Shown: positions 1-64,000 of the stretch, in pieces
How the letters are laid out: each line of letters opens with the position of its first letter
How positions within the stretch are numbered: the stretch's first letter is position 1
Assembly: GCF_001027285.1 (NCBI RefSeq)
Contig: NZ_CP011509.1
Location: 2,984,501 to 3,048,500 of the forward strand
Direction: 5' to 3'
Length of the DNA stretch: 64,000 nt
DNA from: Archangium gephyra
GTDB taxonomy: Bacteria; Myxococcota; Myxococcia; Myxococcales; Myxococcaceae
Translations under genes and position numbers: made by a program
Notes under the pieces: model-generated
Database searches by the model: none
The model's input: the letters and a program-made list of their open reading frames with translations, nothing else
Told to the model about the DNA's origin: nothing

Positions 1-206
1 CAATCGAAACCTTCGGCTCCCGCGTGCATCACCAGCACTTCGCCAGGCGGCACCTGGCGCATCTCCCGGGGCAGGGGAAAGGCACCGGTCTTGAGGTACT
101 CCCGGGCCCACCAGCGGCCCTCAGCACCCACCTTGCGGCGAGTGGCGGCTTTGGTGTCGTAGAGCATCGCTGGAAACTCGAGCACCTGGGAGTGTTCCGT
201 GTTCAT
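1..206 (-). CDS. Hypothetical protein, partial (3' end beyond window)
   Basis: Reading leftwards from an ATG at 206, an open frame of 68 codons runs off the window edge. No known domain is recognised. The visible N-terminus aligns without gaps to the start of the protein encoded at 43526-44323: about 25 of the first 61 residues are identical, including the block VPPGEV followed by a hydrophobic stretch and His. The two are therefore paralogues of a family I cannot name. The gene lies 86 bases downstream of the exported nuclease-like protein (293-1042) on the same strand, so the two may be cotranscribed and functionally paired, but that is inference only. Confidence 0.6.
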   Translation of the reverse strand, partial: MNTEHSQVLEFPAMLYDTKAATRRKVGAEGRWWAREYLKTGAFPLPREMRQVPPGEVLVMHAGAEGFD

Positions 207-292
207 GGCCCTTCGCCCTACCATAGCGGTCAGATGCGCCTCAAGCGCCAGGCATGTCGCGCGCGCCAGGAGCGCAGATGCCTCCCGCCCGC

Positions 293-1042
293 TCAGCGGC
301 AGTCCGCGGGCAGGTAGACCTGGCCCTGGAAGCCTTTGGGACGTTCGCCTCCTTCATAAGCAGCCCGGATGGCCTGCTCGGCCAATTCGCCGCGCTGCTC
401 TACCTCTTCCCCGGGCAACTCCTCTTCCTTCTGGGCTGTCCGCTCCTTCCAGGACGCATTGGGCTTCTTGCGCCTGTAGCTCCAGCGGTACAGCGTTACT
501 CCGGGCTCTGGCGTGCGCCAGGACAACCTCCAGAGTGCTCCCCCATTCTCGAATTCAAGGAAGAGGGAGCCCTCGAAGCCGGTGCCTCCCGTGAGCTTCT
601 TGTCAGGCTCGACTGCCTCATTCAGTGCCGCCAGGTAGCGCCCCACCTGTTCTCTCCCTTCCCCTCGTGATTCCTCACCGTCCGGCTTGATCTCGAAGAG
701 CACGAGGGCGCGGGTATCTGTGATGTCCGGGCGCAAGAGCCTCACGAACTTCGAAAGACGCTCGGGGTCCCCCAAGCTGCCCCTTTCCACAATGGTGGAG
801 AGGTTTGTATCGAGGATGACGGTGTTGGAGGGATGCTGCAGGCGGTATTCTCTGCCAATGGCGTCATGTGCGGCCTTGCCAAGGAAAGCGCCCCAGGGCT
901 CCCTGGAGTCAGGCTTACGGCCAGGAAGCTTCGAGGCGGGCGGCTCCGCCCACGCCCCGAGGGCCGCCACGAGCACCACGAGAAAACCCGCCAGCCCCCA
1001 GGTGCGCCCCATCCTGCTTTCACTGCGACTCACGTCCCTCAT
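293..1042 (-). CDS. Exported protein with PD-(D/E)XK-like nuclease signature
   Basis: The product is 249 residues. A hydrophobic N-terminal segment (GLAGFLVVLVAALGAWA) is a likely signal peptide; if Met-11 is the true start (position 1012) the leader becomes textbook length. The 1042 start is preferred because its ATG overlaps the stop of the upstream kinase as ATGA, which suggests translational coupling. In the middle, RPDI is followed about 12 residues later by LFEIKP and then a helix with Gln (EQVGRYLAALN). This is the order of the D...ExK motif in PD-(D/E)XK nuclease folds, as used by many bacterial toxins. No named family is recognised with certainty. The next gene on the strand (1-206) could be an immunity or accessory protein. 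Nuclease function is inferred. Confidence 0.6.
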   Translation of the reverse strand: MRDVSRSESRMGRTWGLAGFLVVLVAALGAWAEPPASKLPGRKPDSREPWGAFLGKAAHDAIGREYRLQHPSNTVILDTNLSTIVERGSLGDPERLSKFVRLLRPDITDTRALVLFEIKPDGEESRGEGREQVGRYLAALNEAVEPDKKLTGGTGFEGSLFLEFENGGALWRLSWRTPEPGVTLYRWSYRRKKPNASWKERTAQKEEELPGEEVEQRGELAEQAIRAAYEGGERPKGFQGQVYLPADCR

Positions 1043-2241
1043 GCTCCTTCCGGTGCGTGGTGGGTCTGGGGCAGCTCCACGAGCGCGAGCGTGCCGCCAC
1101 CGGGCGCGGGCTCCAGGCGCAGGGTGCCGCCGTGCTCGTGGACGATCTTCTGGGCGATGGGCAGTCCCAGGCCGCTGCCCTCGGGCTTGGTGCTGAAGAG
1201 GCCCTGGGTGAGGGCGGGGCCCTCGAGCACGCCGGAAATCCCACTGCCGCCGTCGCGGATGGAGACGCGCACCGCCGAGGGAAGTATCTCGATGGCGAGG
1301 CGCACGGGGGCGGCGCCGGGGGCGGAGGCCTCGGTGGCGTTCTTGAGGAGGTTGCCGAAGAGGCGGCGCAGGCCGTCCGGGTCCGCGGAGAGCGAGGGCT
1401 CGGGGCCGGGTTGCAGCTCCACGGGCACGGGCGAGGTGTCCTGGTAGAGGGCGCACACGTCGGCGAGCAGGGGGCGCAGCGCGACGGGCTGGAAGCGCGG
1501 CGCGGGCAGGCGGGCGAAGTCGGAGAAGCTCCGCGTCATCCGCATGAGCCGCTCCACCTCCTCCTGCAAGAGGGACACGGACTCGCTGAGGCGGGTGGCG
1601 TCCGGGGGCGCGTCCCCGCGCGACAGCCGCGCCAGCGCGAGCTTCATTCCGGTGAGGGGATTGCGAAGCTCGTGAGCCAGCGCGCGGGCCACGTCCTGCC
1701 ACGCGGCGATCTGCTCGGCGGCCTTGAGGCGCTCGCGCTGGGCGGCGAGCTCGCGGCCCATGCGGTTGAACTGGACGAGGAGGAATTGCAGCTCGTCACG
1801 GGGCGCGTCGGGGGCGGGGAGCTGGACGGAGAGCTCGCCACGCGCGTAGGCCCACATGCCGCGGGTGAGGGTGGAGACGGGGCGGGTGAGGGCTCGGCCG
1901 AGCAGCACCGCGGCACCGGTGAGCACGGCGGCCGAGACGAGCAGCAGGACGCCGATGAGCCACGGCGTGCGGCGCGCGAGCGCACGGCGGGCGAGCTCCG
2001 CCTGGGCGAGGTTGAGGCGGGCCTCCTCCAGCGGGGCCTGGGAGCGGCCCTCGCGGGCGAGCTCCGCGGACACCTCCTCGAGCACCTGCTCCACGGGCGT
2101 CAGGGAGACGGAGAGCACGTCCTCCAGGGCCCGCCGGGCGATGAAGCCGAGCAGCACGAGCGGCACCAGTCCCGTGACGAGCATCACGGCGAGGAGCCGG
2201 CGGCGGAAGTTCGCGGGAGGGGGTGTCAGGTCGGAAGGCAT
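1039..2241 (-). CDS. HAMP-domain sensor histidine kinase
   Basis: The 400-residue protein has a first membrane segment near residues 15-36, a short sensor region of about 70 residues, a second segment near 90-115, a HAMP linker, and a kinase core. The H box reads AHELRNPLTGMK with the phosphorylated His, followed by an N box (NLLKNATEAS) and a G box (GSGLGLPIAQKI). It would autophosphorylate and pass phosphate to a response regulator. No regulator is adjacent, so the partner is unknown. It follows a hypothetical gene after 48 bases, and its stop overlaps the start of the exported nuclease-like gene by four bases (ATGA). This pairing of a kinase with an exported protein is unusual. Confidence 0.9.
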   Translation of the reverse strand: MPSDLTPPPANFRRRLLAVMLVTGLVPLVLLGFIARRALEDVLSVSLTPVEQVLEEVSAELAREGRSQAPLEEARLNLAQAELARRALARRTPWLIGVLLLVSAAVLTGAAVLLGRALTRPVSTLTRGMWAYARGELSVQLPAPDAPRDELQFLLVQFNRMGRELAAQRERLKAAEQIAAWQDVARALAHELRNPLTGMKLALARLSRGDAPPDATRLSESVSLLQEEVERLMRMTRSFSDFARLPAPRFQPVALRPLLADVCALYQDTSPVPVELQPGPEPSLSADPDGLRRLFGNLLKNATEASAPGAAPVRLAIEILPSAVRVSIRDGGSGISGVLEGPALTQGLFSTKPEGSGLGLPIAQKIVHEHGGTLRLEPAPGGGTLALVELPQTHHAPEGA

Positions 2242-2289
2242 CGGCGGGGCGATGTTGGCGCCACGCGGGCCCCGCTTCCAGCTTTGGGC

Positions 2290-2748
2290 TCAGGCGTACA
2301 TCCGCTGCGGGAGGCCGTACTGGTCGCGGAGCCGCTCGGCGGCGAGGCGCAGGCCCTGCTCCTCGATGCGCGCGCTCGCCCAGTCCACCGCCTCCACCTC
2401 CTGGGCGGTGATGAAGTACGGCACGGGCAGCGGCTTGAAGTGCATGACGGTGCTCACCGACAGCCGGATGATGGGGGAGGTGATGACGAAGGCCATCCCG
2501 AGCACCACCTCGCGCAGGAGGACCTCGTGCTCCTGCATCCAGAGCACCTGCCGCTGCCGCTGCTCGGGCGTGGGCAGGCCTCCCCGGGTCAGATCCGTGA
2601 CGCTGAGGTAGCGCTCCCGCCGCAGCAGGCTGGAGGTGATCGTCTCCAGGTAGTGCTCGTACTGCCGGGGCGAGGGTGTCCCCACGAACCGTACGATCCG
2701 GAGTGGCCAGCGCGAGTCATCGAAGGTGATGGAGGAGTCGGGAAGCAT
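2290..2748 (-). CDS. Conserved hypothetical protein, STAS-like size
   Basis: The product is a soluble protein of 152 residues without signal peptide or membrane segments. The start (FDDSRWPLRIVRFVG) and the spacing of beta and helical segments recall small STAS-like or SpoIIAA-like proteins, but no phosphorylatable serine motif is evident. The assignment rests on general appearance only. It heads a leftward cluster in which the sensor kinase follows after 48 bases, so it may belong to the same signalling unit. An ATG start at 2748 is used. Function unknown. Confidence 0.7.
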   Translation of the reverse strand: MLPDSSITFDDSRWPLRIVRFVGTPSPRQYEHYLETITSSLLRRERYLSVTDLTRGGLPTPEQRQRQVLWMQEHEVLLREVVLGMAFVITSPIIRLSVSTVMHFKPLPVPYFITAQEVEAVDWASARIEEQGLRLAAERLRDQYGLPQRMYA

Positions 2749-2905
2749 GGCACTCCGCGAGGGCCGGGGATTCCGGGCGCGCCGGCAGCTTCCCTGTCCG
2801 TGGGGCAGGCGGGTGGGAAAAAAAGAAGCAACCCTCGTCCCTGTTCAGCAGCGGTCCATTCGACGGCCCGCCATTTGACGTTCGGGGCTGGTACCCTCCG
2901 GGGTG

Positions 2906-4051
2906 ATGTCTCGTTTTCTCGCTCCCTCCCAGGCCTGGCTCTTCGGGCGAGGTGTGGACCTCACCGTCTTCGCGGGCAGTGCGCTCATGTCGGTGGCGCT
3001 CGTGCTCGCCGCGCCCGCGCTGGGCGCCGTGGGGGATACACCGCTGTGGGCGTGGGCGCTCCTCGTCGTCTGTGTCGACGTGGCCCACGTCTGGTCCACC
3101 CTCTTCCGCACCTACCTGGACGGGGACGAGCTGCGGCGCCGGCCCGGGCTCTACCTCGCCGCCCCGCTCGCCGCGTACGTGCTGGGGGTGCTCGCGTACC
3201 TGCTCTCCCCGGGCACCTTCTGGCGGCTCTTCGCGTACACCGCGCTCTTCCACTTCATCCGCCAGCAGTACGGCTGGGTGGCCCTCTATGGCCGCAAGGC
3301 CCGCGTCTCGGACACCGAGCGCGTGCTCGATGCCGCCGCCATCTACGCCGCCACGCTCGGCCCCGTTCTCTGGTGGCACGCGAACCTTCCCCGGGCCTTC
3401 TGGTGGTTCGTGGAGAATGACTTCGTCTCCGGCCTGCCCGCGTGGGTGGGCACCGGGGCGCTCGTCCTCCAGGGACTGGTGCTGGCCGCGTGGGCGGGCT
3501 TCCAGGGGGCGCGCATCCTGCGCGGCGAGGGCCTCCAGGTGGGCAAGGTGCTGCTCGTGCTCGCCACCGGGGTGACGTGGTTCGGCGGCATCGTGGTGGC
3601 CCGGGACGACTTCGCCTTCACGGTGATGAATGTCGTCCTGCACGGCGTGCCCTACTTCGCGCTGCTCTTCCGTTACACGCGCGGACGGCTCGCCGAGGGG
3701 GGTTATGGCTGGCTGGGGCCCGTGGTGCGCGCGGGCCTGCCCGGCTTCCTGGGGGTGCTGGGCGTGCTCGCCTTCGGGGAGGAGCTGCTCTGGGACAAGC
3801 TGGTGTGGCACGAGCGGCCCCTCCTCTTCGGCGAGGGAGGCCCGGTGCTGCCCGCGGACGTGCTGGCGCTCGTGGTGCCGCTGCTCGCGCTGCCCCAGGC
3901 CACGCACTACGTGCTGGACGCCTTCATCTGGAAGACGAGCCGCGAGCCCCGGTTGCTCGCGCGGCTCGGGTGGACACGCGGCGCGGGTGAAGGTTCTAAA
4001 GCAGGCACGGCCACCCATTCAGGGATGGCCATCCCCGGCATGGCTGATTAA
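2906..4051 (+). CDS. Multi-pass integral membrane protein, conserved hypothetical
   Basis: The 381-residue product has roughly nine to ten hydrophobic segments spread over its whole length. Histidines sit in or next to membrane segments (DVAHVWSTLFRTY near residue 60, FHFIRQQYGW near 115, NVVLHGVPYF near 245, ATHYVLDAF near 330), which could bind a metal as in membrane desaturase or carotenoid-cleaving enzymes; this is speculation. A GTG one codon upstream (2903) is an alternative start. It lies 13 bases before otsAB on the same strand and is probably cotranscribed with it. Upstream, 2749-2905 is a divergent promoter region. Confidence 0.75.
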   Translation: MSRFLAPSQAWLFGRGVDLTVFAGSALMSVALVLAAPALGAVGDTPLWAWALLVVCVDVAHVWSTLFRTYLDGDELRRRPGLYLAAPLAAYVLGVLAYLLSPGTFWRLFAYTALFHFIRQQYGWVALYGRKARVSDTERVLDAAAIYAATLGPVLWWHANLPRAFWWFVENDFVSGLPAWVGTGALVLQGLVLAAWAGFQGARILRGEGLQVGKVLLVLATGVTWFGGIVVARDDFAFTVMNVVLHGVPYFALLFRYTRGRLAEGGYGWLGPVVRAGLPGFLGVLGVLAFGEELLWDKLVWHERPLLFGEGGPVLPADVLALVVPLLALPQATHYVLDAFIWKTSREPRLLARLGWTRGAGEGSKAGTATHSGMAIPGMAD

Positions 4052-4064
4052 GGGTCAGGGACGT

Positions 4065-6236
<2,172 letters not shown>

Positions 6237-6252
6237 GGCGCGGGCACCCGCC

Positions 6253-6915
6253 TCACAGCTGGATGTTCTCGTGCTCCAGCAGCGCCAGGAGCCCGTCCTC
6301 CATGGCCTCGCGGGCCACGGCCGTCTGCCGGTAGAGCAGCGCGTGCATCCGCTGGTCCTTCTCGTCCCGGCTCTCACAGTCCTTCGAGTACTCCTCGAAG
6401 GCGCGCAGGCCGCTGATGAGCTGGGCGAGGTGGTTGGGGCACTCGCACTTCACCGTGGCCACCACCTCCAGCAGCCGGCCGAGCTGCTCATGGGTGAAGC
6501 GCGGGGGCTTCGGCGTCTGGGCCGGGCCCTGGGGTACCTCCTGGCGCCGGGCCTGGCGCGCCTCCTCCAGTGCCCGGTGGACATGGGTGCGCAGCAGGCT
6601 GAGCGGCAGGGGCCCCTGGACGAAGCGGATCCGTTGGGAAGTGAGCGCCTGGAGCATGCCATGGTGCGTCAGGCGGTAGCTGACGACGGCATGCGCGGCG
6701 CCGGTGAGGGAGAGCAGCTCGGGCACGAGCCGCTCCGGCACCTTGCCCAGGTCCACGAAGTCCAGCGCGAGCACCTGGGGCCGGAGTGCTGGCACCTCGG
6801 CACGGAACGCCTCCAGCGAGCTCCCCACCCACACCACTTCCAGGTCCCGCATGGCCTGCGGGTTCGCCTGGAGCTGGCTGGGGTAGGTGTCTCCCAACAG
6901 CGCCAACTTCACCAT
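6253..6915 (-). CDS. Degenerate receiver-like signalling protein
   Basis: The 220-residue protein looks like a response regulator that has lost most phosphorylation residues. The first 115 residues have receiver-like alternation with a lone Asp after the third strand (VLALDFVDLG), but the conserved acidic pair after strand 1 is reduced (LLGDTYPSQ) and the Lys-Pro motif is missing (RFVQGPLPL). The C-terminal 90 residues are helical with the motif VKCECPNHLAQL, a region I associate with the tails of myxobacterial regulators. It lies 76 bases downstream of the histidine kinase at 6992-8650 on the same strand and is a likely partner that does not need phosphorylation. No DNA-binding domain is visible. 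Confidence 0.65.
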   Translation of the reverse strand: MVKLALLGDTYPSQLQANPQAMRDLEVVWVGSSLEAFRAEVPALRPQVLALDFVDLGKVPERLVPELLSLTGAAHAVVSYRLTHHGMLQALTSQRIRFVQGPLPLSLLRTHVHRALEEARQARRQEVPQGPAQTPKPPRFTHEQLGRLLEVVATVKCECPNHLAQLISGLRAFEEYSKDCESRDEKDQRMHALLYRQTAVAREAMEDGLLALLEHENIQL

Positions 6916-6991
6916 GTGTGTTGCCCCCTGGGCCCGGAGCGGGCCGGCGCATGGATGCGCGGGCGGGGGGGAGCGTTTCACCGGAGTTGTT

Positions 6992-8650
<1,659 letters not shown>

Positions 8651-8740
8651 ACGGCTTCTCCCCACGGACACCAGGACGTCACCGTCCTGGTAACGAGGAT
8701 AGCCCGTAAATCACCCAAAAGCGCCGAGGCCCCTGCGTTT

Positions 8741-11700
8741 CTACCGTTCCGCGGTGGGGGAGGCGGCCCCTCGCAGGGTCACCTTGCGAGCGAAGGACTG
8801 GTCCACCCGGCCGAGGAAGGAGCGGAAGGCGGGATAGTCATCCGCCTTCACCCGGGCGGAGGTGAGCGCCACCTCGCCGTCGCACAGCAGCTGGTTGCCC
8901 TCCTGGCGGTAGGAGACGCGCACGCGGCCGAAGGGCGTCTCCTCCTGGTAGGCGGGGGGCAGCTCGGCCACGCTGTAGCCCTGGGGCAGGGTGTAGCGGA
9001 AGGTGAAGTGGTTCACCCAGGGGCCACTCATGACCAGGTCGAAGCGGCGCTCGGCGAGCGAGGCGTAGGACTGGGTATAGGAGCGGCCGGTGCCGAAGGG
9101 CAGGAAGCGCAGCTGGCCGGGCAGGGCCTCGGCGAAGCGGGGGATGCTCATGCGGAAGTCCACCTGCACGTCGTCATCCAGGCGGGTGGTGTCGTTGAGC
9201 TTCACGTCGTGCACGGTGAGGCCGGGGAAGCTCTGGGCCCAGGCGCGCTCGAAGGTGGACTTGCGCGAGGCCACGGCGCGGTAGGCGCGGCGGTACTCGG
9301 GCGCCATCTGCCCGCCCACGCTGGTGGCCCCGGTGACGTCGGTGCCGCCGTCCGGGCGCAGCGTGAGGTTCATGGTGAGGCGGGTGGCGTTGTCCTCGGG
9401 GCGCGCCTCGGGCGTGGTGGAGAAGGTGGCCTTGCCGCCCGGCTCCACCACCAGCACGTTGGCCACGCGGTCCCCGCTGGGCAGCTCGCGCGCGCCGTGG
9501 AACTCGGCGGTGCCGTCCAGGTACAGGTCGAAGCGGGGCACGTAGACGATGGCGTGGTTGAAGGCCGCCAGGCTCGCCGGCTCCTCGCCGATGGAGCCCA
9601 GGTTGCGCATGCGCAGCAGCACCAGGCGGCTGTCCACGCCGGCCACCTTCAGCATGGCGTGGATGAGGCTCGCCTTGTCCTTGCAGTCACCGAAGCGGCG
9701 CGCCAGCACGCGGTCCACCCGGTAGGGCTTGTAGCCGTGGATGCCGAACTCGAGCGCCACGTAGCGCGTGTTCGTCACCACGAAGCTGTAGATGGCGCGC
9801 ACCACGGCCTGCTGGTCCTTGCGGTCCACGCCCTGCAGCACGGTGTCCACCGTGCGGCGCAGCTCCTCGTTGGGGGTGAGCTGGTCGCGCACGAGGCCCC
9901 ACCAGTAGCGGCCCACCTCGTCCCAGGTGCGGTAGGTGGACACGTGGAGGTTGGCGGCCACCTCGGCCCAGCCGGGCATGCCGGGCTCCGGCACCACCTT
10001 GGAGACGTGCTTCGCGCTCCAGCGGTAGAGGACGTTGCCGCCCTCCACGTCCTCGCGCGCGTGCGTCACGCCGGGCAGCTTCTTCTCGTTCCAGTAGAGG
10101 GGCCGCTCCTTGGGCATCTCCACGAGGAACTGGTAGGCCACCTTCGGGTAGACGCCCTGCACGCTCTCCACGTCGCCCCAGTAGTCGGACAGGAGGTTGT
10201 CCTGGGCGGTGTCGTCCACGCGGTACTGCAGCTCCAGCACGTCGCCCATGGCGAGCGCGGGGAAGGAGAGCATCTTGGCGCGGGCGTCGTAGTACATGCC
10301 CGTCCAGGGCTCGTTGATGTTGCGGTCGCTCTCGCCGTAGCTGTCCACCACGGAGCCGTCCGGCTTGGTGATGCGGGCGCGCAGGATGCGCACCTCCTGC
10401 CGGTCCGGCGAGTAGGTGACGGGGTAGGAGCGGAAGGCCTCCACGCCGCGGGCGTTGAGCACCTTCACGGCGAACTGGTGCAGCCGGCCGGAGACGCCGT
10501 TCTTCTGCACGCGCACGTAGGTGGTGTCCACCAGGTACACGGCGTCCTCGGTGGCGTAGGCGTCGGCGTCCTTCACCAGGCCCTTGAAGTCGGTGAGGTA
10601 GCGGGCACCGGTGCTGGCGGACTCCCCCTTGAGGGTGCGCACGGCCTCCTTGAGGGCGGGATTCTGCGGGCGCAGCGCCAGCGAGCGCTCGAAGGAGGCG
10701 AGGGCCTCGTCGCGGCGGCCGGCGGACAGCAGGGCACGGCCCTCGCGCTCGTACACCTCGGGCTCGTCCGGGGAGAGGGCGCGGGCCTCGGCGAAGTGGG
10801 CGGTGGCCGCGTCGAGCTGGCCATTGGCGGCCCGCAGCTCCGCCAGCTTCAGGCGGGTGGCGTTGTCGAAGGGGTCCAGGGAGAGCATCTGGGTGAACTC
10901 GCGCGCGGCGGCCTCCACCTGGCCCAGGTCCGCCAGCTGCGAGGCGAGCTGGGCGCGGCTGTAGCGGTCGTCATGACGCAGGGCGAGGGCCACGCGCAGC
11001 CGGGCGATGGAGTCCTGGGGCCGGTCCAGCATGCGGGCGCCGGCGGCGGCGGAGCGCACCACGCGGGGGATGCGGGGCAGGCGCTGGAGCGTCTCCTCCA
11101 CCATCACCTGCGCGCGAGCGGACTCGCCGAGCGTCTCGTGGGCACGGGCCAGCGTGAGGCGGGCGGCGGCCGAGTCCGGGGAGAGCTCCACCACGGGCTT
11201 GAGCAGCTCGAGGACGCGCTCGGGGTGGCCGCGCTCCAGCTCGAACTCGGCGAGCGCCACGCGGGCCAGGGTGGAGGTGGGGTCCGCGCGCAGGGCGGCC
11301 TCGAGGAAGAAGCGGCGCAGGTTGAGGTCATCGCGGTGGGCGCTGGCGGCGAGCAACTGCAGGCGCACGTCCTGGGGCGCCTCGCGGGCGGCGCGGTCGG
11401 CCTCGACGGTGGCGGTGTGCTCGCGCTCGTCGAAGGCGCGGAAGAAGTCGAGCACCGTGGCGTACTCGCCGCGCAGCTGCGCATCGGCGGGGGCCTTGGC
11501 CACCAGCTCCTTGAGGGCGGAGGTGACGGTGGGCAGGGCCTGGGGCGCGGCGGAGGGGCCCTTGGTGAGGGCGGGGAGGGTGGAGGGGAGCGTGACGCGC
11601 AGACGGGCGGGCGGATCCCGGCGCAGGTAGAAGCCGAGCGGGCCGGACTCCTGGCACACCTTGAGGAGGACGCGGTTGAGGCCCTTGCGCAGGCGCACGG

Positions 11701-12430
11701 AGACGCGCGACTGGTCCGGCCGGGGCCCGTTGTAGTGGTCGCTGCTGGAGACCTTCTCGCCGTTCACCCAGAGGCGGAAGGCGCCGGAGCTGCCCACGCC
11801 GAGCGCCACGCGCGTCTCGGCCGGAGCCTCCAGCCAGGTGAGGGCATAGGCCACGGCCTCGCGGTTGGGACGCACGGCGGAGGCCAGGTCGACATAGCCC
11901 TGGGTGGGGCTGACGGCGAGCCGGCGCCAGGAGACCTGACGGCCCTTGGCCCCGGGGTAGGTGGCGGAGAGGTCCAGGTTGGCGGCCTCGGGGCCGAAGT
12001 CGGTGTCGCAGCCGGCCTTGCCCTCGTTGTCGAAGCCGCCGACGACGTAGTAGTCGCCGATGAAGCCGAGGGAGGAGTCGTGGATTTCGGAGGCTTTGTT
12101 GAGCCGGCCGCGCGAGCGCTCCAGGTCCATGAAGAGGAACCAGGCGGTGGCGCGGGTGCCGGGGTCGGTGTCACGGCGGGTGGCCACCTCGGCATAGGTC
12201 TTCGCGAGGGGCGTGATGTCCTCGAGGTCCTCCCGGAGGGAGTGCAGCCGGATGAGCTGGGCGGCGCCGCGAGGGGAGGAGGCGAGCTGGAGGGCTTCCT
12301 GGATCTGCTCGCGGGAGGCGGCGACGCTGGACTCGGAGGCGGCCCGGGTGAGGAGCGGGCAGGCGAACGCGAGCAGAGCGACGAGCCAGGTGGTGCGCGA
12401 GAGCACGGCGAGCGGTGGGGTACGGGACAT
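8741..12430 (-). CDS. Exported TPR, DUF3857 and transglutaminase-like protein
   Basis: At 1229 residues this is the largest complete gene here. After a signal peptide (TTWLVALLAFACPLLTRA) come a helical start, a beta-rich segment of carbohydrate-binding type (FRLWVNGEKV, LNRVLLKV) near 200-270, TPR-like helical repeats at about 330-600, and a DUF3857 region at about 620-800. A transglutaminase-like domain follows with catalytic Cys in RFGDCKDKASLIHAML, then a DUF3858-type beta domain at the end. The family is common in Bacteroidetes and myxobacteria. Its substrate is unknown; a cysteine protease or amidase role in the envelope is inferred. It stands alone, divergent from the DUF2087 gene. Confidence 0.88.
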   Translation of the reverse strand: MSRTPPLAVLSRTTWLVALLAFACPLLTRAASESSVAASREQIQEALQLASSPRGAAQLIRLHSLREDLEDITPLAKTYAEVATRRDTDPGTRATAWFLFMDLERSRGRLNKASEIHDSSLGFIGDYYVVGGFDNEGKAGCDTDFGPEAANLDLSATYPGAKGRQVSWRRLAVSPTQGYVDLASAVRPNREAVAYALTWLEAPAETRVALGVGSSGAFRLWVNGEKVSSSDHYNGPRPDQSRVSVRLRKGLNRVLLKVCQESGPLGFYLRRDPPARLRVTLPSTLPALTKGPSAAPQALPTVTSALKELVAKAPADAQLRGEYATVLDFFRAFDEREHTATVEADRAAREAPQDVRLQLLAASAHRDDLNLRRFFLEAALRADPTSTLARVALAEFELERGHPERVLELLKPVVELSPDSAAARLTLARAHETLGESARAQVMVEETLQRLPRIPRVVRSAAAGARMLDRPQDSIARLRVALALRHDDRYSRAQLASQLADLGQVEAAAREFTQMLSLDPFDNATRLKLAELRAANGQLDAATAHFAEARALSPDEPEVYEREGRALLSAGRRDEALASFERSLALRPQNPALKEAVRTLKGESASTGARYLTDFKGLVKDADAYATEDAVYLVDTTYVRVQKNGVSGRLHQFAVKVLNARGVEAFRSYPVTYSPDRQEVRILRARITKPDGSVVDSYGESDRNINEPWTGMYYDARAKMLSFPALAMGDVLELQYRVDDTAQDNLLSDYWGDVESVQGVYPKVAYQFLVEMPKERPLYWNEKKLPGVTHAREDVEGGNVLYRWSAKHVSKVVPEPGMPGWAEVAANLHVSTYRTWDEVGRYWWGLVRDQLTPNEELRRTVDTVLQGVDRKDQQAVVRAIYSFVVTNTRYVALEFGIHGYKPYRVDRVLARRFGDCKDKASLIHAMLKVAGVDSRLVLLRMRNLGSIGEEPASLAAFNHAIVYVPRFDLYLDGTAEFHGARELPSGDRVANVLVVEPGGKATFSTTPEARPEDNATRLTMNLTLRPDGGTDVTGATSVGGQMAPEYRRAYRAVASRKSTFERAWAQSFPGLTVHDVKLNDTTRLDDDVQVDFRMSIPRFAEALPGQLRFLPFGTGRSYTQSYASLAERRFDLVMSGPWVNHFTFRYTLPQGYSVAELPPAYQEETPFGRVRVSYRQEGNQLLCDGEVALTSARVKADDYPAFRSFLGRVDQSFARKVTLRGAASPTAER

Positions 12431-12598
12431 CCGTGTTCCTCGTCCGTCGAAAAAGGGTGCCGGGGGTGAGAGTCGGCGCGGGTGAACAGCCGGTCAGCGG
12501 AGAGCCTTCCCCTGCATGCGACTTCATGGGCGGACAAGCAACTGAAATGTCGGCCGTTGGGCGAGGGAGGAGCCCCATTCGTTGGCCGGTGACGGATT

Positions 12599-12632
12599 CC
12601 CTCTCCCTCTGGGAGAGGGCTAGGGTGAGGGT
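12599..12632 (+). repeat. Palindromic dispersed repeat, copy 1
   Basis: The core CCCTCTCCCTCTGGGAGAGG folds on itself and is followed by GGGTGAGGG. This is one of six copies of the same element in the window. It ends 5 bases before the DUF2087 start codon, so its hairpin would lie over the ribosome-binding region of that gene. Confidence 0.85.
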
Positions 12633-12636
12633 CTGT

Positions 12637-12930
12637 ATGGAGCCGACCCCTCCCACTCCCGAGGTTTCCGAGAAGCTTGCCCGCTACCTGGATGAGGAGG
12701 GGAGGCTGAAGGGCTGGCCCTCGAAGCGCTCGGACCAGCTCCAGGCCCTGCACTATATGGCGGCCCGCCTGCCGTCCGGCGTGGAGTGGAGCGAGCGGGA
12801 GCTCAACGAGCTGCTCAAGGCCCTGCACACCTTTGGAGACTGGGCCCTGCTGCGCCGCGACCTCTACGACGCGCGGCTGCTCGATCGCTCGCTGGATGGC
12901 CGGCGGTACTGGAAGGTCCCCAAGGCCTGA
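12637..12930 (+). CDS. DUF2087 domain protein
   Basis: The 97-residue protein consists of a DUF2087 domain alone: YLDEEGRLKGWPSKRSDQL, then LNELLKALHTFGDWALLRR and a C-terminal DGRRYWK. In other bacteria this domain is fused to ArsR- or MerR-type DNA-binding domains or stands alone; its activity is unknown. The ATG at 12637 is chosen because it gives the usual domain boundary, while upstream codons in frame run through the palindromic repeat (12599-12632). That repeat leaves no normal Shine-Dalgarno, so expression may depend on the hairpin. The gene converges with the esterase gene 14 bases on. Confidence 0.82.
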   Translation: MEPTPPTPEVSEKLARYLDEEGRLKGWPSKRSDQLQALHYMAARLPSGVEWSERELNELLKALHTFGDWALLRRDLYDARLLDRSLDGRRYWKVPKA

Positions 12931-12944
12931 GGGGGTGTCCGGGC

Positions 12945-13787
12945 CTACGGAGTGCGGTGCGTGGCCTCGGGCGCGAACCACTTGCGCAACACCTGCGGCG
13001 AGGCCGAGCGGTAGATGTTGTCGTGGCGCAGGTCCGGCCTGGGCTCGTACTGCCACTTCAGCCCGGCCGGTGAATTCGTGCGGAGCGTGTCCGCCAGGCG
13101 TGTGACGGCGGAAACGATGTCCTCCTCGTCGGCGGACGACAGATACAGGGTGTTGCGCAGGTCCGGCCGGGCCTTGATGCGCTCGGCGGCCTTGCGCACC
13201 AACTCCTCGCCGTTCCACCACAGGCTCGGACTCAGGGCGATATAGGTGTCGAAGAGCTTCGGCTGCAGGAAGAAGGTCTCGACGATGAAGAGACCGGCGA
13301 GGGATTCTCCGATGATGGCGGTCTCGTTCGTCACGCGATACCGGCGTCGTACCTGGGGCATCAGTTCGTCGCGGATGAAGCTCCGGAACGCGGCCGAGCC
13401 GCCAACGCGCGGGGCGATCTTGCGATCCTTTTCGACCTGGGTCGGACCGGTCATGTCTCGGCGCCGCTCGGTGTTCTCGATGCCGACCACGATGAGGGGC
13501 CGCATCTCGCCGGCCTTGATCGCAGTGTCGATGGTGGTGGCGACGTGCGGGAAGTCCTCCTGGAGGCCACCGTCGGGCATGTACAGCACCGGGTAGCGCG
13601 TGGACTTCGCCGCGTCGTAACCCGGAGGCGTGTAGACGTTGATGCGCCGGGTCTCCTTGAGCGCCTTGGATTCGAGGGTGAACGACTGGTGCGGCGGCAC
13701 GGGCTCGGCGGCCATGGCGCCGTTGGCCATGACCACGGAGAGCGCGAAGAACAGGAACAGGCAGGCCCGCTTCATCAGTTGTCGCAT
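12945..13787 (-). CDS. Exported alpha/beta-hydrolase esterase (esterase D/Fes-like)
   Basis: The 280-residue protein starts with a signal peptide (CLFLFFALSVVMANGAMA) and shows the fold of the enterobactin esterase/esterase D family. VYTPPGYD and YPVLYMPDGG lie near the start, the nucleophile elbow is GESLAGLF, and the acid and His residues lie in the C-terminal part (DLRHDNIYRS). The family cleaves esters or siderophores; the substrate here is unknown. The ATG at 13787 is chosen for the GAGGAG six bases upstream and the resulting signal peptide. It follows the kinase-like membrane protein by 11 bases and should be cotranscribed. Confidence 0.87.
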   Translation of the reverse strand: MRQLMKRACLFLFFALSVVMANGAMAAEPVPPHQSFTLESKALKETRRINVYTPPGYDAAKSTRYPVLYMPDGGLQEDFPHVATTIDTAIKAGEMRPLIVVGIENTERRRDMTGPTQVEKDRKIAPRVGGSAAFRSFIRDELMPQVRRRYRVTNETAIIGESLAGLFIVETFFLQPKLFDTYIALSPSLWWNGEELVRKAAERIKARPDLRNTLYLSSADEEDIVSAVTRLADTLRTNSPAGLKWQYEPRPDLRHDNIYRSASPQVLRKWFAPEATHRTP

Positions 13788-13798
13788 CACGTCACTCC

Positions 13799-14563
13799 TC
13801 ACGGTGAGAGGGATTGAGGCGGCCGTGGAGCCTTCATGATCGGGATATAGCACTTGCCCTGGTACTCGGCGTGATCCTCATCGCACGGCGGACGGCGCTC
13901 AATAGCTATCCAGCAGCCGCCGTTGATCGCGACATGATCCGCCTTGGTGCGGCAGGGCGGCCTGACCTGGTTCGAGAAGGGCTTGTCGGGAAGCGGGTAG
14001 GCGATACCCGTTCGGCCTTGTACTTCACCGTCGACCAGGAATGAGGACGAAATCCCGGCGTCCGCCAACTCACCGAGACCGGGAGCCGAAGGTAGCGCAG
14101 TGGAAGGACCCACGGGACGGGTTCCCATGCCCCACCAGAAGCCGCCAGCCAGCACGAGCACGGCGAGTCCCGCGGCCACCAGTCCCTTGAGCCAAGGATG
14201 CCTCACGTACTGACCCATCGGTGAGCCGGTCAGGTGGGCACGCATCCTGGCGTTGCTCCCCACGGCCTCGAGTGCCGCGAGAAGCAGGGTGAACAGCTCG
14301 GCCAGCTCCGCCAACCTGCCCGAGGCCGGCGCCCGTTCCACCTCCAGGGCGATGAAGGGCGGCACACTCTGGAAGGAGGCGCGCACCTGCCAGTTCTTCT
14401 TGGAGCCCCAGGAGGGTCGAGGCCCGGGCATCATCACCAGGGCCGGGGCGCCCGTCTGGACGTTGCGCGCTTCGTGGATGTGGCCCAGTTCCGCCGACGC
14501 GTGCTTGCACCGTCTTCCAAGTTGGAACGGACCCAACCTCTCGCCCTTCTTCTTTGCCGTCAT
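13799..14563 (-). CDS. Membrane protein derived from a Ser/Thr kinase, kinase core missing
   Basis: The 254-residue protein begins like the N-lobe of a myxobacterial Ser/Thr kinase (LGPFQLGRRC...HIHEARN) but has no glycine loop, no ATP-binding Lys (ALVMMPG in its place) and no catalytic loop. A transmembrane helix (LKGLVAAGLAVLVLAGGFWW, about 128-147) leads to a short exported tail with four cysteines in two PPC...C motifs (RPPC...GGCW, RPPC...GKCY). In my recollection full-length myxobacterial kinases end with this same tail, so the protein looks like a kinase reduced to its two ends. It may be a decoy or sensor. The esterase gene follows 11 bases later. Confidence 0.75.
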   Translation of the reverse strand: MTAKKKGERLGPFQLGRRCKHASAELGHIHEARNVQTGAPALVMMPGPRPSWGSKKNWQVRASFQSVPPFIALEVERAPASGRLAELAELFTLLLAALEAVGSNARMRAHLTGSPMGQYVRHPWLKGLVAAGLAVLVLAGGFWWGMGTRPVGPSTALPSAPGLGELADAGISSSFLVDGEVQGRTGIAYPLPDKPFSNQVRPPCRTKADHVAINGGCWIAIERRPPCDEDHAEYQGKCYIPIMKAPRPPQSLSP

Positions 14564-14828
14564 ACGCTGTCCTCCAGCTCTTCCCTACCACGCCTCGGCG
14601 GCGTTGGCGGAAGCCCGGTGCTCCGATTCATACTACGGCGGAAGTCCCTTCCGAGCGAAGAACTCACGAGGTCATGGGCTCGCCCCGGCCCAACCAAAGG
14701 CGGCGGGCTCGCCTCTGCTGGCTCCGCCCCCGCTTGAGGGAGCCCTCTATCCGGACGCCCACACGCGGACCGTGTTGTAGTCTCGAATCGAACTCGTTGC
14801 GGATGGAGTCAATGCCAGGAGTCGCTGC

Positions 14829-15926
14829 ATGTCACGCGGGTGGGCTGTGCTGCTCTGCATGTTTCTCATGGGGTGTAGCGGTGCTGCCCAAAGCGTCCGT
14901 CACGCCATGGGTCAGCAAGAGCGCTGCGTTCATGTCCCACGCCGTTACGTTACGTCGGGGACACTGAATGCAGTGTTTCATGCAGCCCGCGCTGGCGTGG
15001 AAGTGGTGCCTGTGGCGGCAACGCTGGGGGCGGCTTCGCCAGCGGCGCCGTTGACCCCACCCTCGTCACCTCCCTTGGAGGGGCTCTCTGGCGAGGGTCT
15101 GGGTGATGGCACACCACGCGGCGTGCTTCGGCTCGTGCCAGAAGGCGGCACGGTCGCTGGAGAAGTAGGGGCGGGTGGTGCGGCGGGAGAGCTCGTCGTC
15201 ACTGGAGGCGCGGTTGTCGCGGCCGCCGGTAGTGTGCTCTTGCTCTGCTTTACCGTCGAGGCGGCCGTGGATGGATCGGAGACCCCGATCGACATCGCGG
15301 ACGAGTTCTACGGCACCCACTTCGGCGATGTGTCCGGGTGGGTTCAAGGTCGATACCCATCCCATGCGCCCAACGGCGCAGGAGCGGGGGGGTCCAGTGC
15401 TCAAACGGGGCCGACGTACGCCCCGCTCGCTTCTCCCGGCGTATCTCCAGAATCAGAACCCGGCGAGGACACCAGGAAAAGGCGGGGGCGCATCTATGTG
15501 ACCTACAGGAAGCTCAACAAGAACACCCACCGCTACTACCTGGGGCGAACCAGCATGGTCGTCGATCTCTCCAGGTCCCTCAGAGAGCAGGCGGCTCTGG
15601 CCGTCATTTTTCGAGACATGAACCATCACGTTGACGAGAACAACGAGCCCAGGGATGCTTTATTCAAGGAAGCGGAGGTTGATGAATTCGATGTTGGGGC
15701 CGCCATTGACTATGGCGAGAGATATGGCGACGCCGCGTATGGGCGGATCCGCGGAAGGGAGCAGCAGTTGATTGACTCCCATGGGGGCGCCCAGTCTGAC
15801 ACTGGAAAACCCTATCGGACCGAGAATGTCGTGCGCGGGGTGGCTAAAGGCAATCCGTGGGGCAAGCGGTTTCACGAAGCAGCCACGGAGCGCTGGGGTC
15901 AACTTCATCCTTACACGGGATATTAG
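14829..15926 (+). CDS. Lipoprotein with GIY-YIG/URI-type nuclease toxin domain
   Basis: The 365-residue product has a lipoprotein signal with lipobox LMGC (Cys-16). A variable middle follows, with a hydrophobic Gly/Ala stretch near 105-145 and a low-complexity linker to about 220. The last 140 residues resemble URI-fold toxin domains: IYVTYRK...YYLGRTS corresponds to the GIY...YIG strands, REQQLID supplies the catalytic Glu, and RGVAKGNP with YGERYGDAAYG completes the pattern. AGGAG lies 7 bases before the ATG. The gene directly behind is an Imm26-type immunity gene, which supports a toxin role. Base composition falls below the neighbours in the 3' half, a sign of transfer. Activity on DNA or RNA is inferred. 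Confidence 0.8.
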   Translation: MSRGWAVLLCMFLMGCSGAAQSVRHAMGQQERCVHVPRRYVTSGTLNAVFHAARAGVEVVPVAATLGAASPAAPLTPPSSPPLEGLSGEGLGDGTPRGVLRLVPEGGTVAGEVGAGGAAGELVVTGGAVVAAAGSVLLLCFTVEAAVDGSETPIDIADEFYGTHFGDVSGWVQGRYPSHAPNGAGAGGSSAQTGPTYAPLASPGVSPESEPGEDTRKRRGRIYVTYRKLNKNTHRYYLGRTSMVVDLSRSLREQAALAVIFRDMNHHVDENNEPRDALFKEAEVDEFDVGAAIDYGERYGDAAYGRIRGREQQLIDSHGGAQSDTGKPYRTENVVRGVAKGNPWGKRFHEAATERWGQLHPYTGY

Positions 15927-15929
15927 GAA

Positions 15930-16391
15930 ATGAAGAAGGTACGCATACATAGACCGGGAGCGTTTTTGAGGATTCCACTCATTGACGGCACTTTCGGTTA
16001 TGGGAGGGCGCTTACACGAGTGTTTGACGCCTTCTACGATTACAGGACCGAAAGTCCTGACTCGGACCTCGACCGGATCGCATCCAAGCCAATCCTTTTC
16101 AAGATTGCTGTTCGCCATCTGGAGCCGGGCTCGTGGGAGGTCATTGGACGGAGAAAGCTCGAGGAGCCCCTGACTCAACCCATTGTTCAATTCAGGCAGG
16201 ACGTGGGAGACTTCCGCCGCTGCGAGATCTTCGACACCACCGACAATTCGAGAAGTGCCGAGCCCCAGGAGTGTGTCGGTCTCGAGCGACTGGCTGTGTG
16301 GGAACAGCACGCTGTCGAGGAACGCCTGCTTGACACCTTCATGGGACGGCCCAATGACTCAGTGGAACGCCTGAAAGTGCGCCTGCAATAA
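15930..16391 (+). CDS. Imm26-family immunity protein
   Basis: This 153-residue soluble protein starts GAFLRIPLIDGTFGYGRAL, with AFYDYRTE and PILFKIAVRHLEPGSWEVIG further on. This is the conserved pattern of immunity protein 26, a family found beside polymorphic toxins. The ATG lies 3 bases after the stop of the nuclease-like lipoprotein, so the two form a toxin-immunity pair. It has no signal peptide and would act in the cytoplasm, where it could protect from the incoming toxins of kin or from leakage. GC content is clearly lower than nearby genes: 31 of 60 bases at 15961-16020. Confidence 0.82.
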   Translation: MKKVRIHRPGAFLRIPLIDGTFGYGRALTRVFDAFYDYRTESPDSDLDRIASKPILFKIAVRHLEPGSWEVIGRRKLEEPLTQPIVQFRQDVGDFRRCEIFDTTDNSRSAEPQECVGLERLAVWEQHAVEERLLDTFMGRPNDSVERLKVRLQ

Positions 16392-16436
16392 GAAGTCGAG
16401 GCTGATACCCGGTCGTGGAAAATGCCAGGCGAGGTC

Positions 16437-17132
16437 TCATAGAGAAAAGGCTCGGGCCAGGGTGATGACCTCGACGCGCGTGGCCCCCGCTTCCCGGAGC
16501 GCGGTGGCGGCGGCACGGACCGTGGCCCCGGTGGTGAGCACGTCGTCCAGAAGGAGGAACTCCCGGCCGGCCGCCGAGGGCGACGCGGTGAAGGCCCCGG
16601 CCACGTTCTGCGCGCGCTCGGCCTCGGAGAGCCCCACCTGACGCCGCGTCTCCCTGGGGCGGCTGAGCAGTCCCACGGGCGCCTCGCGGCCCGTAAGTCG
16701 CGCCAGCTCTCCCGCGATCAATTGTGTCTGGTCGTACTTGCGCTCGCGGAAGCGCTGGTCGTGCAGGGGCAGCGCGACGAGCACGCAGGGAGCCTGCTCG
16801 AGGAACTGTCGGCACTCGGTGGCGAGCAACTCCGCGAGGGCGGGGGCCAGCTCCGGGTGGTCCTCGTACTTGAAGCGGTGGATGGCGCGGGCCACGGGGC
16901 CCTCGTGCGCGAAGGGCGCCCAGGCACGGGTGAAGGGCGGGGGCGACAGGTGGCAGCGCGGACAGGTGTCGCGGGGGAACTGTCCAGGCTCGGCACAGGT
17001 GCGGCAGCGCGAGGGGGGGAGCCGCTCCACGGCGAGGTCACACGTCTCGCAGAAGGCCGCGCGCACGGGCATCACCTTCGCGCAGGCGATGCACGCGGGC
17101 GGATAGAGCAGCTCGAGGAGCGAGGAGAGCAC
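16437..17132 (-). CDS. comF: ComF family amidophosphoribosyltransferase-like protein
   Basis: The 231-residue protein opens with a zinc-binding region of CxxC pairs (CIAC, CETC, CRTC, CPRC within the first 60 residues). A phosphoribosyltransferase domain follows with the PRPP-binding motif LLLDDVLTTGAT near residue 185. In naturally competent bacteria ComF serves DNA uptake; in others its role is uncertain. A GTG start at 17132 is used because it gives the normal N-terminus (LLELLYPPACIACAK) and no ATG lies nearby in frame. It is divergent from the phosphofructokinase gene, 78 bases away. Confidence 0.9.
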   Translation of the reverse strand: MLSSLLELLYPPACIACAKVMPVRAAFCETCDLAVERLPPSRCRTCAEPGQFPRDTCPRCHLSPPPFTRAWAPFAHEGPVARAIHRFKYEDHPELAPALAELLATECRQFLEQAPCVLVALPLHDQRFRERKYDQTQLIAGELARLTGREAPVGLLSRPRETRRQVGLSEAERAQNVAGAFTASPSAAGREFLLLDDVLTTGATVRAAATALREAGATRVEVITLARAFSL

Positions 17133-17210
17133 GGGGCGGGAGTTAATACGGATGAACGGGGGCGGGGAAGGTGTCTGGACCTGAGACGGGTCTTCGGTTT
17201 GGATGGCCCC

Positions 17211-18566
17211 ATGAAGAAGCTCGCCATCGTCGTCGCCGGAGGACCTGCTCCGGGCATCAACAGCGTGATTGGAGCGGCCACCATCCGCGCCCGGCTCTCG
17301 GGCGTGGAGGTCATCGGCCTCCAGGATGGTTTCAAGTGGATCTCCGAGGGAGACCTCTCCCACGTCGTTCCCCTCACCATCGAGGACACCAGCCGCATCC
17401 ACTTCCGCGGCGGTTCCTACATCGGCATCTCCCGCGCCAACCCCACCCGCTCCCCCGAGCACTTCCAGCGCACCCTCGAGGGCCTCGAGAAGCTCGACGT
17501 GGGCATGCTCATCACCATCGGCGGTGATGGCACCGCGACGCTCGCGCAGATCATCTCGGAGAAGACCCGCGGGCGCATCCGCGTGGTCCACGTCCCCAAG
17601 ACGATCGACAACGACATCGACCTGCCCGACGACACGAGCACCTTCGGTTTCCAGACCGCTCGCCACGTCGGTGTGGAGATCGTGAAGAACCTGATGGTGG
17701 ACGCGAAGACGACCCACCGCTGGTACTTCGTCGTGGCCCAGGGCCGCAAGGCGGGTCACCTCGCGCTGTCCATCGGCAAGGCCGTGGGCGCGACCAACAC
17801 CATCATCCCCGAGGAGTTCCAGAAGGGGTGCCCTGTCTCGTTCAACACCGTGGTGGACATCCTCGCGGGGTCGGTCATCAAGCGGCTGGGCTATGGCCGC
17901 CAGGACGGCATCGTCCTGCTGGCCGAGGGCCTCGCCGACTGCATCGACCCCGAGGATCTCGCCAGGCACACGGACATCCCCCGGGACCACATGGGCAACA
18001 TCCACGTGGCGGAGATCAACCTGGGTGAGGTGCTCGAGAAGGCGGTGAAGCAGCGGCTCGCCGGCCTGGGAATCAAGGCCACGCTCATCACCAAGTACAT
18101 CGGGTACGAGGTGCGCTGCGCGGACCCCATTCCCTTCGACATGGAGTACACGCGCGATCTCGGCTACTGCGCGGCCCGCTACATCATCGAGGGCGGCACC
18201 GAGGCGGTGGTGTCCATGGTCAACGGGCGGTTCCTGCCCATCTCCTTCCAGCAGATGAAGGATCCGTCCACGGGGCGGCCCCGGGTGCGGCTGGTGGACG
18301 TGGACTCGGACCGCTACAAGATCGCCCGGAGCTTCATGCTGCGGCTCAAGCGGCAGGACTTCGACAATCCGGAGGAGCTGGCCCGGTTCGCCGCGGCCGC
18401 CCGCCTCACGCCGGAGGCCTTCCGCGAGCAGTTCCACCATCTGGTGAAGGACGAGCCCCAGGTGGCCGTCGACGTGGAGATGGGACTCGCCACCAAGGCG
18501 GTGGATGCGGCCAAGGCGGTGGACGCGGCCAAGGCCGGGGAGCCGACGGGCGGCGCGGCGCGATAG
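17211..18566 (+). CDS. pfkA: 6-phosphofructokinase
   Basis: The 451-residue enzyme phosphorylates fructose-6-phosphate in glycolysis. Visible motifs are VVAGGPAPGINSVIG (nucleotide site), GGDGT, PKTIDNDIDLPD with the catalytic Asp, and RLGYGRQDG. GGDGT has Gly where pyrophosphate-using enzymes carry Asp, while PKTIDND has the Lys typical of pyrophosphate and some long ATP enzymes. The G/K combination occurs in ATP-dependent members, so ATP is the likely donor. The protein is longer than E. coli PfkA (320) and ends in an Ala/Lys/Asp-rich tail with a short repeat (KAVDAAKAVDAAKAG). Confidence 0.9.
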   Translation: MKKLAIVVAGGPAPGINSVIGAATIRARLSGVEVIGLQDGFKWISEGDLSHVVPLTIEDTSRIHFRGGSYIGISRANPTRSPEHFQRTLEGLEKLDVGMLITIGGDGTATLAQIISEKTRGRIRVVHVPKTIDNDIDLPDDTSTFGFQTARHVGVEIVKNLMVDAKTTHRWYFVVAQGRKAGHLALSIGKAVGATNTIIPEEFQKGCPVSFNTVVDILAGSVIKRLGYGRQDGIVLLAEGLADCIDPEDLARHTDIPRDHMGNIHVAEINLGEVLEKAVKQRLAGLGIKATLITKYIGYEVRCADPIPFDMEYTRDLGYCAARYIIEGGTEAVVSMVNGRFLPISFQQMKDPSTGRPRVRLVDVDSDRYKIARSFMLRLKRQDFDNPEELARFAAAARLTPEAFREQFHHLVKDEPQVAVDVEMGLATKAVDAAKAVDAAKAGEPTGGAAR

Positions 18567-18611
18567 GGCCGGGGGCCGGCCTGGCCTCCGTGCACGCTCG
18601 AGGCGGGGAGG

Positions 18612-19613
18612 TCAGGCGGCGCGGGAGGTGAGCTCCTCCTGGGCCGAGGAGTCCTGCTCGGCGGAGGCCTCGTACACGGGGAGGCTGACGGTGAAGGTGG
18701 TGCCCTGGCCCACCTCGCTCCGCACGGAGATCTTCCCGCCCAGCGCGGTGATGATGCCGTGGCACACCGAGAGGCCCAGGCCCGTGCCCACGCCGACGGG
18801 CTTGGTGGTGAAGAACGGGTTGAAGATGCGCTCCAGGTTCTCCGGCGGGATGCCGCAGCCCGTGTCGCTCACCTCCACGGCGACATGGTGGGGGCCGTCC
18901 ATCCGGGTCGAGAGCCGGATCTCGTTCCGCACCGCCTGTCCCGGTGGGAGGGCATGGGCGGCGTTGATGAGCAGGTTGAGGAACACCTGGCACAGGCGCG
19001 CCTTGTGTCCGTTGACGGGCGGGACCGCCACCAGCTCCTCCACCAGGCTCGCCCGGTCCCGCAGCTCGTACGCCGCCACCTTCACCGCGCTGCGGAGGCT
19101 GGCCACGACATCCACCGGGCCACGCTCCATGTCGTTGGGATGGGAGAGGACCTTGAGGTCTCGCACGATGAGGCTGACGCGCTCGGCGCCGTCGCGCGCA
19201 TCGGCGATGGCCTCGATCATCTCCTGCTTCTCCTCCGGCGTGGGGACGCCCCCGGTGCGGATCAGCTGCTGCTGCACGTAGTCGAGGTTGCCGACGATGA
19301 ACGCAAGCGGGTTGTTGATCTCATGTCCCAGGCCCGCCGCGAGCTGGCCGATGGTGGCCAGACGATCGGCGAAGAGCAGCTGCGCCTGCGTGGCCTGGAG
19401 TTGCTTCAGGCTCTCCTGGAGGCGGGCATTGGCCAGCTCCAGCTCGCAGGTGCGCTGCCGCACCGTCTCCTCCAGCAGCGCGTTGTGGTGGCGCATCTCG
19501 CGCTCGGAGAGCTCGGCCTCGGCCTTCAGGAGCCGGTTGCGGATGGCCTCCGCGCGCTCCTTGCGGCCCTCGAGCACCGTGAACGACCCTCCCATGCTTT
19601 GCGCCTTCATCAT
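18612..19613 (-). CDS. Soluble histidine kinase
   Basis: The 333-residue kinase has no membrane segment. A coiled coil (about 15-90, with LLEETVRQRTCELELANARL) leads to the H box GHEINNPLAFIVGN, N box NLLINAAHAL and G boxes (DTGCGIPPENL, GVGTGLGLSVCHGI). It is a paralogue of the catalytic half of the membrane kinase at 6992-8650 and would be a cytoplasmic, input-free or partner-controlled kinase. No response regulator is adjacent. Two ATG codons in tandem (19613, 19610) make the exact start uncertain. It converges with the phosphofructokinase gene. Confidence 0.9.
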   Translation of the reverse strand: MMKAQSMGGSFTVLEGRKERAEAIRNRLLKAEAELSEREMRHHNALLEETVRQRTCELELANARLQESLKQLQATQAQLLFADRLATIGQLAAGLGHEINNPLAFIVGNLDYVQQQLIRTGGVPTPEEKQEMIEAIADARDGAERVSLIVRDLKVLSHPNDMERGPVDVVASLRSAVKVAAYELRDRASLVEELVAVPPVNGHKARLCQVFLNLLINAAHALPPGQAVRNEIRLSTRMDGPHHVAVEVSDTGCGIPPENLERIFNPFFTTKPVGVGTGLGLSVCHGIITALGGKISVRSEVGQGTTFTVSLPVYEASAEQDSSAQEELTSRAA

Positions 19614-19794
19614 GCGGACCTCGCGAACGGGACAGCCAGGCCCATTGCGAGGGGCATGCCACCGGGCTTTCCGGAGAGGAGGGCGGAGGCCCAGGGGCAC
19701 GGGTGTGGCGTTTCGCCCCAGGGGTGGGCCCGGGGAGGTGCGGCATTCTGGGTGGGTGCGGCGATCCGCCACACCCTGTTCCCCCGGAGGCCCG

Positions 19795-20418
19795 TCAGCG
19801 GGCGGCGGAGGGCACGGCGTCGGTGATGCGGAGGTGCCTCGGCTGGGCCTGGACCCGCTCGAACCAGGCGCGGATGGCGGGGTAGCGGGCCAGGTCGAAG
19901 CGTCCCTCTTCCGCCACGTGCGTGTACGCGTAGAGCGTGATGTCCGCGAGGCTGTAGCGCTCACCCGCGAAGAAGGGGCGCTTGGACAGCTCGCCCTCCA
20001 TGACGTCCAGGGCGGCATAGCCCTTCTGGATGCGCTCCTCGAGCTCGCGCTCCTTGCCGGGAGGGGTGCCGAAGAAGGCGATCCACGCGCGGGCCACCGC
20101 GACGTACGGCTCGTGGCTGTACTGCTCGAAGAACATCCACTGGAGCATCCGCGCCCGCTCCAGCTTGTCCGTGGGGATGAAGGGCGTGCCCTCCGCGAAG
20201 TACCAGAGGATGGCGTTGGACTCGGCGAGGAACACGCCCGGCTCGAGCTCCACCGTGGGCACCTTGGCGATGGGATTCTTCGCCTTGAACTCCAGGGAGC
20301 GGGTCCCCTTGGTGCCCATCTCCGTCTCCACCGCCTCGAAGGGAATCCCGAGCTGGTGCAGCAGCAGGCGGACCTTGTAGCAGTTGCCGGAGGGGTGGAA
20401 CTGGTAGAGCTTGATCAT
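19795..20418 (-). CDS. Glutathione S-transferase family protein
   Basis: The 207-residue protein has an N-terminal thioredoxin-like domain (LYQFHPSGNCYKVRLLLHQLG, NPIAKVPTVEL with the cis-Pro, then AESNAILWYFAEG) and a helical C-terminal domain with the N-capping motif FAGERYSLADITLYAYTHV. It would conjugate glutathione or act as a peroxidase; the substrate is unknown. Its ATG overlaps the stop of gpmI by four bases (ATGA), which suggests translational coupling of this detoxification-type gene to a glycolytic gene. Confidence 0.92.
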   Translation of the reverse strand: MIKLYQFHPSGNCYKVRLLLHQLGIPFEAVETEMGTKGTRSLEFKAKNPIAKVPTVELEPGVFLAESNAILWYFAEGTPFIPTDKLERARMLQWMFFEQYSHEPYVAVARAWIAFFGTPPGKERELEERIQKGYAALDVMEGELSKRPFFAGERYSLADITLYAYTHVAEEGRFDLARYPAIRAWFERVQAQPRHLRITDAVPSAAR

Positions 20419-21956
20419 GGAAGCAAGCCTAGCCGATTCATCTCGGAAGGCTTGGGCAGTCCCATGACCTGGAGCAGGGTGGGGGCGATGTCCGCGAGGA
20501 TGCCGGGGCGCAGCTTCTGCCCGCGGAAGTCCGGGTGGATGAGGTGGAAGGGGACCGGGTTGAGCGTGTGCGCTGTGTGGGGCTCGCCGGTGGTGGGGTC
20601 GCGCATCTGCTCGCAGTTGCCGTGGTCCGCGGAGATGGCCATCACCCAGCCGTGCCGGGCACACGCCTGCCCCAGCAATCCGAGGCACTCGTCCACCGTG
20701 GTGACGGCCCGCATGGCCGGCTCCAGCAGGCCCGTGTGGCCCACCATGTCCGGGTTGGCGAAGTTCACCAGCGCGAAGTCGTAGGCCCCCGACTCGATGC
20801 GCTTCACCAGCTCCAGCGTCACCTCGCGCGCGCTCATCTCCGGCTTGAGATCGTACGTCTTCACGTCTCGCGGCGAGGGCACCAGGTGCCGGTCCTCGCC
20901 CGGGTACACCACCTCGCGGCCACCGTTGAAGAAGAAGGTGACGTGCGCGTACTTCTCCGTCTCCGCGGTGCGGAACTGGCGCCAGCCGGCGTGCGCGAGG
21001 GCCTCGGGGAAGATCTCACTCGGCTGGTCGGGCGCGAAGGCCACCGGCAGGCCGAAGGTCTCGTCGTACTGGGTCAGGCACACGTACATGCCCACGTGCA
21101 GGCCGCCCCGGTCGAACTCCTTGAAGTCGTCGAAGGCGAGCGCGCGCGTCAGCTCCCGGGCGCGGTCCGCGCGGAAGTTGAAGAACATCACCACGTCGCC
21201 GTCGCGGATGCGGCCCACCGGGGTGCCGTCGCCGTGGGCGATGACGGTGGGTTTGATGAACTCGTCCGTCACCTTCTCCGCGTAGGAGGCGCGGATGGCG
21301 GAGATCGCATCGGGCGCCTTGGGGCCCCGGGCGTGGACGATGGCCTCGTAGGCGAGGTGCACCCGGTCCCAGCGCTTGTCACGGTCCATGCCGTAGTAGC
21401 GCCCGCCCACGGTGGCGATGTGGCCGGTGCGCGTCTCGCGCAGGAACTTCTCCAGCTCCTCCACGTAGCCGAGCCCGCTCTGGGGTGGGGTGTCCCGTCC
21501 GTCGGTGAAGGCGTGGACGTAGACGTGGGGAACGCCCCGCTCGTGCGCCGCCTTGAGGAGGCTGTAGAGGTGCTCCATGGACGAGTGCACGCCGCCGGGG
21601 GAGACGAGCCCGAGCAGGTGGAAGGCCTTGCCGTCCGCCTTGGCCTTGTCGAGCGCGGCGCGGATGACGGGGTTGGAGGCGAGCTCCCCGGACTCGGAGG
21701 CCCGGTTGATGCGCACCAGGTCCTGGTAGACGATGCGGCCGGCGCCGATGTTGGTGTGGCCCACCTCGGAGTTGCCCATCTGCCCCTCGGGGAGACCGAC
21801 GGCCAGCCCGGACGTCTGCAGCTCCGTGTAGGGGGTGCCGTTCGTGAGCGCGTCGAGGCGCGGGGTGCCGGCGAGAGCGATGGCGTTGTCGTCGCGTTCC
21901 TTGCGGACGCCCCAGCCATCGAGGATGCAGAGCAGGACTTTGTGCGCGGGCTTCAT
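20415..21956 (-). CDS. gpmI: 2,3-bisphosphoglycerate-independent phosphoglycerate mutase
   Basis: The 513-residue enzyme interconverts 3- and 2-phosphoglycerate through a phosphoserine, using two manganese ions. Markers are LCILDGWGVRKERDDNAI, the nucleophile Ser in MGNSEVGHTNIGAGR, HAFTDGRDTPP, the metal ligands in ISADHGNCEQM and the motif NFANPDMVGHTG. Length and motifs match the family throughout. The glutathione S-transferase gene is coupled to its stop. Upstream, 21957-22040 separates it from the cysteine-rich lipoprotein gene on the same strand. Confidence 0.97.
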   Translation of the reverse strand: MKPAHKVLLCILDGWGVRKERDDNAIALAGTPRLDALTNGTPYTELQTSGLAVGLPEGQMGNSEVGHTNIGAGRIVYQDLVRINRASESGELASNPVIRAALDKAKADGKAFHLLGLVSPGGVHSSMEHLYSLLKAAHERGVPHVYVHAFTDGRDTPPQSGLGYVEELEKFLRETRTGHIATVGGRYYGMDRDKRWDRVHLAYEAIVHARGPKAPDAISAIRASYAEKVTDEFIKPTVIAHGDGTPVGRIRDGDVVMFFNFRADRARELTRALAFDDFKEFDRGGLHVGMYVCLTQYDETFGLPVAFAPDQPSEIFPEALAHAGWRQFRTAETEKYAHVTFFFNGGREVVYPGEDRHLVPSPRDVKTYDLKPEMSAREVTLELVKRIESGAYDFALVNFANPDMVGHTGLLEPAMRAVTTVDECLGLLGQACARHGWVMAISADHGNCEQMRDPTTGEPHTAHTLNPVPFHLIHPDFRGQKLRPGILADIAPTLLQVMGLPKPSEMNRLGLLP

Positions 21957-22040
21957 GCCGGAAACCTAAGGGTGGGTTCCCGGAGGTGGAGTGGGGGGAG
22001 GCGAGGGGGGCGCGGGCGCCCGGCTGGTGGCCCCCTGGGC

Positions 22041-23093
22041 TCACGGGAAGGCGCAGAGCCCGTCCGAGCACACCAGTCCGGTGCCGCAGACCCGGCCGCA
22101 GGTGCCGCAATTGCTGGCATCCGAGCTCAGGTCCACGCAACCGCTCGCGCAGAAGACGAGGGGCGCGGCGCACTGGCAGCGGCTGTTGGTGCACGTCTCG
22201 TCCGGGGCGCAGGCGCGGCCGCAGGCACCGCAGTGTCGCGTGCTCGTGCGCAGGTCCACGCACTGACCCTCGCACTCGGCCTGGCCGGATGGACAGGCAC
22301 ACGCGCCCCGGGTGCACACCTGCCCCGTGCCGCACGCGTTGCCGCAGGTGCCGCAGTGGCGGGCGTCGCTCGTGAGGTTGGCGCAGGTGCCGTCACACTC
22401 GACGCTGCCCACGGGGCAGTCGAGGCGGCAGCGGCCTCCCACGCATACTTCGCCGGAGCCGCAGCCCGTCCCGCAGGTGCCACAATTGAAGGGGTCGGAC
22501 TGCACGTCCACGCAGCCCTGGCCGCAGCGGCGCAGTCCCGTGCCGCAGGAGTCCACGCACTCGCCGTCCTGACACAGGCCCGAGCCGCACCCGTTGCCGC
22601 AAGCGCCACAGTTGTTTCCGTCCGAGCCGAGGTCCGTGCACGCGCCGTCGCATGCGCTCAGGGGCGGCTCGCAGGCGCAGGTGCCCGCCTCGCACGACTC
22701 CCGGGAGCTACAGGCCGTGCCGCAGGTGCCACAGCTGGCCGTGCTCGACTCGAGCGCCACGCAGCCGCGCTCGCACTGGGTCAGCCCGGCGGCGCAGGCC
22801 TCCGTGCACCGGCCGCGGCTGCACACCTGTCCTTCGGCGCAGGCCGTGTCGCAAGCGCCACAGTGGGCAGCGTCGCTGCGCGTGTCCACGCACGCCGTCT
22901 CACAGCGCGTCTGGCCGAGGGCACAGGCCGGGAGCTGATCCCGGGGGACGCAGCGCTCCTCCACGCACACCGTGTCCTCGGGACACCGGGGGTCGTCGGG
23001 CTGGCCGCAGAAGGAGGGCGTGGTGCGCGTGCACCCGAGGCCAGTGACACACGTCATCACCACGAGCAGGAGCAGGCGCGGGAGCGGGGGCAT
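22041..23093 (-). CDS. Cysteine-rich Stig1-like lipoprotein
   Basis: The 350-residue product has a signal peptide ending in a lipobox-like GLGC (Cys-21). The remainder is seven tandem repeats of about 40 residues, each with the pattern C..(G)CVD...D..(H/N)CG.CG..C..G..C..G.C. This is the Stig1-like repeat that is frequent in myxobacterial surface proteins. Disulphide-bonded repeats point to a surface or extracellular location; the ligand is unknown. Two copies of the dispersed palindromic repeat lie just upstream, between this gene and rtcB. Confidence 0.88.
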   Translation of the reverse strand: MPPLPRLLLLVVMTCVTGLGCTRTTPSFCGQPDDPRCPEDTVCVEERCVPRDQLPACALGQTRCETACVDTRSDAAHCGACDTACAEGQVCSRGRCTEACAAGLTQCERGCVALESSTASCGTCGTACSSRESCEAGTCACEPPLSACDGACTDLGSDGNNCGACGNGCGSGLCQDGECVDSCGTGLRRCGQGCVDVQSDPFNCGTCGTGCGSGEVCVGGRCRLDCPVGSVECDGTCANLTSDARHCGTCGNACGTGQVCTRGACACPSGQAECEGQCVDLRTSTRHCGACGRACAPDETCTNSRCQCAAPLVFCASGCVDLSSDASNCGTCGRVCGTGLVCSDGLCAFP

Positions 23094-23146
23094 GGGGGGA
23101 CGTGACTCTAATCCCCTTCAGGGAAGTGACCGAGGGGGAAGTACTT

Positions 23147-23181
23147 CCCCTCTCCCCTCGGGAGAGGGTCGGGGTGAGGGT
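23147..23181 (+). repeat. Palindromic dispersed repeat, copy 2
   Basis: CCCCTCTCCCCTCGGGAGAG followed by GGGTGAGGGT. With copy 3 at 23247-23282, which is inverted relative to it, it could form a larger stem across about 135 bases between rtcB and the lipoprotein gene. Confidence 0.85.
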
Positions 23182-23246
23182 ATCCGGGCCCGTTCTTCAA
23201 CCCGTGGCCCACCGTGTGGACAGGGGTTCAACCCTGGGTCCGTGGC

Positions 23247-23282
23247 ACCCTCACCCCGTCCCTCTCCCGGAGGGCGAGGGGA
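23247..23282 (-). repeat. Palindromic dispersed repeat, copy 3 (inverted)
   Basis: ACCCTCACCCCGTCCCTCTC followed by CCGGAGGGCGAGGGGA. It lies 43 bases downstream of the rtcB stop, and read on the minus strand its hairpin could serve as a 3' end structure for the rtcB transcript. Confidence 0.85.
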
Positions 23283-23325
23283 AATGGGCGCGGGTCCTCG
23301 CATGTGTCCACGGACAGGTGGTGCT

Positions 23326-24450
23326 TTACTCGCGCCGGGTGCGCGTCTTGTAGGTGAGCACGGGCGCCAGCGTCGCCACCACCCGGACGAGCCCGGCGTC
23401 CACCAGGTCCTGCACCACACGGTCGATGGCCTTGTACGCCGGTGGCGCCTCCTCGAAGAGCAAGTCCCTGTCCTCGCAGATGACGTGGCTCTTGAAGGAG
23501 GTGCGGGTGAGGGCCTCGGGCGTGAAGCGCTCGCGCATCCGCTCGCGGGCACTGGTGCGCGTCCACTTGCGGCCCGCCCCGTGCGCCAGGCTGTGCGCGT
23601 GGTTCACGCCGTCGCCCAGGGGCAGCACCAGGTAGCTCAGCGAGCCCCGGCTGCCGGGAATCACCACCGGCCCCTGGTCCGAGGGCGCCGCGCCCTTGCG
23701 GTGCAGCCAGCAGGTGTGGCCCTCGTACGGCTTGGGGGTGACGCTGTTGTGGCAGACATCGAGCACCCGCCGCCCCCCCGCCGCGATGCCCTGCATCATC
23801 CTCCCGGCGATGGTGGCGCGATTGGCTCGTGCCCACTCCACGGCGTGGTCATGCCGCGCGAGGTACCGCCGTGCCTCGTCCGAGCCCTCCACGAGGCTGC
23901 CGGTGCCATGCCGGTCCACGTGGGCCCGGAGGATGGCCTCGCCCAGTCCTCGGGAGCCGGAGTGCACGAGCAACAGGAGCCGATCCGTCCCCAGCCCCAG
24001 CGCGGTGAAGGTCTCCGCGTCGTGCACCGCGTCCACCCGTTGCACCTCGGCGAAGTGGTTGCCGCCGCCCACCGTGCCGAGCGCCGCCTCGAAGCCGCAG
24101 GGCTTCACGCCCATGTCGGCGAGCACCGCGTCCGTGTTGCCCTCCCAGGGGCCATCCAGGTCCAGTCGCGCCGCCCAGCGATCCGGCCTCGCCTTGCGCG
24201 CGGGCAGATCCAACTCCCAGAGGCCCATCCCACAGCCGATGTCGTTGCCGACGAGGAAGGGATAGAAGAGGCCCTCGGAAGCGAAGGCGGCGCCCACCGG
24301 TGCACCCTTGCCCGGGTGCAGGTCCGGAAGGCCCACCGCGGAGCGCATGCCGGGAAGCCGCGAGGCGGCCTCGAGCTGGCGGATGGCTTCACCCTCCACC
24401 CACGACTGGGGCGAGGCGATGACACGGACGTGAGGAGGGGGCGAGTTCAT
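23326..24450 (-). CDS. rtcB: RtcB2-type RNA ligase
   Basis: The 374-residue protein belongs to the RtcB family, which joins RNA 3'-phosphate or cyclic phosphate ends to 5'-OH ends using GTP and manganese. Visible residues: metal-binding Cys in GNDIGCGMGLW, GGGNHFAEVQ, LLVHSGSRGLGEAI, VLDVCHN, and the guanylylated His in SLAHGAGRKWTRT. The short length and PGSRGSLSYLV (Arg where classical RtcB has Met) match the RtcB2 branch, which in other bacteria is encoded with release factor PrfH for ribosome rescue. No prfH is visible here; instead rlmH lies 63 bases upstream. ATG 24450 is preferred over GTG 24477 for domain boundary and the adjacent GAGGGG. Confidence 0.92.
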   Translation of the reverse strand: MNSPPPHVRVIASPQSWVEGEAIRQLEAASRLPGMRSAVGLPDLHPGKGAPVGAAFASEGLFYPFLVGNDIGCGMGLWELDLPARKARPDRWAARLDLDGPWEGNTDAVLADMGVKPCGFEAALGTVGGGNHFAEVQRVDAVHDAETFTALGLGTDRLLLLVHSGSRGLGEAILRAHVDRHGTGSLVEGSDEARRYLARHDHAVEWARANRATIAGRMMQGIAAGGRRVLDVCHNSVTPKPYEGHTCWLHRKGAAPSDQGPVVIPGSRGSLSYLVLPLGDGVNHAHSLAHGAGRKWTRTSARERMRERFTPEALTRTSFKSHVICEDRDLLFEEAPPAYKAIDRVVQDLVDAGLVRVVATLAPVLTYKTRTRRE

Positions 24451-24513
24451 GTCCCCTCGGACGCGCGCCGCGTCCACCGCCTGACGGCGCCGCCCCCACG
24501 CCTCCCTGGCCGT

Positions 24514-24978
24514 CTACTTGTGGTAGGGCTCGCCCTTGAGGATCGTGAAGGCCCGGTAGAGCTGCTCCACCAGCACCACCCGCGCCAGCCGGTGCGGCAG
24601 CGTCATCTTCGACAGCGAGAGCACCAGGTCCGCGGATTGTCTCACCCGATCGTCCAGGCCCTCGTCCCCGCCGATGACGAGCAGCAGATCCTTCGCGCCA
24701 TCCTGGGCCCGGCCCACGTACCGGCTGAACTCCACCGAGTCGAGCAGCTTGCCCCGCTCGTCGAGCGCGACAATGAGGTCCTGCGGCTTGCGGCGCGAGA
24801 GGATGGCCTCGGCCTCGGCGGCCTTGGCGTCGGGCGCCTTGCCCTTCTTCCCACCCGCCTCGGGCAGCTCCAGCAGCTCGAAGCGGGTGTAATGGGCCAG
24901 GCGCGAGGCGTACTCCTGGACCGCGGGCTCATACAGGCCCGAGCGGTCCTTGCCGATGGAGAGGAGGCGGACCTTCAG
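24514..24978 (-). CDS. rlmH: 23S rRNA pseudouridine-1915 N3-methyltransferase, CTG start
   Basis: RlmH is a SPOUT methyltransferase that modifies helix 69 of 23S rRNA. The visible frame gives [39 protein letters not shown] and the C-terminal [18 protein letters not shown]...YHK, all family hallmarks. No ATG, GTG or TTG lies in frame near the proper N-terminus. The codon before Lys-2 is CTG at 24978, whose last two bases are part of the rsfS stop (CTGA, like the usual ATGA overlap), with AAGGTGG just upstream. This gives 154 residues, the normal length. A start at the next GTG (24732) would delete half the protein. Confidence 0.9.
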
Positions 24979-25508
24979 GCCACCTTCTCCCGCGCGGCGT
25001 CGGCCCAGAGGCCCTCGAGGTCATAGTGGGAGCGCGCCTCGGAGAAGAAGAGGTGCGAGACCACCTCGCCGAAGTCCAGGAGCACCCACTGGCCGGTGTC
25101 CATGCCCTCGTGGCCGATGGGGCGCAGGTTCTCCGTCTCCTTGAGGTTCTTCAGCACGTGCTCGGCCATGGCCGACACCTGCCGGTCGCTCTCGCCCGAG
25201 GCCACCACGAAGTAGTCCGCGTAGGACGTCATCCCGCGCACGTCGAGGATGACGATGTCCAGCGCCTTCTTGTCCGAGAGCAAGGAGCCAATCTTGCGCG
25301 CCAGGGCATGGGCGCGCGGGTTCTCCGCGGGAGCCCCCGGGGCCGCGCCTCCTGGGGTCAACGCCTTCTTCTTGGTCGTCTTCTTCCGCGCGGGCAGCTT
25401 CTTGGCCGCTCCCTTCTTCGCCGCGGTCTTGGTGCGTGTGGCCAGCGACGGCGCGCTCTTCTTCTTCGCCGCGGGCTTCTTCGTGGTCGTCTTCTTCTTG
25501 GTCGCCAT
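24975..25508 (-). CDS. rsfS: Ribosomal silencing factor RsfS with basic N-terminal tail
   Basis: RsfS binds ribosomal protein uL14 and blocks subunit joining under starvation. The last 110 residues are the family domain: [32 protein letters not shown], the [15 protein letters not shown] core and [20 protein letters not shown]. The first 60 residues are extra: a lysine/alanine/threonine-rich tail with KKxxAKK repeats like histone H1-type tails, probably disordered and nucleic-acid binding. ATG 25508 is used; a GTG at 25523 is possible. It follows proA by 16 bases and overlaps rlmH, the usual gene order in many genomes, though nadD is absent between them. Confidence 0.93.
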
Positions 25509-25524
25509 ACGTGTCCGGGGCACC

Positions 25525-26793
25525 CTAGCGCACCTGCCCCTGTCCCAGAATGACGTACTTCTGGCTGGTCAACTCTCGCAACCCCATGGGCCCGAAAGCG
25601 TGCAGTCGACTGGTGGAAATCCCAATCTCCGCCCCCAGGCCCAGCTCGCCCCCGTCGTTGAAGCGGGTGGAGGCGTTCCACGCCACCGCGCTCGCCTGGG
25701 CCTCCCGGGTGAAGCGTCCCGCCACCGCCTCGTCCGAGGTGACGATGGCCTCCGTGTGTTCGCTTCCGTACCGGGAGATGTGTCCCAGCGCCTCGTCCAG
25801 CCCCTCCACCACCCTCACCGCCAGGATGAGGTCCAGGAACTCCCGCCCCCAGTCCTCCTCCGAGGCCGGGGTCACCGGTACCCCGGCGCGTGACAGCACC
25901 TGGGCCGTGGCCGCGTCCCCGCGCAGCTCCACCCCCCGGGCCACCAGCTCCCGGCCCACCTGGGGCAGGAAGCGCTCCGCCACCGCGCGGTCCACCAGCA
26001 GGCACTCCGCGGCGTTGCACACCCCCGGGCGGCTCGTCTTCGCGTTGACGGCGATTCGCGTGGCCATGTCCAGGTCCGCCGCCGCGTGCACGTACACGTG
26101 GCAGACGCCCTTGTAGTGCTTCACCACCGGAATCCGCGCGTTCTCCGCCACGAAGCGGATGAGGCCCTCGCCGCCCCGTGGAATGCACAAATCAATCAGC
26201 CCCTCCAGTTTCAGCAGCTCCAGCAGCGTCTCGCGCTCGCCCGGGGGCACCGGCTGGATGCACGCGGCTGGCAGTCCCGCCTCGGTGAGGCCCGCCGCGA
26301 GCGCCGAGGCGATGGCCGCGTTGGAGTGCGCCGCCTCACTGCCCCCGCGCAGCAGCGCCGCGTTGCCGCTCTTGAGGCACAGCGCCGCCGCGTCGCTCGT
26401 CACGTTGGGGCGGGCTTCATAAATCATCAGCACCACCCCCAGCGGCAGCCGCACCTTGCGCACGTGCAGGCCGTTGGGCCGGTCCCACTCCTCCGTCACC
26501 TCGCCCACGGGATCCTTCAGGCCGGCCACCGACTCCACCGCCTGGGCCATGCCCTCCACCCGCGAGGCGTCCAGCAGCAACCGGTCCAGGAAGGCCCCGC
26601 CCTTGCCGGCGGTCCGCGCGGCGGCCATGTCCGCCTCGTTGGCGGCGAGCAGGGTGGGGAGGGCCCCGCGCAGGTGGCGCGCCATGGCCCGGAGGGCCTC
26701 ATCCTTCTGGCCGGTGGGGGCGGTGGCGAGCACGCGGGAGGCCGCCCGGGCGGCCTCGGCGAGGGAGCGCACGTCTTCCTTGGCAACGGACAT
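25525..26793 (-). CDS. proA: Gamma-glutamyl phosphate reductase
   Basis: The 422-residue enzyme reduces gamma-glutamyl phosphate to glutamate semialdehyde with NADPH in proline synthesis. Family marks are [40 protein letters not shown], the catalytic Cys in [12 protein letters not shown] and the C-terminal HTEAIVTSD. Length is normal. proB is not in the window. rsfS follows after 16 bases, so proA, rsfS, rlmH and perhaps rtcB form one leftward operon. The start is 22 bases from that of the divergent TPR gene. Confidence 0.96.
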
Positions 26794-26815
26794 GCCTCTC
26801 CTCTATCACCGCCCC

Positions 26816-27130
26816 ATGAGCAACGCCCGGTTGGAGCAGTTCAAGAAGATGGCGGCCGAGTTCCCCGATGCGCCCATGGCGCACTTCTCCCTGGGAAAGG
26901 CCTATTTGGAGCTGAGGCAGTACGCCGAGGCGGCCCAGGCCCTGGAGACGGCGGTGCGGTTGGACCCGCAGTACGCCGCGGCCATGGTGTCCCTGGGGGA
27001 TGCCTACACCGGCGCGGGGCAGACGCAGAAGGCGCGCGAGGTGCTCACCCGCGCCCGCGACACGGCGCTCGCCCAGAGCCACGCCAGCCTCGCCGAGGAG
27101 ATCGACGAGCGGCTGTCCGGCCTGGACTGA
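26816..27130 (+). CDS. Small TPR protein
   Basis: The 104-residue protein contains two TPR helical hairpins (APMAHFSLGKAYLELRQYAEAAQ... and YAAAMVSLGDAYTGAGQTQKA...) and a helical end. It has no signal peptide and would be a cytoplasmic adaptor for protein binding. It is divergent from proA, with only 22 bases between the starts, and converges on the beta-barrel gene 6 bases on. No partner can be named. Confidence 0.83.
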   Translation: MSNARLEQFKKMAAEFPDAPMAHFSLGKAYLELRQYAEAAQALETAVRLDPQYAAAMVSLGDAYTGAGQTQKAREVLTRARDTALAQSHASLAEEIDERLSGLD

Positions 27131-27136
27131 GCCCCG

Positions 27137-28198
27137 TTACGGCCGCCAGGTGAGGCCCACGCCGCCCACCTGGCGGAAGTAGAAGAGGCCGTTGCGCGAC
27201 AGCTCCGTGCCGTACATGGCGAAGGAGAGCTCCACGTCCACCCGCTCGCCCAGGGGCCGGGCCAGCTTCAGCGACAGCATGTGCTGCGCCTCCTCGTCGT
27301 CGAGCAGGGTGATCTCCGGCGAGAGGAAGACGCCGTCCGGGTAGGCGTTGAGGCCCAGCGCGCCCTGGGCCAGGAGCGTCAGCTTCCAGGGCAGCCGCAC
27401 CCCCGCGGTGCCGCTCAGCCGGTGGCGCTGCACGGACTCGCCATAGCTGTTGGAGCTCGTCTCCAGGTACGAGTAGGAGAGCCCCAGCGACAGCGGGCCC
27501 TTGTAGCTGTAGCCCGCGCTCGCCATCAGCACCCCGTCCTGGCGCCGGCCCGTCCACTCGGGCGTGGTGCCCGGCGGGTAGCGCACGGAGGTGCTGTAGC
27601 GGCGCTGGCCATACTCGCCCGTGACGGTGAAGGCGTGGCGCTTGTCCAGGCGGAAGCGCGCGAGGAAGCCCACCTCGGGGCTGCCGAAGCTGGCGGAGAA
27701 GTCGGGCCGGTAGAGGAAGCGGTGCGCTCCGGCGCGCAGGCGCAGGGAGAGCCGCGCATCCGGGGCGTGCTCGAGGAAGGCGAACGCCGCCAGGTCCGTG
27801 TACGCGCGGCTGCCGCCCCGCCGGTCCTTGGCCCGCCCCTCCACGCCCACGCCCAGCGTCTCGCCCACGGCGAGCGAGCCCTCCAGCGCGGCGGCCTGCA
27901 CCAGCACGTCCTCGCTGGGGAAGGCCACGTACTTGCGGCCTCCGCCGTCATAGCGGCCCACCAGCTGCCAGCGGTCCGCGGTGTAGCGGCCCTCCGCCGT
28001 GACGAGCAGGCCGAACACCGCGTCCGTGGTGTCCGGGCGCGACTCGCCCTGGAAGAAGTCGCGCGGCGCGTTGCCGTCCAGCATCAGCCGGCCCGCCACG
28101 CGCAGCTGTCCCTCCACGTCGGCGGCATGCGCGCCACCGGCGAGCGCCAGGGGAAACACCACGAGCGCGGAGAGGAGCCGTCTCAACGGGCGCAACAT
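27137..28198 (-). CDS. Outer-membrane beta-barrel protein
   Basis: The 353-residue protein begins with a signal peptide (LLSALVVFPLALAGGAHA) and continues as alternating short amphipathic strands with aromatic ends (YTADRWQLVGRYDG, AFTVTGEYGQRRYS, LSLGLSYSYLETSSN, VDVELSFAMYGTELS). It ends RQVGGVGLTWRP, an aromatic-rich final strand as needed for barrel assembly. About 14-16 strands can be traced. No porin or transport family is recognised. Divergent from the lipoprotein gene at 28293, with a 94-base shared promoter region. Confidence 0.82.
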   Translation of the reverse strand: MLRPLRRLLSALVVFPLALAGGAHAADVEGQLRVAGRLMLDGNAPRDFFQGESRPDTTDAVFGLLVTAEGRYTADRWQLVGRYDGGGRKYVAFPSEDVLVQAAALEGSLAVGETLGVGVEGRAKDRRGGSRAYTDLAAFAFLEHAPDARLSLRLRAGAHRFLYRPDFSASFGSPEVGFLARFRLDKRHAFTVTGEYGQRRYSTSVRYPPGTTPEWTGRRQDGVLMASAGYSYKGPLSLGLSYSYLETSSNSYGESVQRHRLSGTAGVRLPWKLTLLAQGALGLNAYPDGVFLSPEITLLDDEEAQHMLSLKLARPLGERVDVELSFAMYGTELSRNGLFYFRQVGGVGLTWRP

Positions 28199-28292
28199 AC
28201 TCCGTGCACTGTCCGCATGCCCTGTCCACGAGAGGGCAGCCGGCCGGGCGGGGCGATGACTGCGCGCCCGGACGATCGGTAGAGTGGGTGTC

Positions 28293-28835
28293 ATGCGACT
28301 CACTTCCGTACTCTCCGTGTGTGCCCTGCTCCTGCTCGCGGCCTGTGGTGCTCCTGGCTTCCTGGCGGAGGTGAAGGGCGAGACCACCGTGGCCGGAGAT
28401 CCAACGGGCATCTCCACCGTCCTCGATGCGTTCCCGGCCATCGGCAGCTTCTCCAACCTCGACTTCGACCAGAACCAGGACTTCAAGAACCAGGGCGTCA
28501 CCAAGGAGCAGGTGTCCTCCGTGAAGCTGCACTCCCTGGAGCTCAAGGTGCTCTCACCCGCGGACCAGGACTTCTCCTTCCTCGACACGCTGGAGTTCTA
28601 CGCGAAGACGGGGGACCAGGAGGTGCTGGTGGCCTCCAAGAAGAACATCGCCTCGCTGGGGCTCGCGGCGCCCAACCCGGTGCTGGTGCTGGACGTGACG
28701 GACGCGGAGCTGCAGCCCTTCATCACCGCGCCCTCCATGAGCCTGAGCGTGCGGGGCAAGGGCCGCAAGCCCTCGAAGGAAGTGCGCCTGGAGGCCAACG
28801 TGAAGCTGCTGGTGCAGGCGCGGCTGCTGGACTAG
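28293..28835 (+). CDS. Lipoprotein, hypothetical
   Basis: The 180-residue product has a signal peptide with lipobox LAAC (Cys-18). The mature part is beta-rich (VKLHSLELKVLSP, DTLEFYAKTGDQEVLVASK, VRLEANVKLLVQARLL) and resembles a single immunoglobulin-like or jelly-roll domain, without a family name that I can support. Its stop codon TAG overlaps the stop of the convergent coiled-coil gene in the palindrome CTAG, so no intergenic terminator can exist there. Confidence 0.82.
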   Translation: MRLTSVLSVCALLLLAACGAPGFLAEVKGETTVAGDPTGISTVLDAFPAIGSFSNLDFDQNQDFKNQGVTKEQVSSVKLHSLELKVLSPADQDFSFLDTLEFYAKTGDQEVLVASKKNIASLGLAAPNPVLVLDVTDAELQPFITAPSMSLSVRGKGRKPSKEVRLEANVKLLVQARLLD

Positions 28836-29926
28836 CGCAGCTCGCGGGCCCGGCGCTCCAGCGAGTCCGCGCGGGAGTCCAGCTCGCGCGCGAGCGACTC
28901 GAGCCGGGCCGCCTCCGACTCCAGGCCGCGCAGGTCCTCCGGGTTGCCACTGGCGAGCACCTGGGCGCGCACCGTGCCCACCTGGGGCCGGTTGTCCGCG
29001 GCGCGGTAGACGGGTGACTGGACCTGATCCCCCATCTCCACGCCGCCGTTTCCTGGCGAGGGCGTCCCCGGTACCGGCTCGCCCGCGGCGGGGGGCTGGG
29101 GAATGGGCGGGGCCGAATCCCCCTGGGCACCCCCCGAGAAGCTGTCCTGCGGCGCGCCGGGAAACAGGCCGCCGCGGCTGCGCTGGGAGGCCTCCACCGA
29201 GATGGACTTGGTGGAGGAGTTGAAGCGCAGGCGCATGTGCCGGTCCTGCTCGTCGAACATGGACTCCTCGCCGAGGAAGTCGCTCATGCGCCGGTCCAGC
29301 TCGCGCTCCTCGCGCAGCTCGGTGATGCGGCCGCGCAGGGCCTGCAGGCGCTGGCGCACCTTGTCCTCGGAGTCGCGCAGCACGTCCGCCTGCTCCAGGA
29401 GATCCTCGGGGTCGTCGCTGGACTCGCGGCGATCCAGCGCCGGCTCATGGGAGGCGGGCAGGGTGGAGCGCAGCGCGTCGCGCTCGGTGCGCAGGTCGCG
29501 CATGCGTGCGATCAGCTTCGAGCGGGCCTCGCGCTCCGAGGTGGCATCCCAGGCGGCGCGCACCCGGGCCAGCTCCTCGGAGAGCGCCGAGTGCAGCGCC
29601 AGGTTGCGGCGCTCCGCCTCGGTCTCGGCTCCGGAGAGCGACTGGGCCAGCCCGGAGAGCTGGCCGGACAGCTCCTGCGACTGCCGCAGCGCCGTCTCCA
29701 GCTCCGGGCCCGCCACCAGCCGGCCCTTCTGCTCGGCCTTGAGCTGCTCGATGCGGCCGGCCAGGGTGTTGAGCTCCGCGCGCAGCACCTGCTGGCGGTC
29801 CCTCAGGTCACGCACCTGGGTCCGCGCCGTCCGGGCCTCGAGCCGCAGCGTGTCCACACCCGAGGCCGCCCACACGGGCGTACCCAGGCAGAGACACAGC
29901 AGCAGGGGGAGCAGGACGCGCTTCAT
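28832..29926 (-). CDS. Exported coiled-coil protein
   Basis: The 364-residue protein has a signal peptide (LLPLLLCLCLGTPVWA), then about 200 residues of heptad-rich coiled coil (ARTQVRDLRDRQQVLRAELN...), a Pro/Gly-rich linker near 255-305, and a second coiled coil at the end (ESEAARLESLARELDSRADS). TAAGGAGG lies 7 bases before the ATG, a near-perfect ribosome site that suggests high expression. It may be a periplasmic spacer or envelope scaffold; no family is recognised. The region 29927-30165 upstream holds a T-rich patch but no gene. Confidence 0.83.
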   Translation of the reverse strand: MKRVLLPLLLCLCLGTPVWAASGVDTLRLEARTARTQVRDLRDRQQVLRAELNTLAGRIEQLKAEQKGRLVAGPELETALRQSQELSGQLSGLAQSLSGAETEAERRNLALHSALSEELARVRAAWDATSEREARSKLIARMRDLRTERDALRSTLPASHEPALDRRESSDDPEDLLEQADVLRDSEDKVRQRLQALRGRITELREERELDRRMSDFLGEESMFDEQDRHMRLRFNSSTKSISVEASQRSRGGLFPGAPQDSFSGGAQGDSAPPIPQPPAAGEPVPGTPSPGNGGVEMGDQVQSPVYRAADNRPQVGTVRAQVLASGNPEDLRGLESEAARLESLARELDSRADSLERRARELR

Positions 29927-30165
29927 CAATTTCCTCCTTACAGCAAGCCGGATGCCAGGGCCCCTCCACGAGGGGGCCCTGCGTTGTCCGGGAAACCCGA
30001 GAGGTTCCGGGGACTTCGCGCGAGGCCGGGCCCGGGCGGGCGGGGAGGAATGACGGAAAACCACGATGGGAGCGGGGGGGCGGTAGATTTTCGAGGGGAC
30101 GGTTTCTTTTTTACAGCCAGACGGGGCGCTCCGCCACCCGCCGTGCGCCAGCCCGGGAGGCCGGC

Positions 30166-31575
<1,410 letters not shown>

Positions 31576-31634
31576 GGAGGGGCACCCTATATCGTCCTGG
31601 CGCCCGCCGTCGAAGTGGGCACAATCCGCCCCTC

Positions 31635-32222
31635 ATGAGCAGCCCCCTGACGAGCAGCCCCCTGACGTCCCTGCACGAGTTGCTGGCCCGCCACGTTCCC
31701 TCGGACGACAAGGAGCGGGAGGACCTGGCGAAGATGCGTGCCCTGGCCGCGGAGCTGGAGAAGCCCTTCTCGCGGGCGCAGGAGCGGGGACACTTCACCG
31801 GCAGTGCGGTGGTGGTGGACCCGGCGGGCGAGCGGGTGGCGCTGGTGTACCACGGCAAGATGCACCGGTGGCTGCAGCCGGGAGGACACGCGGAGGAGGC
31901 GGACGCGGGCAGCATGGAGGCCACGGCGTTGCGCGAGGCGCGCGAGGAGACGGGCTGCCGGGTGCGGCTGCACGAGCGGGCGCCGAGGCCGCTGGACGTG
32001 GACGTGCACACCATCGCGGCGCGCAAGGGAGAGCCGGAGCACCTGCACCTGGACGTGCGCTTCCTGGTGGTGGCGGAGGATCCGGAGTCGCTGGCGCACG
32101 ATCCCGCGGAGTCCTTCGGGGCGCAGTGGGTGACGTGGGACGAGGCGCTGGCGCGGACGGCGGGCGAGGCGCCGCTGCGGCGCATGATGGAGAAGGCGCG
32201 GGCCGTGGTGCGCGCGGGCTGA
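31635..32222 (+). CDS. Nudix hydrolase
   Basis: The 195-residue protein has a Nudix domain with the box GGHAEEADAGSMEATALREA followed by REETG, the variant with an Asp insertion seen in a bacterial subgroup. It would hydrolyse a nucleoside diphosphate linked to another group; the substrate is unknown. The N-terminus holds a small perfect duplication (SSPLT SSPLT) from a repeated 15-base unit, so the true start could be one unit later. Divergent from the NtrC regulator gene with 59 bases between. Confidence 0.9.
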   Translation: MSSPLTSSPLTSLHELLARHVPSDDKEREDLAKMRALAAELEKPFSRAQERGHFTGSAVVVDPAGERVALVYHGKMHRWLQPGGHAEEADAGSMEATALREAREETGCRVRLHERAPRPLDVDVHTIAARKGEPEHLHLDVRFLVVAEDPESLAHDPAESFGAQWVTWDEALARTAGEAPLRRMMEKARAVVRAG

Positions 32223-32263
32223 GTCAGCTCCCTGGCCCGCCGCGTGCTTGAGCGCGGTCCGAC

Positions 32264-33319
32264 ATGTCTGGACCGCATGACCTCTTCGCTCGCTACACCT
32301 TCGGCCATCCCGAGCGGGCCGCCGCTGAATTGCGCGCCGTGCTGCCCGCGCATGTCGTCTCCGAGGTGGACTGGTCGTCCCTGCGGCGAGAGCCCGGCAG
32401 CGTGGTGGACCCCGAGCTGCGCGAGACCGAGAGCGACCTGCTCTTCACGGCACGGATGCGCACGGGTCAGCCGTTATTGCTGTACGTGCTGCTGGAGCAC
32501 CAGTCCTCGGTGGACCGGTGGATGGCGCTGCGCATGCTGCGCTACGTGGTTCGCCAGGTGGAGCGCTGGCGACAGGAGCACCTGGAGAGCACCCGGCTAC
32601 CCGTCATCATCCCGCTCGTCATGTACCACGGGCCGGATGGGGCCTGGACGGCACCGCGCCGGGTGGAGGACCTCTTCGATTTGCCGGAAGGAGAGGAGAC
32701 GCAGACGCACTGGCGAGCACTGGTGCCGCGTTTCGAATACCTGCTGGATGACCTGACGGCCGAGCGGGAAGAGGCGCTGAGGGCGCGCTGGGGTCCGCCG
32801 CTGGCCCGCCTGGCGTGGTTGGTGCTGCGCTACGGACGCACCGGGGAACTGGCCCGGAAGCTGCCGGACTGGGTGACGCTCTTCGCGCAAGTGCACGCGG
32901 ATGCCGAGGGGGCCGAGCATCTGGTGGTGGTCATTCGTTACCTGCTGTGGGTGGAGAGGAATGCGGCCGTCCACGCAGCGGCGAGGCGGGTGTTACATTC
33001 GGTGCTGGATGGGCAACGAGCGGAGGAGTTGATGAGAACCTGGGCCGAGGAGATGCTCGAGCAGGGAGTCCAGAAGGGCCTGGAGAAAGGCCTGGCGAGG
33101 GGCCGGGAGGAAGGCCGGGAAGAGGGGCTGCAGCAGGGGCTGCTCCGAGGCCGTGCCGAGGCCATCCTGCGGATACTCACCGTGCGGGGCGTGCACGCCG
33201 ACGAGGAGACCCGCCAGCGCATCCTCACCTGCACGGACATGGCCACCCTCGATCGCTGGTTCGATCGCTCCCTGAACGCCACCATCCTCTCCGACGTTCT
33301 GGACGAGCGCGTCCAGTAG
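32264..33319 (+). CDS. rpn: Rpn family recombination-promoting nuclease
   Basis: The 351-residue protein belongs to the RpnA-like PD-(D/E)XK group often labelled putative transposase. PHDLFARYTFGHPERAA opens the protein; TESDLLFTARM and LLEHQSSVDRWM hold the D...ExQ nuclease residues; ERWRQEH follows. Near residues 265-300 is the Glu/Gly/Arg repeat (QKGLEKGLARGREEG) typical of the family, then a small C-terminal domain. In E. coli Rpn proteins cut DNA and promote RecA-independent recombination, and some act in phage defence. No terminal inverted repeats or target duplications flank it, so it is not an insertion sequence. Confidence 0.87.
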   Translation: MSGPHDLFARYTFGHPERAAAELRAVLPAHVVSEVDWSSLRREPGSVVDPELRETESDLLFTARMRTGQPLLLYVLLEHQSSVDRWMALRMLRYVVRQVERWRQEHLESTRLPVIIPLVMYHGPDGAWTAPRRVEDLFDLPEGEETQTHWRALVPRFEYLLDDLTAEREEALRARWGPPLARLAWLVLRYGRTGELARKLPDWVTLFAQVHADAEGAEHLVVVIRYLLWVERNAAVHAAARRVLHSVLDGQRAEELMRTWAEEMLEQGVQKGLEKGLARGREEGREEGLQQGLLRGRAEAILRILTVRGVHADEETRQRILTCTDMATLDRWFDRSLNATILSDVLDERVQ

Positions 33320-33351
33320 ACGTGTCCCCGAATGCTCCTGGTGCGACGCCG

Positions 33352-35238
33352 TCACCAGGGGCCGAGCCCGAGCAGGTGCCAGTGGTGGAGCCATGCGGCG
33401 AAGGCGGTTGCGGCCAGCGTGGCTCCGGAGAGTGACAGCCGGAGGGCCAGACTCCCGGAGCGTTTCCACCACGCACGTGCACTCCCCACGAAAGCTCCCG
33501 GGGTGAGCACCACGGCCCCGAGCGCGCAGGCCATCGCGGCTCCCAGCAGCCAGGGCGTTGCGCCGTACTCCACCTCCACGTGGTGGCGCACCAGGAGCGT
33601 GAAGCCACTCAGGAACAGCAGGTGCAGCAGGCCGATGGCCGCCACCAGGAGCGTGCCCGGACTCCGGTGGAGGATGCCCGCCAGCACCGCCAGCGCGAAG
33701 AGCGCGGCGCACACGGCCAGCAGCCCGTAGGTGAACACGGACGTCTCGTACCAGGGCACCCGCTCGTATGCCGCCATGGGCTGGTTCTCGAAGAACAGGT
33801 GCGTGATGTGGCCCGCCGCGTCCTCGCGGAAGGCCACGCGCTCCGGTGAGGCCGGGTCCTCGGCGGGACGGAACAGGCGCGGCTCCACCTCCACCCAGCG
33901 TCGAGGCGCGTGTCCGGGCTCCTTGATGTGTAGGGTGCCATCTCCGCCATCTCGCACGCGGAGCTCCTGGCGCCATCCCAGCGACGCCTCCGACGTGCGG
34001 TAGGACCGCCACGTCGTCTGATAGCCCCCCGCGAACCGTGCTGCCCGCTCGGCGAAGTCCCGCGGGGGCACGGGCAGGTCCGGGGGCGGGGCAGGGGAGT
34101 CGTGCTCGAGCAGGGCCCGCAGCAACTCCATCCGTGCCCGCTGCGCGGCGTCCTTCTCCCCCGGGCCGTTGTACGAGACGAACAGCCCCATTCCCTGCTC
34201 GGGCCTCAGCACCAGCAGCGAGTGGAAGAGGTACGCGTCCCCCAGGTGTCCGATGAGCCGCTGGCCGTTGAGGTGGAACTCCATGAAGCCGTGGGCCCAC
34301 CCGCTCAACCGCGAGTCATGCGTGAAGTGCTGGCGGTGCATCCGCCGCACCGTCTCCTCACGCAGGATGCGGTGGCCCTCGTGCTGTCCTCCCTGGAGGT
34401 GCGCGAGCATGAACCTCGCCAGGTCCGTGGCCGTCGTGAGCATCGAGCCACTGGAGGCCACCACCACCTGGTCCAGGGGCCAGGCGCGTGGGCTCCCCTT
34501 CTCGACGGTATGTCCCAGCGCCATGTCGTCGGCGAGCGCCGGTGGCACCGTCCTGCGGAAGAAGGTGCGTCTCATGCCGAGCGGCTCCAGTACGTTCTCC
34601 CGGAGGTACTGCTCGAAGGGCTGGCCCGACACCTGCTCGACGATGTGCTCGGCCAGGCTCGTCCCGTAGTCGGAGTACGCCGACAGCTCTCCCGGGGGCC
34701 GTACCCGCGCGGGCCTGCGCTCCCGCAGGTATTCCGCCAGCGTGCCGGGTGGTGGGCCCTCGGGCCAGAGGCGCTCGTGCACCTCGAAGCCTCCCGCGTG
34801 TGCCATCAGGTGCGCGAGCGTGAGGGGCCGGGCGTACGCCCCCGGGAGCCGCACGTCTTCCAGATACGTCTGAACGTCCGCGTCCAGGTCGAGCCGTCCC
34901 CGTTCGGCGAGCTGCATCACCGCCGTCCAGACGAACAGCTTCCCCAGCGAGGCCACGCGGAAGAGCGTCGTGTCCACCACGGGGGTGTGTTTCCCGGCGT
35001 CCGCGTCGCCGTAGCCCCGGGCCAGCACCACCTGGCCGTCCCGCACCACCGCCACCGTGGCTCCGGGAATCCGGTATGCCGCGAGCTGCCGGGTGACCAC
35101 GCGCTCCACGAGCGGCTCCAGCGCCGCCGCGTCCACCCGCGGGGGAACCCCGGCCCACGCCGGCACCGCCAGGGCGAGCACCAGCACCAGGGCGGAGAGA
35201 CCCGGGGGGCTCTGTGCGGCTCGGACGGCATGCCGCAG
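33352..35238 (-). CDS. Beta-lactamase-type serine hydrolase with C-terminal membrane helices
   Basis: The product carries a signal peptide ([16 protein letters not shown]), a class C beta-lactamase/esterase domain with the SxxK nucleophile in RVASLGKLF, the YxN-equivalent YSDYG and GHLGD in place of HxG or KTG. A beta segment follows, and then four membrane helices at the C-terminus. It is likely a membrane-anchored peptidase or esterase facing the periplasm. The start is uncertain: the only in-frame ATG (35358) overlaps the divergent aldo-keto reductase start and gives a long odd leader, while the leader itself suits a CTG at 35238. Coordinates use that CTG with low confidence in the exact codon. 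Confidence 0.85.
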
Positions 35239-35356
35239 GTGTAGCGGACTTCCCCTGTCGAAGGGAACACAGGGGCACGCGTCCCTCGGTTCTTCTCCTG
35301 GCCCCGGAAGGTCCAGGCCGCTAACAAGGGCACCGTACCCACAAAGGAGGGATGTC

Positions 35357-36343
35357 ATGGAGCAGAGGGCACTCGGAAAGCAGGGGCTGAAGGTCTCCGC
35401 CCTGGGTCTGGGCTGCATGGGAATGAGCGATTTCTACGGCTCGACCGACGAGAAGGAGTCCATCTCCGTCATCCACCGGGCTCTGGAGCTCGGGGTGGAC
35501 TTCTTCGACACGGCCGACATGTACGGGCCATTCACCAACGAGAAGCTGCTGGGCAAGGCCATCGCCGGCAAGCGCGACAAGGTCATCGTCGCCACCAAGT
35601 TCGGCAACGTGCGCGCCGAGGATGGCTCCTTCCTCGGCATCAGCGGCAAGCCCGACTACGTGCTCAAGGCGTGTGACGCCTCCCTGAAGCGCCTGGGCGT
35701 CGACCACATCGACCTCTACTACCAGCACCGCGTGGACACCACCGTGCCCATCGAGGACACCGTGGGCGCCATGGCCCAGCTGGTGAAGCAGGGCAAGGTC
35801 CGCTACCTCGGCCTGTCCGAGGCCGCGCCCGACACCATCCGCCGCGCCCACAAGGTGCACCCCATCTCCGCGCTCCAGACCGAGTACTCGCTCTGGAGCA
35901 GGGACCCCGAGGACGAGGTGCTCCCCACCGTGCGCGAGCTGGGCATCGGCTTCGTCCCCTACAGCCCGCTGGGCCGCGGCTTCCTCACCGGCCGCTACCG
36001 CCGCCTCGAGGACCTCGAGCCCAACGACTGGCGCCGCCACAACCCGCGCTTCCAGGGGGAGAACTTCGCGAAGAACCTCCAGCTCGTGGACAAGATCAAC
36101 GAGCTGGCCGCGCGCAAGAAGGTGAAGGCTTCACAGCTCGCGCTCGCGTGGGTGCTGGCCCAGGGCAAGGACATCGCCCCCATCCCCGGCACCAAGCACG
36201 TGAAGTACCTCGAGGAGAACACCGCCGCGGCGGACCTCCGGCTCTCCCCCGAGGAGCTGCGGGAGATCGACACCATCGCCCCCAAGGGCGTGGCGGCCGG
36301 CACCCGCTACCCCGAGGCCGGCATGAAGTCGGTCCACCGCTGA
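35357..36343 (+). CDS. Aldo/keto reductase
   Basis: The 328-residue enzyme is an NADPH-dependent TIM-barrel oxidoreductase. Catalytic residues are visible: Asp and Tyr in FFDTADMYG, Lys in KVIVATKFG and His in LYYQHRVD. The cofactor site appears as [10 protein letters not shown] and the C-terminal [12 protein letters not shown]. It is close to the AKR13-like group (Plp/YakC type). AAAGGAGGG lies about 5 bases upstream of the ATG, an optimal ribosome site. The substrate is unknown. The VOC protein gene converges 8 bases after. Confidence 0.94.
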
Positions 36344-36351
36344 GCCGTGGC

Positions 36352-36738
36352 TCAGGCCGCCGTGTTGGGGAAGTGCGGGTTCTCGATGAGCCCGAACACG
36401 TTGCCGAACGGATCCGTCACGGTGGCCACGCGGATGCCGCCGCCCACGTCCCGCACGGGGCTGGCGGCTTCGATGCCGAGCTTCTTCAGGCGCTCCAGGG
36501 CCCGGTCCGCGTTCTCCACGCCCCAGTAGGTCACCGCGCCACCGGGGCCCGGCTTCCCCTCCGACGTGTCCGGATCCAGCCCCAGCTCGAAGCCGCCCAC
36601 GTTGAAGCCCACGTAGAAGGGCTCGTCGAAGTACGGCGAGACGCCCAGCACCTGGCTGTACCAGGCCTTGGCCTTCGCCAGGTCCGTCACGTGGTAGATG
36701 GTGGTGCGCAGTCCGAGGATGGGAGGAGTGTTTTTCAT
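36352..36738 (-). CDS. VOC superfamily (glyoxalase-like) protein
   Basis: The 128-residue protein has the paired beta-alpha-beta-beta-beta modules of the vicinal oxygen chelate fold (TTIYHVTDLAKAKAWYSQVL; the second half with VTDPFGNVFGLIENP). Likely metal ligands are His-16 and Glu near the end. It may be a dioxygenase, glyoxalase or resistance protein; substrate unknown. A copy of the dispersed palindromic repeat lies directly before its start codon, between it and the hybrid kinase upstream on the same strand. Confidence 0.9.
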   Translation of the reverse strand: MKNTPPILGLRTTIYHVTDLAKAKAWYSQVLGVSPYFDEPFYVGFNVGGFELGLDPDTSEGKPGPGGAVTYWGVENADRALERLKKLGIEAASPVRDVGGGIRVATVTDPFGNVFGLIENPHFPNTAA

Positions 36739-36741
36739 CCT

Positions 36742-36774
36742 CCCACCCTAACCCTCTCCCCGCGGGAGAGGGGA
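36742..36774 (-). repeat. Palindromic dispersed repeat, copy 4
   Basis: CCCACCCTAACCCTCTCCCC followed by GCGGGAGAGGGGA. It fills most of the 52 bases between the hybrid kinase stop (36791) and the VOC gene start (36738), 3 bases before that start on the minus strand. Confidence 0.82.
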
Positions 36775-36790
36775 CGCCTCGTGGGGTAGG

Positions 36791-39226
36791 TCAGGCCCTG
36801 GGGACCGGTGGGGGCGTCGGGGCCCGCCGCGGCAGCCGCACCGTGAAGCGCGTGCCATCTCCCTCGCGCGAGCTCACCGTGATGCCTCCGCCGTGCGCCA
36901 GCACCAGCTGCCGGGTGATGTAGAGCCCCAGCCCCACGCTGCCCGCTCCATTGCCCGCATGCCGGCCCCGGCGGAACGGCTCGAAGAGATCCGGGAGGAT
37001 CGCCCCCTCGATGGCCGCTCCCTCGTTGTGCACCTCGAGGAACACCTGTCCGGCCTCGCCCCGGCAGCGCACCCAGACCGCCGTGTTCGGAGGGCTGTGC
37101 TGCAGCGCGTTGCCCACCAGGTTGCCGAGCACCTGCGCGAGCCGGTCCCCGTCCCACTCGCCCACGCCGTCTCCCTCCAGCTTCAGCTCCACCTCCCGCT
37201 CCGGATGGCTGGCGGCCAGCTCCTCCACCACGCCGCGCGCCAGCTCGAAGAGGTCCATCTGCTTGCGCTCCACCGGGATGCCGCCGCCCAGCCGCGCCTG
37301 GCTGAAGTCCAGCAGATCCCGGATGAGGCGCGTGGAGCGGTCCGACGCGGAGATGATGCGGGTGAGGCTCTTGCTCTGCCGCTCGTCCAGCCCCTCGCGC
37401 GCCAGCAGCACGGAGGCGGAGATGCGGATGACGCTCAGCGGGTTGCGCAGGTCGTGGCTGACGATGCCCAGAATCTGCCGCTCGAAATCGGCGAGCTGGC
37501 GCGCCTCGGCCTCCTGCTGCTTCTGCATGGTGATGTCCACGTAGGCGCCCGTCATGTAGAGGGGGCGCGCGTTCGCGTCCACGAAGGTCTTTCCCTTGCC
37601 GCTCAGCCAGTGCACGTGGCCATCGGGCCACACCACGCGGAAGTCCATCTCGAAGTCCGCGCCCTCGCGCGCACAGGCCTCGTTGCGCCGTGCCGCCTCC
37701 GCCCGGTCCTCCGGGTGCACCAGTGCCAGGCAGTCCTCCATCGTCTGCACCGTGCGCCCCGGCGGCAGGCCGAAGAGCTGATCCAGGTTCTCGTCCCACT
37801 CCAACGCGTTGGTGCGGATGTCCCAGCGGAAGGTGCCCGTGCCGCCCGCCCACAGCGCCGCGCGCAGCCGCTCGTCGCGCTCCTGCAGCGTGGCCTCCAT
37901 CCGCTCGCGCTCCGCCAGCAAGTCCCTCAGCTGGGCCTCGCTCGCCTCGGCCTGGGCGCGTGCCTGCTGCGCGGCTTCATAGAGGCGGGCCCGCTCCAGC
38001 GCCTGCGCGCCCTGCCGCGCCAGCGCGAGGAGGAACTCCTGCTCGTCGGGGGACAGCGTGCGCGGCCCCGCGTAGTTCACCACCAGGGCGCCCATCACCC
38101 CCCGGCTGCCGCGCAGGGGCATCACCGCCGCGGCCTCGTAGGGAAGCTCCAGCCGCGCCACCGAGGGGTAGCGGCGGTCCCGCTCCTCGCGGTTGGCGAA
38201 GGTGACGAGCTTGTCGTTACGCACCGCCTCCGTCACCGCCAGGCTCGCGTCGAGCGGAATCCGCTCCAGGCTGCGCGTCAGGTGCCGGACGTTCTCGGTG
38301 GCGCTCGCCAGCTCGAGCATCTGGCCATCCTCGCTCAGCAGGCACACCGCCCCCGAGTGGGCCTCCAACGCCGCCACGCCCTGGGTGAGGATGATGTCCA
38401 CCACCTGCCGGGGCGTGAGGGCCTCGGAGAGCGCGGCGGTGACGGCCTGCAGGCGCGAGATGCGCTCCTGGGCCCTGCGCTGGTCGTCGATGTCGGCGTT
38501 GGTGCCGAACCAGCGGACGACACGGCCGCGCGCGTCCTTCATGGGCAGGGCCCGGATGAGGTGCCAGCGCCACGTGCCACCGGTCTGCCAGATGCGGCCC
38601 TCCACTTCGTAGGGCTCACCGGTACGCAGGCTGTGCTGCCAGCGCTCCATCACCCGGGGGAGATCCTCCGCGTGGATGGCCTTGGGCCACTGCGAGGGAT
38701 CGCCCAGGGGAATGCCGTTGCTCTGGTAGCCGCGGCGGCTGATGTAGTCCAGCACGCCATCCGGCCGGCTCGTCCAGATGGTGTGCGGCAGCACCTCGGC
38801 GAGCGTGCGGTACTGCTGCTGCACCTCGTGCAGGCGCAGCGTCTGGCGCAGCAGGTGGGCCAGGCGCTCCGGGGTGAGCGCCGACTTGGCGAGGTAGTCG
38901 GTGGCGCCGGCCTTCATCAGCTCCACGGCGATGTGCTCATCCCCCTGCCCGGTGAGCATGATGATGGGCGTCTCCACCAGCGCGGCGCGGGCCTTGCGCA
39001 GCACCTCCAGCCCGTCCTGGCCCGGCATCTGGAAGTCCATCAGGGCGCAGTCGAAGCTCTGCTCCATCAGGGCGGCGAGCGCGGCCGTGCCATCGCCCAC
39101 CTCGACGAGCTGCGACTCGAGCCCCGCCTTGAGCAGGGCGCGCCGCACCGCGAGCCGGTCCACCTCGTCGTCGTCCGCGACCAGCAGCCGCAGCGGTTGC
39201 TCCTCCATGCGCTCCTCGGCCCTCAC
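36791..39226 (-). CDS. Receiver-PAS-GAF-PAS histidine kinase
   Basis: The 811-residue cytoplasmic protein starts with a receiver (acidic pair in VADDDEVD, phospho-Asp in ALMDFQMPG, Lys in DYLAKSA; about 10-125). A PAS domain (about 140-260), a GAF domain (about 280-430) and a second PAS (about 460-575) follow, then the kinase core with H box VSHDLRNPLSVIR and G box SVGLGLYITRQLV. It can accept phosphate at its own receiver and emit from its kinase. The GTG start overlaps the stop of the upstream receiver gene as GTGA; an ATG six codons later (39208) with GAGGAG before it is an alternative. Confidence 0.93.
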   Translation of the reverse strand: MRAEERMEEQPLRLLVADDDEVDRLAVRRALLKAGLESQLVEVGDGTAALAALMEQSFDCALMDFQMPGQDGLEVLRKARAALVETPIIMLTGQGDEHIAVELMKAGATDYLAKSALTPERLAHLLRQTLRLHEVQQQYRTLAEVLPHTIWTSRPDGVLDYISRRGYQSNGIPLGDPSQWPKAIHAEDLPRVMERWQHSLRTGEPYEVEGRIWQTGGTWRWHLIRALPMKDARGRVVRWFGTNADIDDQRRAQERISRLQAVTAALSEALTPRQVVDIILTQGVAALEAHSGAVCLLSEDGQMLELASATENVRHLTRSLERIPLDASLAVTEAVRNDKLVTFANREERDRRYPSVARLELPYEAAAVMPLRGSRGVMGALVVNYAGPRTLSPDEQEFLLALARQGAQALERARLYEAAQQARAQAEASEAQLRDLLAERERMEATLQERDERLRAALWAGGTGTFRWDIRTNALEWDENLDQLFGLPPGRTVQTMEDCLALVHPEDRAEAARRNEACAREGADFEMDFRVVWPDGHVHWLSGKGKTFVDANARPLYMTGAYVDITMQKQQEAEARQLADFERQILGIVSHDLRNPLSVIRISASVLLAREGLDERQSKSLTRIISASDRSTRLIRDLLDFSQARLGGGIPVERKQMDLFELARGVVEELAASHPEREVELKLEGDGVGEWDGDRLAQVLGNLVGNALQHSPPNTAVWVRCRGEAGQVFLEVHNEGAAIEGAILPDLFEPFRRGRHAGNGAGSVGLGLYITRQLVLAHGGGITVSSREGDGTRFTVRLPRRAPTPPPVPRA

Positions 39227-39633
39227 GGCAGCTCCACCCGGGACCAGTATGCGTTGAGTGCGGTCATCAACTCCACGAAGGCCGGAGACGCCACGGGCTT
39301 GACGAGGTAGCCCGCTACGTTGTGCGCGTAGCTTTGCAGCCTGTCTCTCTCGTCATTGGACGTGGTGAGCACCACCACCGGGGTGGCGTGCAGCTCGGGG
39401 TCGGCGCGCAGGGCGCGCAGGAACTCGAGGCCATTCATCCGCGGCATGTTGAGGTCCAGCAGGATGAGGCGGTTGCTGGACGGCACCGTGCCGTTGCGCA
39501 ACAGCTCCAGCGCCTGGCGCCCGTCGCCAGCGATGTAGAGGGTGTTGTGGATGTTGCTCTTCTTGAAGGCACGTTGGACGTTCATGACGTCCACCGCGTC
39601 GTCATCCACCAGCAGGATGTTCAGCGTCTTCAC
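39223..39633 (-). CDS. Stand-alone response regulator receiver
   Basis: The 136-residue protein is a receiver domain only: acidic residues LLVDDDAVD, phospho-acceptor Asp in LILLDLNMPRMNG, Thr in VVVLTTSND and Lys in GYLVKPV. It resembles Rcp1-type receivers that serve phytochrome-like kinases. It sits between a PAS/GAF kinase (stop 9 bases upstream) and a hybrid kinase (start overlapping its stop), so it most likely shuttles phosphate between the two. It is a close relative of the receiver at 51557-52027. Confidence 0.94.
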   Translation of the reverse strand: MKTLNILLVDDDAVDVMNVQRAFKKSNIHNTLYIAGDGRQALELLRNGTVPSSNRLILLDLNMPRMNGLEFLRALRADPELHATPVVVLTTSNDERDRLQSYAHNVAGYLVKPVASPAFVELMTALNAYWSRVELP

Positions 39634-39642
39634 GGTACGCTC

Positions 39643-41766
39643 TCAGCGCCCCTCGTCAGGGGTGTGCTTGGGCCAGGTGAAACGGAAGGTTGCCCCCTGG
39701 CCAGGGGCGGACTCCAGCCAGGCACGCCCCCCGCGTGCCTCCACGCTCTTCTTCACCACCGACAGACCGATACCGGTGCTCTCCACTTCATCACGGGCTC
39801 GCAGCGTCTGGAAGATGCCCCAGATGCGCTCATGGTACTCTGGAGCGATGCCCGGGCCATTGTCGGCCACGGAGAATTCCCAGAAGGCGTCCAGCTGCCG
39901 CACGTCCACCCGGACCTTCATGCCGGGCGATTGGGCGTGCTTGAAGGCGTTGCCCAGCAGGTTGAGGAACACCTGCTGCAGGGGGACGCGCTCGGTGCGC
40001 AGGGTGGGCATGCCGGGCGCCAGCTCCACGTGCGTGCCGGCTGGGGGGGCGAGCAGCTCCACGCACTCGGTGAGCAGCTTGCCCACGTCCACCGGCTCCG
40101 GCCGGCCCCGCACCCGGCCCGCGCGGCTGTAGTCGAGGATGCCGTTGATGAGCGCCTCCATGCGCTCCACGCGCCCGCGCAGCAGCCGCATCTGCTCGCG
40201 CGTCTCGTCCGTCATGACGGCCTGCAGGTCGTCCTCAATCCACTGCGACAGGTTGGCGATGCCGCGCAGCGGAGCCTTCAGGTCGTGGCTGGCCACGTAG
40301 GCGAACTGGTCCAGCTCCTGGTTGCTGCGCTCCAGCGCGGCGATGAGGCGCTCGCGCTCGGCCTCGGCGCGCTTGCGCTCGGTGATGTCCAGCACCACGG
40401 TGGCCACGCCCAGCGTGGTGCCCTCGGCCGAGCGCACGGGCGCATAGCGCGCCAGCCACGCCCGCTCCTCGCCCGAGGGCAGCCGGGTGGCGGACTCCAC
40501 CGTCTGCGTCTCGCCCGTCTCCAGCGCCCGCCGCAGCGACTTCACCACGATGTCCACGCCGGGGCCCTGCGTGGAGAGCACCTCGGGCATGGTGTGTCCC
40601 AGGTGGTCCTCGGCGGGCTTGCGGTTGATGTCCTGCAGGGTGCGGTTGACGCGCACGAAGCACAGCGTCCGGTCGAAGAGCGCGATGCCGGCGGGGGCCG
40701 CGTCGAGCAGCGTGTCCAGCATGGCCCGGGCCTGCTCGGCGAGGTACTGCTCGTGCTGGGCCCGGCGCATGGCGTCCTGGCTCTCGCGGTACAGGCGCGC
40801 GTTGTCCAGCGCGAGCGCGGCGCGGCGCGCGAACTCCTCGGCCAGCGACAGGTCCGCGGCGGAGAAGCTCCGGATGCTCCCGGCCTGCACCAGCGTGATG
40901 CTGCCCAGCGTCCGCCCGTGCACCACCAGCGGGACGATCATGGAGGAGCGCAGGCCCAGCTCGCGCAGCATCCGCAGGCTGTGCTCGTCGCGCGTGAACC
41001 GGGTGTGCAGCGCGTCCGGGATGACCTCCAGCAGCTCCGGCTCCCCGGTGCGCAGCACATAGCCGAGCCCGTGGCTGGCCTGGTGGAGGTCCGCGGGCTC
41101 GCGGCGCGCCAGCTCCCAGATGAGCGGCTCCTTGGTGGTGTCGGTGTGCGTCACCGCGACGCGCTCGACCGTCTCGTCCTGCCGCACCATGTCCACCGTG
41201 CACCAGTCCGCCAGCCGCGGGACGATCATCCGCGTGAGGTTGCGCAGCGTCTCCTCGGGATCCAACGTGAGGGCGAGCAGGGCGCTGGCCTCGGCGAGGA
41301 AGCCGTGCACGTCGGCGGTGCGCTTCTGGTCGTCGATGTCCGTGCAGGTGCCGAACCAGCGGACGATCCGGCCCTGGGCGTCATGCACCGGGATGGCGCG
41401 GCCGAGGAACCAGCGCCACACACCGTCCAGCCGGCGGCAGCGGTACTCGATCTCGAAGGGCTCGCCGGTGAGCAGGCTGTGGCGCCAGCGCTTCTCGGCC
41501 TCGGCCATGTCCTCGGGGTGGAAGGCCTGCTTCCAGCCATTGCCCCGCGACTCCTCGAGGTCCAGCCCGGTGTACTCGTACCAGCGGCGGTTGAGGTAGT
41601 CCTGGACACCGTCGGGCCGGGAGGTCCAGACGATCTGCGGCAGGGCCTCGGCGAGCATGCGGAACTGCTCGCGCTCGGTGTCGAGCCGCTGCTCCACTCC
41701 CGTGACCCCGAAGACGGAGTGCAGGGAGTCGTAGGCGGTGAGATCTCCGTCGGATTGGCGGGACAC
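39643..41766 (-). CDS. PAS-GAF-PAS histidine kinase
   Basis: The 707-residue soluble kinase has a PAS domain (about 35-150, AEALPQIVWTSRPDG... with the closing FGTCTDIDDQKR), a GAF domain (about 165-325), a second PAS (about 350-475) and a kinase core of the phytochrome-like type (H box VASHDLKAPLRGIANLS, N box NLLGNAFKHA, G box GIGLSVVKKSVEARGG). GTG at 41766 is chosen because GGAGGG precedes it; a TTG at 41790 is possible. It leads a three-gene leftward cluster with a receiver and a hybrid kinase. The bound signal is unknown. Confidence 0.92.
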   Translation of the reverse strand: MSRQSDGDLTAYDSLHSVFGVTGVEQRLDTEREQFRMLAEALPQIVWTSRPDGVQDYLNRRWYEYTGLDLEESRGNGWKQAFHPEDMAEAEKRWRHSLLTGEPFEIEYRCRRLDGVWRWFLGRAIPVHDAQGRIVRWFGTCTDIDDQKRTADVHGFLAEASALLALTLDPEETLRNLTRMIVPRLADWCTVDMVRQDETVERVAVTHTDTTKEPLIWELARREPADLHQASHGLGYVLRTGEPELLEVIPDALHTRFTRDEHSLRMLRELGLRSSMIVPLVVHGRTLGSITLVQAGSIRSFSAADLSLAEEFARRAALALDNARLYRESQDAMRRAQHEQYLAEQARAMLDTLLDAAPAGIALFDRTLCFVRVNRTLQDINRKPAEDHLGHTMPEVLSTQGPGVDIVVKSLRRALETGETQTVESATRLPSGEERAWLARYAPVRSAEGTTLGVATVVLDITERKRAEAERERLIAALERSNQELDQFAYVASHDLKAPLRGIANLSQWIEDDLQAVMTDETREQMRLLRGRVERMEALINGILDYSRAGRVRGRPEPVDVGKLLTECVELLAPPAGTHVELAPGMPTLRTERVPLQQVFLNLLGNAFKHAQSPGMKVRVDVRQLDAFWEFSVADNGPGIAPEYHERIWGIFQTLRARDEVESTGIGLSVVKKSVEARGGRAWLESAPGQGATFRFTWPKHTPDEGR

Positions 41767-41981
41767 GTCGAGCGGCCCTCCGCGGGGCAAGAAATGGAGA
41801 TGGAACCTGCCGAGCAGCCATCCGCCGTCGCCTGTCCGGCACTCCCACCCTTGTCTTACTGCGTCCCGGCGACCTCATGTCCGGCGCGGCGGACTGGCTG
41901 TCGTCCGCGCAACAGGTCGTCCAGGTACTCACATTTCCATGAAGCACACTCAGCGTGCGGGGGCTCGCCAGGCCGCCTGGT

Positions 41982-42695
41982 TCATGGGCCGCGGGGTGCC
42001 GGGACGAGGGGGAGGGTGAGCTCGAAGGTGGTGGTGCCCGGGAGGGCGACGAGCCGCAGGTCTCCCCCGTGGGCGCGGGCAATCTTGCGGGAGAGGGGCA
42101 GGCCCAGGCCGGTGCCCTTCTCACGGGTGGTGAAGAAGGGCTCGAAGATGCGCTCGCGTTCGGTTTCGGGCACACCGGGCCCCGAGTCCTCGACGCGGAT
42201 GGTGTAGCCGTGGCCCTCGCCGCGGCCCGTCACGCGCACCTTGCCGCCGGGGGGCGAGGCCTGCACCGCGTTCTTCACCATGTTCACCAGCGCGGCCGTG
42301 AGGAGGCTGCCGTCCGCTTCCAGCACGGCGGGCTCGGCCACCACCTCCACCGTCACCTCGCGGGCCGCCGCGTCCGCCGCGAGCAGGACGCTGGCCTCGG
42401 TGAGCAGGTCCGGCGCGGCCACGGGCGAGCGCGACAGCGGCTGCTCCCGGGCGAAGGCGAGGAAGTCCTCGACGATGCGCTGGAGGTACTCCACCTCGTG
42501 CTGGATGCGCGCCACGTGCCCGGCGGCCTCCGCGTGGGCGCCGGCCTTCAGGTCCTCCTCCAGGATTCCCGAGAAGAGGGAGATGCCACCCAGGGGGTTG
42601 CGCACCTCGTGGGCCACGCCCGCCAGCATCAGCTTGAGCTGCCGGTCGCGGCTCTCCAGGGCGCCGCGCATCACTTCGAGCTCGCGCGCCAGCAC
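41982..42695 (-). CDS. Histidine kinase catalytic half (separated by frameshift)
   Basis: This frame encodes the dimerisation and ATPase half of a sensor kinase: H box GVAHEVRNPLGGISLFSG, N box NMVKNAVQAS and G boxes (DSGPGV, GTGLGLPLSRKI). A start at GTG 42695 would give 237 residues without sensor or membrane part. The frame is open back to about 42720, where it continues the HAMP sequence of the upstream ORF (EPTREIGVLARELEVM). The two halves therefore belong to one gene, separated by one base in a run of six G. As read, it is either a broken gene or a sequencing error. Confidence 0.85.
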   Translation of the reverse strand: MLARELEVMRGALESRDRQLKLMLAGVAHEVRNPLGGISLFSGILEEDLKAGAHAEAAGHVARIQHEVEYLQRIVEDFLAFAREQPLSRSPVAAPDLLTEASVLLAADAAAREVTVEVVAEPAVLEADGSLLTAALVNMVKNAVQASPPGGKVRVTGRGEGHGYTIRVEDSGPGVPETERERIFEPFFTTREKGTGLGLPLSRKIARAHGGDLRLVALPGTTTFELTLPLVPAPRGP

Positions 42696-43453
42696 GCCGA
42701 TCTCCCGCGTGGGCTCGGGGGGACGGGGGTGGTCAGGTCACCCCGGCCGATGCGCAGCGCCGAGGCCATGAGCCGGCGCAGCGGCCGTGCCAGTCCACGC
42801 GCGGTGAGGATGGCGACGAGGCCGAGCACGCCGAGGGCCACGCCGCTCGCCGCCGCGAAGCTGCGGGACAGGCGGGCCAGTGGGCCGAAGAAGGCGGCGC
42901 TGCCCTCCACGGCCACGGCGCCCACCACCTGGCCCTCGCGGCGCACCGGGGCGTAGCCCGTCTTGTAGAGGCGTCCATCCGAGCCGCTGAAGAGCACCTG
43001 GCTGGCGGCGCGCTCACCGGAGAAGACCCGGGACAGCTCGAGCCTGTCCCGCGCGAGCTCGGGGACCTCGGTGCCCACCGGGAGGCCGCCGCCCACGTCC
43101 GCGCGCACCCGGCCCTGCGTGTCCACCACGTACAGGCGCCGCACGCCGCTCGAGTCGCGGACCTCGGTGAGCAGGCGCACGAGGTTGCGCCACGTGCGCG
43201 TGCCGGTGGTGTCGTCACCGGGCTCGATGGTGAGCATGCGCTCGCCGCTGACCTGGCTCGCCGTGGCGGCGGCGATGGCGGAGAGGCTCGTGCCCAGCTC
43301 TTCTTCCAGGATGGAGCGGGCCAGCGCGTACACGGCCGTCCCGGTGAGCGCGAGGAAGAGCAGCGTGGGCAGCAGGAAGGCCACGAGCAGGCGCGCCGAG
43401 AGCGAGCCCAGCGCGTCCTTCAGGCGGGAGGAGAGGGGAGGCGGGGTGGACAT
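42671..43453 (-). CDS. Histidine kinase sensor half (separated by frameshift)
   Basis: The 260-residue frame holds a membrane helix (about 20-42), an extracytoplasmic sensor of single Cache type (VRRLYVVDTQGRVRADVG..., YKTGYAPVRREGQVVGAVAV), a second helix (about 208-230) and the first part of a HAMP domain. After TTPVPP the frame leaves the family pattern and ends within 16 codons. The kinase half follows in another frame (41982-42695). Together they would form a kinase of about 490 residues. Confidence 0.85.
   Translation of the reverse strand: MSTPPPLSSRLKDALGSLSARLLVAFLLPTLLFLALTGTAVYALARSILEEELGTSLSAIAAATASQVSGERMLTIEPGDDTTGTRTWRNLVRLLTEVRDSSGVRRLYVVDTQGRVRADVGGGLPVGTEVPELARDRLELSRVFSGERAASQVLFSGSDGRLYKTGYAPVRREGQVVGAVAVEGSAAFFGPLARLSRSFAAASGVALGVLGLVAILTARGLARPLRRLMASALRIGRGDLTTPVPPSPRGRSACWRASSK
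42717..42722 (-). other. Frameshift site in sensor kinase gene
   Basis: A run of six G on the plus strand (six C in the coding sense, after GT). One more C would join GTC CCC CCC GAG and restore a single frame through HAMP into the kinase. Homopolymer runs are common places for both sequencing errors and real slippage. Confidence 0.7.
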
Positions 43454-43525
43454 GGGGGAAGACGGTTCCGCACTCTACACCGGCGCCTGGTTGCGGGCTG
43501 GAGCCGGTTTGATAGGACGCGCTCC

Positions 43526-44323
43526 ATGACGCTTGAACAGAGCGCTTCGCTGCAACTGCCGTCGTTCCTGCATGGCACCTTCCGCTCGGCGCGGCAGAAG
43601 GCCAAGAGGGAGGGCCTGCGCTGTGGCGAGCAGTACCATGAGGATGGCACCTTCCTCGCTCCCCGGCAGATGGTGGCGGTGCCCCCGGGCGAGGTGGTGG
43701 TGGTACACGAGGTGGTGGACTTCCAGCGCGAGCGCCCGGCCTGGCGGCTTTACATGGTGTCCCATGTCATGGTCGCCCTGTCCGAGCCTCCGCAGAGTTC
43801 GATTCCCGTGAGGCGCGACTACGAGGCACTCTTCCGCGAGACAGCTTGGGGTGCGCTGTTCTTCGCAACGACACACATGGGCCCTGTGAGTGCGCAGAGC
43901 ACGGCGAAGCGCCTGCAGGCAGTGCTACGCTTTTGGGAGCCGCTGCAGGGCGCGCGCTACCTCTTCAAGAAACTGGGGGAGGCACATACGCTGGAAGAAC
44001 TGATGGTGGCTTCTTGTGACTGGGCCATGGCGGCGTGGTGCCCGGGGGAAGACGCGCCGGTGCGCGAGCGTCTGGCATTGGCGGTGGATCGCATGGCACG
44101 AGCGACCCGGGAGGATTGCATCGAGGCCATCTGCCGGGAAATGCCACGAGCGCTCGCTCATGTCGGCAAGTTGAAGCACCGGAGTGTGGTGGCCGACCCC
44201 GCCTTCCAGCGCGAGCGCCTCGCCACACTCGACCCTCGCGCTTTCGAGCGGGTGTCCGGCGCACTCACGGGGGAGATCATGAGTCTGTTACTGGATTGGG
44301 ATCATGAGCTCGGGATGCAGTAG
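43526..44323 (+). CDS. Hypothetical protein, paralogue of the gene at 1-206
   Basis: The 265-residue soluble protein has no recognised domain. Its N-terminal 61 residues match those of the partial gene at 1-206 without gaps (about 25 identities, with the block PR.M..VPPGEV.V.H). The rest contains mainly helices (ALFRETAWGALFFATTH, EELMVASCDWAMAAW, EAICREMPRALAHVGKL). It stands alone between a broken kinase gene and radA. Since its paralogue lies next to a nuclease-like exported protein, a role as orphan immunity or similar protein is possible but unproven. Confidence 0.75.
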   Translation: MTLEQSASLQLPSFLHGTFRSARQKAKREGLRCGEQYHEDGTFLAPRQMVAVPPGEVVVVHEVVDFQRERPAWRLYMVSHVMVALSEPPQSSIPVRRDYEALFRETAWGALFFATTHMGPVSAQSTAKRLQAVLRFWEPLQGARYLFKKLGEAHTLEELMVASCDWAMAAWCPGEDAPVRERLALAVDRMARATREDCIEAICREMPRALAHVGKLKHRSVVADPAFQRERLATLDPRAFERVSGALTGEIMSLLLDWDHELGMQ

Positions 44324-44343
44324 ACACACCCCGAGACACCCCC

Positions 44344-45705
44344 TCAGTCGAACATCGCTCCCAGTGCCTCGGAGAGCGTCTCGACTCCCACCACCTCCAG
44401 CTTCGTGTCCTCCAGCCGCCTCGCGCTCCCCTTGGGGATGATGGCCCGCTGGAAGCCCATCTTCGCCGCCTCGGCCAGCCTCGGCTCCACCTGGCCCACC
44501 GCGCGGACCTCTCCAGCCAGCCCCACCTCGCCCAGCACCAGCGTGTGCGCCTCCAGCGGCCGGTTCTGCAGGCTGCTCACCAGCGCCGCGCACACCGCCA
44601 GGTCGCACGCCGGCTCCGACAACTGCATGCCTCCCGCCACGTTCACGAAGAGATCACACCCCACCAGCGGGATGTCCTCCTTCTTCTCCAGCACCGCCGC
44701 CAGCAGCGCCACGCGGTTGCCGTCCACGCCGATCGCCGTGCGCCGCGCCGTGCCGTAGCCCGTGGGCGCCACCAGCGCCTGTACCTCCACCAGCAGCGGC
44801 CGCGTCCCGTTCAGCGTGCACGTCACCACGCTGCCCGCCTTGCCCGCCGGCCGCTCGGCCAGGAAGAGCGCCGACGGGTCCGGCACCTCCACCAGCCCCG
44901 CTCCCTTCATCTCGAAGACGCCAATCTCGTTCGTCGAGCCGAAGCGGTTCTTGTGCGCCCTCAGAATCCGGAACGGATGGCCCCGCTCGCCCTCGAAGTA
45001 GAGAACCGTGTCCACCATGTGCTCCAGCACGCGCGGGCCCGCGATGGAGCCCTCCTTCGTCACGTGCCCCACCAGGAACGTCGGCACCCCGCTGCGCTTG
45101 GCGAAGGCCATGAAGCGCCCCGCCACCTCGCGCACCTGCGAGATGCTCCCCGGCGCGCTGCCCAGCTCCGGCAGGTACATCGTCTGGATGGAGTCCACCA
45201 CCAGCGCCCGGGGCTTGAGGCCCTCGGCCACCGTCAGCACCCGGTCCGCGTCCGTCTCCGCGAAGAGGTGGATGGCCTCGCCCTCCACCCGCAGCCGCTC
45301 GGCCCTCATCTTCGTCTGCCGCAGCGACTCCTCGCCCGACACGTACAGCACCGGGCCCCCACGCCCCAGCTTGTCCAACGCCGCCAGCAGCAGCGTGGAC
45401 TTGCCGATGCCCGGGTCTCCTCCCAGCAGCACCAGCGAGCCGTCCACCACCCCGCCTCCCAGCACCCGGTCGAACTCGGCGATGCCCGTCTTCCGGCGCT
45501 CCTCCTGCTCGCCGCTCACCTCGCGCAGCCGCACCGGCTTGGACGCCCCTCCCGAGGCCCCCCATGCCGGGCGCTTCTCGTCCACCTTCGCCTCGGTCTC
45601 CTCCACCAGCGAGCTCCACGCGCCGCAGTCGGGACACTTCCCCAACCACTTCGCCGACTGGTACCCGCACGCCTGACACGTGTAGTGCGTCTTTGCCTTC
45701 GCCAT
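44344..45705 (-). CDS. radA: DNA repair protein RadA
   Basis: The 453-residue protein is a RecA-like ATPase and branch migration helicase used in recombination. It starts with a zinc finger (CQACGYQSAKWLGKCPDCG) and continues with Walker A GGDPGIGKSTLL, the RadA-specific KNRFG motif and GVFEM. It ends with a Lon-protease-like domain lacking the catalytic Ser-Lys pair (LGEVGLAGEVRAVGQVEPRL). All parts are present at normal length. Divergent from the small membrane protein gene at 45916, with a 210-base region rich in inverted G/C repeats between. Confidence 0.97.
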   Translation of the reverse strand: MAKAKTHYTCQACGYQSAKWLGKCPDCGAWSSLVEETEAKVDEKRPAWGASGGASKPVRLREVSGEQEERRKTGIAEFDRVLGGGVVDGSLVLLGGDPGIGKSTLLLAALDKLGRGGPVLYVSGEESLRQTKMRAERLRVEGEAIHLFAETDADRVLTVAEGLKPRALVVDSIQTMYLPELGSAPGSISQVREVAGRFMAFAKRSGVPTFLVGHVTKEGSIAGPRVLEHMVDTVLYFEGERGHPFRILRAHKNRFGSTNEIGVFEMKGAGLVEVPDPSALFLAERPAGKAGSVVTCTLNGTRPLLVEVQALVAPTGYGTARRTAIGVDGNRVALLAAVLEKKEDIPLVGCDLFVNVAGGMQLSEPACDLAVCAALVSSLQNRPLEAHTLVLGEVGLAGEVRAVGQVEPRLAEAAKMGFQRAIIPKGSARRLEDTKLEVVGVETLSEALGAMFD

Positions 45706-45915
45706 GGAACCCCTTGTCTATCGCAGGGCACCCACGTTTCCCTCGCTTTCCCGCACGCTCGCCTGCCCCTCCCCGGAGTCGCCCGGGGGGCGAGCGGGCA
45801 GGCGTGGGGGTCCCTTCTGGGTCACCCCGGCAAGTTGTGCCTGAGGGCAGGGCTCACCACGTTTCTTCCCAATCGGGGCCGCACGTCGCGGTACCCCATG
45901 AAAGGGAGAACGAAG

Positions 45916-46182
45916 ATGGGCATCCTCTGGTTGCTGGTGGTGGGTCTGGTGGCGGGTCTGATCGCGCGTGCTCTCGTTCCGGGTCGTCAGTCCATGGGTC
46001 TGGTGATGACGATGGTGCTGGGCGTCGTGGGCTCGTTCGTCGGTGGATTCATCGGCTCGCTCTTCACGCACCGTGCCGTGACGGACCTGCATGCCACGGG
46101 TCTCATCATGTCGGTACTCGGTTCCATCGTGGTGCTACTCCTGGTGGGAATGGCGGGCCGGGGCCGTCGCATCCACGCCTGA
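45916..46182 (+). CDS. GlsB/YeaQ/YmgE family small membrane protein
   Basis: The 88-residue protein has three membrane segments and the family pattern GLVAGLIARALVPGRQ...GVVGSFVGGFIGSLF. Members are stress- and stationary-phase-induced inner-membrane proteins of unknown mechanism. ATG 45916 with GGGAGAA upstream is preferred; an ATG six codons earlier (45898) is in frame. A large hairpin directly behind the stop is the probable end of its transcript. Confidence 0.9.
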   Translation: MGILWLLVVGLVAGLIARALVPGRQSMGLVMTMVLGVVGSFVGGFIGSLFTHRAVTDLHATGLIMSVLGSIVVLLLVGMAGRGRRIHA

Positions 46183-46186
46183 TGTC

Positions 46187-46238
46187 GGGGACCCGGTAGG
46201 GGAGGGGCACGCCCGCCGTGCCCCCTCCGCCGGGTCCC
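46187..46238 (+). terminator. Hairpin after the small membrane protein gene
   Basis: GGGACCCGG at 46188-46196 pairs with CCGGGTCCC at 46230-46238, and inside it GGGGCACG pairs with CGTGCCCC around a 5-base loop. No T-tract follows, so Rho-independent termination is only likely by strength of the stem. Confidence 0.5.
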
Positions 46239-46262
46239 TCGTCCTCGGGGGGTGGACCGGGG

Positions 46263-46294
46263 TCGTCAACCCGGTCGCGCTGCGTGGTTGACAA
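46263..46294 (+). promoter_or_regulatory. BirA-like biotin operator before bioB
   Basis: TCGTCAACC and GGTTGACAA form an inverted repeat with 8 of 9 bases matched around a 14-base spacer. The layout matches the known BirA operator form (TTGTnAACC, 14-16 bases, GGTTnACAA), and the site lies 49 bases before the bioB start. TTGACA in the right arm could be a -35 box, so binding would block transcription. Regulation by biotinyl-AMP-bound BirA is inferred from the site alone. Confidence 0.7.
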
Positions 46295-46343
46295 GGGCTG
46301 GCCAGCCACGCACCGTGCGCGCTCCACACCCCCCGAGGAGCCC

Positions 46344-47375
46344 ATGTCCGACTCCGCCGCCCACGATTTCCACGGTCACGCCCACTTCACCGCTCCGCCT
46401 CCGGGTGTCGTCGTCCGCCATGACTGGACGCTCCCCGAGGTGCGCGCCCTCTACGAGCTGCCCCTGCTGGAGCTCGTCCACAAGGCGCAGAGCGTCCACC
46501 GCGCCGTCTTCCAGGACAACAAGGTGCAGCTGTGCTCGCTGCTGTCCATCAAGACGGGCGGCTGCCCCGAGGACTGCGGCTATTGCCCCCAGGCCGCGCG
46601 CTACCACAAGGACACCGGCCTGCAGGCCGAGAAGCTCATGTCCGTGCCCTCCGTGCTGGACGCCGCCTCCAAGGCCCGCGCCGCCGGTGCCACCCGCTTC
46701 TGCATGGGCGCCGCCTGGCGCGAGGTGAAGGACGGGCCCCAGTTCGACAACGTCCTGGAGATGGTCCGCGGCGTGAAGGCGCTCGGCATGGAGGCCTGTG
46801 CCACGCTCGGCATGCTCACCGACAGCCAGGCGAAGCGTCTCAAGGAAGCCGGCCTCTCCGCCTACAACCACAACCTCGACACCTCCGAGGACAAGTACGC
46901 GGACATCATCTCCACCCGGACCTATGAGGACCGGCTCAACACCCTCGAGCGCGTGCGCCAGGCCGGCATCTCCGTGTGCTCCGGTGGCATCATCGGCCTG
47001 GGCGAGTCCGTGGATGACCGCTGCAAGCTCCTGCTCACGCTCTCCAACCAGGAGGTCCACCCCGAGTCCGTTCCCATCAACGCGCTCGTCGCGGTGAAGG
47101 GCACGCCGCTCCAGGACCAGAAGCCCGTGCAGACCGTGGAGATGGTCCGCACCATCGCCACCGCCCGCATCCTCATGCCCATGGCCATGGTGCGGCTGTC
47201 CGCCGGCCGCATGCAGATGAACGAGGAGGCCCAGCTGCTGTGCATGCTCGCCGGTGCCAACTCGCTCTTCTTCGGCGAGAAGCTCCTCACCACCGGCAAC
47301 CCCGAGTACACCCAGGACATGGCCCTCCTGGAGAAGGCTGGCATCCGCCCCCTGGAGCCGGATACGTCGCGGTAA
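46344..47375 (+). CDS. bioB: Biotin synthase
   Basis: The 343-residue radical SAM enzyme inserts sulphur into dethiobiotin. The CxxxCxxC cluster motif is in [24 protein letters not shown] and the second-cluster Arg/Cys residues ([16 protein letters not shown]) follow. It starts at an ATG preceded by GAGGAG. A BirA-like operator lies 49 bases upstream. Its stop TAA overlaps a bioF ATG as TAATG, so bioB, bioF and bioD form one operon. About 30 extra residues precede the family core at the N-terminus. Confidence 0.97.
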
Positions 47376-48604
47376 TGACCCGGGATTCGCGACACCCTCA
47401 CCCTTTCCCTCTCCCGGAGGGCGAGGGGAGTTTGGGCTCAGTGGGGGCCACGGTGGCCACCGGGTGGGCCCTCGCGGACATGGACTCCCTGTCCTCCCGC
47501 GGCCTCAAGCGGTTCCTCGAGCCACTCGACTCTCCCCAGGGCCCCCTCGTCCGCGTGGGCGGGGAGACGCTCGTCAACTTCTCCTCCAACGACTACCTGG
47601 GCCTCGCCGCCTCGCCCTCCGTGCGCGCCGCCGCCATCGCCGCCCTGGAGAGCCATGGGGTGGGTTCCGGTGCCAGCCGGCTCGTCGTGGGTGACACCAC
47701 CGTCCACCAGCGGCTGGAGGCCCGGCTCGCCGCCTTCGAGCGGGCCGAGGCCGCGCTCCTCTTCAACTCGGGCTATGCCGCCAACGTCGGCACCCTGCAG
47801 GCCCTCGTGGGCCCCGAGGACGCCGTCTTCTCCGACGCCCTCAACCACGCCTCCCTCATCGACGGCTGCCGCCTCTCGCGCGCCCGCACCGTCGTCTACC
47901 CGCATGCCGACGTCGAGGCGCTCGACCGCGCTCTCGCCTCCACTCCCGCACGCCGGCGTCTCGTCGTCACCGACACCGTGTTCTCCATGGACGGGGACCA
48001 TGCTCCCCTGCGGGAGCTTGTCGGCGTCTGCCGCGCCCATGGGGCCGCGCTCCTCGTGGACGAGGCCCATGCCACCGGCGTGCTGGGCTCCCGTGGCGCC
48101 GGACTGTGCGAGGAGCTGGGGCTCTCCGACGCCGTCGACGTGCGCATGGGCACCTTGAGCAAGGCCTTCGGCGTGCTGGGCGCGTACATCTGCGCTTCCC
48201 GCCCCGTGGTGGAGCTCGTCCTCAACCGCGCCCGGCCCCTCGTCTTCTCCACCGCCCTGCCCGCCGCCCTGTGCGCCGCCGCCGGGGCCGCCGTGGACAT
48301 CGTCGAGCACGATGACGCCCTGCGCGCCCGTCTCTGGCGCAACATCCGCCGCTTCTCCCAGGGCCTGCGCTCGCTCGGCTTCGCCGCCGAGCCCCGGAGC
48401 GCCATCTTCCCCGTCATCGTGGGCGAGCCCGGTCTCGCCGTCTCCGCGGCCCGCGCCCTGCGCTCCAAGGGGTTGCTGGTGAAGGCCATCCGCCCTCCCA
48501 CCGTCCCCGAGGGCACCAGCCGCCTGCGCTTCTGTCTCTCCGCCGCCCATACCGAGGGCCATGTGGACCTCGCCCTCGAGGGGCTGCGCTCACTGCGACT
48601 CTGA
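47375..48604 (+). CDS. bioF: 8-amino-7-oxononanoate synthase
   Basis: This PLP enzyme condenses pimeloyl thioester with alanine in biotin synthesis. Motifs: [51 protein letters not shown] and the PLP Lys in [13 protein letters not shown]. The ATG at 47375 overlaps the bioB stop (TAATG) and gives 409 residues. Residues 7-18 ([12 protein letters not shown]) are then encoded by the dispersed repeat. A start at GTG 47441 or ATG 47480, after the repeat, would give lengths closer to other BioF proteins. Both forms may be made. Confidence 0.93.
47392..47430 (-). repeat. Palindromic dispersed repeat, copy 5 (within bioF 5' region)
   Basis: ACACCCTCACCCTTTCCCTC followed by TCCCGGAGGGCGAGGGGAG. Inserted 16 bases after the bioB stop, it stays open in the bioF frame and codes [12 protein letters not shown]. 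Confidence 0.87.
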
Positions 48605-48624
48605 ATCTCCAAGTGGGAGGTCAT

Positions 48625-49368
48625 GTGGCAACCCGAGGTTCCCGGCACCCTCACCCCGTCCCTCTCCCGGAGGGAGAGGGGAAATGGCCACGGTTCTTCG
48701 TCACGGGGACCGATACTGGAGTCGGCAAGACGCAGGCTTCACGGGCCCTGCTCTCCCTGCTCGCCGATGCCGGGCTCTCCCCCCAGGGCTTCAAGCCCTA
48801 TGAGAGCGGGTGTGCCTCCCTCTCCGCCCCCTCCGACGCGCTCTCCCTGCGCGAGGCCGCCCGGAGTGCGCTGCCCCTCGACATCGTCTGCCCCCACCGC
48901 TTCCGCGCGCCCCTGGCTCCCGGCGTCGCCGCGCGCCGCCTCGGCCGCGAGCCGGATTGGAACACCACCCTCGCCGCCTGGGAGCGCGTGCGCCACGGCT
49001 CCGTCGTCGTCGAGGGCGCTGGCGGCCTCTTCGTTCCCCTCGACTCCTCCCACGACGTCATCGACCTCATCTCCACCCTCGGGCTCCCCGTCCTGCTCGT
49101 CGCCCGCGCCGGCCTGGGCACGCTCAACCACACCGCCCTGTCCCTCGAGGCCCTCGCCGCGCGCAACATCCCTGTCGCGGCCGTGCTCCTCTCCCGCAGC
49201 ACTCCCTCGCGTGACCCCTCCGAGCGCGACAATCCCTCCCTCCTCTCCGAGCGCCACCACATCCAGGTCCTCGGTCCAGTTCCCTACCTGGAGGATCCAC
49301 GCCGTCGCCACGCGGCCTTCCGCAAGGCACTCGCTCCACTCGTGCCCGAACGCGCGCGAGGCCGATAA
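48625..49368 (+). CDS. bioD: Dethiobiotin synthetase with repeat-encoded N-terminus
   Basis: BioD closes the ureido ring of dethiobiotin using ATP and CO2. The P-loop FFVTGTDTGVGKTQ, the substrate Lys in GFKPYESG and VVVEGAGGLFVPL are clear. In other BioD proteins the start codon lies only a few residues before the FVTGTDTG strand. Here no start codon lies between it and the repeat, so translation must begin upstream: GTG 48625 (GGGAGG 4 bases before) or GTG 48613. Residues 8-20 (HPHPVPLPEGEGK) come from the palindromic repeat. The rest of the protein is normal, 247 residues in all. Confidence 0.92.
   Translation: MATRGSRHPHPVPLPEGEGKWPRFFVTGTDTGVGKTQASRALLSLLADAGLSPQGFKPYESGCASLSAPSDALSLREAARSALPLDIVCPHRFRAPLAPGVAARRLGREPDWNTTLAAWERVRHGSVVVEGAGGLFVPLDSSHDVIDLISTLGLPVLLVARAGLGTLNHTALSLEALAARNIPVAAVLLSRSTPSRDPSERDNPSLLSERHHIQVLGPVPYLEDPRRRHAAFRKALAPLVPERARGR
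48646..48683 (-). repeat. Palindromic dispersed repeat, copy 6 (within bioD 5' end)
   Basis: CACCCTCACCCCGTCCCTCT followed by CCCGGAGGGAGAGGGGAA. It covers codons 8-20 of bioD and uses the same reading frame as copy 5 in bioF. Confidence 0.87.
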
Positions 49369-49432
49369 ATCGGCCTCCGCGGCGATCCGAACGCACGCGC
49401 GAGTGCAAGTTTTCGTGTTGCACGGCCGTGAA

Positions 49433-49750
49433 ATGGACGCATGTTTCGATCTGCGCGAGAACGCCACGCGAATGGCGGACATCATCGACCTCTCGCTCCT
49501 CGCCGATGCCAGGCGCTACCTCTCCAAGTTGCTCGATGCGCGCGGTATCTCCTACTTCCTCCAGAAGGATGGCCAGCGGCTCTTCCACCTCGAGCCCGCC
49601 AAGGTAGAGCTCGTGGTCCGCACCGCCATCCGCTCTCGCGCTGACGGGCTGGCCGCGCCCCACCCGAAGGCCGTCGAGCACTGCCGCAAGGAGATCCGCC
49701 GGGAGCTCATCCGCCTCGTCGCCTCCGCGATGCTGCAGACGGGGCTGTGA
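49433..49750 (+). CDS. Hypothetical small protein
   Basis: The 105-residue, mostly helical protein is not recognised. Features are MADIIDLSLLADARRYLSKL, a middle segment with paired aromatic residues (ISYFLQ, RLFHLEP) and a basic helix (CRKEIRRELIRLVAS). It has no signal peptide. The start is uncertain: ATG 49433 or the in-frame ATG 49472 with no clear ribosome site. Its stop overlaps the GTG start of the aminotransferase (GTGA), so the two are probably coupled, 64 bases behind bioD. Confidence 0.7.
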   Translation: MDACFDLRENATRMADIIDLSLLADARRYLSKLLDARGISYFLQKDGQRLFHLEPAKVELVVRTAIRSRADGLAAPHPKAVEHCRKEIRRELIRLVASAMLQTGL

Positions 49751-50919
49751 GCGGCTTCTCCGCGCGCACCGGCTTTCCCCGCACCTGGAACCCCCTGGCC
49801 CGGGCGCTCGACGAGCGGCGGCGGCGTGGGCTCCCCCTGTTGGATCTCACCGAGACCAACCCCACCCGCGTGGGCCTGCCCGCGCCCGAGCCGGCCCTGC
49901 TGGCTTCTCCCGGCGCCCTCGGCTACGCACCCGAGCCCCAGGGGCTCCTCCCGGCCCGCGAGGCCGTGGCCGCGCACCTGGCCTCGCGCGGCGCCCCCGT
50001 CTCGCCCGGGCACCTCGTCCTCTCGGCGAGCACGAGCGAGTCCTACGGCTGGCTCTTCAAGCTGCTGTGCGAGCCCGGGGACAACGTGCTCGTCCCCGCG
50101 CCCAGCTACCCCCTCTTCGAGTACCTCACGCGCCTGGAGGGCGTGGAGGCGCGCACCTACCGCCTGCCGCGCGCGCCTGGCTTCGGCCTGGACGTGGAGG
50201 AGGTGGCCGCCGCGAGGGACGCCCGCACCCGTGCCGTGCTCGTGGTGAACCCCGGCAACCCCACCGGCCACTACCTCCACGAGGGCGAGCTGGAGGCCCT
50301 GGGCCGGCTGTGCGCGGAGGCCGGGCTGGCGCTCCTCTCGGACGAGGTGTTCTCCGACTTCGCCTGGGACGAGGCGCCGGGCCGGGTGCCCACCGTGGCC
50401 GGGCGCGAGCTGCCCATGCTCACCTTCTCCCTCTCCGGCCTGTCCAAGGTGGCGGGGCTGCCCGGCCTCAAGCTGGGGTGGACGCACGTGGGCGGGCCCG
50501 CCGCCCTCCGCGAGGAGGCCCTGGCCCGGCTGGAGCTGGTGGCGGACACGTACCTGCCGGTGAACACGCCCGTGCAGCTCGCCCTGCCGGGGCTGCTGGC
50601 GCATGCGCCGCGCTTCCAACAGGCCCTGCTCGCCCGGGTGAAGGAGAACCGGCGCCGGTTGCTCCAGGCCCGCCCGGCGGAGGCCCGCTGGGACGTCCTG
50701 CCCGCTCAGGGGGGATGGAGCACCGTGTTGCGCATTCCGCTGGAGCCCGGGGAGGAGGCCACGTGCCTGGCCCTGCTCGACGAGGGCGTGTGCGTGCAGC
50801 CGGGCTACTTCTACGACTTCACCGGCGGGGCCTTCCTGGTGCTCTCCCTGCTGCCGGCACCGGAGCACTTCTCCGCCGCGATGGAGCCGCTCGTGCGCGT
50901 GCTGGCCACGAGCGGATAG
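49747..50919 (+). CDS. Class I/II PLP-dependent aminotransferase
   Basis: The 390-residue enzyme has the fold-type I pattern: DLTETNPTRVGLP at the start, SASTSESYGWLFKLL, VLVPAPSYPLFEYL, VVNPGNPTGHYL, LLSDEVFSDFAW and the PLP Lys in LSGLSKVAGLPGLKLGW. It transfers amino groups between unknown partners; aspartate aminotransferase-like or a specialised role are both possible. GTG start, coupled to the small gene before it. It lies behind the biotin genes, but nothing ties it to that pathway. Confidence 0.92.
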   Translation: MSGFSARTGFPRTWNPLARALDERRRRGLPLLDLTETNPTRVGLPAPEPALLASPGALGYAPEPQGLLPAREAVAAHLASRGAPVSPGHLVLSASTSESYGWLFKLLCEPGDNVLVPAPSYPLFEYLTRLEGVEARTYRLPRAPGFGLDVEEVAAARDARTRAVLVVNPGNPTGHYLHEGELEALGRLCAEAGLALLSDEVFSDFAWDEAPGRVPTVAGRELPMLTFSLSGLSKVAGLPGLKLGWTHVGGPAALREEALARLELVADTYLPVNTPVQLALPGLLAHAPRFQQALLARVKENRRRLLQARPAEARWDVLPAQGGWSTVLRIPLEPGEEATCLALLDEGVCVQPGYFYDFTGGAFLVLSLLPAPEHFSAAMEPLVRVLATSG

Positions 50920-50926
50920 AGGCAGG

Positions 50927-51364
50927 CTACCGGGACGCCGGGCCGCCCACCGCCTCGCGAGGCACCTTGCCCGTGGTCCCGAGGCTCCCGGCGAGGCCGT
51001 AGCACTCGATGCCCAGCTGGCGGTCCCACGCGGATTCGCCCTCGAGGCGGCTGGCCCGGCGGCGCGCCAACAGCGCGGGCAGCTCCGTGACGAAGAGGCC
51101 GTAGTAGCCCGCCGAGTCCTCGAGCATCGCCGATGGGGCAATGCCCAGCTCCCGCTCCAGGCGCTCCAGCCCGGCGAGGAAGAGGTTCTGGCAGTCCTCG
51201 TTGGACGCCGTACCCCGGGGCACGTCCAGGGCCAGCTCGATGATCGAGCGGCCGGACATGTTCCGGGCGAGCTCCTGACGCACCTTGTTGCGCTGCTCCC
51301 GTGCATCCAGGGCGCGCGCCTCCTCGGCGCGTACCGAGGCTCGATTCACCAGGGCTGTGCTCAT
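50927..51364 (-). CDS. Hypothetical protein
   Basis: The 145-residue soluble protein has a charged helical N-terminus (RAEEARALDAREQRNKVRQE), a middle with VPRGTASNEDCQNLFLAGLE, and LEDSAGYYGLFVTELPALLARR. No family is recognised and no signal peptide is present. It converges on the aminotransferase gene 7 bases away. Upstream, 51365-51556 holds nothing that I can assign. Confidence 0.72.
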   Translation of the reverse strand: MSTALVNRASVRAEEARALDAREQRNKVRQELARNMSGRSIIELALDVPRGTASNEDCQNLFLAGLERLERELGIAPSAMLEDSAGYYGLFVTELPALLARRRASRLEGESAWDRQLGIECYGLAGSLGTTGKVPREAVGGPASR

Positions 51365-51556
51365 CGGCTCCTCCCCAGAGGCCCGGAATTGGGCCCGTCT
51401 CCATCATTATTTGGAGACGCCTGACGCGGCTTCGTGATGCGCCTGACGGAGATAAGGACCGCCGGCTCGATCTTCATGCAAACAAGGAGGCGAACGTTCT
51501 CCAGCCAGCAGAGTGCTGCCCCGGGGGGAGGTCCGCGTGCTCTTGTCCACAGCCCC

Positions 51557-52027
51557 CTACGCCGTCTTGCGGGGGGCGGCGGCCGCGGACGGCAGCTCGT
51601 TGAGCACCAACCAGTACATGCCCAGCTGCCGCACCGCCTCGAAGAAGGCGGTGACGTCCACCGGCTTGTGGACGAAGCTGTTCACCCCCAGCTCGTAGCT
51701 CTCCACCAGGTCGCGCTCCTCCTTGGAGGAGGTGAGCACCACCACCGGCAGCGCGCGCGTCTGCTCGTTGGCGCGGATGCGCCGCAGCACCTCCAGGCCG
51801 TCGATGCGCGGCAGGTGCAGATCCAACAGCACCACCTGCGGCCGGATGGAGGGATCCCGATTCGCGTGCCTTCCCTGCACGAAGAGGTAGTCGAGCGCCT
51901 CGGCCCCGTCCCGCACCACCACCACCGGGTTGTGCAGGCCGCTCTTGCGGAACGCCCGGAGGGTCATCAACTCGTCGTCGGCATTGTCCTCGACGAGCAG
52001 GACGACACGCTGGCTGAGCTCATACAT
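51557..52027 (-). CDS. Stand-alone response regulator receiver
   Basis: The 156-residue single-domain receiver has the acidic pair in LLVEDNADDE, phospho-Asp in VVLLDLHLPRIDGLEVL, Thr/Ser in VVVLTSSKEE and Lys in FVHKPVDV. It is of the Rcp1 type that works with phytochrome-like kinases, and is a relative of the receiver at 39223. The ATG is preceded by GGAGGAGAG. No kinase gene is adjacent; kinases of the PAS/GAF type at 36.8-41.8 kb could be partners. Confidence 0.93.
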   Translation of the reverse strand: MYELSQRVVLLVEDNADDELMTLRAFRKSGLHNPVVVVRDGAEALDYLFVQGRHANRDPSIRPQVVLLDLHLPRIDGLEVLRRIRANEQTRALPVVVLTSSKEERDLVESYELGVNSFVHKPVDVTAFFEAVRQLGMYWLVLNELPSAAAAPRKTA

Positions 52028-52140
52028 GGGACTCTCTCCTCCGAGGATTCCGGGTCTTTCCTCGGGACTCTCCTGCCTTCGTAGTTTTAGCTGAAGTCTC
52101 GCTGGAATTCTACAGCCAAGTTGGAGTCTTCTTCCCCTCA

Positions 52141-52183
52141 ACAAAAACAAAACGCCCGGTGGGGAAGACTCCCACCGGGCGTT
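52141..52183 (-). terminator. Rho-independent terminator of the OPT transporter gene
   Basis: AACGCCCGGTGGG at 52151-52163 pairs perfectly over 13 bases with CCCACCGGGCGTT at 52171-52183 around a 7-base loop. Read on the minus strand the stem is followed by TTGTTTTTGT. It lies 26 bases behind the OPT gene stop and separates it from the receiver gene. Confidence 0.9.
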
Positions 52184-52209
52184 CAGGGCTGAAGACGGGG
52201 GTGTGACGG

Positions 52210-54324
52210 CTACGCCTGCGCGGGCTTGCGCGAGATGCGGTACAGCACGAAGCCCATGATGGCGAAGGCGATGACGCCGATCAGGTCATAGCCGGCCGCG
52301 CCCACGGAGTGGTGCAGGGCCTGCTCCACGGACAGCTTGGAGATGGCGGCGTTGACGCCCTCGTTCACCGAGAGGATGGCGACGACGACGCCGGCCAGCG
52401 CGCCACCAGCCACCAGGCCCGTGGAGAAGAGGTTGCCGGGCCCGAGCTCGGACTCCTCCACGTGCTCGCCCTTGCGCTGGGCCATGTAGTCGGACAGGCC
52501 CTTGATGGCGCCGCCCACGAAGATGGGGGCGGTGGTGGACAGCGGCAGGTAGGCGCCCACGGCGAAGGACAGCGACTTGACGCCGCACAGCTCCATCGTC
52601 ACCGACAGGGCCACGCCCACCAGCACGAACTGCCAGTCGAGGTTGAAGGACAGCAGGCCCTTGATGAGGGTGGCCATCAGCGTGCCCTGCGGGGCGGGGA
52701 AGGCGTCCGTGCCGATCATGTGCTGCACGCCCTGGGCCCGCAGCGCCTCGGTGGGCGTGTCCAGCAGCTTCATGGTGAGGCCGATGACGATGGCCGCGGC
52801 CACCGCGCCAATCATGAGGCCGATCTGCTGCGCCCTCGGGGTGGCGCCCACCAGGTAGCCCGTCTTCAGGTCCTGCGAGGTGGCGCCCGCGTTGGCCGCG
52901 GCGATGCACACCATGCCGCCCACGCACAGCGCCATGGGCTGGTACATGTCACCCGTCCAGCCGATGCCGATGAAGATGAGGCAGGTGGCCATCAGCGTGG
53001 CGATCGTCATGCCGGAGATGGGGTTGGACGACGAGCCGATGATGCCCACGATGCGCGAGGCCACCGTCACGAAGAAGAAGCCGAACACCACGATGAGGAT
53101 GCCCAGCAGCAGCCGGCCGAAGACGCTGCCCGGCAGGAAGGGCAGGGCGGCCATCGTGAGGATGAGGCCCACGCTGCCGAAGAGCACGAAGGTGATGGGC
53201 AGGTCGCGCTCGGTGCGCTTCTGCGCGGCGCCCGCGGCGCCCTCCTTGAAGGACGCGATGCTCTCCTTGAAGGCCGCGACGATGGTGGGCAGCGTCTTGA
53301 GCAGCGTGATGAAGCCGCCCGCGGCCACCGCGCCCGCGCCGATCTGCCGCACGTACGCGCGGTAGATGGCCGTGGCCGTGTTGGCGAAGCCGTGCGTCGC
53401 CGGATCCCACCCGCCCGGGCCACCGGCCGTGGTGAGGCTCGTCAGGTAGCCCAGCTTCACCAGCTGCTCCGCGATGGTGTCCGGCGGAACCACCGAGGCC
53501 AGCAGCGGGATGATGCCCAGCCACGCCAGCACGCCACCGGCCACCAGCACGCCAGCGATCTTGGGGCCGACGATGTAGCCCACGCCCAGGTACTCGGGGG
53601 TGATGTCGCCATTGAGCGTGGCGGACGGGAAGTACTTGTTGGCCTGCTTCGTCACCAGCGCCGGCGTCTCGGCGATGAGCTTCACGATCTTCTGCAGCAG
53701 CGCGTACACGAAGGCGAAGCCCACGCCCTGGAAGGCGATCTTCGCCAGGTCTCCGCCCTTCTCACCGGCGATGAGCACCGAGGCGCACGCCGTGCCCTCG
53801 GGGTAGGGCAGGTTGCCGTGCTCCTTCACGATGAGCGAGCGGCGCAGCGGCACCATCATCAGCGTGCCGAGCACGCCGCCCAGCAGCGCCAGGGTGAAGA
53901 TGGTCCAGTACTCGAAGAAGCTGGAGCCCTGGCTGTCGGTGCTCAGGAAGAGGAAGCCGGGCAGGGTGAAGACCACGCCCGCGGCGATGGACTCGCCCGC
54001 CGAGCCGATGGTCTGCACCACGTTGTTCTCGAGGATCGTCGAGCCCCCCAGCTTCTTGAGCAGGGAGATGGCGAGCACCGCGATGGGGATGGAGGCGGAG
54101 ACCGTCAGGCCCGCCTTCAGGGCCAGGTACACCGTGGCGGCGCCGAAGATGACGCCGAAGAGCACGCCGATGCCGATGGCCTTGGGCGTGAACTCGGCGA
54201 CGTCGGTGCGGTCGGCGGTGATGTAGGGCTGGAACTCCGCTGTCTTGGGGACTTCGTTCGAGGCGGAGGTGGCCGCGACGGCGACGCTCCGAACCGCCTC
54301 GGACTTGGCTGCTTCAGGCTTCAA
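52210..54324 (-). CDS. OPT family oligopeptide transporter
   Basis: The 704-residue inner-membrane protein has about 15 membrane segments and the family marks: GIGVLFGVIFGAATVYLALK, GLTVSASIPIAVLAI, NNVVQTIGSAGESIAAG and PEGTACASVLIAGE. OPT members import small peptides or metal-chelator complexes using the proton gradient; the substrate here is unknown, and peptide uptake fits a proteolytic predator. The start is a TTG at 54324 with GGGAG 6 bases upstream; no ATG lies near the correct N-terminus. A strong terminator follows. Confidence 0.94.
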   Translation of the reverse strand: MKPEAAKSEAVRSVAVAATSASNEVPKTAEFQPYITADRTDVAEFTPKAIGIGVLFGVIFGAATVYLALKAGLTVSASIPIAVLAISLLKKLGGSTILENNVVQTIGSAGESIAAGVVFTLPGFLFLSTDSQGSSFFEYWTIFTLALLGGVLGTLMMVPLRRSLIVKEHGNLPYPEGTACASVLIAGEKGGDLAKIAFQGVGFAFVYALLQKIVKLIAETPALVTKQANKYFPSATLNGDITPEYLGVGYIVGPKIAGVLVAGGVLAWLGIIPLLASVVPPDTIAEQLVKLGYLTSLTTAGGPGGWDPATHGFANTATAIYRAYVRQIGAGAVAAGGFITLLKTLPTIVAAFKESIASFKEGAAGAAQKRTERDLPITFVLFGSVGLILTMAALPFLPGSVFGRLLLGILIVVFGFFFVTVASRIVGIIGSSSNPISGMTIATLMATCLIFIGIGWTGDMYQPMALCVGGMVCIAAANAGATSQDLKTGYLVGATPRAQQIGLMIGAVAAAIVIGLTMKLLDTPTEALRAQGVQHMIGTDAFPAPQGTLMATLIKGLLSFNLDWQFVLVGVALSVTMELCGVKSLSFAVGAYLPLSTTAPIFVGGAIKGLSDYMAQRKGEHVEESELGPGNLFSTGLVAGGALAGVVVAILSVNEGVNAAISKLSVEQALHHSVGAAGYDLIGVIAFAIMGFVLYRISRKPAQA

Positions 54325-54434
54325 TGGGGGCTCCCAGAAGGGGGACGACCGTGTCGGGGGTGGAGTTCTACAACTCCCTCCCCGGTCCTCCAAATGGCCG
54401 CTGGGAGCCGGGACCCAGGCAGGCGGGCGTGACG

Positions 54435-55892
54435 CTATGCGGCGATGTCCCGCGGGCCGGGCTCCGCCGGGGGCTCCCCGCGCCCGGGCGAGGGGGGCAG
54501 GGTGGTGAGGTTGGCCCGCTGCTCCCTCGGGACGAAGAGGCTCTTGAGGTTGTAGGCCAGCAGCGCCGCGACGAAGCCCGGCTGCAGCAGCCCCTCCATC
54601 CCCTTGCGCATGTGCAGCACCTCGTAGAAGGCGTGGCAGGACTTCGCGTCCAGCGAGGTCAGGTCGATCATGTTCTGGACGGACCACTGCACGGCCTTCA
54701 GCCCCAGGGGCCGCTTGCCCCGGGTCTCCGGGTAGGCCAGGTCCATGGTGGTGGTGAGGAACCAGCACAGGCCGACGATCTTGCTGAGCTCCTTCTGGAA
54801 GCTCCGCGCCAGCCCCGCGTGCAGGCCCCCCGGCGAGGTGCGCGCCCGGGCCACCTTCTCCCCGAGCAGCTTCGCGCCCAGGCAGGCGACCGTCATGCCC
54901 TGGCCGAAGACGGGGTTGAGCGCGCAGACGGTGTCGCCCAGGAGCACGAAGCCCTCCGGGAAGCGCGCCATCTTCTCGTAGTGCATCCAGCGGCTCGTCG
55001 GAATCTTGTACGAGACGGGCGCGGTCAGCGGCTTGGCCTCGCGGATGTACTCATAGAGGTGGGGCGAGGGCAGCCCGCGCGCGAACTCCAGGAAGCCCTC
55101 GTCATCGATGGGCGCGTGGTCTCCGAAGTACCCGTTGAGGCTGACGATCCACCGCCCCCCCTCCACGTTGGAGATGAAGCCCGAGCGCTTCGCCTCGGGG
55201 GCACGGCCGTTGACGACCAGGATCTTCCACTCATCGAAGCCCGCGGGGCGCTCGTAGAGCCGGCTCGTGTAGCCCAGGTCGATGCCCACCTGCTCTTCTT
55301 CCGGGCGGCCGTAGCCCAGCGCCTCCAGCCAGTGCGGGGCCCGCGAGCCCCGGCCGCTGGTGTCCACCACCAGCCCGCCCTCGAGCGTCCGCTCTCCCTC
55401 GGGGCCCTTCACCTTCGCCCCGGTGACGCGCGTGCGCGAGGCGTCCGTGAGCAGCTCCTCCACGGCGTAGCCCTGCCACACCTCGATGTTCGGCCGCGCG
55501 GTGACGCGTGCGCGCACCTTCCACTCCAGGAAGGGCCGGGAGACGAGCACGGAGTGGGGACCGCCCTCGTAGCGGACCTTCCAGCTGCCCGACTGGAGCC
55601 AGGCGGCGTCCCGGGCCAGGTCGACGAGATCCGCCCCCTCCTGCACCAGCTCCCGCACCAGCCCGGGGAACAGGCCATCCAGCACCGTCAGCCCGGCCTC
55701 CAGCAGGGCGTGGATGTGGCGCCCCTGCGGAGCGTTCTTGCGCGCCTCCGGGCCTTCCGGCAGCTGCTCCCTCTCCAGGATGATGACCTTCTCGAAGTGC
55801 TCGGAGAGCACCCGCGCGCTCAAGAGTCCCGCCATGCTGCCACCAATGACAATGGCCGGTCCGGGTCCTCGCTCGTTGGGACGCACTCTCAC
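54435..55892 (-). CDS. FAD-dependent monooxygenase / oxidoreductase
   Basis: The 485-residue protein has an N-terminal FAD-binding site (IVIGGSMAGLLSARVL with ILERE at the end of strand 2), the GD motif region GFVLLGDTVCALNPVFGQGM and the mid-protein VVDTSGRGSRAPHW. This is the pattern of the para-hydroxybenzoate hydroxylase and geranylgeranyl reductase group. A role in tailoring a secondary metabolite is possible but no cluster is visible next to it. Divergent from the chemotaxis receptor gene. Confidence 0.9.
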   Translation of the reverse strand: MRVRPNERGPGPAIVIGGSMAGLLSARVLSEHFEKVIILEREQLPEGPEARKNAPQGRHIHALLEAGLTVLDGLFPGLVRELVQEGADLVDLARDAAWLQSGSWKVRYEGGPHSVLVSRPFLEWKVRARVTARPNIEVWQGYAVEELLTDASRTRVTGAKVKGPEGERTLEGGLVVDTSGRGSRAPHWLEALGYGRPEEEQVGIDLGYTSRLYERPAGFDEWKILVVNGRAPEAKRSGFISNVEGGRWIVSLNGYFGDHAPIDDEGFLEFARGLPSPHLYEYIREAKPLTAPVSYKIPTSRWMHYEKMARFPEGFVLLGDTVCALNPVFGQGMTVACLGAKLLGEKVARARTSPGGLHAGLARSFQKELSKIVGLCWFLTTTMDLAYPETRGKRPLGLKAVQWSVQNMIDLTSLDAKSCHAFYEVLHMRKGMEGLLQPGFVAALLAYNLKSLFVPREQRANLTTLPPSPGRGEPPAEPGPRDIAA

Positions 55893-55961
55893 CTCTCTGA
55901 TGTTCGGGCTGGGTGACTGCTCGCTGTGGGGGCTTGCGAGGATATGTGAAGCTGAAAGGAA

Positions 55962-55987
55962 CCGGTACGTCCTGCCGGTACGTCCCG
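55962..55987 (+). repeat. Tandem 13-base direct repeat in divergent promoter
   Basis: CCGGTACGTCCTG is followed at once by CCGGTACGTCCCG (12 of 13 bases identical). It lies between the FAD oxidoreductase and chemotaxis receptor genes. It may be a double binding site for a regulator; chance duplication is possible. Confidence 0.5.
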
Positions 55988-56153
55988 GATGCGCTGGCAG
56001 GGTGGGACAACCGGGGCCTCCCCAACACGACGGGTCGCGTTTACGCGATGCGACAGGATGGATGCCGGCACTCCTGCCGAGGGAGCGGCTTCACGCGAAG
56101 TGCGTGCCGGGCAGCGCGGACGGAAAACGGCATTTCAGGCGAACGGTGCTAGG

Positions 56154-58031
56154 ATGACCGCATCCATGAGCAACGCTGAGTTGAAGCGGCTGGTTCTCAA
56201 GTTCGTCCTGGAGCAGCAGTTGGCGATGCTGACTGCGCTGGGGCCCGTGGCGTACATGATCACGCTGACGCTGGGCCTGCCTCCGGACCAGGCCTGGTTC
56301 GTCACCTGGGTCAACTTTGGCACGCTGACGCCGGTGTTCGGGGTCCTCATCCCCCTGGCGATCATCTGGTTCGAGCTGAAGAACGCGCTCACGCCCCGCG
56401 TGGACGAGATTCCCGGCGAGAGGCTGAAGCGCATCCTCAAGGCCCCCTGGCGCATCGAGATGGGGGCGTGGCTGGGTTACGGCGTGTCGTGCGTGCTGTG
56501 GGCCGGCTGGCCCACGGTGCTGTACGGGCTGGACCCCTGGGACGTGCCGCTGACGGTGGCCTCGTTCATGGTGCTGGCCAAGGTGGTGGGCATCCGCATG
56601 GCGCTGCGGCTCGAGCGGCTGCTGCGTCCCTACGCGCTCGAGGAGTTCCACAAGTACCCGCAGGCGCGCGTCGAGGACAGCGGGTTCTCGTGGCCCAAGA
56701 TGCGCTGGTACCTGCCCTACTGCTTCGCCCTCTTCGTGCTCGCCACGCTGACGGTGACGAGCATCATCGTCTACAAGAAGACGCAGTATGGCTTCGGTGA
56801 GCTGTTCACCAACCTGGCCCGGCTGGTGCCGGCCACGGTGCTGACGCAGCTGCGCACGGACGTCGCCAGCATCCTGGGCACCATCGTGGTGCCGGTGGTG
56901 TCCGTCGGTGGCTTCATGATCTTCGCGGCCGCGTGGTGCGCCTGGGAGCTGGCCCGTCAACAGAGCCAGGGCACCGAGGCCGTGCAGAAGTCCATCGAGT
57001 CGATCGCCTCGGGCCGGCCCTCGCTGCCGGACTGGGTGGCCACGGACGAGGTGGGTGACCTGTCCATCTCCACCGCGTCCGCCTTCGAGCGGCTGCGGAC
57101 GTTCTCCTCCTCGCTGAGTGACTCGGCCTCGCTGCTGGGCAAGTCCGCGGAGGCGCTCAACGACTCGCACAAGGATCAGACGGAGGCGCTCTCCATCCAG
57201 GCCGCGTCGCTCCAGGAGACGCAGGTCACCGCGCAGGAAATCAAGCAGACGTCGATGGTGGCCGCCCAGAAGGCGGAGGACGTGCTGCAACAGGCCGAGC
57301 GCGCGGATCAGATCGGCCGCGCCGGTGAGGCCGCGCTCGAGCAGAGCCTCTCGGGCATGCACGACATCCAGAAGCAGGTGATGGACATGGCGCAGAGCAT
57401 CCGCTCCCTGGACGAGCGGGCGCGGCAGATCGCCAACATCACCACCACGGTGAAGGGGCTGGCGGACCGCTCCAACATGCTGGCGCTCAACGCCGCCATC
57501 GAGGCGGTGCGCTCGGGCGAGCACGGCAAGGGCTTCAGCGTGGTGGCGCGCGAAATCCGCAGCCTGGCGGACCAGTCCATCAAGGCCACCTACAGCGTGC
57601 AGAACATCCTGCAGGACCTGAGCGAGGCCATCCGCCTCACGGCGGACATGACCGAGGGTGGCTCCGTGAAGGTGCAGGGCAGCGTGCAGCAGCTGCAGTC
57701 CTTCGGCGACAACATCAAGCAGCTGTCCGGCATCGTGCGCGACAACGTGAGCTCCGTGCGGCAGATCTCCGCCGCCGTCACGCAGCAGAACCAGGGCATC
57801 GGGCAGATCTTCCAGGCGGTGAACGACCTGACGCAGATCATGGACAAGACGATGTCGAGCCTGCGCACCAGCGACGAGGCCGCGGACCAGATGCGGCTGG
57901 TGGCCGAGCGCGTGAGCACCTTCGTGGGCGAGTACGACTGGCAGAGCCGCAAGCAGCGCGCCGCCGGCCTGCCGCCGCCGCTTCCGGGAACGGGCGGTGG
58001 TGAAGGCCCCTCGGGAGAGTCGGTCGCCTGA
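56154..58031 (+). CDS. Methyl-accepting chemotaxis protein
   Basis: The 625-residue receptor has an unusual sensor: four to six membrane helices in the first 280 residues and no large extracytoplasmic domain, so it may sense membrane or intracellular signals. The cytoplasmic part has the signalling hairpin GLADRSNMLALNAAIEAVRS followed by GKGFSVVAREIRSLADQS, flanked by Glu/Gln-rich methylation helices. It would control a CheA kinase, either for motility or a developmental pathway. No che genes are adjacent. ATG 56154 is used; the ATG at 56166 is also possible. Confidence 0.94.
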   Translation: MTASMSNAELKRLVLKFVLEQQLAMLTALGPVAYMITLTLGLPPDQAWFVTWVNFGTLTPVFGVLIPLAIIWFELKNALTPRVDEIPGERLKRILKAPWRIEMGAWLGYGVSCVLWAGWPTVLYGLDPWDVPLTVASFMVLAKVVGIRMALRLERLLRPYALEEFHKYPQARVEDSGFSWPKMRWYLPYCFALFVLATLTVTSIIVYKKTQYGFGELFTNLARLVPATVLTQLRTDVASILGTIVVPVVSVGGFMIFAAAWCAWELARQQSQGTEAVQKSIESIASGRPSLPDWVATDEVGDLSISTASAFERLRTFSSSLSDSASLLGKSAEALNDSHKDQTEALSIQAASLQETQVTAQEIKQTSMVAAQKAEDVLQQAERADQIGRAGEAALEQSLSGMHDIQKQVMDMAQSIRSLDERARQIANITTTVKGLADRSNMLALNAAIEAVRSGEHGKGFSVVAREIRSLADQSIKATYSVQNILQDLSEAIRLTADMTEGGSVKVQGSVQQLQSFGDNIKQLSGIVRDNVSSVRQISAAVTQQNQGIGQIFQAVNDLTQIMDKTMSSLRTSDEAADQMRLVAERVSTFVGEYDWQSRKQRAAGLPPPLPGTGGGEGPSGESVA

Positions 58032-58056
58032 GCCGGAGGGGCGGTGACGGCCGCCC

Positions 58057-58746
58057 CTACCCGGCGAGGGCCAGCACCGCCCCGGCCCGCCACGCCACCA
58101 GCAGCGCGGCCAGTGCCGGGGGCGGCTCCCCGAGTCCCGGGGGAAGCTCCCACGTGTCGAGCGTCACCCGCAGGCACAGCGCGTCTCCCCCGGCCTGGAG
58201 CAGCACCGGCCGCAGCGCCACCTTCTGCAGCGGCGCGCGCAGCCCCACGCCCCACACCTTGAGCACCGCTTCCTTCAGGGCCCACGCCGCGGTCACCGGC
58301 TCCACGTGCCCCGCGCAGACGGGGACGTAGCCCGCCAGCTCGCCCGGCGCGAAGGCCTCTTCCAGGAAGGCTCCGCCGGCCTCCACCCGCTGCTCCAGGT
58401 CCACGCCCAGCGCCCCTCCGCGCGACACCGCCGCCACCGCCAGCTCCGCGCTGTGGGAGATGGAGAGCGCGAGCCCGTGCCCGGGTGAGAAGAGGGGCCT
58501 TCCGGCATCTGGCCCATCCTCGCGCACCGTCACCTCCGCGCGCGCCTCCGGCTCCAGCAGCGCGAGCGCCCGGTGCGCGGCGAGCCGGCCCGCGATGAAC
58601 TCCCGCCGCCGCTTGTCCGTCCTGCACCGGGCGAGCCCCTCGCGCTCCAGGGGCGAGAGGGTGGAGCCGTCCTCGCGCCCCACCTCGCCCCAGCCGAGCA
58701 CCACTTCCCGGCCGCCGGGCAGCCGCAGCCGCTCAGCCCTCCACAC
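58057..58746 (-). CDS. 4'-phosphopantetheinyl transferase (Sfp type)
   Basis: The 229-residue enzyme moves phosphopantetheine from coenzyme A to a Ser of carrier proteins. The magnesium-binding motif is GVDLEQ, and the second signature is WALKEAVLKVWG, in full agreement with the family; RRREFIAGRLAA and SISHS precede them. The GTG at 58746 lies inside the synthase gene, with 14 bases shared, so it is probably translationally coupled. This suggests that it activates the carrier protein of that synthase. The start could also be a little further downstream. Confidence 0.93.
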   Translation of the reverse strand: MWRAERLRLPGGREVVLGWGEVGREDGSTLSPLEREGLARCRTDKRRREFIAGRLAAHRALALLEPEARAEVTVREDGPDAGRPLFSPGHGLALSISHSAELAVAAVSRGGALGVDLEQRVEAGGAFLEEAFAPGELAGYVPVCAGHVEPVTAAWALKEAVLKVWGVGLRAPLQKVALRPVLLQAGGDALCLRVTLDTWELPPGLGEPPPALAALLVAWRAGAVLALAG

Positions 58747-61700
58747 TCCGGCGCTCTCCCCGGCGCAGCCGGCGGAACCACAGCCCCGTGCCTCCCAGCA
58801 GCAGGGCGCCGTCCTCGCCGCGCACCTCGAAGTCGTAGAGGACGTCATCGCCCTCCACCTTCACCATCCTCGCCTTCACGTGCCCGGACTCACCCAGGCG
58901 CCGCTGCCGCCCGCGCACCAGCTGCTCCACGCCCATGGGCACGGAGACGAGGTTGTTGTGGTGGCCGTCCCAGTTGGCCGCCACCTGGAAGGCGGCGTCG
59001 AGCAGCAGCGGATCCAACTGGAAGCGCGGCCGCGCCACGTGGGTGAAGATCTCCCGCTGGCGCGGGGCGCGGATGATGCCCTCCACCTCGGTCTCGCCGA
59101 CGTACACCCACTCGGCGCGGCAGAAGAGCGGACCGAGGTACAGCGGCTCCTTGGCCAGGTGGAAGATGGAGCGCGCGCGCGAGCCCGGCAGCGCCTCCGG
59201 CAGCTTGCCGTTGCCCGGCTCGTGGCGTGGCGGCGGCCCGAGCACGTAGATGCCCTGCTGGTGGATGCGGCGCTGCGTCTGGTCCGAGCGGCCACCCAGC
59301 GCCAGGTCGCTCGCGGACTCGACGTAGAGCGTCACCTCGTCGCCCTGCTGCTTGAGCACCCGGGCGGTGAGGGTGATGTGGACGGGCTTGCCCTTGGAGC
59401 CGTGCGGGGCCTTGAAGAACTTGAGCGGCGTTTCGATGCGCAGGTTCTCCGCGCGCAGCACCGCCAGGTCCGGCCGGAAGAGGGCGGCGGCCTCGCCGAG
59501 CATCTCGAAGCCGAACGTGCCCGGCATGATGGGCACCGAGTCCAGCTGGTGCTGGAGCACGAACGGGTCCGTGTTCAGGTCGAACGTCCGCGTGGCCACC
59601 AGCGTCTCCGCCCCGTGCTGCTCCACGCAGTCGATCATCGGGTAGTCGGAGGGGACGAGCAGGAAGCCGCGGTCGTCGTAGACGGTGCGCGCGTCCGGGC
59701 CGTCGGCGGAGGCGCCGAGGAAGGGCCACTCGCGGAAGAGCCGCTCCTCGAAGATGGCCACCTCGCGCTCGGTGCGGCCGAGCAGCAGCTCGTTGATGAA
59801 CCAGTACGAGCCCTCGGCCGGGGTGATGTAGGAGACGCCGGTGCCGCGCACCACTTCCATGTTGCGGGCCGCGGCGCCCACGCTGTCCCACGCCGTCCAG
59901 TCGATGGTGACGCAGCGCATGTGCGGGCGCGCCCGGTGCGCGTACGCCATGGCGCACTTGCTCATCAAATCGTTGGCGGCGCTGTAGTCCGTCTGGCCCT
60001 TGTTGCCGAAGCGGCCCGCGCCGGAGCCGAAGCACATCATCAGCTTGAGGTCATCGCGCCGCGTGGCCTCCAGCAGGTTGATGAGGCCGAGCACCTTCAC
60101 CTCCATGGTGGCGGCGACGATGCCCGGCGTCTTGTCCGGCAGGCTCTTGGAGGCCTCGACCATGGCGCCGTGGACGATGCCGTCGATGTGGCCGCGGTCC
60201 TCGCGCACCCGGTCCACCATGGCCCGCACGTCCGCGGCGTTGCGGAAGTCACACGCCTCGTATTCGATGGACAGACCCTGGCCGGCGACCTCCTGGAGGT
60301 TGCGCCACAGCTCGCGCGCCCGCTCGTAGGGCTCGAAGGCCTCCCTGAACTTCACCGGCGTGAGGGTGGGGTCCGCCTTCTTGCGGCGGATCATCTCCTC
60401 CTTGCGGAAGGTCTCGAAGTCGTTGTCGTCCAGCGCCAGGTAGGGCTCATCCCCCGTGGGGGCCGGGGTGCGCCCGGTGACGATGACCTTGGGGCCCATC
60501 CTCGCCACCGCCTTGGCCACCTCGAAGACGGCGCCGCGCCCGCCACCGGAGAAGAGCAGCACCCAGTTGGGGTCCATCCGGCGCAGCACCTGGCTGCCCT
60601 CCTTGGGGAAGTCCGCCCGGCGCAGGCCCACCACGAAGCGGCGGCTGGCCATGTAGCCAATCTCGGTCCGGTCGCTGCCCTCCTCCAGCTCGCGGGCCAC
60701 CGTCTCGGCCACCACCCAGTGCGAGGCGCGCGGCTCGAAGTCGATCGTCTTGATGATGGCGCCGGGCAGCTCCTGCTTGAGCCCCTTGAGGAAGCCGGCC
60801 ATGGAGCCGCCCATCACGTTGCCGCCATCCCCCACGAAGCCGAAGTCCCCGCCCATGGAGGTGACGGCCACGTAGCAGGCGGTGCGCCCCTTGGCGTCCC
60901 GCAGGCGCTCGTACATGGCGCGGCCGGTGCCGTGCCAGCGCGCGGTGGTCTCCGCCATCCGCCGCCCGAAGCGTGCGCTGCCCAGGGTGAGGAAGTACTC
61001 CACGGGCCCGAAGGAGCCCAGGTCGATGACCCCGTCGGCTCCGCCCAGCTCCTCGCTGGCGCGGCGCACCCGGCGCTCCACCTCCATGGCATCCGTGAGC
61101 CCCGCCACCGACACCGTGGCCACGCGCACGCCCTTGCCCAGCAGCAGGCGGCTGAACGCGGCCACCAGGCCCGGCTCGTCTCCCACCAGCAGCAGCTTCT
61201 TGCCCTGCAACTGGTAGCGCTTCTCCGAGGAGAGGGACAGCGGCACCAGGTCCACGCGCCAGCGCTGCGCGGACAGCCCTCGGCTGGGGAGGGGGTAGCT
61301 GGCGGTGACGCTCAGCGGATCCGCCGTCCACGGCTTGCGGTGGGCGTTGTCGTGCTCCTCGAGGATGACGTGGTAGTTCGTCCCGCCCAGGCCGAAGGCG
61401 CTCACCCCCGCGTAGCGCCGCCCCTCCCGGGGCACGGGCCAGGGGCGCCCCTCCAGCGACAGGGAGATGGGCAGCTTGTCGAAGGGGATGTCCGCCTTGG
61501 GGAACTCGCCGCCGTTCATGGGCGGCAGGAAGTGCTCGCTCACCGCGAAGGCCGCCTTGATGAGGCCCAGCAGGCCAGAGGCCGACGAGGTGTGGCCGAT
61601 CTGCGACTTGAGCGTGCCCATGGGCACCGGGTTGTCCCGGCCGCGCGCCTGGTAGGCCTCGCCGTAGGCGTCCGCCTCCGTCTTGTCGCCCACCTTCGTG

Positions 61701-64000
61701 CCCGGGCCGTGCGCCTCGAGCAGGCCAATCTGATGCGGGCGCACGTTCGCGTCCTGCAGCGCGCGCTCCACCGCCCGCGCCTGCCCCTTGGGGTTGGGCG
61801 TGAGCAGGGTGGTGCCCCGCCCATCACTGGAGAAGCCGATGCCGGAGATGACGGCGAGGATCTTGTCCTTCGAGGCCTCCGCGTCCTCCAGCCGCTTGAG
61901 CACCACCGCGCCAGCGCCCTCGGCCGGGACGAAGCCATCCGCGCGATCGTCGAAGGGGAAGGTGCCTCGCGGGGACAGGAAGCCGAGCACGGCCAGGGAG
62001 GCGGAGTACTCCGGCACCAGGTTGAAGGCCACGCCGCCGGCCACCACCACGTCGGCCTCGCGGTTGGCCAGCGCCATCATCGCGGCGTGCACCGCGACGA
62101 GCGAGCTGGCACAGGCCGCGTCCACCATCAGCACGCCGCCGGTGAAGTCGTGGATGGCGGCCAGCCGCGCCGCCACGGGCAGGCTGGAGTAGTACTGGGA
62201 CGTGTTCTCATCCAGCGGGGGCAGCTTGCCCACCACGCGCTGGCGGACCGCGTCGAGCAGCGGGGCCGACTGCTCGGCGGACATGCCCTGGGCCCGCAGG
62301 GCCTCGGCCGCCATGGCCAGGTAGCGCTCCAGGACGAAGCGCAGCTCGGTCTCGAACTCCTTCGCGCGCACCGGCAGCTGGCCCACCACCACCTGCACAC
62401 GCCGCCCGTTCCACATCCCGGGCTCATGGCCCGCCTGTCCGAGTGCCTCCTCCGCCGCCTTGACGAAGAGGGGCACGGCCGGATCCAGCGCCGCGGCCTG
62501 GTTGGGCGGCAGCCGGAGCCAGCGCGCATCCGGCGAGGGCAGGTCCACCGTACCGGCCAGCCGGGGCACCATCTCCTTGGGCCCCATGAGCGCGCCCAGC
62601 AGGTGCTGGGCATCGAAGCGCGAGGTGGGCAGATCTCCAATGGCATCCGCCTTGGAGACGATGTTGGTCCACAGGGCCTGCGAGTCCGGAGCGCCCGGGG
62701 CGATGGCGCCCATGCCGACGATGGCGAACTTCTGGTTGGGCGGACGCACCGGGCGGATGTCCGCCCACGTCTCGTGGGACGGCGCGGGCCCGAGCAGCGC
62801 GTGGTAGGCGATGTTGCTCCACCCCAGCGAGCTGACGCCCACGTAGCTGCGCGGCGTCAGCTTCATGGGGCGGGTGAGGCACTCCAGCGAGCCCTCGGTG
62901 CCGTGACGCGGTGAGGTGAGGCCGGCCACGGGCGCGCGCACGCCTCCGTGCAGCGACAGCGCCGCGCGCATCACCGAGACGAGCCCGCTGGCCGCCTGCT
63001 GGAAGCCCACCTGCGGGGCCGCGGTGGAGAAGGTGAGGGGCTCGGTGCGCGTGGCGTTGAGCGCGGCCTTGAGGCCGATGAGCTCCTGGTCCTCCAGGCC
63101 CGGGACGCCGCACGCCTGCAGCTCCACGTGCCGCACCAGCTCCGCCTCGATGCCGGCCATGTCCAGACAGTTGCGCGCGGCCTTGTCCACCATGCGCGAC
63201 AGCCGGGAGAGGCCCTGCTTGAGGTTCACCTCGGCGCTGACGCCGTGCAGGACGGCGTAGATGCGCTGCTTGTCCGCCAGCGCGTCGTCCAGGCGGCACA
63301 GCACCAGGGCCACGGCGCCCTCGCCGGGCAGCGTGCCCGAGGCGCGTCCGTCCAGCGCGAGCAGCTCCTGCTCGGCCAGCCAGCCGCGCGCGGAGAGCAT
63401 CCCGAAGGAGGAGGGGCTGAGCAGCGGAGACACCGCGCCCACCACCGCCACGTCACAGTGGCCGAGCTGCAGCGAGAGCGAGGCGAACTTGAGCGCCGCC
63501 AGCGAGGAGGCCGTGCCCGCGTCCACCGCGAGGTGCCCGCCGCGCGTGTCCAGGAGGCCCGAGAGGCGGCCGGCCACGATGGTGGCCGTGGTGGGCACGG
63601 ACTCGGGGGTGATGGGCGGGGCATGCTGCGCGATGTAGCCATCCACCGCCTGCAGCAGACGGGCCTGGTCGCCGCGGCCCTGGAGGATGGCGGCCAGGTG
63701 CTCGCGGAACTCCGGAGCGCGCACGCGCACCGTCTGGTCCACCTTCACGTCCACGCCCAGGCCGGTGGCGCCCAGGTAGATGGCGCACCGGCCACCGGGG
63801 CTCTTGTCGGGGCCATAGCCCGCGTCCTGCGTCGCCTGCAGCAGCGTCAGGTGGAGCAGCCGCTCCATGCGGTGCATCTTCTCCACCTGGTTGGGCGGCA
63901 GGCGGAACTGCTTCCAGTCCTTGCCCTCCTCGGGGGCGAAGCCGCCCACCAGCGGATGGCTCAGGCCGAGCCCGGCGCCCCATTCCGCGGGAGCCCGTGT
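58733..64000 (-). CDS. Multidomain ketosynthase / synthase, partial (KS-like, KS, KR, DH)
   Basis: About 1755 codons are visible; the 5' end lies beyond the window. The first domain (visible residues 30-370) is a ketosynthase that lacks all three catalytic residues: DAGTASS has Thr for Cys, VELQACG lacks the first His, and VGFQQAAS has Phe for the second. The second KS (about 385-830) is intact (DAACASSLVA, EAHGPGT, IGHTSSASG). A ketoreductase follows (VLLFSGGGRGAV, then GQTDYSAAND with catalytic Tyr), and a hot-dog dehydratase-like domain (HQLDSVPIMPGTFGFEML). No acyltransferase or carrier domain is visible. It probably makes a fatty-acid-like or polyketide chain. Confidence 0.9.
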   Translation of the reverse strand, partial: TRAPAEWGAGLGLSHPLVGGFAPEEGKDWKQFRLPPNQVEKMHRMERLLHLTLLQATQDAGYGPDKSPGGRCAIYLGATGLGVDVKVDQTVRVRAPEFREHLAAILQGRGDQARLLQAVDGYIAQHAPPITPESVPTTATIVAGRLSGLLDTRGGHLAVDAGTASSLAALKFASLSLQLGHCDVAVVGAVSPLLSPSSFGMLSARGWLAEQELLALDGRASGTLPGEGAVALVLCRLDDALADKQRIYAVLHGVSAEVNLKQGLSRLSRMVDKAARNCLDMAGIEAELVRHVELQACGVPGLEDQELIGLKAALNATRTEPLTFSTAAPQVGFQQAASGLVSVMRAALSLHGGVRAPVAGLTSPRHGTEGSLECLTRPMKLTPRSYVGVSSLGWSNIAYHALLGPAPSHETWADIRPVRPPNQKFAIVGMGAIAPGAPDSQALWTNIVSKADAIGDLPTSRFDAQHLLGALMGPKEMVPRLAGTVDLPSPDARWLRLPPNQAAALDPAVPLFVKAAEEALGQAGHEPGMWNGRRVQVVVGQLPVRAKEFETELRFVLERYLAMAAEALRAQGMSAEQSAPLLDAVRQRVVGKLPPLDENTSQYYSSLPVAARLAAIHDFTGGVLMVDAACASSLVAVHAAMMALANREADVVVAGGVAFNLVPEYSASLAVLGFLSPRGTFPFDDRADGFVPAEGAGAVVLKRLEDAEASKDKILAVISGIGFSSDGRGTTLLTPNPKGQARAVERALQDANVRPHQIGLLEAHGPGTKVGDKTEADAYGEAYQARGRDNPVPMGTLKSQIGHTSSASGLLGLIKAAFAVSEHFLPPMNGGEFPKADIPFDKLPISLSLEGRPWPVPREGRRYAGVSAFGLGGTNYHVILEEHDNAHRKPWTADPLSVTASYPLPSRGLSAQRWRVDLVPLSLSSEKRYQLQGKKLLLVGDEPGLVAAFSRLLLGKGVRVATVSVAGLTDAMEVERRVRRASEELGGADGVIDLGSFGPVEYFLTLGSARFGRRMAETTARWHGTGRAMYERLRDAKGRTACYVAVTSMGGDFGFVGDGGNVMGGSMAGFLKGLKQELPGAIIKTIDFEPRASHWVVAETVARELEEGSDRTEIGYMASRRFVVGLRRADFPKEGSQVLRRMDPNWVLLFSGGGRGAVFEVAKAVARMGPKVIVTGRTPAPTGDEPYLALDDNDFETFRKEEMIRRKKADPTLTPVKFREAFEPYERARELWRNLQEVAGQGLSIEYEACDFRNAADVRAMVDRVREDRGHIDGIVHGAMVEASKSLPDKTPGIVAATMEVKVLGLINLLEATRRDDLKLMMCFGSGAGRFGNKGQTDYSAANDLMSKCAMAYAHRARPHMRCVTIDWTAWDSVGAAARNMEVVRGTGVSYITPAEGSYWFINELLLGRTEREVAIFEERLFREWPFLGASADGPDARTVYDDRGFLLVPSDYPMIDCVEQHGAETLVATRTFDLNTDPFVLQHQLDSVPIMPGTFGFEMLGEAAALFRPDLAVLRAENLRIETPLKFFKAPHGSKGKPVHITLTARVLKQQGDEVTLYVESASDLALGGRSDQTQRRIHQQGIYVLGPPPRHEPGNGKLPEALPGSRARSIFHLAKEPLYLGPLFCRAEWVYVGETEVEGIIRAPRQREIFTHVARPRFQLDPLLLDAAFQVAANWDGHHNNLVSVPMGVEQLVRGRQRRLGESGHVKARMVKVEGDDVLYDFEVRGEDGALLLGGTGLWFRRLRRGERRSVEG

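Follow-up and report, generated by a model that had tools for sequence, protein, structure and literature searches.

The TMECO intrastrand-triplex motif is reportedly always intergenic in Escherichia coli MG1655 (K-12) and has a highest count per genome of 143, and triplex formation was shown there for E. coli sequences (Holder et al., 2015, PMC4666352). Rickettsia palindromic elements are elements of ~150 bp with a conserved ORF, found in frame in unrelated genes to which they add a recurrent peptide (PMC10969869). The CCCTCTCCC-GGGAGAGGG repeats of Enterobacter sp. 638 are described as present in one hundred copies, often at gene 3' ends, with a presumed role in termination (PMC2869309).

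In the window, the whole 64,000-nucleotide stretch of Archangium gephyra DNA that was analysed, the beginning of bioD contains a repeat comparable to all of these. It matches the printed TMECO pattern exactly, with three 9-nt blocks and a high copy number, and is by that pattern a candidate triplex former; it differs in its 467 exact copies in this genome (G000), some of them within reading frames. With the Rickettsia elements it shares in-frame copies in several unrelated genes (bioD, bioF, an AroD-AroE-like linker and NRPS loops); however, it is no ~150-bp element with a conserved RPE ORF, consisting instead of a 34-nt core with weak flanks and apparently unrelated sequence, in a myxobacterium. 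The palindrome itself is identical to that of Enterobacter sp. 638. The bioD repeat would work like a Rickettsia palindromic element, but judged by its letters it is a TMECO motif. A search of open-licence papers retrieved no report of a coding TMECO, nor any paper with the repeat peptide strings.

Start codon, reading frame and repeat of bioD

The genes bioB, bioF and bioD lie in a row in the window, and the product of bioD is a dethiobiotin synthase, with a family score above the curated cut-off and a Walker A motif. The features of the gene are:

48615..48620, + strand: GGGAGG, likely Shine-Dalgarno sequence of bioD; GTGGGAGGT precedes the start in G000, G002, G003, G004 and G005, not in G008
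48625..49368, + strand: bioD, dethiobiotin synthase, 247 aa (TIGR00347, 131.2 bits, cut-off 83.3; PF13500, 124.9 bits, cut-off 27)
48625..48627, + strand: GTG, best start codon of bioD, outside the repeat; GTG/TTG at this place in five carriers and G003; surrounding columns do not fit the repeat
~48630..~48693, + strand: repeat with weakly conserved flanks (flank-column fit), read as ~20 BioD residues
48647..48680, - strand: exact match to the TMECO intrastrand-triplex pattern (PMC4666352)
48660..48680, + strand: palindrome CCCTCTCCC-GGA-GGGAGAGGG
48706..48732, + strand: Walker A, GTDTGVGKT, invariant or nearly so in 19 aligned sequences

The bioF stop (48602-48604) is followed by GTGGGAGGTCAT and then by GTG 48625, from which the frame stays open across the palindromic repeat into FFVTGTDTGVGKT: GTG(48625) GCA ACC CGA GGT TCC CGG CAC CCT CAC CCC GTC CCT CTC CCG GAG GGA GAG GGG AAA TGG CCA CGG TTC TTC GTC ACG GGG ACC GAT ACT GGA. 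Four in-frame codons (AAA TGG CCA CGG) separate the repeat from the first P-loop strand. None of the seven codons ATG, GTG, TTG, CTG, ATT, ATC and ATA occurs in frame between the repeat and the Walker A strand, as a preliminary description had stated for start codons in general, and the check for non-AUG starts that it proposed yielded no alternative after the repeat. Another in-frame GTG is present upstream, at 48613; since GGGAGG overlaps it, 48625 is the better start.

The printed pattern, CCCTCNCCCN3-6GGGNGAGGGN3GGGNGAGGG, is matched without deviation on the minus strand at 48647-48680, and a consensus built from 130 distinct copies shows a core that resembles CACCCTCACCCCGTCCCTCTCCCGGAGGGAGAGGGG, the flanks being weaker. 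The edges were examined with a fixed-register matrix from which the tested copy was left out, the score being compared with 2000 shuffles. Columns -16 to -2 of the left flank fit the repeat in both bioD and bioF (0/2000 shuffles as good in either gene), and columns -24 to -18 do not (262/2000 in bioD, 1126/2000 in bioF), which places the left edge in bioD after the start codon. The right flank (columns +36 to +47) fits in bioD (1/2000) and not clearly in bioF (151/2000). A gapped alignment of the left edge to the spacers of paired elements was not significant, so this edge rests on the matrix test. Because the flanks fit from ~48630 to ~48693, the repeat-like part of BioD amounts to about 20 residues following Met1-Ala2, and the start codon is not part of the repeat. 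The repeat extends beyond the peptide HPHPVPLPEGEGK given in the preliminary description; the proposal made there that the repeat supplies the N-terminus of BioD holds for the leader and fails for the start codon, which appears native: at the equivalent position the repeat-free bioD of G032 has GGAGG, followed by TTG GCC.

bioD in related genomes

Reading nine genomes codon by codon around the bioD start, we found the repeat in frame and at the same place in five (G000, G002, G004, G005 and G008). Their start codon is GTG or TTG, and the spacing from the repeat to FFVTG is equal, except for a 21-nt tandem duplication in G004. In G003 the start and the repeat edges are kept and 33 nt of the core are missing, so that the indels seen in relatives (+21 nt and -33 nt) are multiples of three. 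In G008 GTGGGAGGT is absent and a further in-frame GTG lies upstream. Three genomes lack the repeat in bioD: G001, which belongs to the same genus and has 503 motif copies genome-wide, and G032 and G015, of a neighbouring genus, which have no motif copy genome-wide and carry a start and a short leader at the bioD site. With the start and the frame kept in five genomes, translation across the repeat, which the preliminary description held to be unavoidable, is the reading that the sequences favour.

Among all 57 bioD loci, the Walker A motif was caught in 47 (10 loci were not read), and the repeat peptide was found in seven, namely the five carriers and records L061 and L063; around the bioD start L061 is identical to G004, L062 to G001 and L063 to G008. 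A record of A. violaceum displays this arrangement as well. A tree of bioF and bioD joined G000 with G004 (96) and G032 with G015 (99), its nodes between carriers and non-carriers being weak (22 to 73). One gain of the bioD repeat in Archangium with later losses would be the simplest reading, not a proved one, because the tree is weak at the relevant nodes.

Copies in the genome and in other genes

The left part of the repeat, with up to 2 mismatches, has 507 copies in the 12.49-Mb genome (231 forward, 276 reverse), far beyond chance as judged from reversed-pattern controls (0 and 1). The full motif is present in 17 of 59 genomes, the reversed control being 0 in every one, the present genome included. 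Exact copies number 467 in G000, 503 in G001, 580 in G002, 248 in G003, 567 in G004, 505 in G005, 228 in G008, 126 in G012, 212 in G016, and none in G032 or G015. The distribution is patchy: G012 and G016 belong to other genera of the same family, and most other genera searched had none or few.

For a closer view we used 130 copies from 90 fetched loci and the window; they were picked from the exact matches listed (up to 7.8 Mb), so that the sample does not represent the whole genome and is biased with regard to diverged copies. Coding segments were predicted from codon scores by a simple gene finder, for which 34 ORFs of the window served as training set. The predicted segments fully enclose 8 of the 130 copies, which are not fully independent, and overlap 2 more in part, whereas 82.1% of random 36-nt windows fall inside them, so most sampled copies outside bioD conform to the intergenic position of TMECO, from which the bioD copy, in frame in five genomes, departs. 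Classed by looser rules (a stricter first classification did not list bioD at all), 26 copies lie 5' of a coding segment, 8 inside, 4 3' of one and 92 at none. The 8 inside copies comprise 7 in NRPS genes and 1 in a 425-aa ORF. Among the 26 copies located 5', a start codon between repeat and segment is missing only in bioD and in L017, a locus cut near its end.

Inverted pairs of the motif are frequent: 27 distinct ones were counted in the sampled loci, among them the window pair 23145-23283, with 75-91 nt separating the starts of the two arms. The copy in bioD may thus be one half of a larger unit. The spacers of these pairs look similar, perhaps forming a small MITE-like unit. A search for a RAYT mobiliser gave three Y1_Tnp matches in the genome, at 23.3 to 23.9 bits barely above the cut-off of 23.

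The repeat is also in frame in bioF, directly upstream of bioD:

47375..48604, + strand: bioF, with its ATG overlapping the bioB stop (TIGR00858, 459.4 bits, cut-off 426.45)
47394..47427, - strand: second exact TMECO match, in frame in the N-terminal region of bioF (12-residue peptide)

Here, within 47375-47430 of the window, the repeat follows right after the start, and it is found in all six same-genus genomes (bioF of G008 was not covered). In G032, whose bioF lacks it, the start codon is a GTG that overlaps the bioB stop. The conserved VATxWA comes after the repeat, as do in-frame TTG, GTG and GTG codons in G000, which makes read-through less certain in bioF.

In-frame copies were found inside further proteins. 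The 425-aa ORF (L130, 847-2124, minus strand) is tentatively an AroD-AroE-like fusion, a proposal drawn from the sequence itself and from a Shikimate_dh_N match below threshold (22.8 bits, cut-off 27). Its linker (L155-L170; 16 loci, 2 of them not read) contains the repeat in frame in 7 of the 14 linkers read (G000 to G005 and G008), and those of G009, G012, G015, G016, G017, G018 and G019 are without it. In four G000 stretches (L151-L154, on contig C1 near 5.02, 5.48, 5.52 and 7.35 Mb) in which AMP-binding_C was matched, 7 of the 10 NRPS adenylation-domain loops caught by motif contain the repeat in the reverse frame (12-residue peptide), and 3 modules do not. Copies in frame were also seen in a spermidine-synthase/MFS-like protein (L178, 2-2329, minus strand) and in a protein without a Pfam match (L181, 2-1822, minus strand), the latter with two; both were reached through peptide matches and are not an unbiased sample. 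The conversion of a repeat into coding sequence, put forward earlier as rare, is supported by bioD in related genomes and is not unique to this gene, the Rickettsia elements providing a precedent.

Probable origin and consequences of the in-frame repeat

We consider it very probable that a TMECO-type repeat landed just after the native bioD start in an ancestor of Archangium and is now read in frame as a tolerated leader. The repeat, either singly or as one arm of an inverted pair, would have inserted just 3' of the native start. Translation would begin at this GTG/TTG (48625) and proceed across the repeat in its stop-free frame, yielding MATRGSRHPHPVPLPEGEGKWPR ahead of the first P-loop strand, and later changes would have kept the bioD frame. 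A short, variable and disordered leader would allow BioD to tolerate the repeat, perhaps near-neutrally. In an AlphaFold2 model built with 19 sequences, residues 1-19 have pLDDT < 50 and the first strand spans 23-28, which makes a disordered leader that accepts insertions plausible. Calling the enzyme essential, as was done at first, was too strong a wording, as biotin synthesis is conditionally essential. The lack of GTGGGAGGT and the extra GTG in G008, the repeat-free bioD of G001 despite its 503 copies, the weak tree nodes and the gapped left-flank test count against this explanation.

The repeat might instead be kept in bioF and bioD for a role in expression, such as forming an RNA hairpin or a DNA triplex close to where operon genes begin, coding being a by-product. 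Its presence at the starts of both genes, in six of six bioF genes of the genus and intact in five bioD genes, speaks for such a role, but a 125-nt region of the mRNA does not exceed shuffled sequences in stability (z 0.21), the bioD copy is missing in G001 and its core is lost in G003, and copies also occur mid-gene in unrelated genes, so we regard this as improbable. That the repeat is untranslated, with GGAGGGAGAGGGG as the Shine-Dalgarno sequence for an ATG at 48684..48686 (+ strand) and a frameshift or sequencing error (the latter named earlier, near 48687, as a possible refutation) hiding a short leader, is hardly credible. GAGAGGGGAAATG does resemble a ribosome binding site and start, but this ATG, rejected as the bioD start, lies outside the bioD frame in G000 and does not occur in G002, G005 and G008, carriers with the same open frame in their assemblies.

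Under the preferred reading, insertion of the repeat after the native bioD start, a motif reported from E. coli as confined to intergenic DNA here belongs to the coding sequence of core enzymes. More generally, TMECO-type repeats in Archangium could be recurrent protein-coding palindromes that sit in frame just behind start codons, as in bioF and bioD, or within a linker between domains and NRPS adenylation-domain loops. With frame and orientation differing between sites, they would act as flexible cassettes kept genus-wide by some core enzymes, a proposal we make tentatively and with some doubt. The natural controls, repeat-free relatives and repeat-free NRPS modules, make the cost or benefit of insertion directly testable. 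N-termini rich in HPHPxPLPEGEG can be genuine coding sequence, and call for checking rather than automatic trimming.
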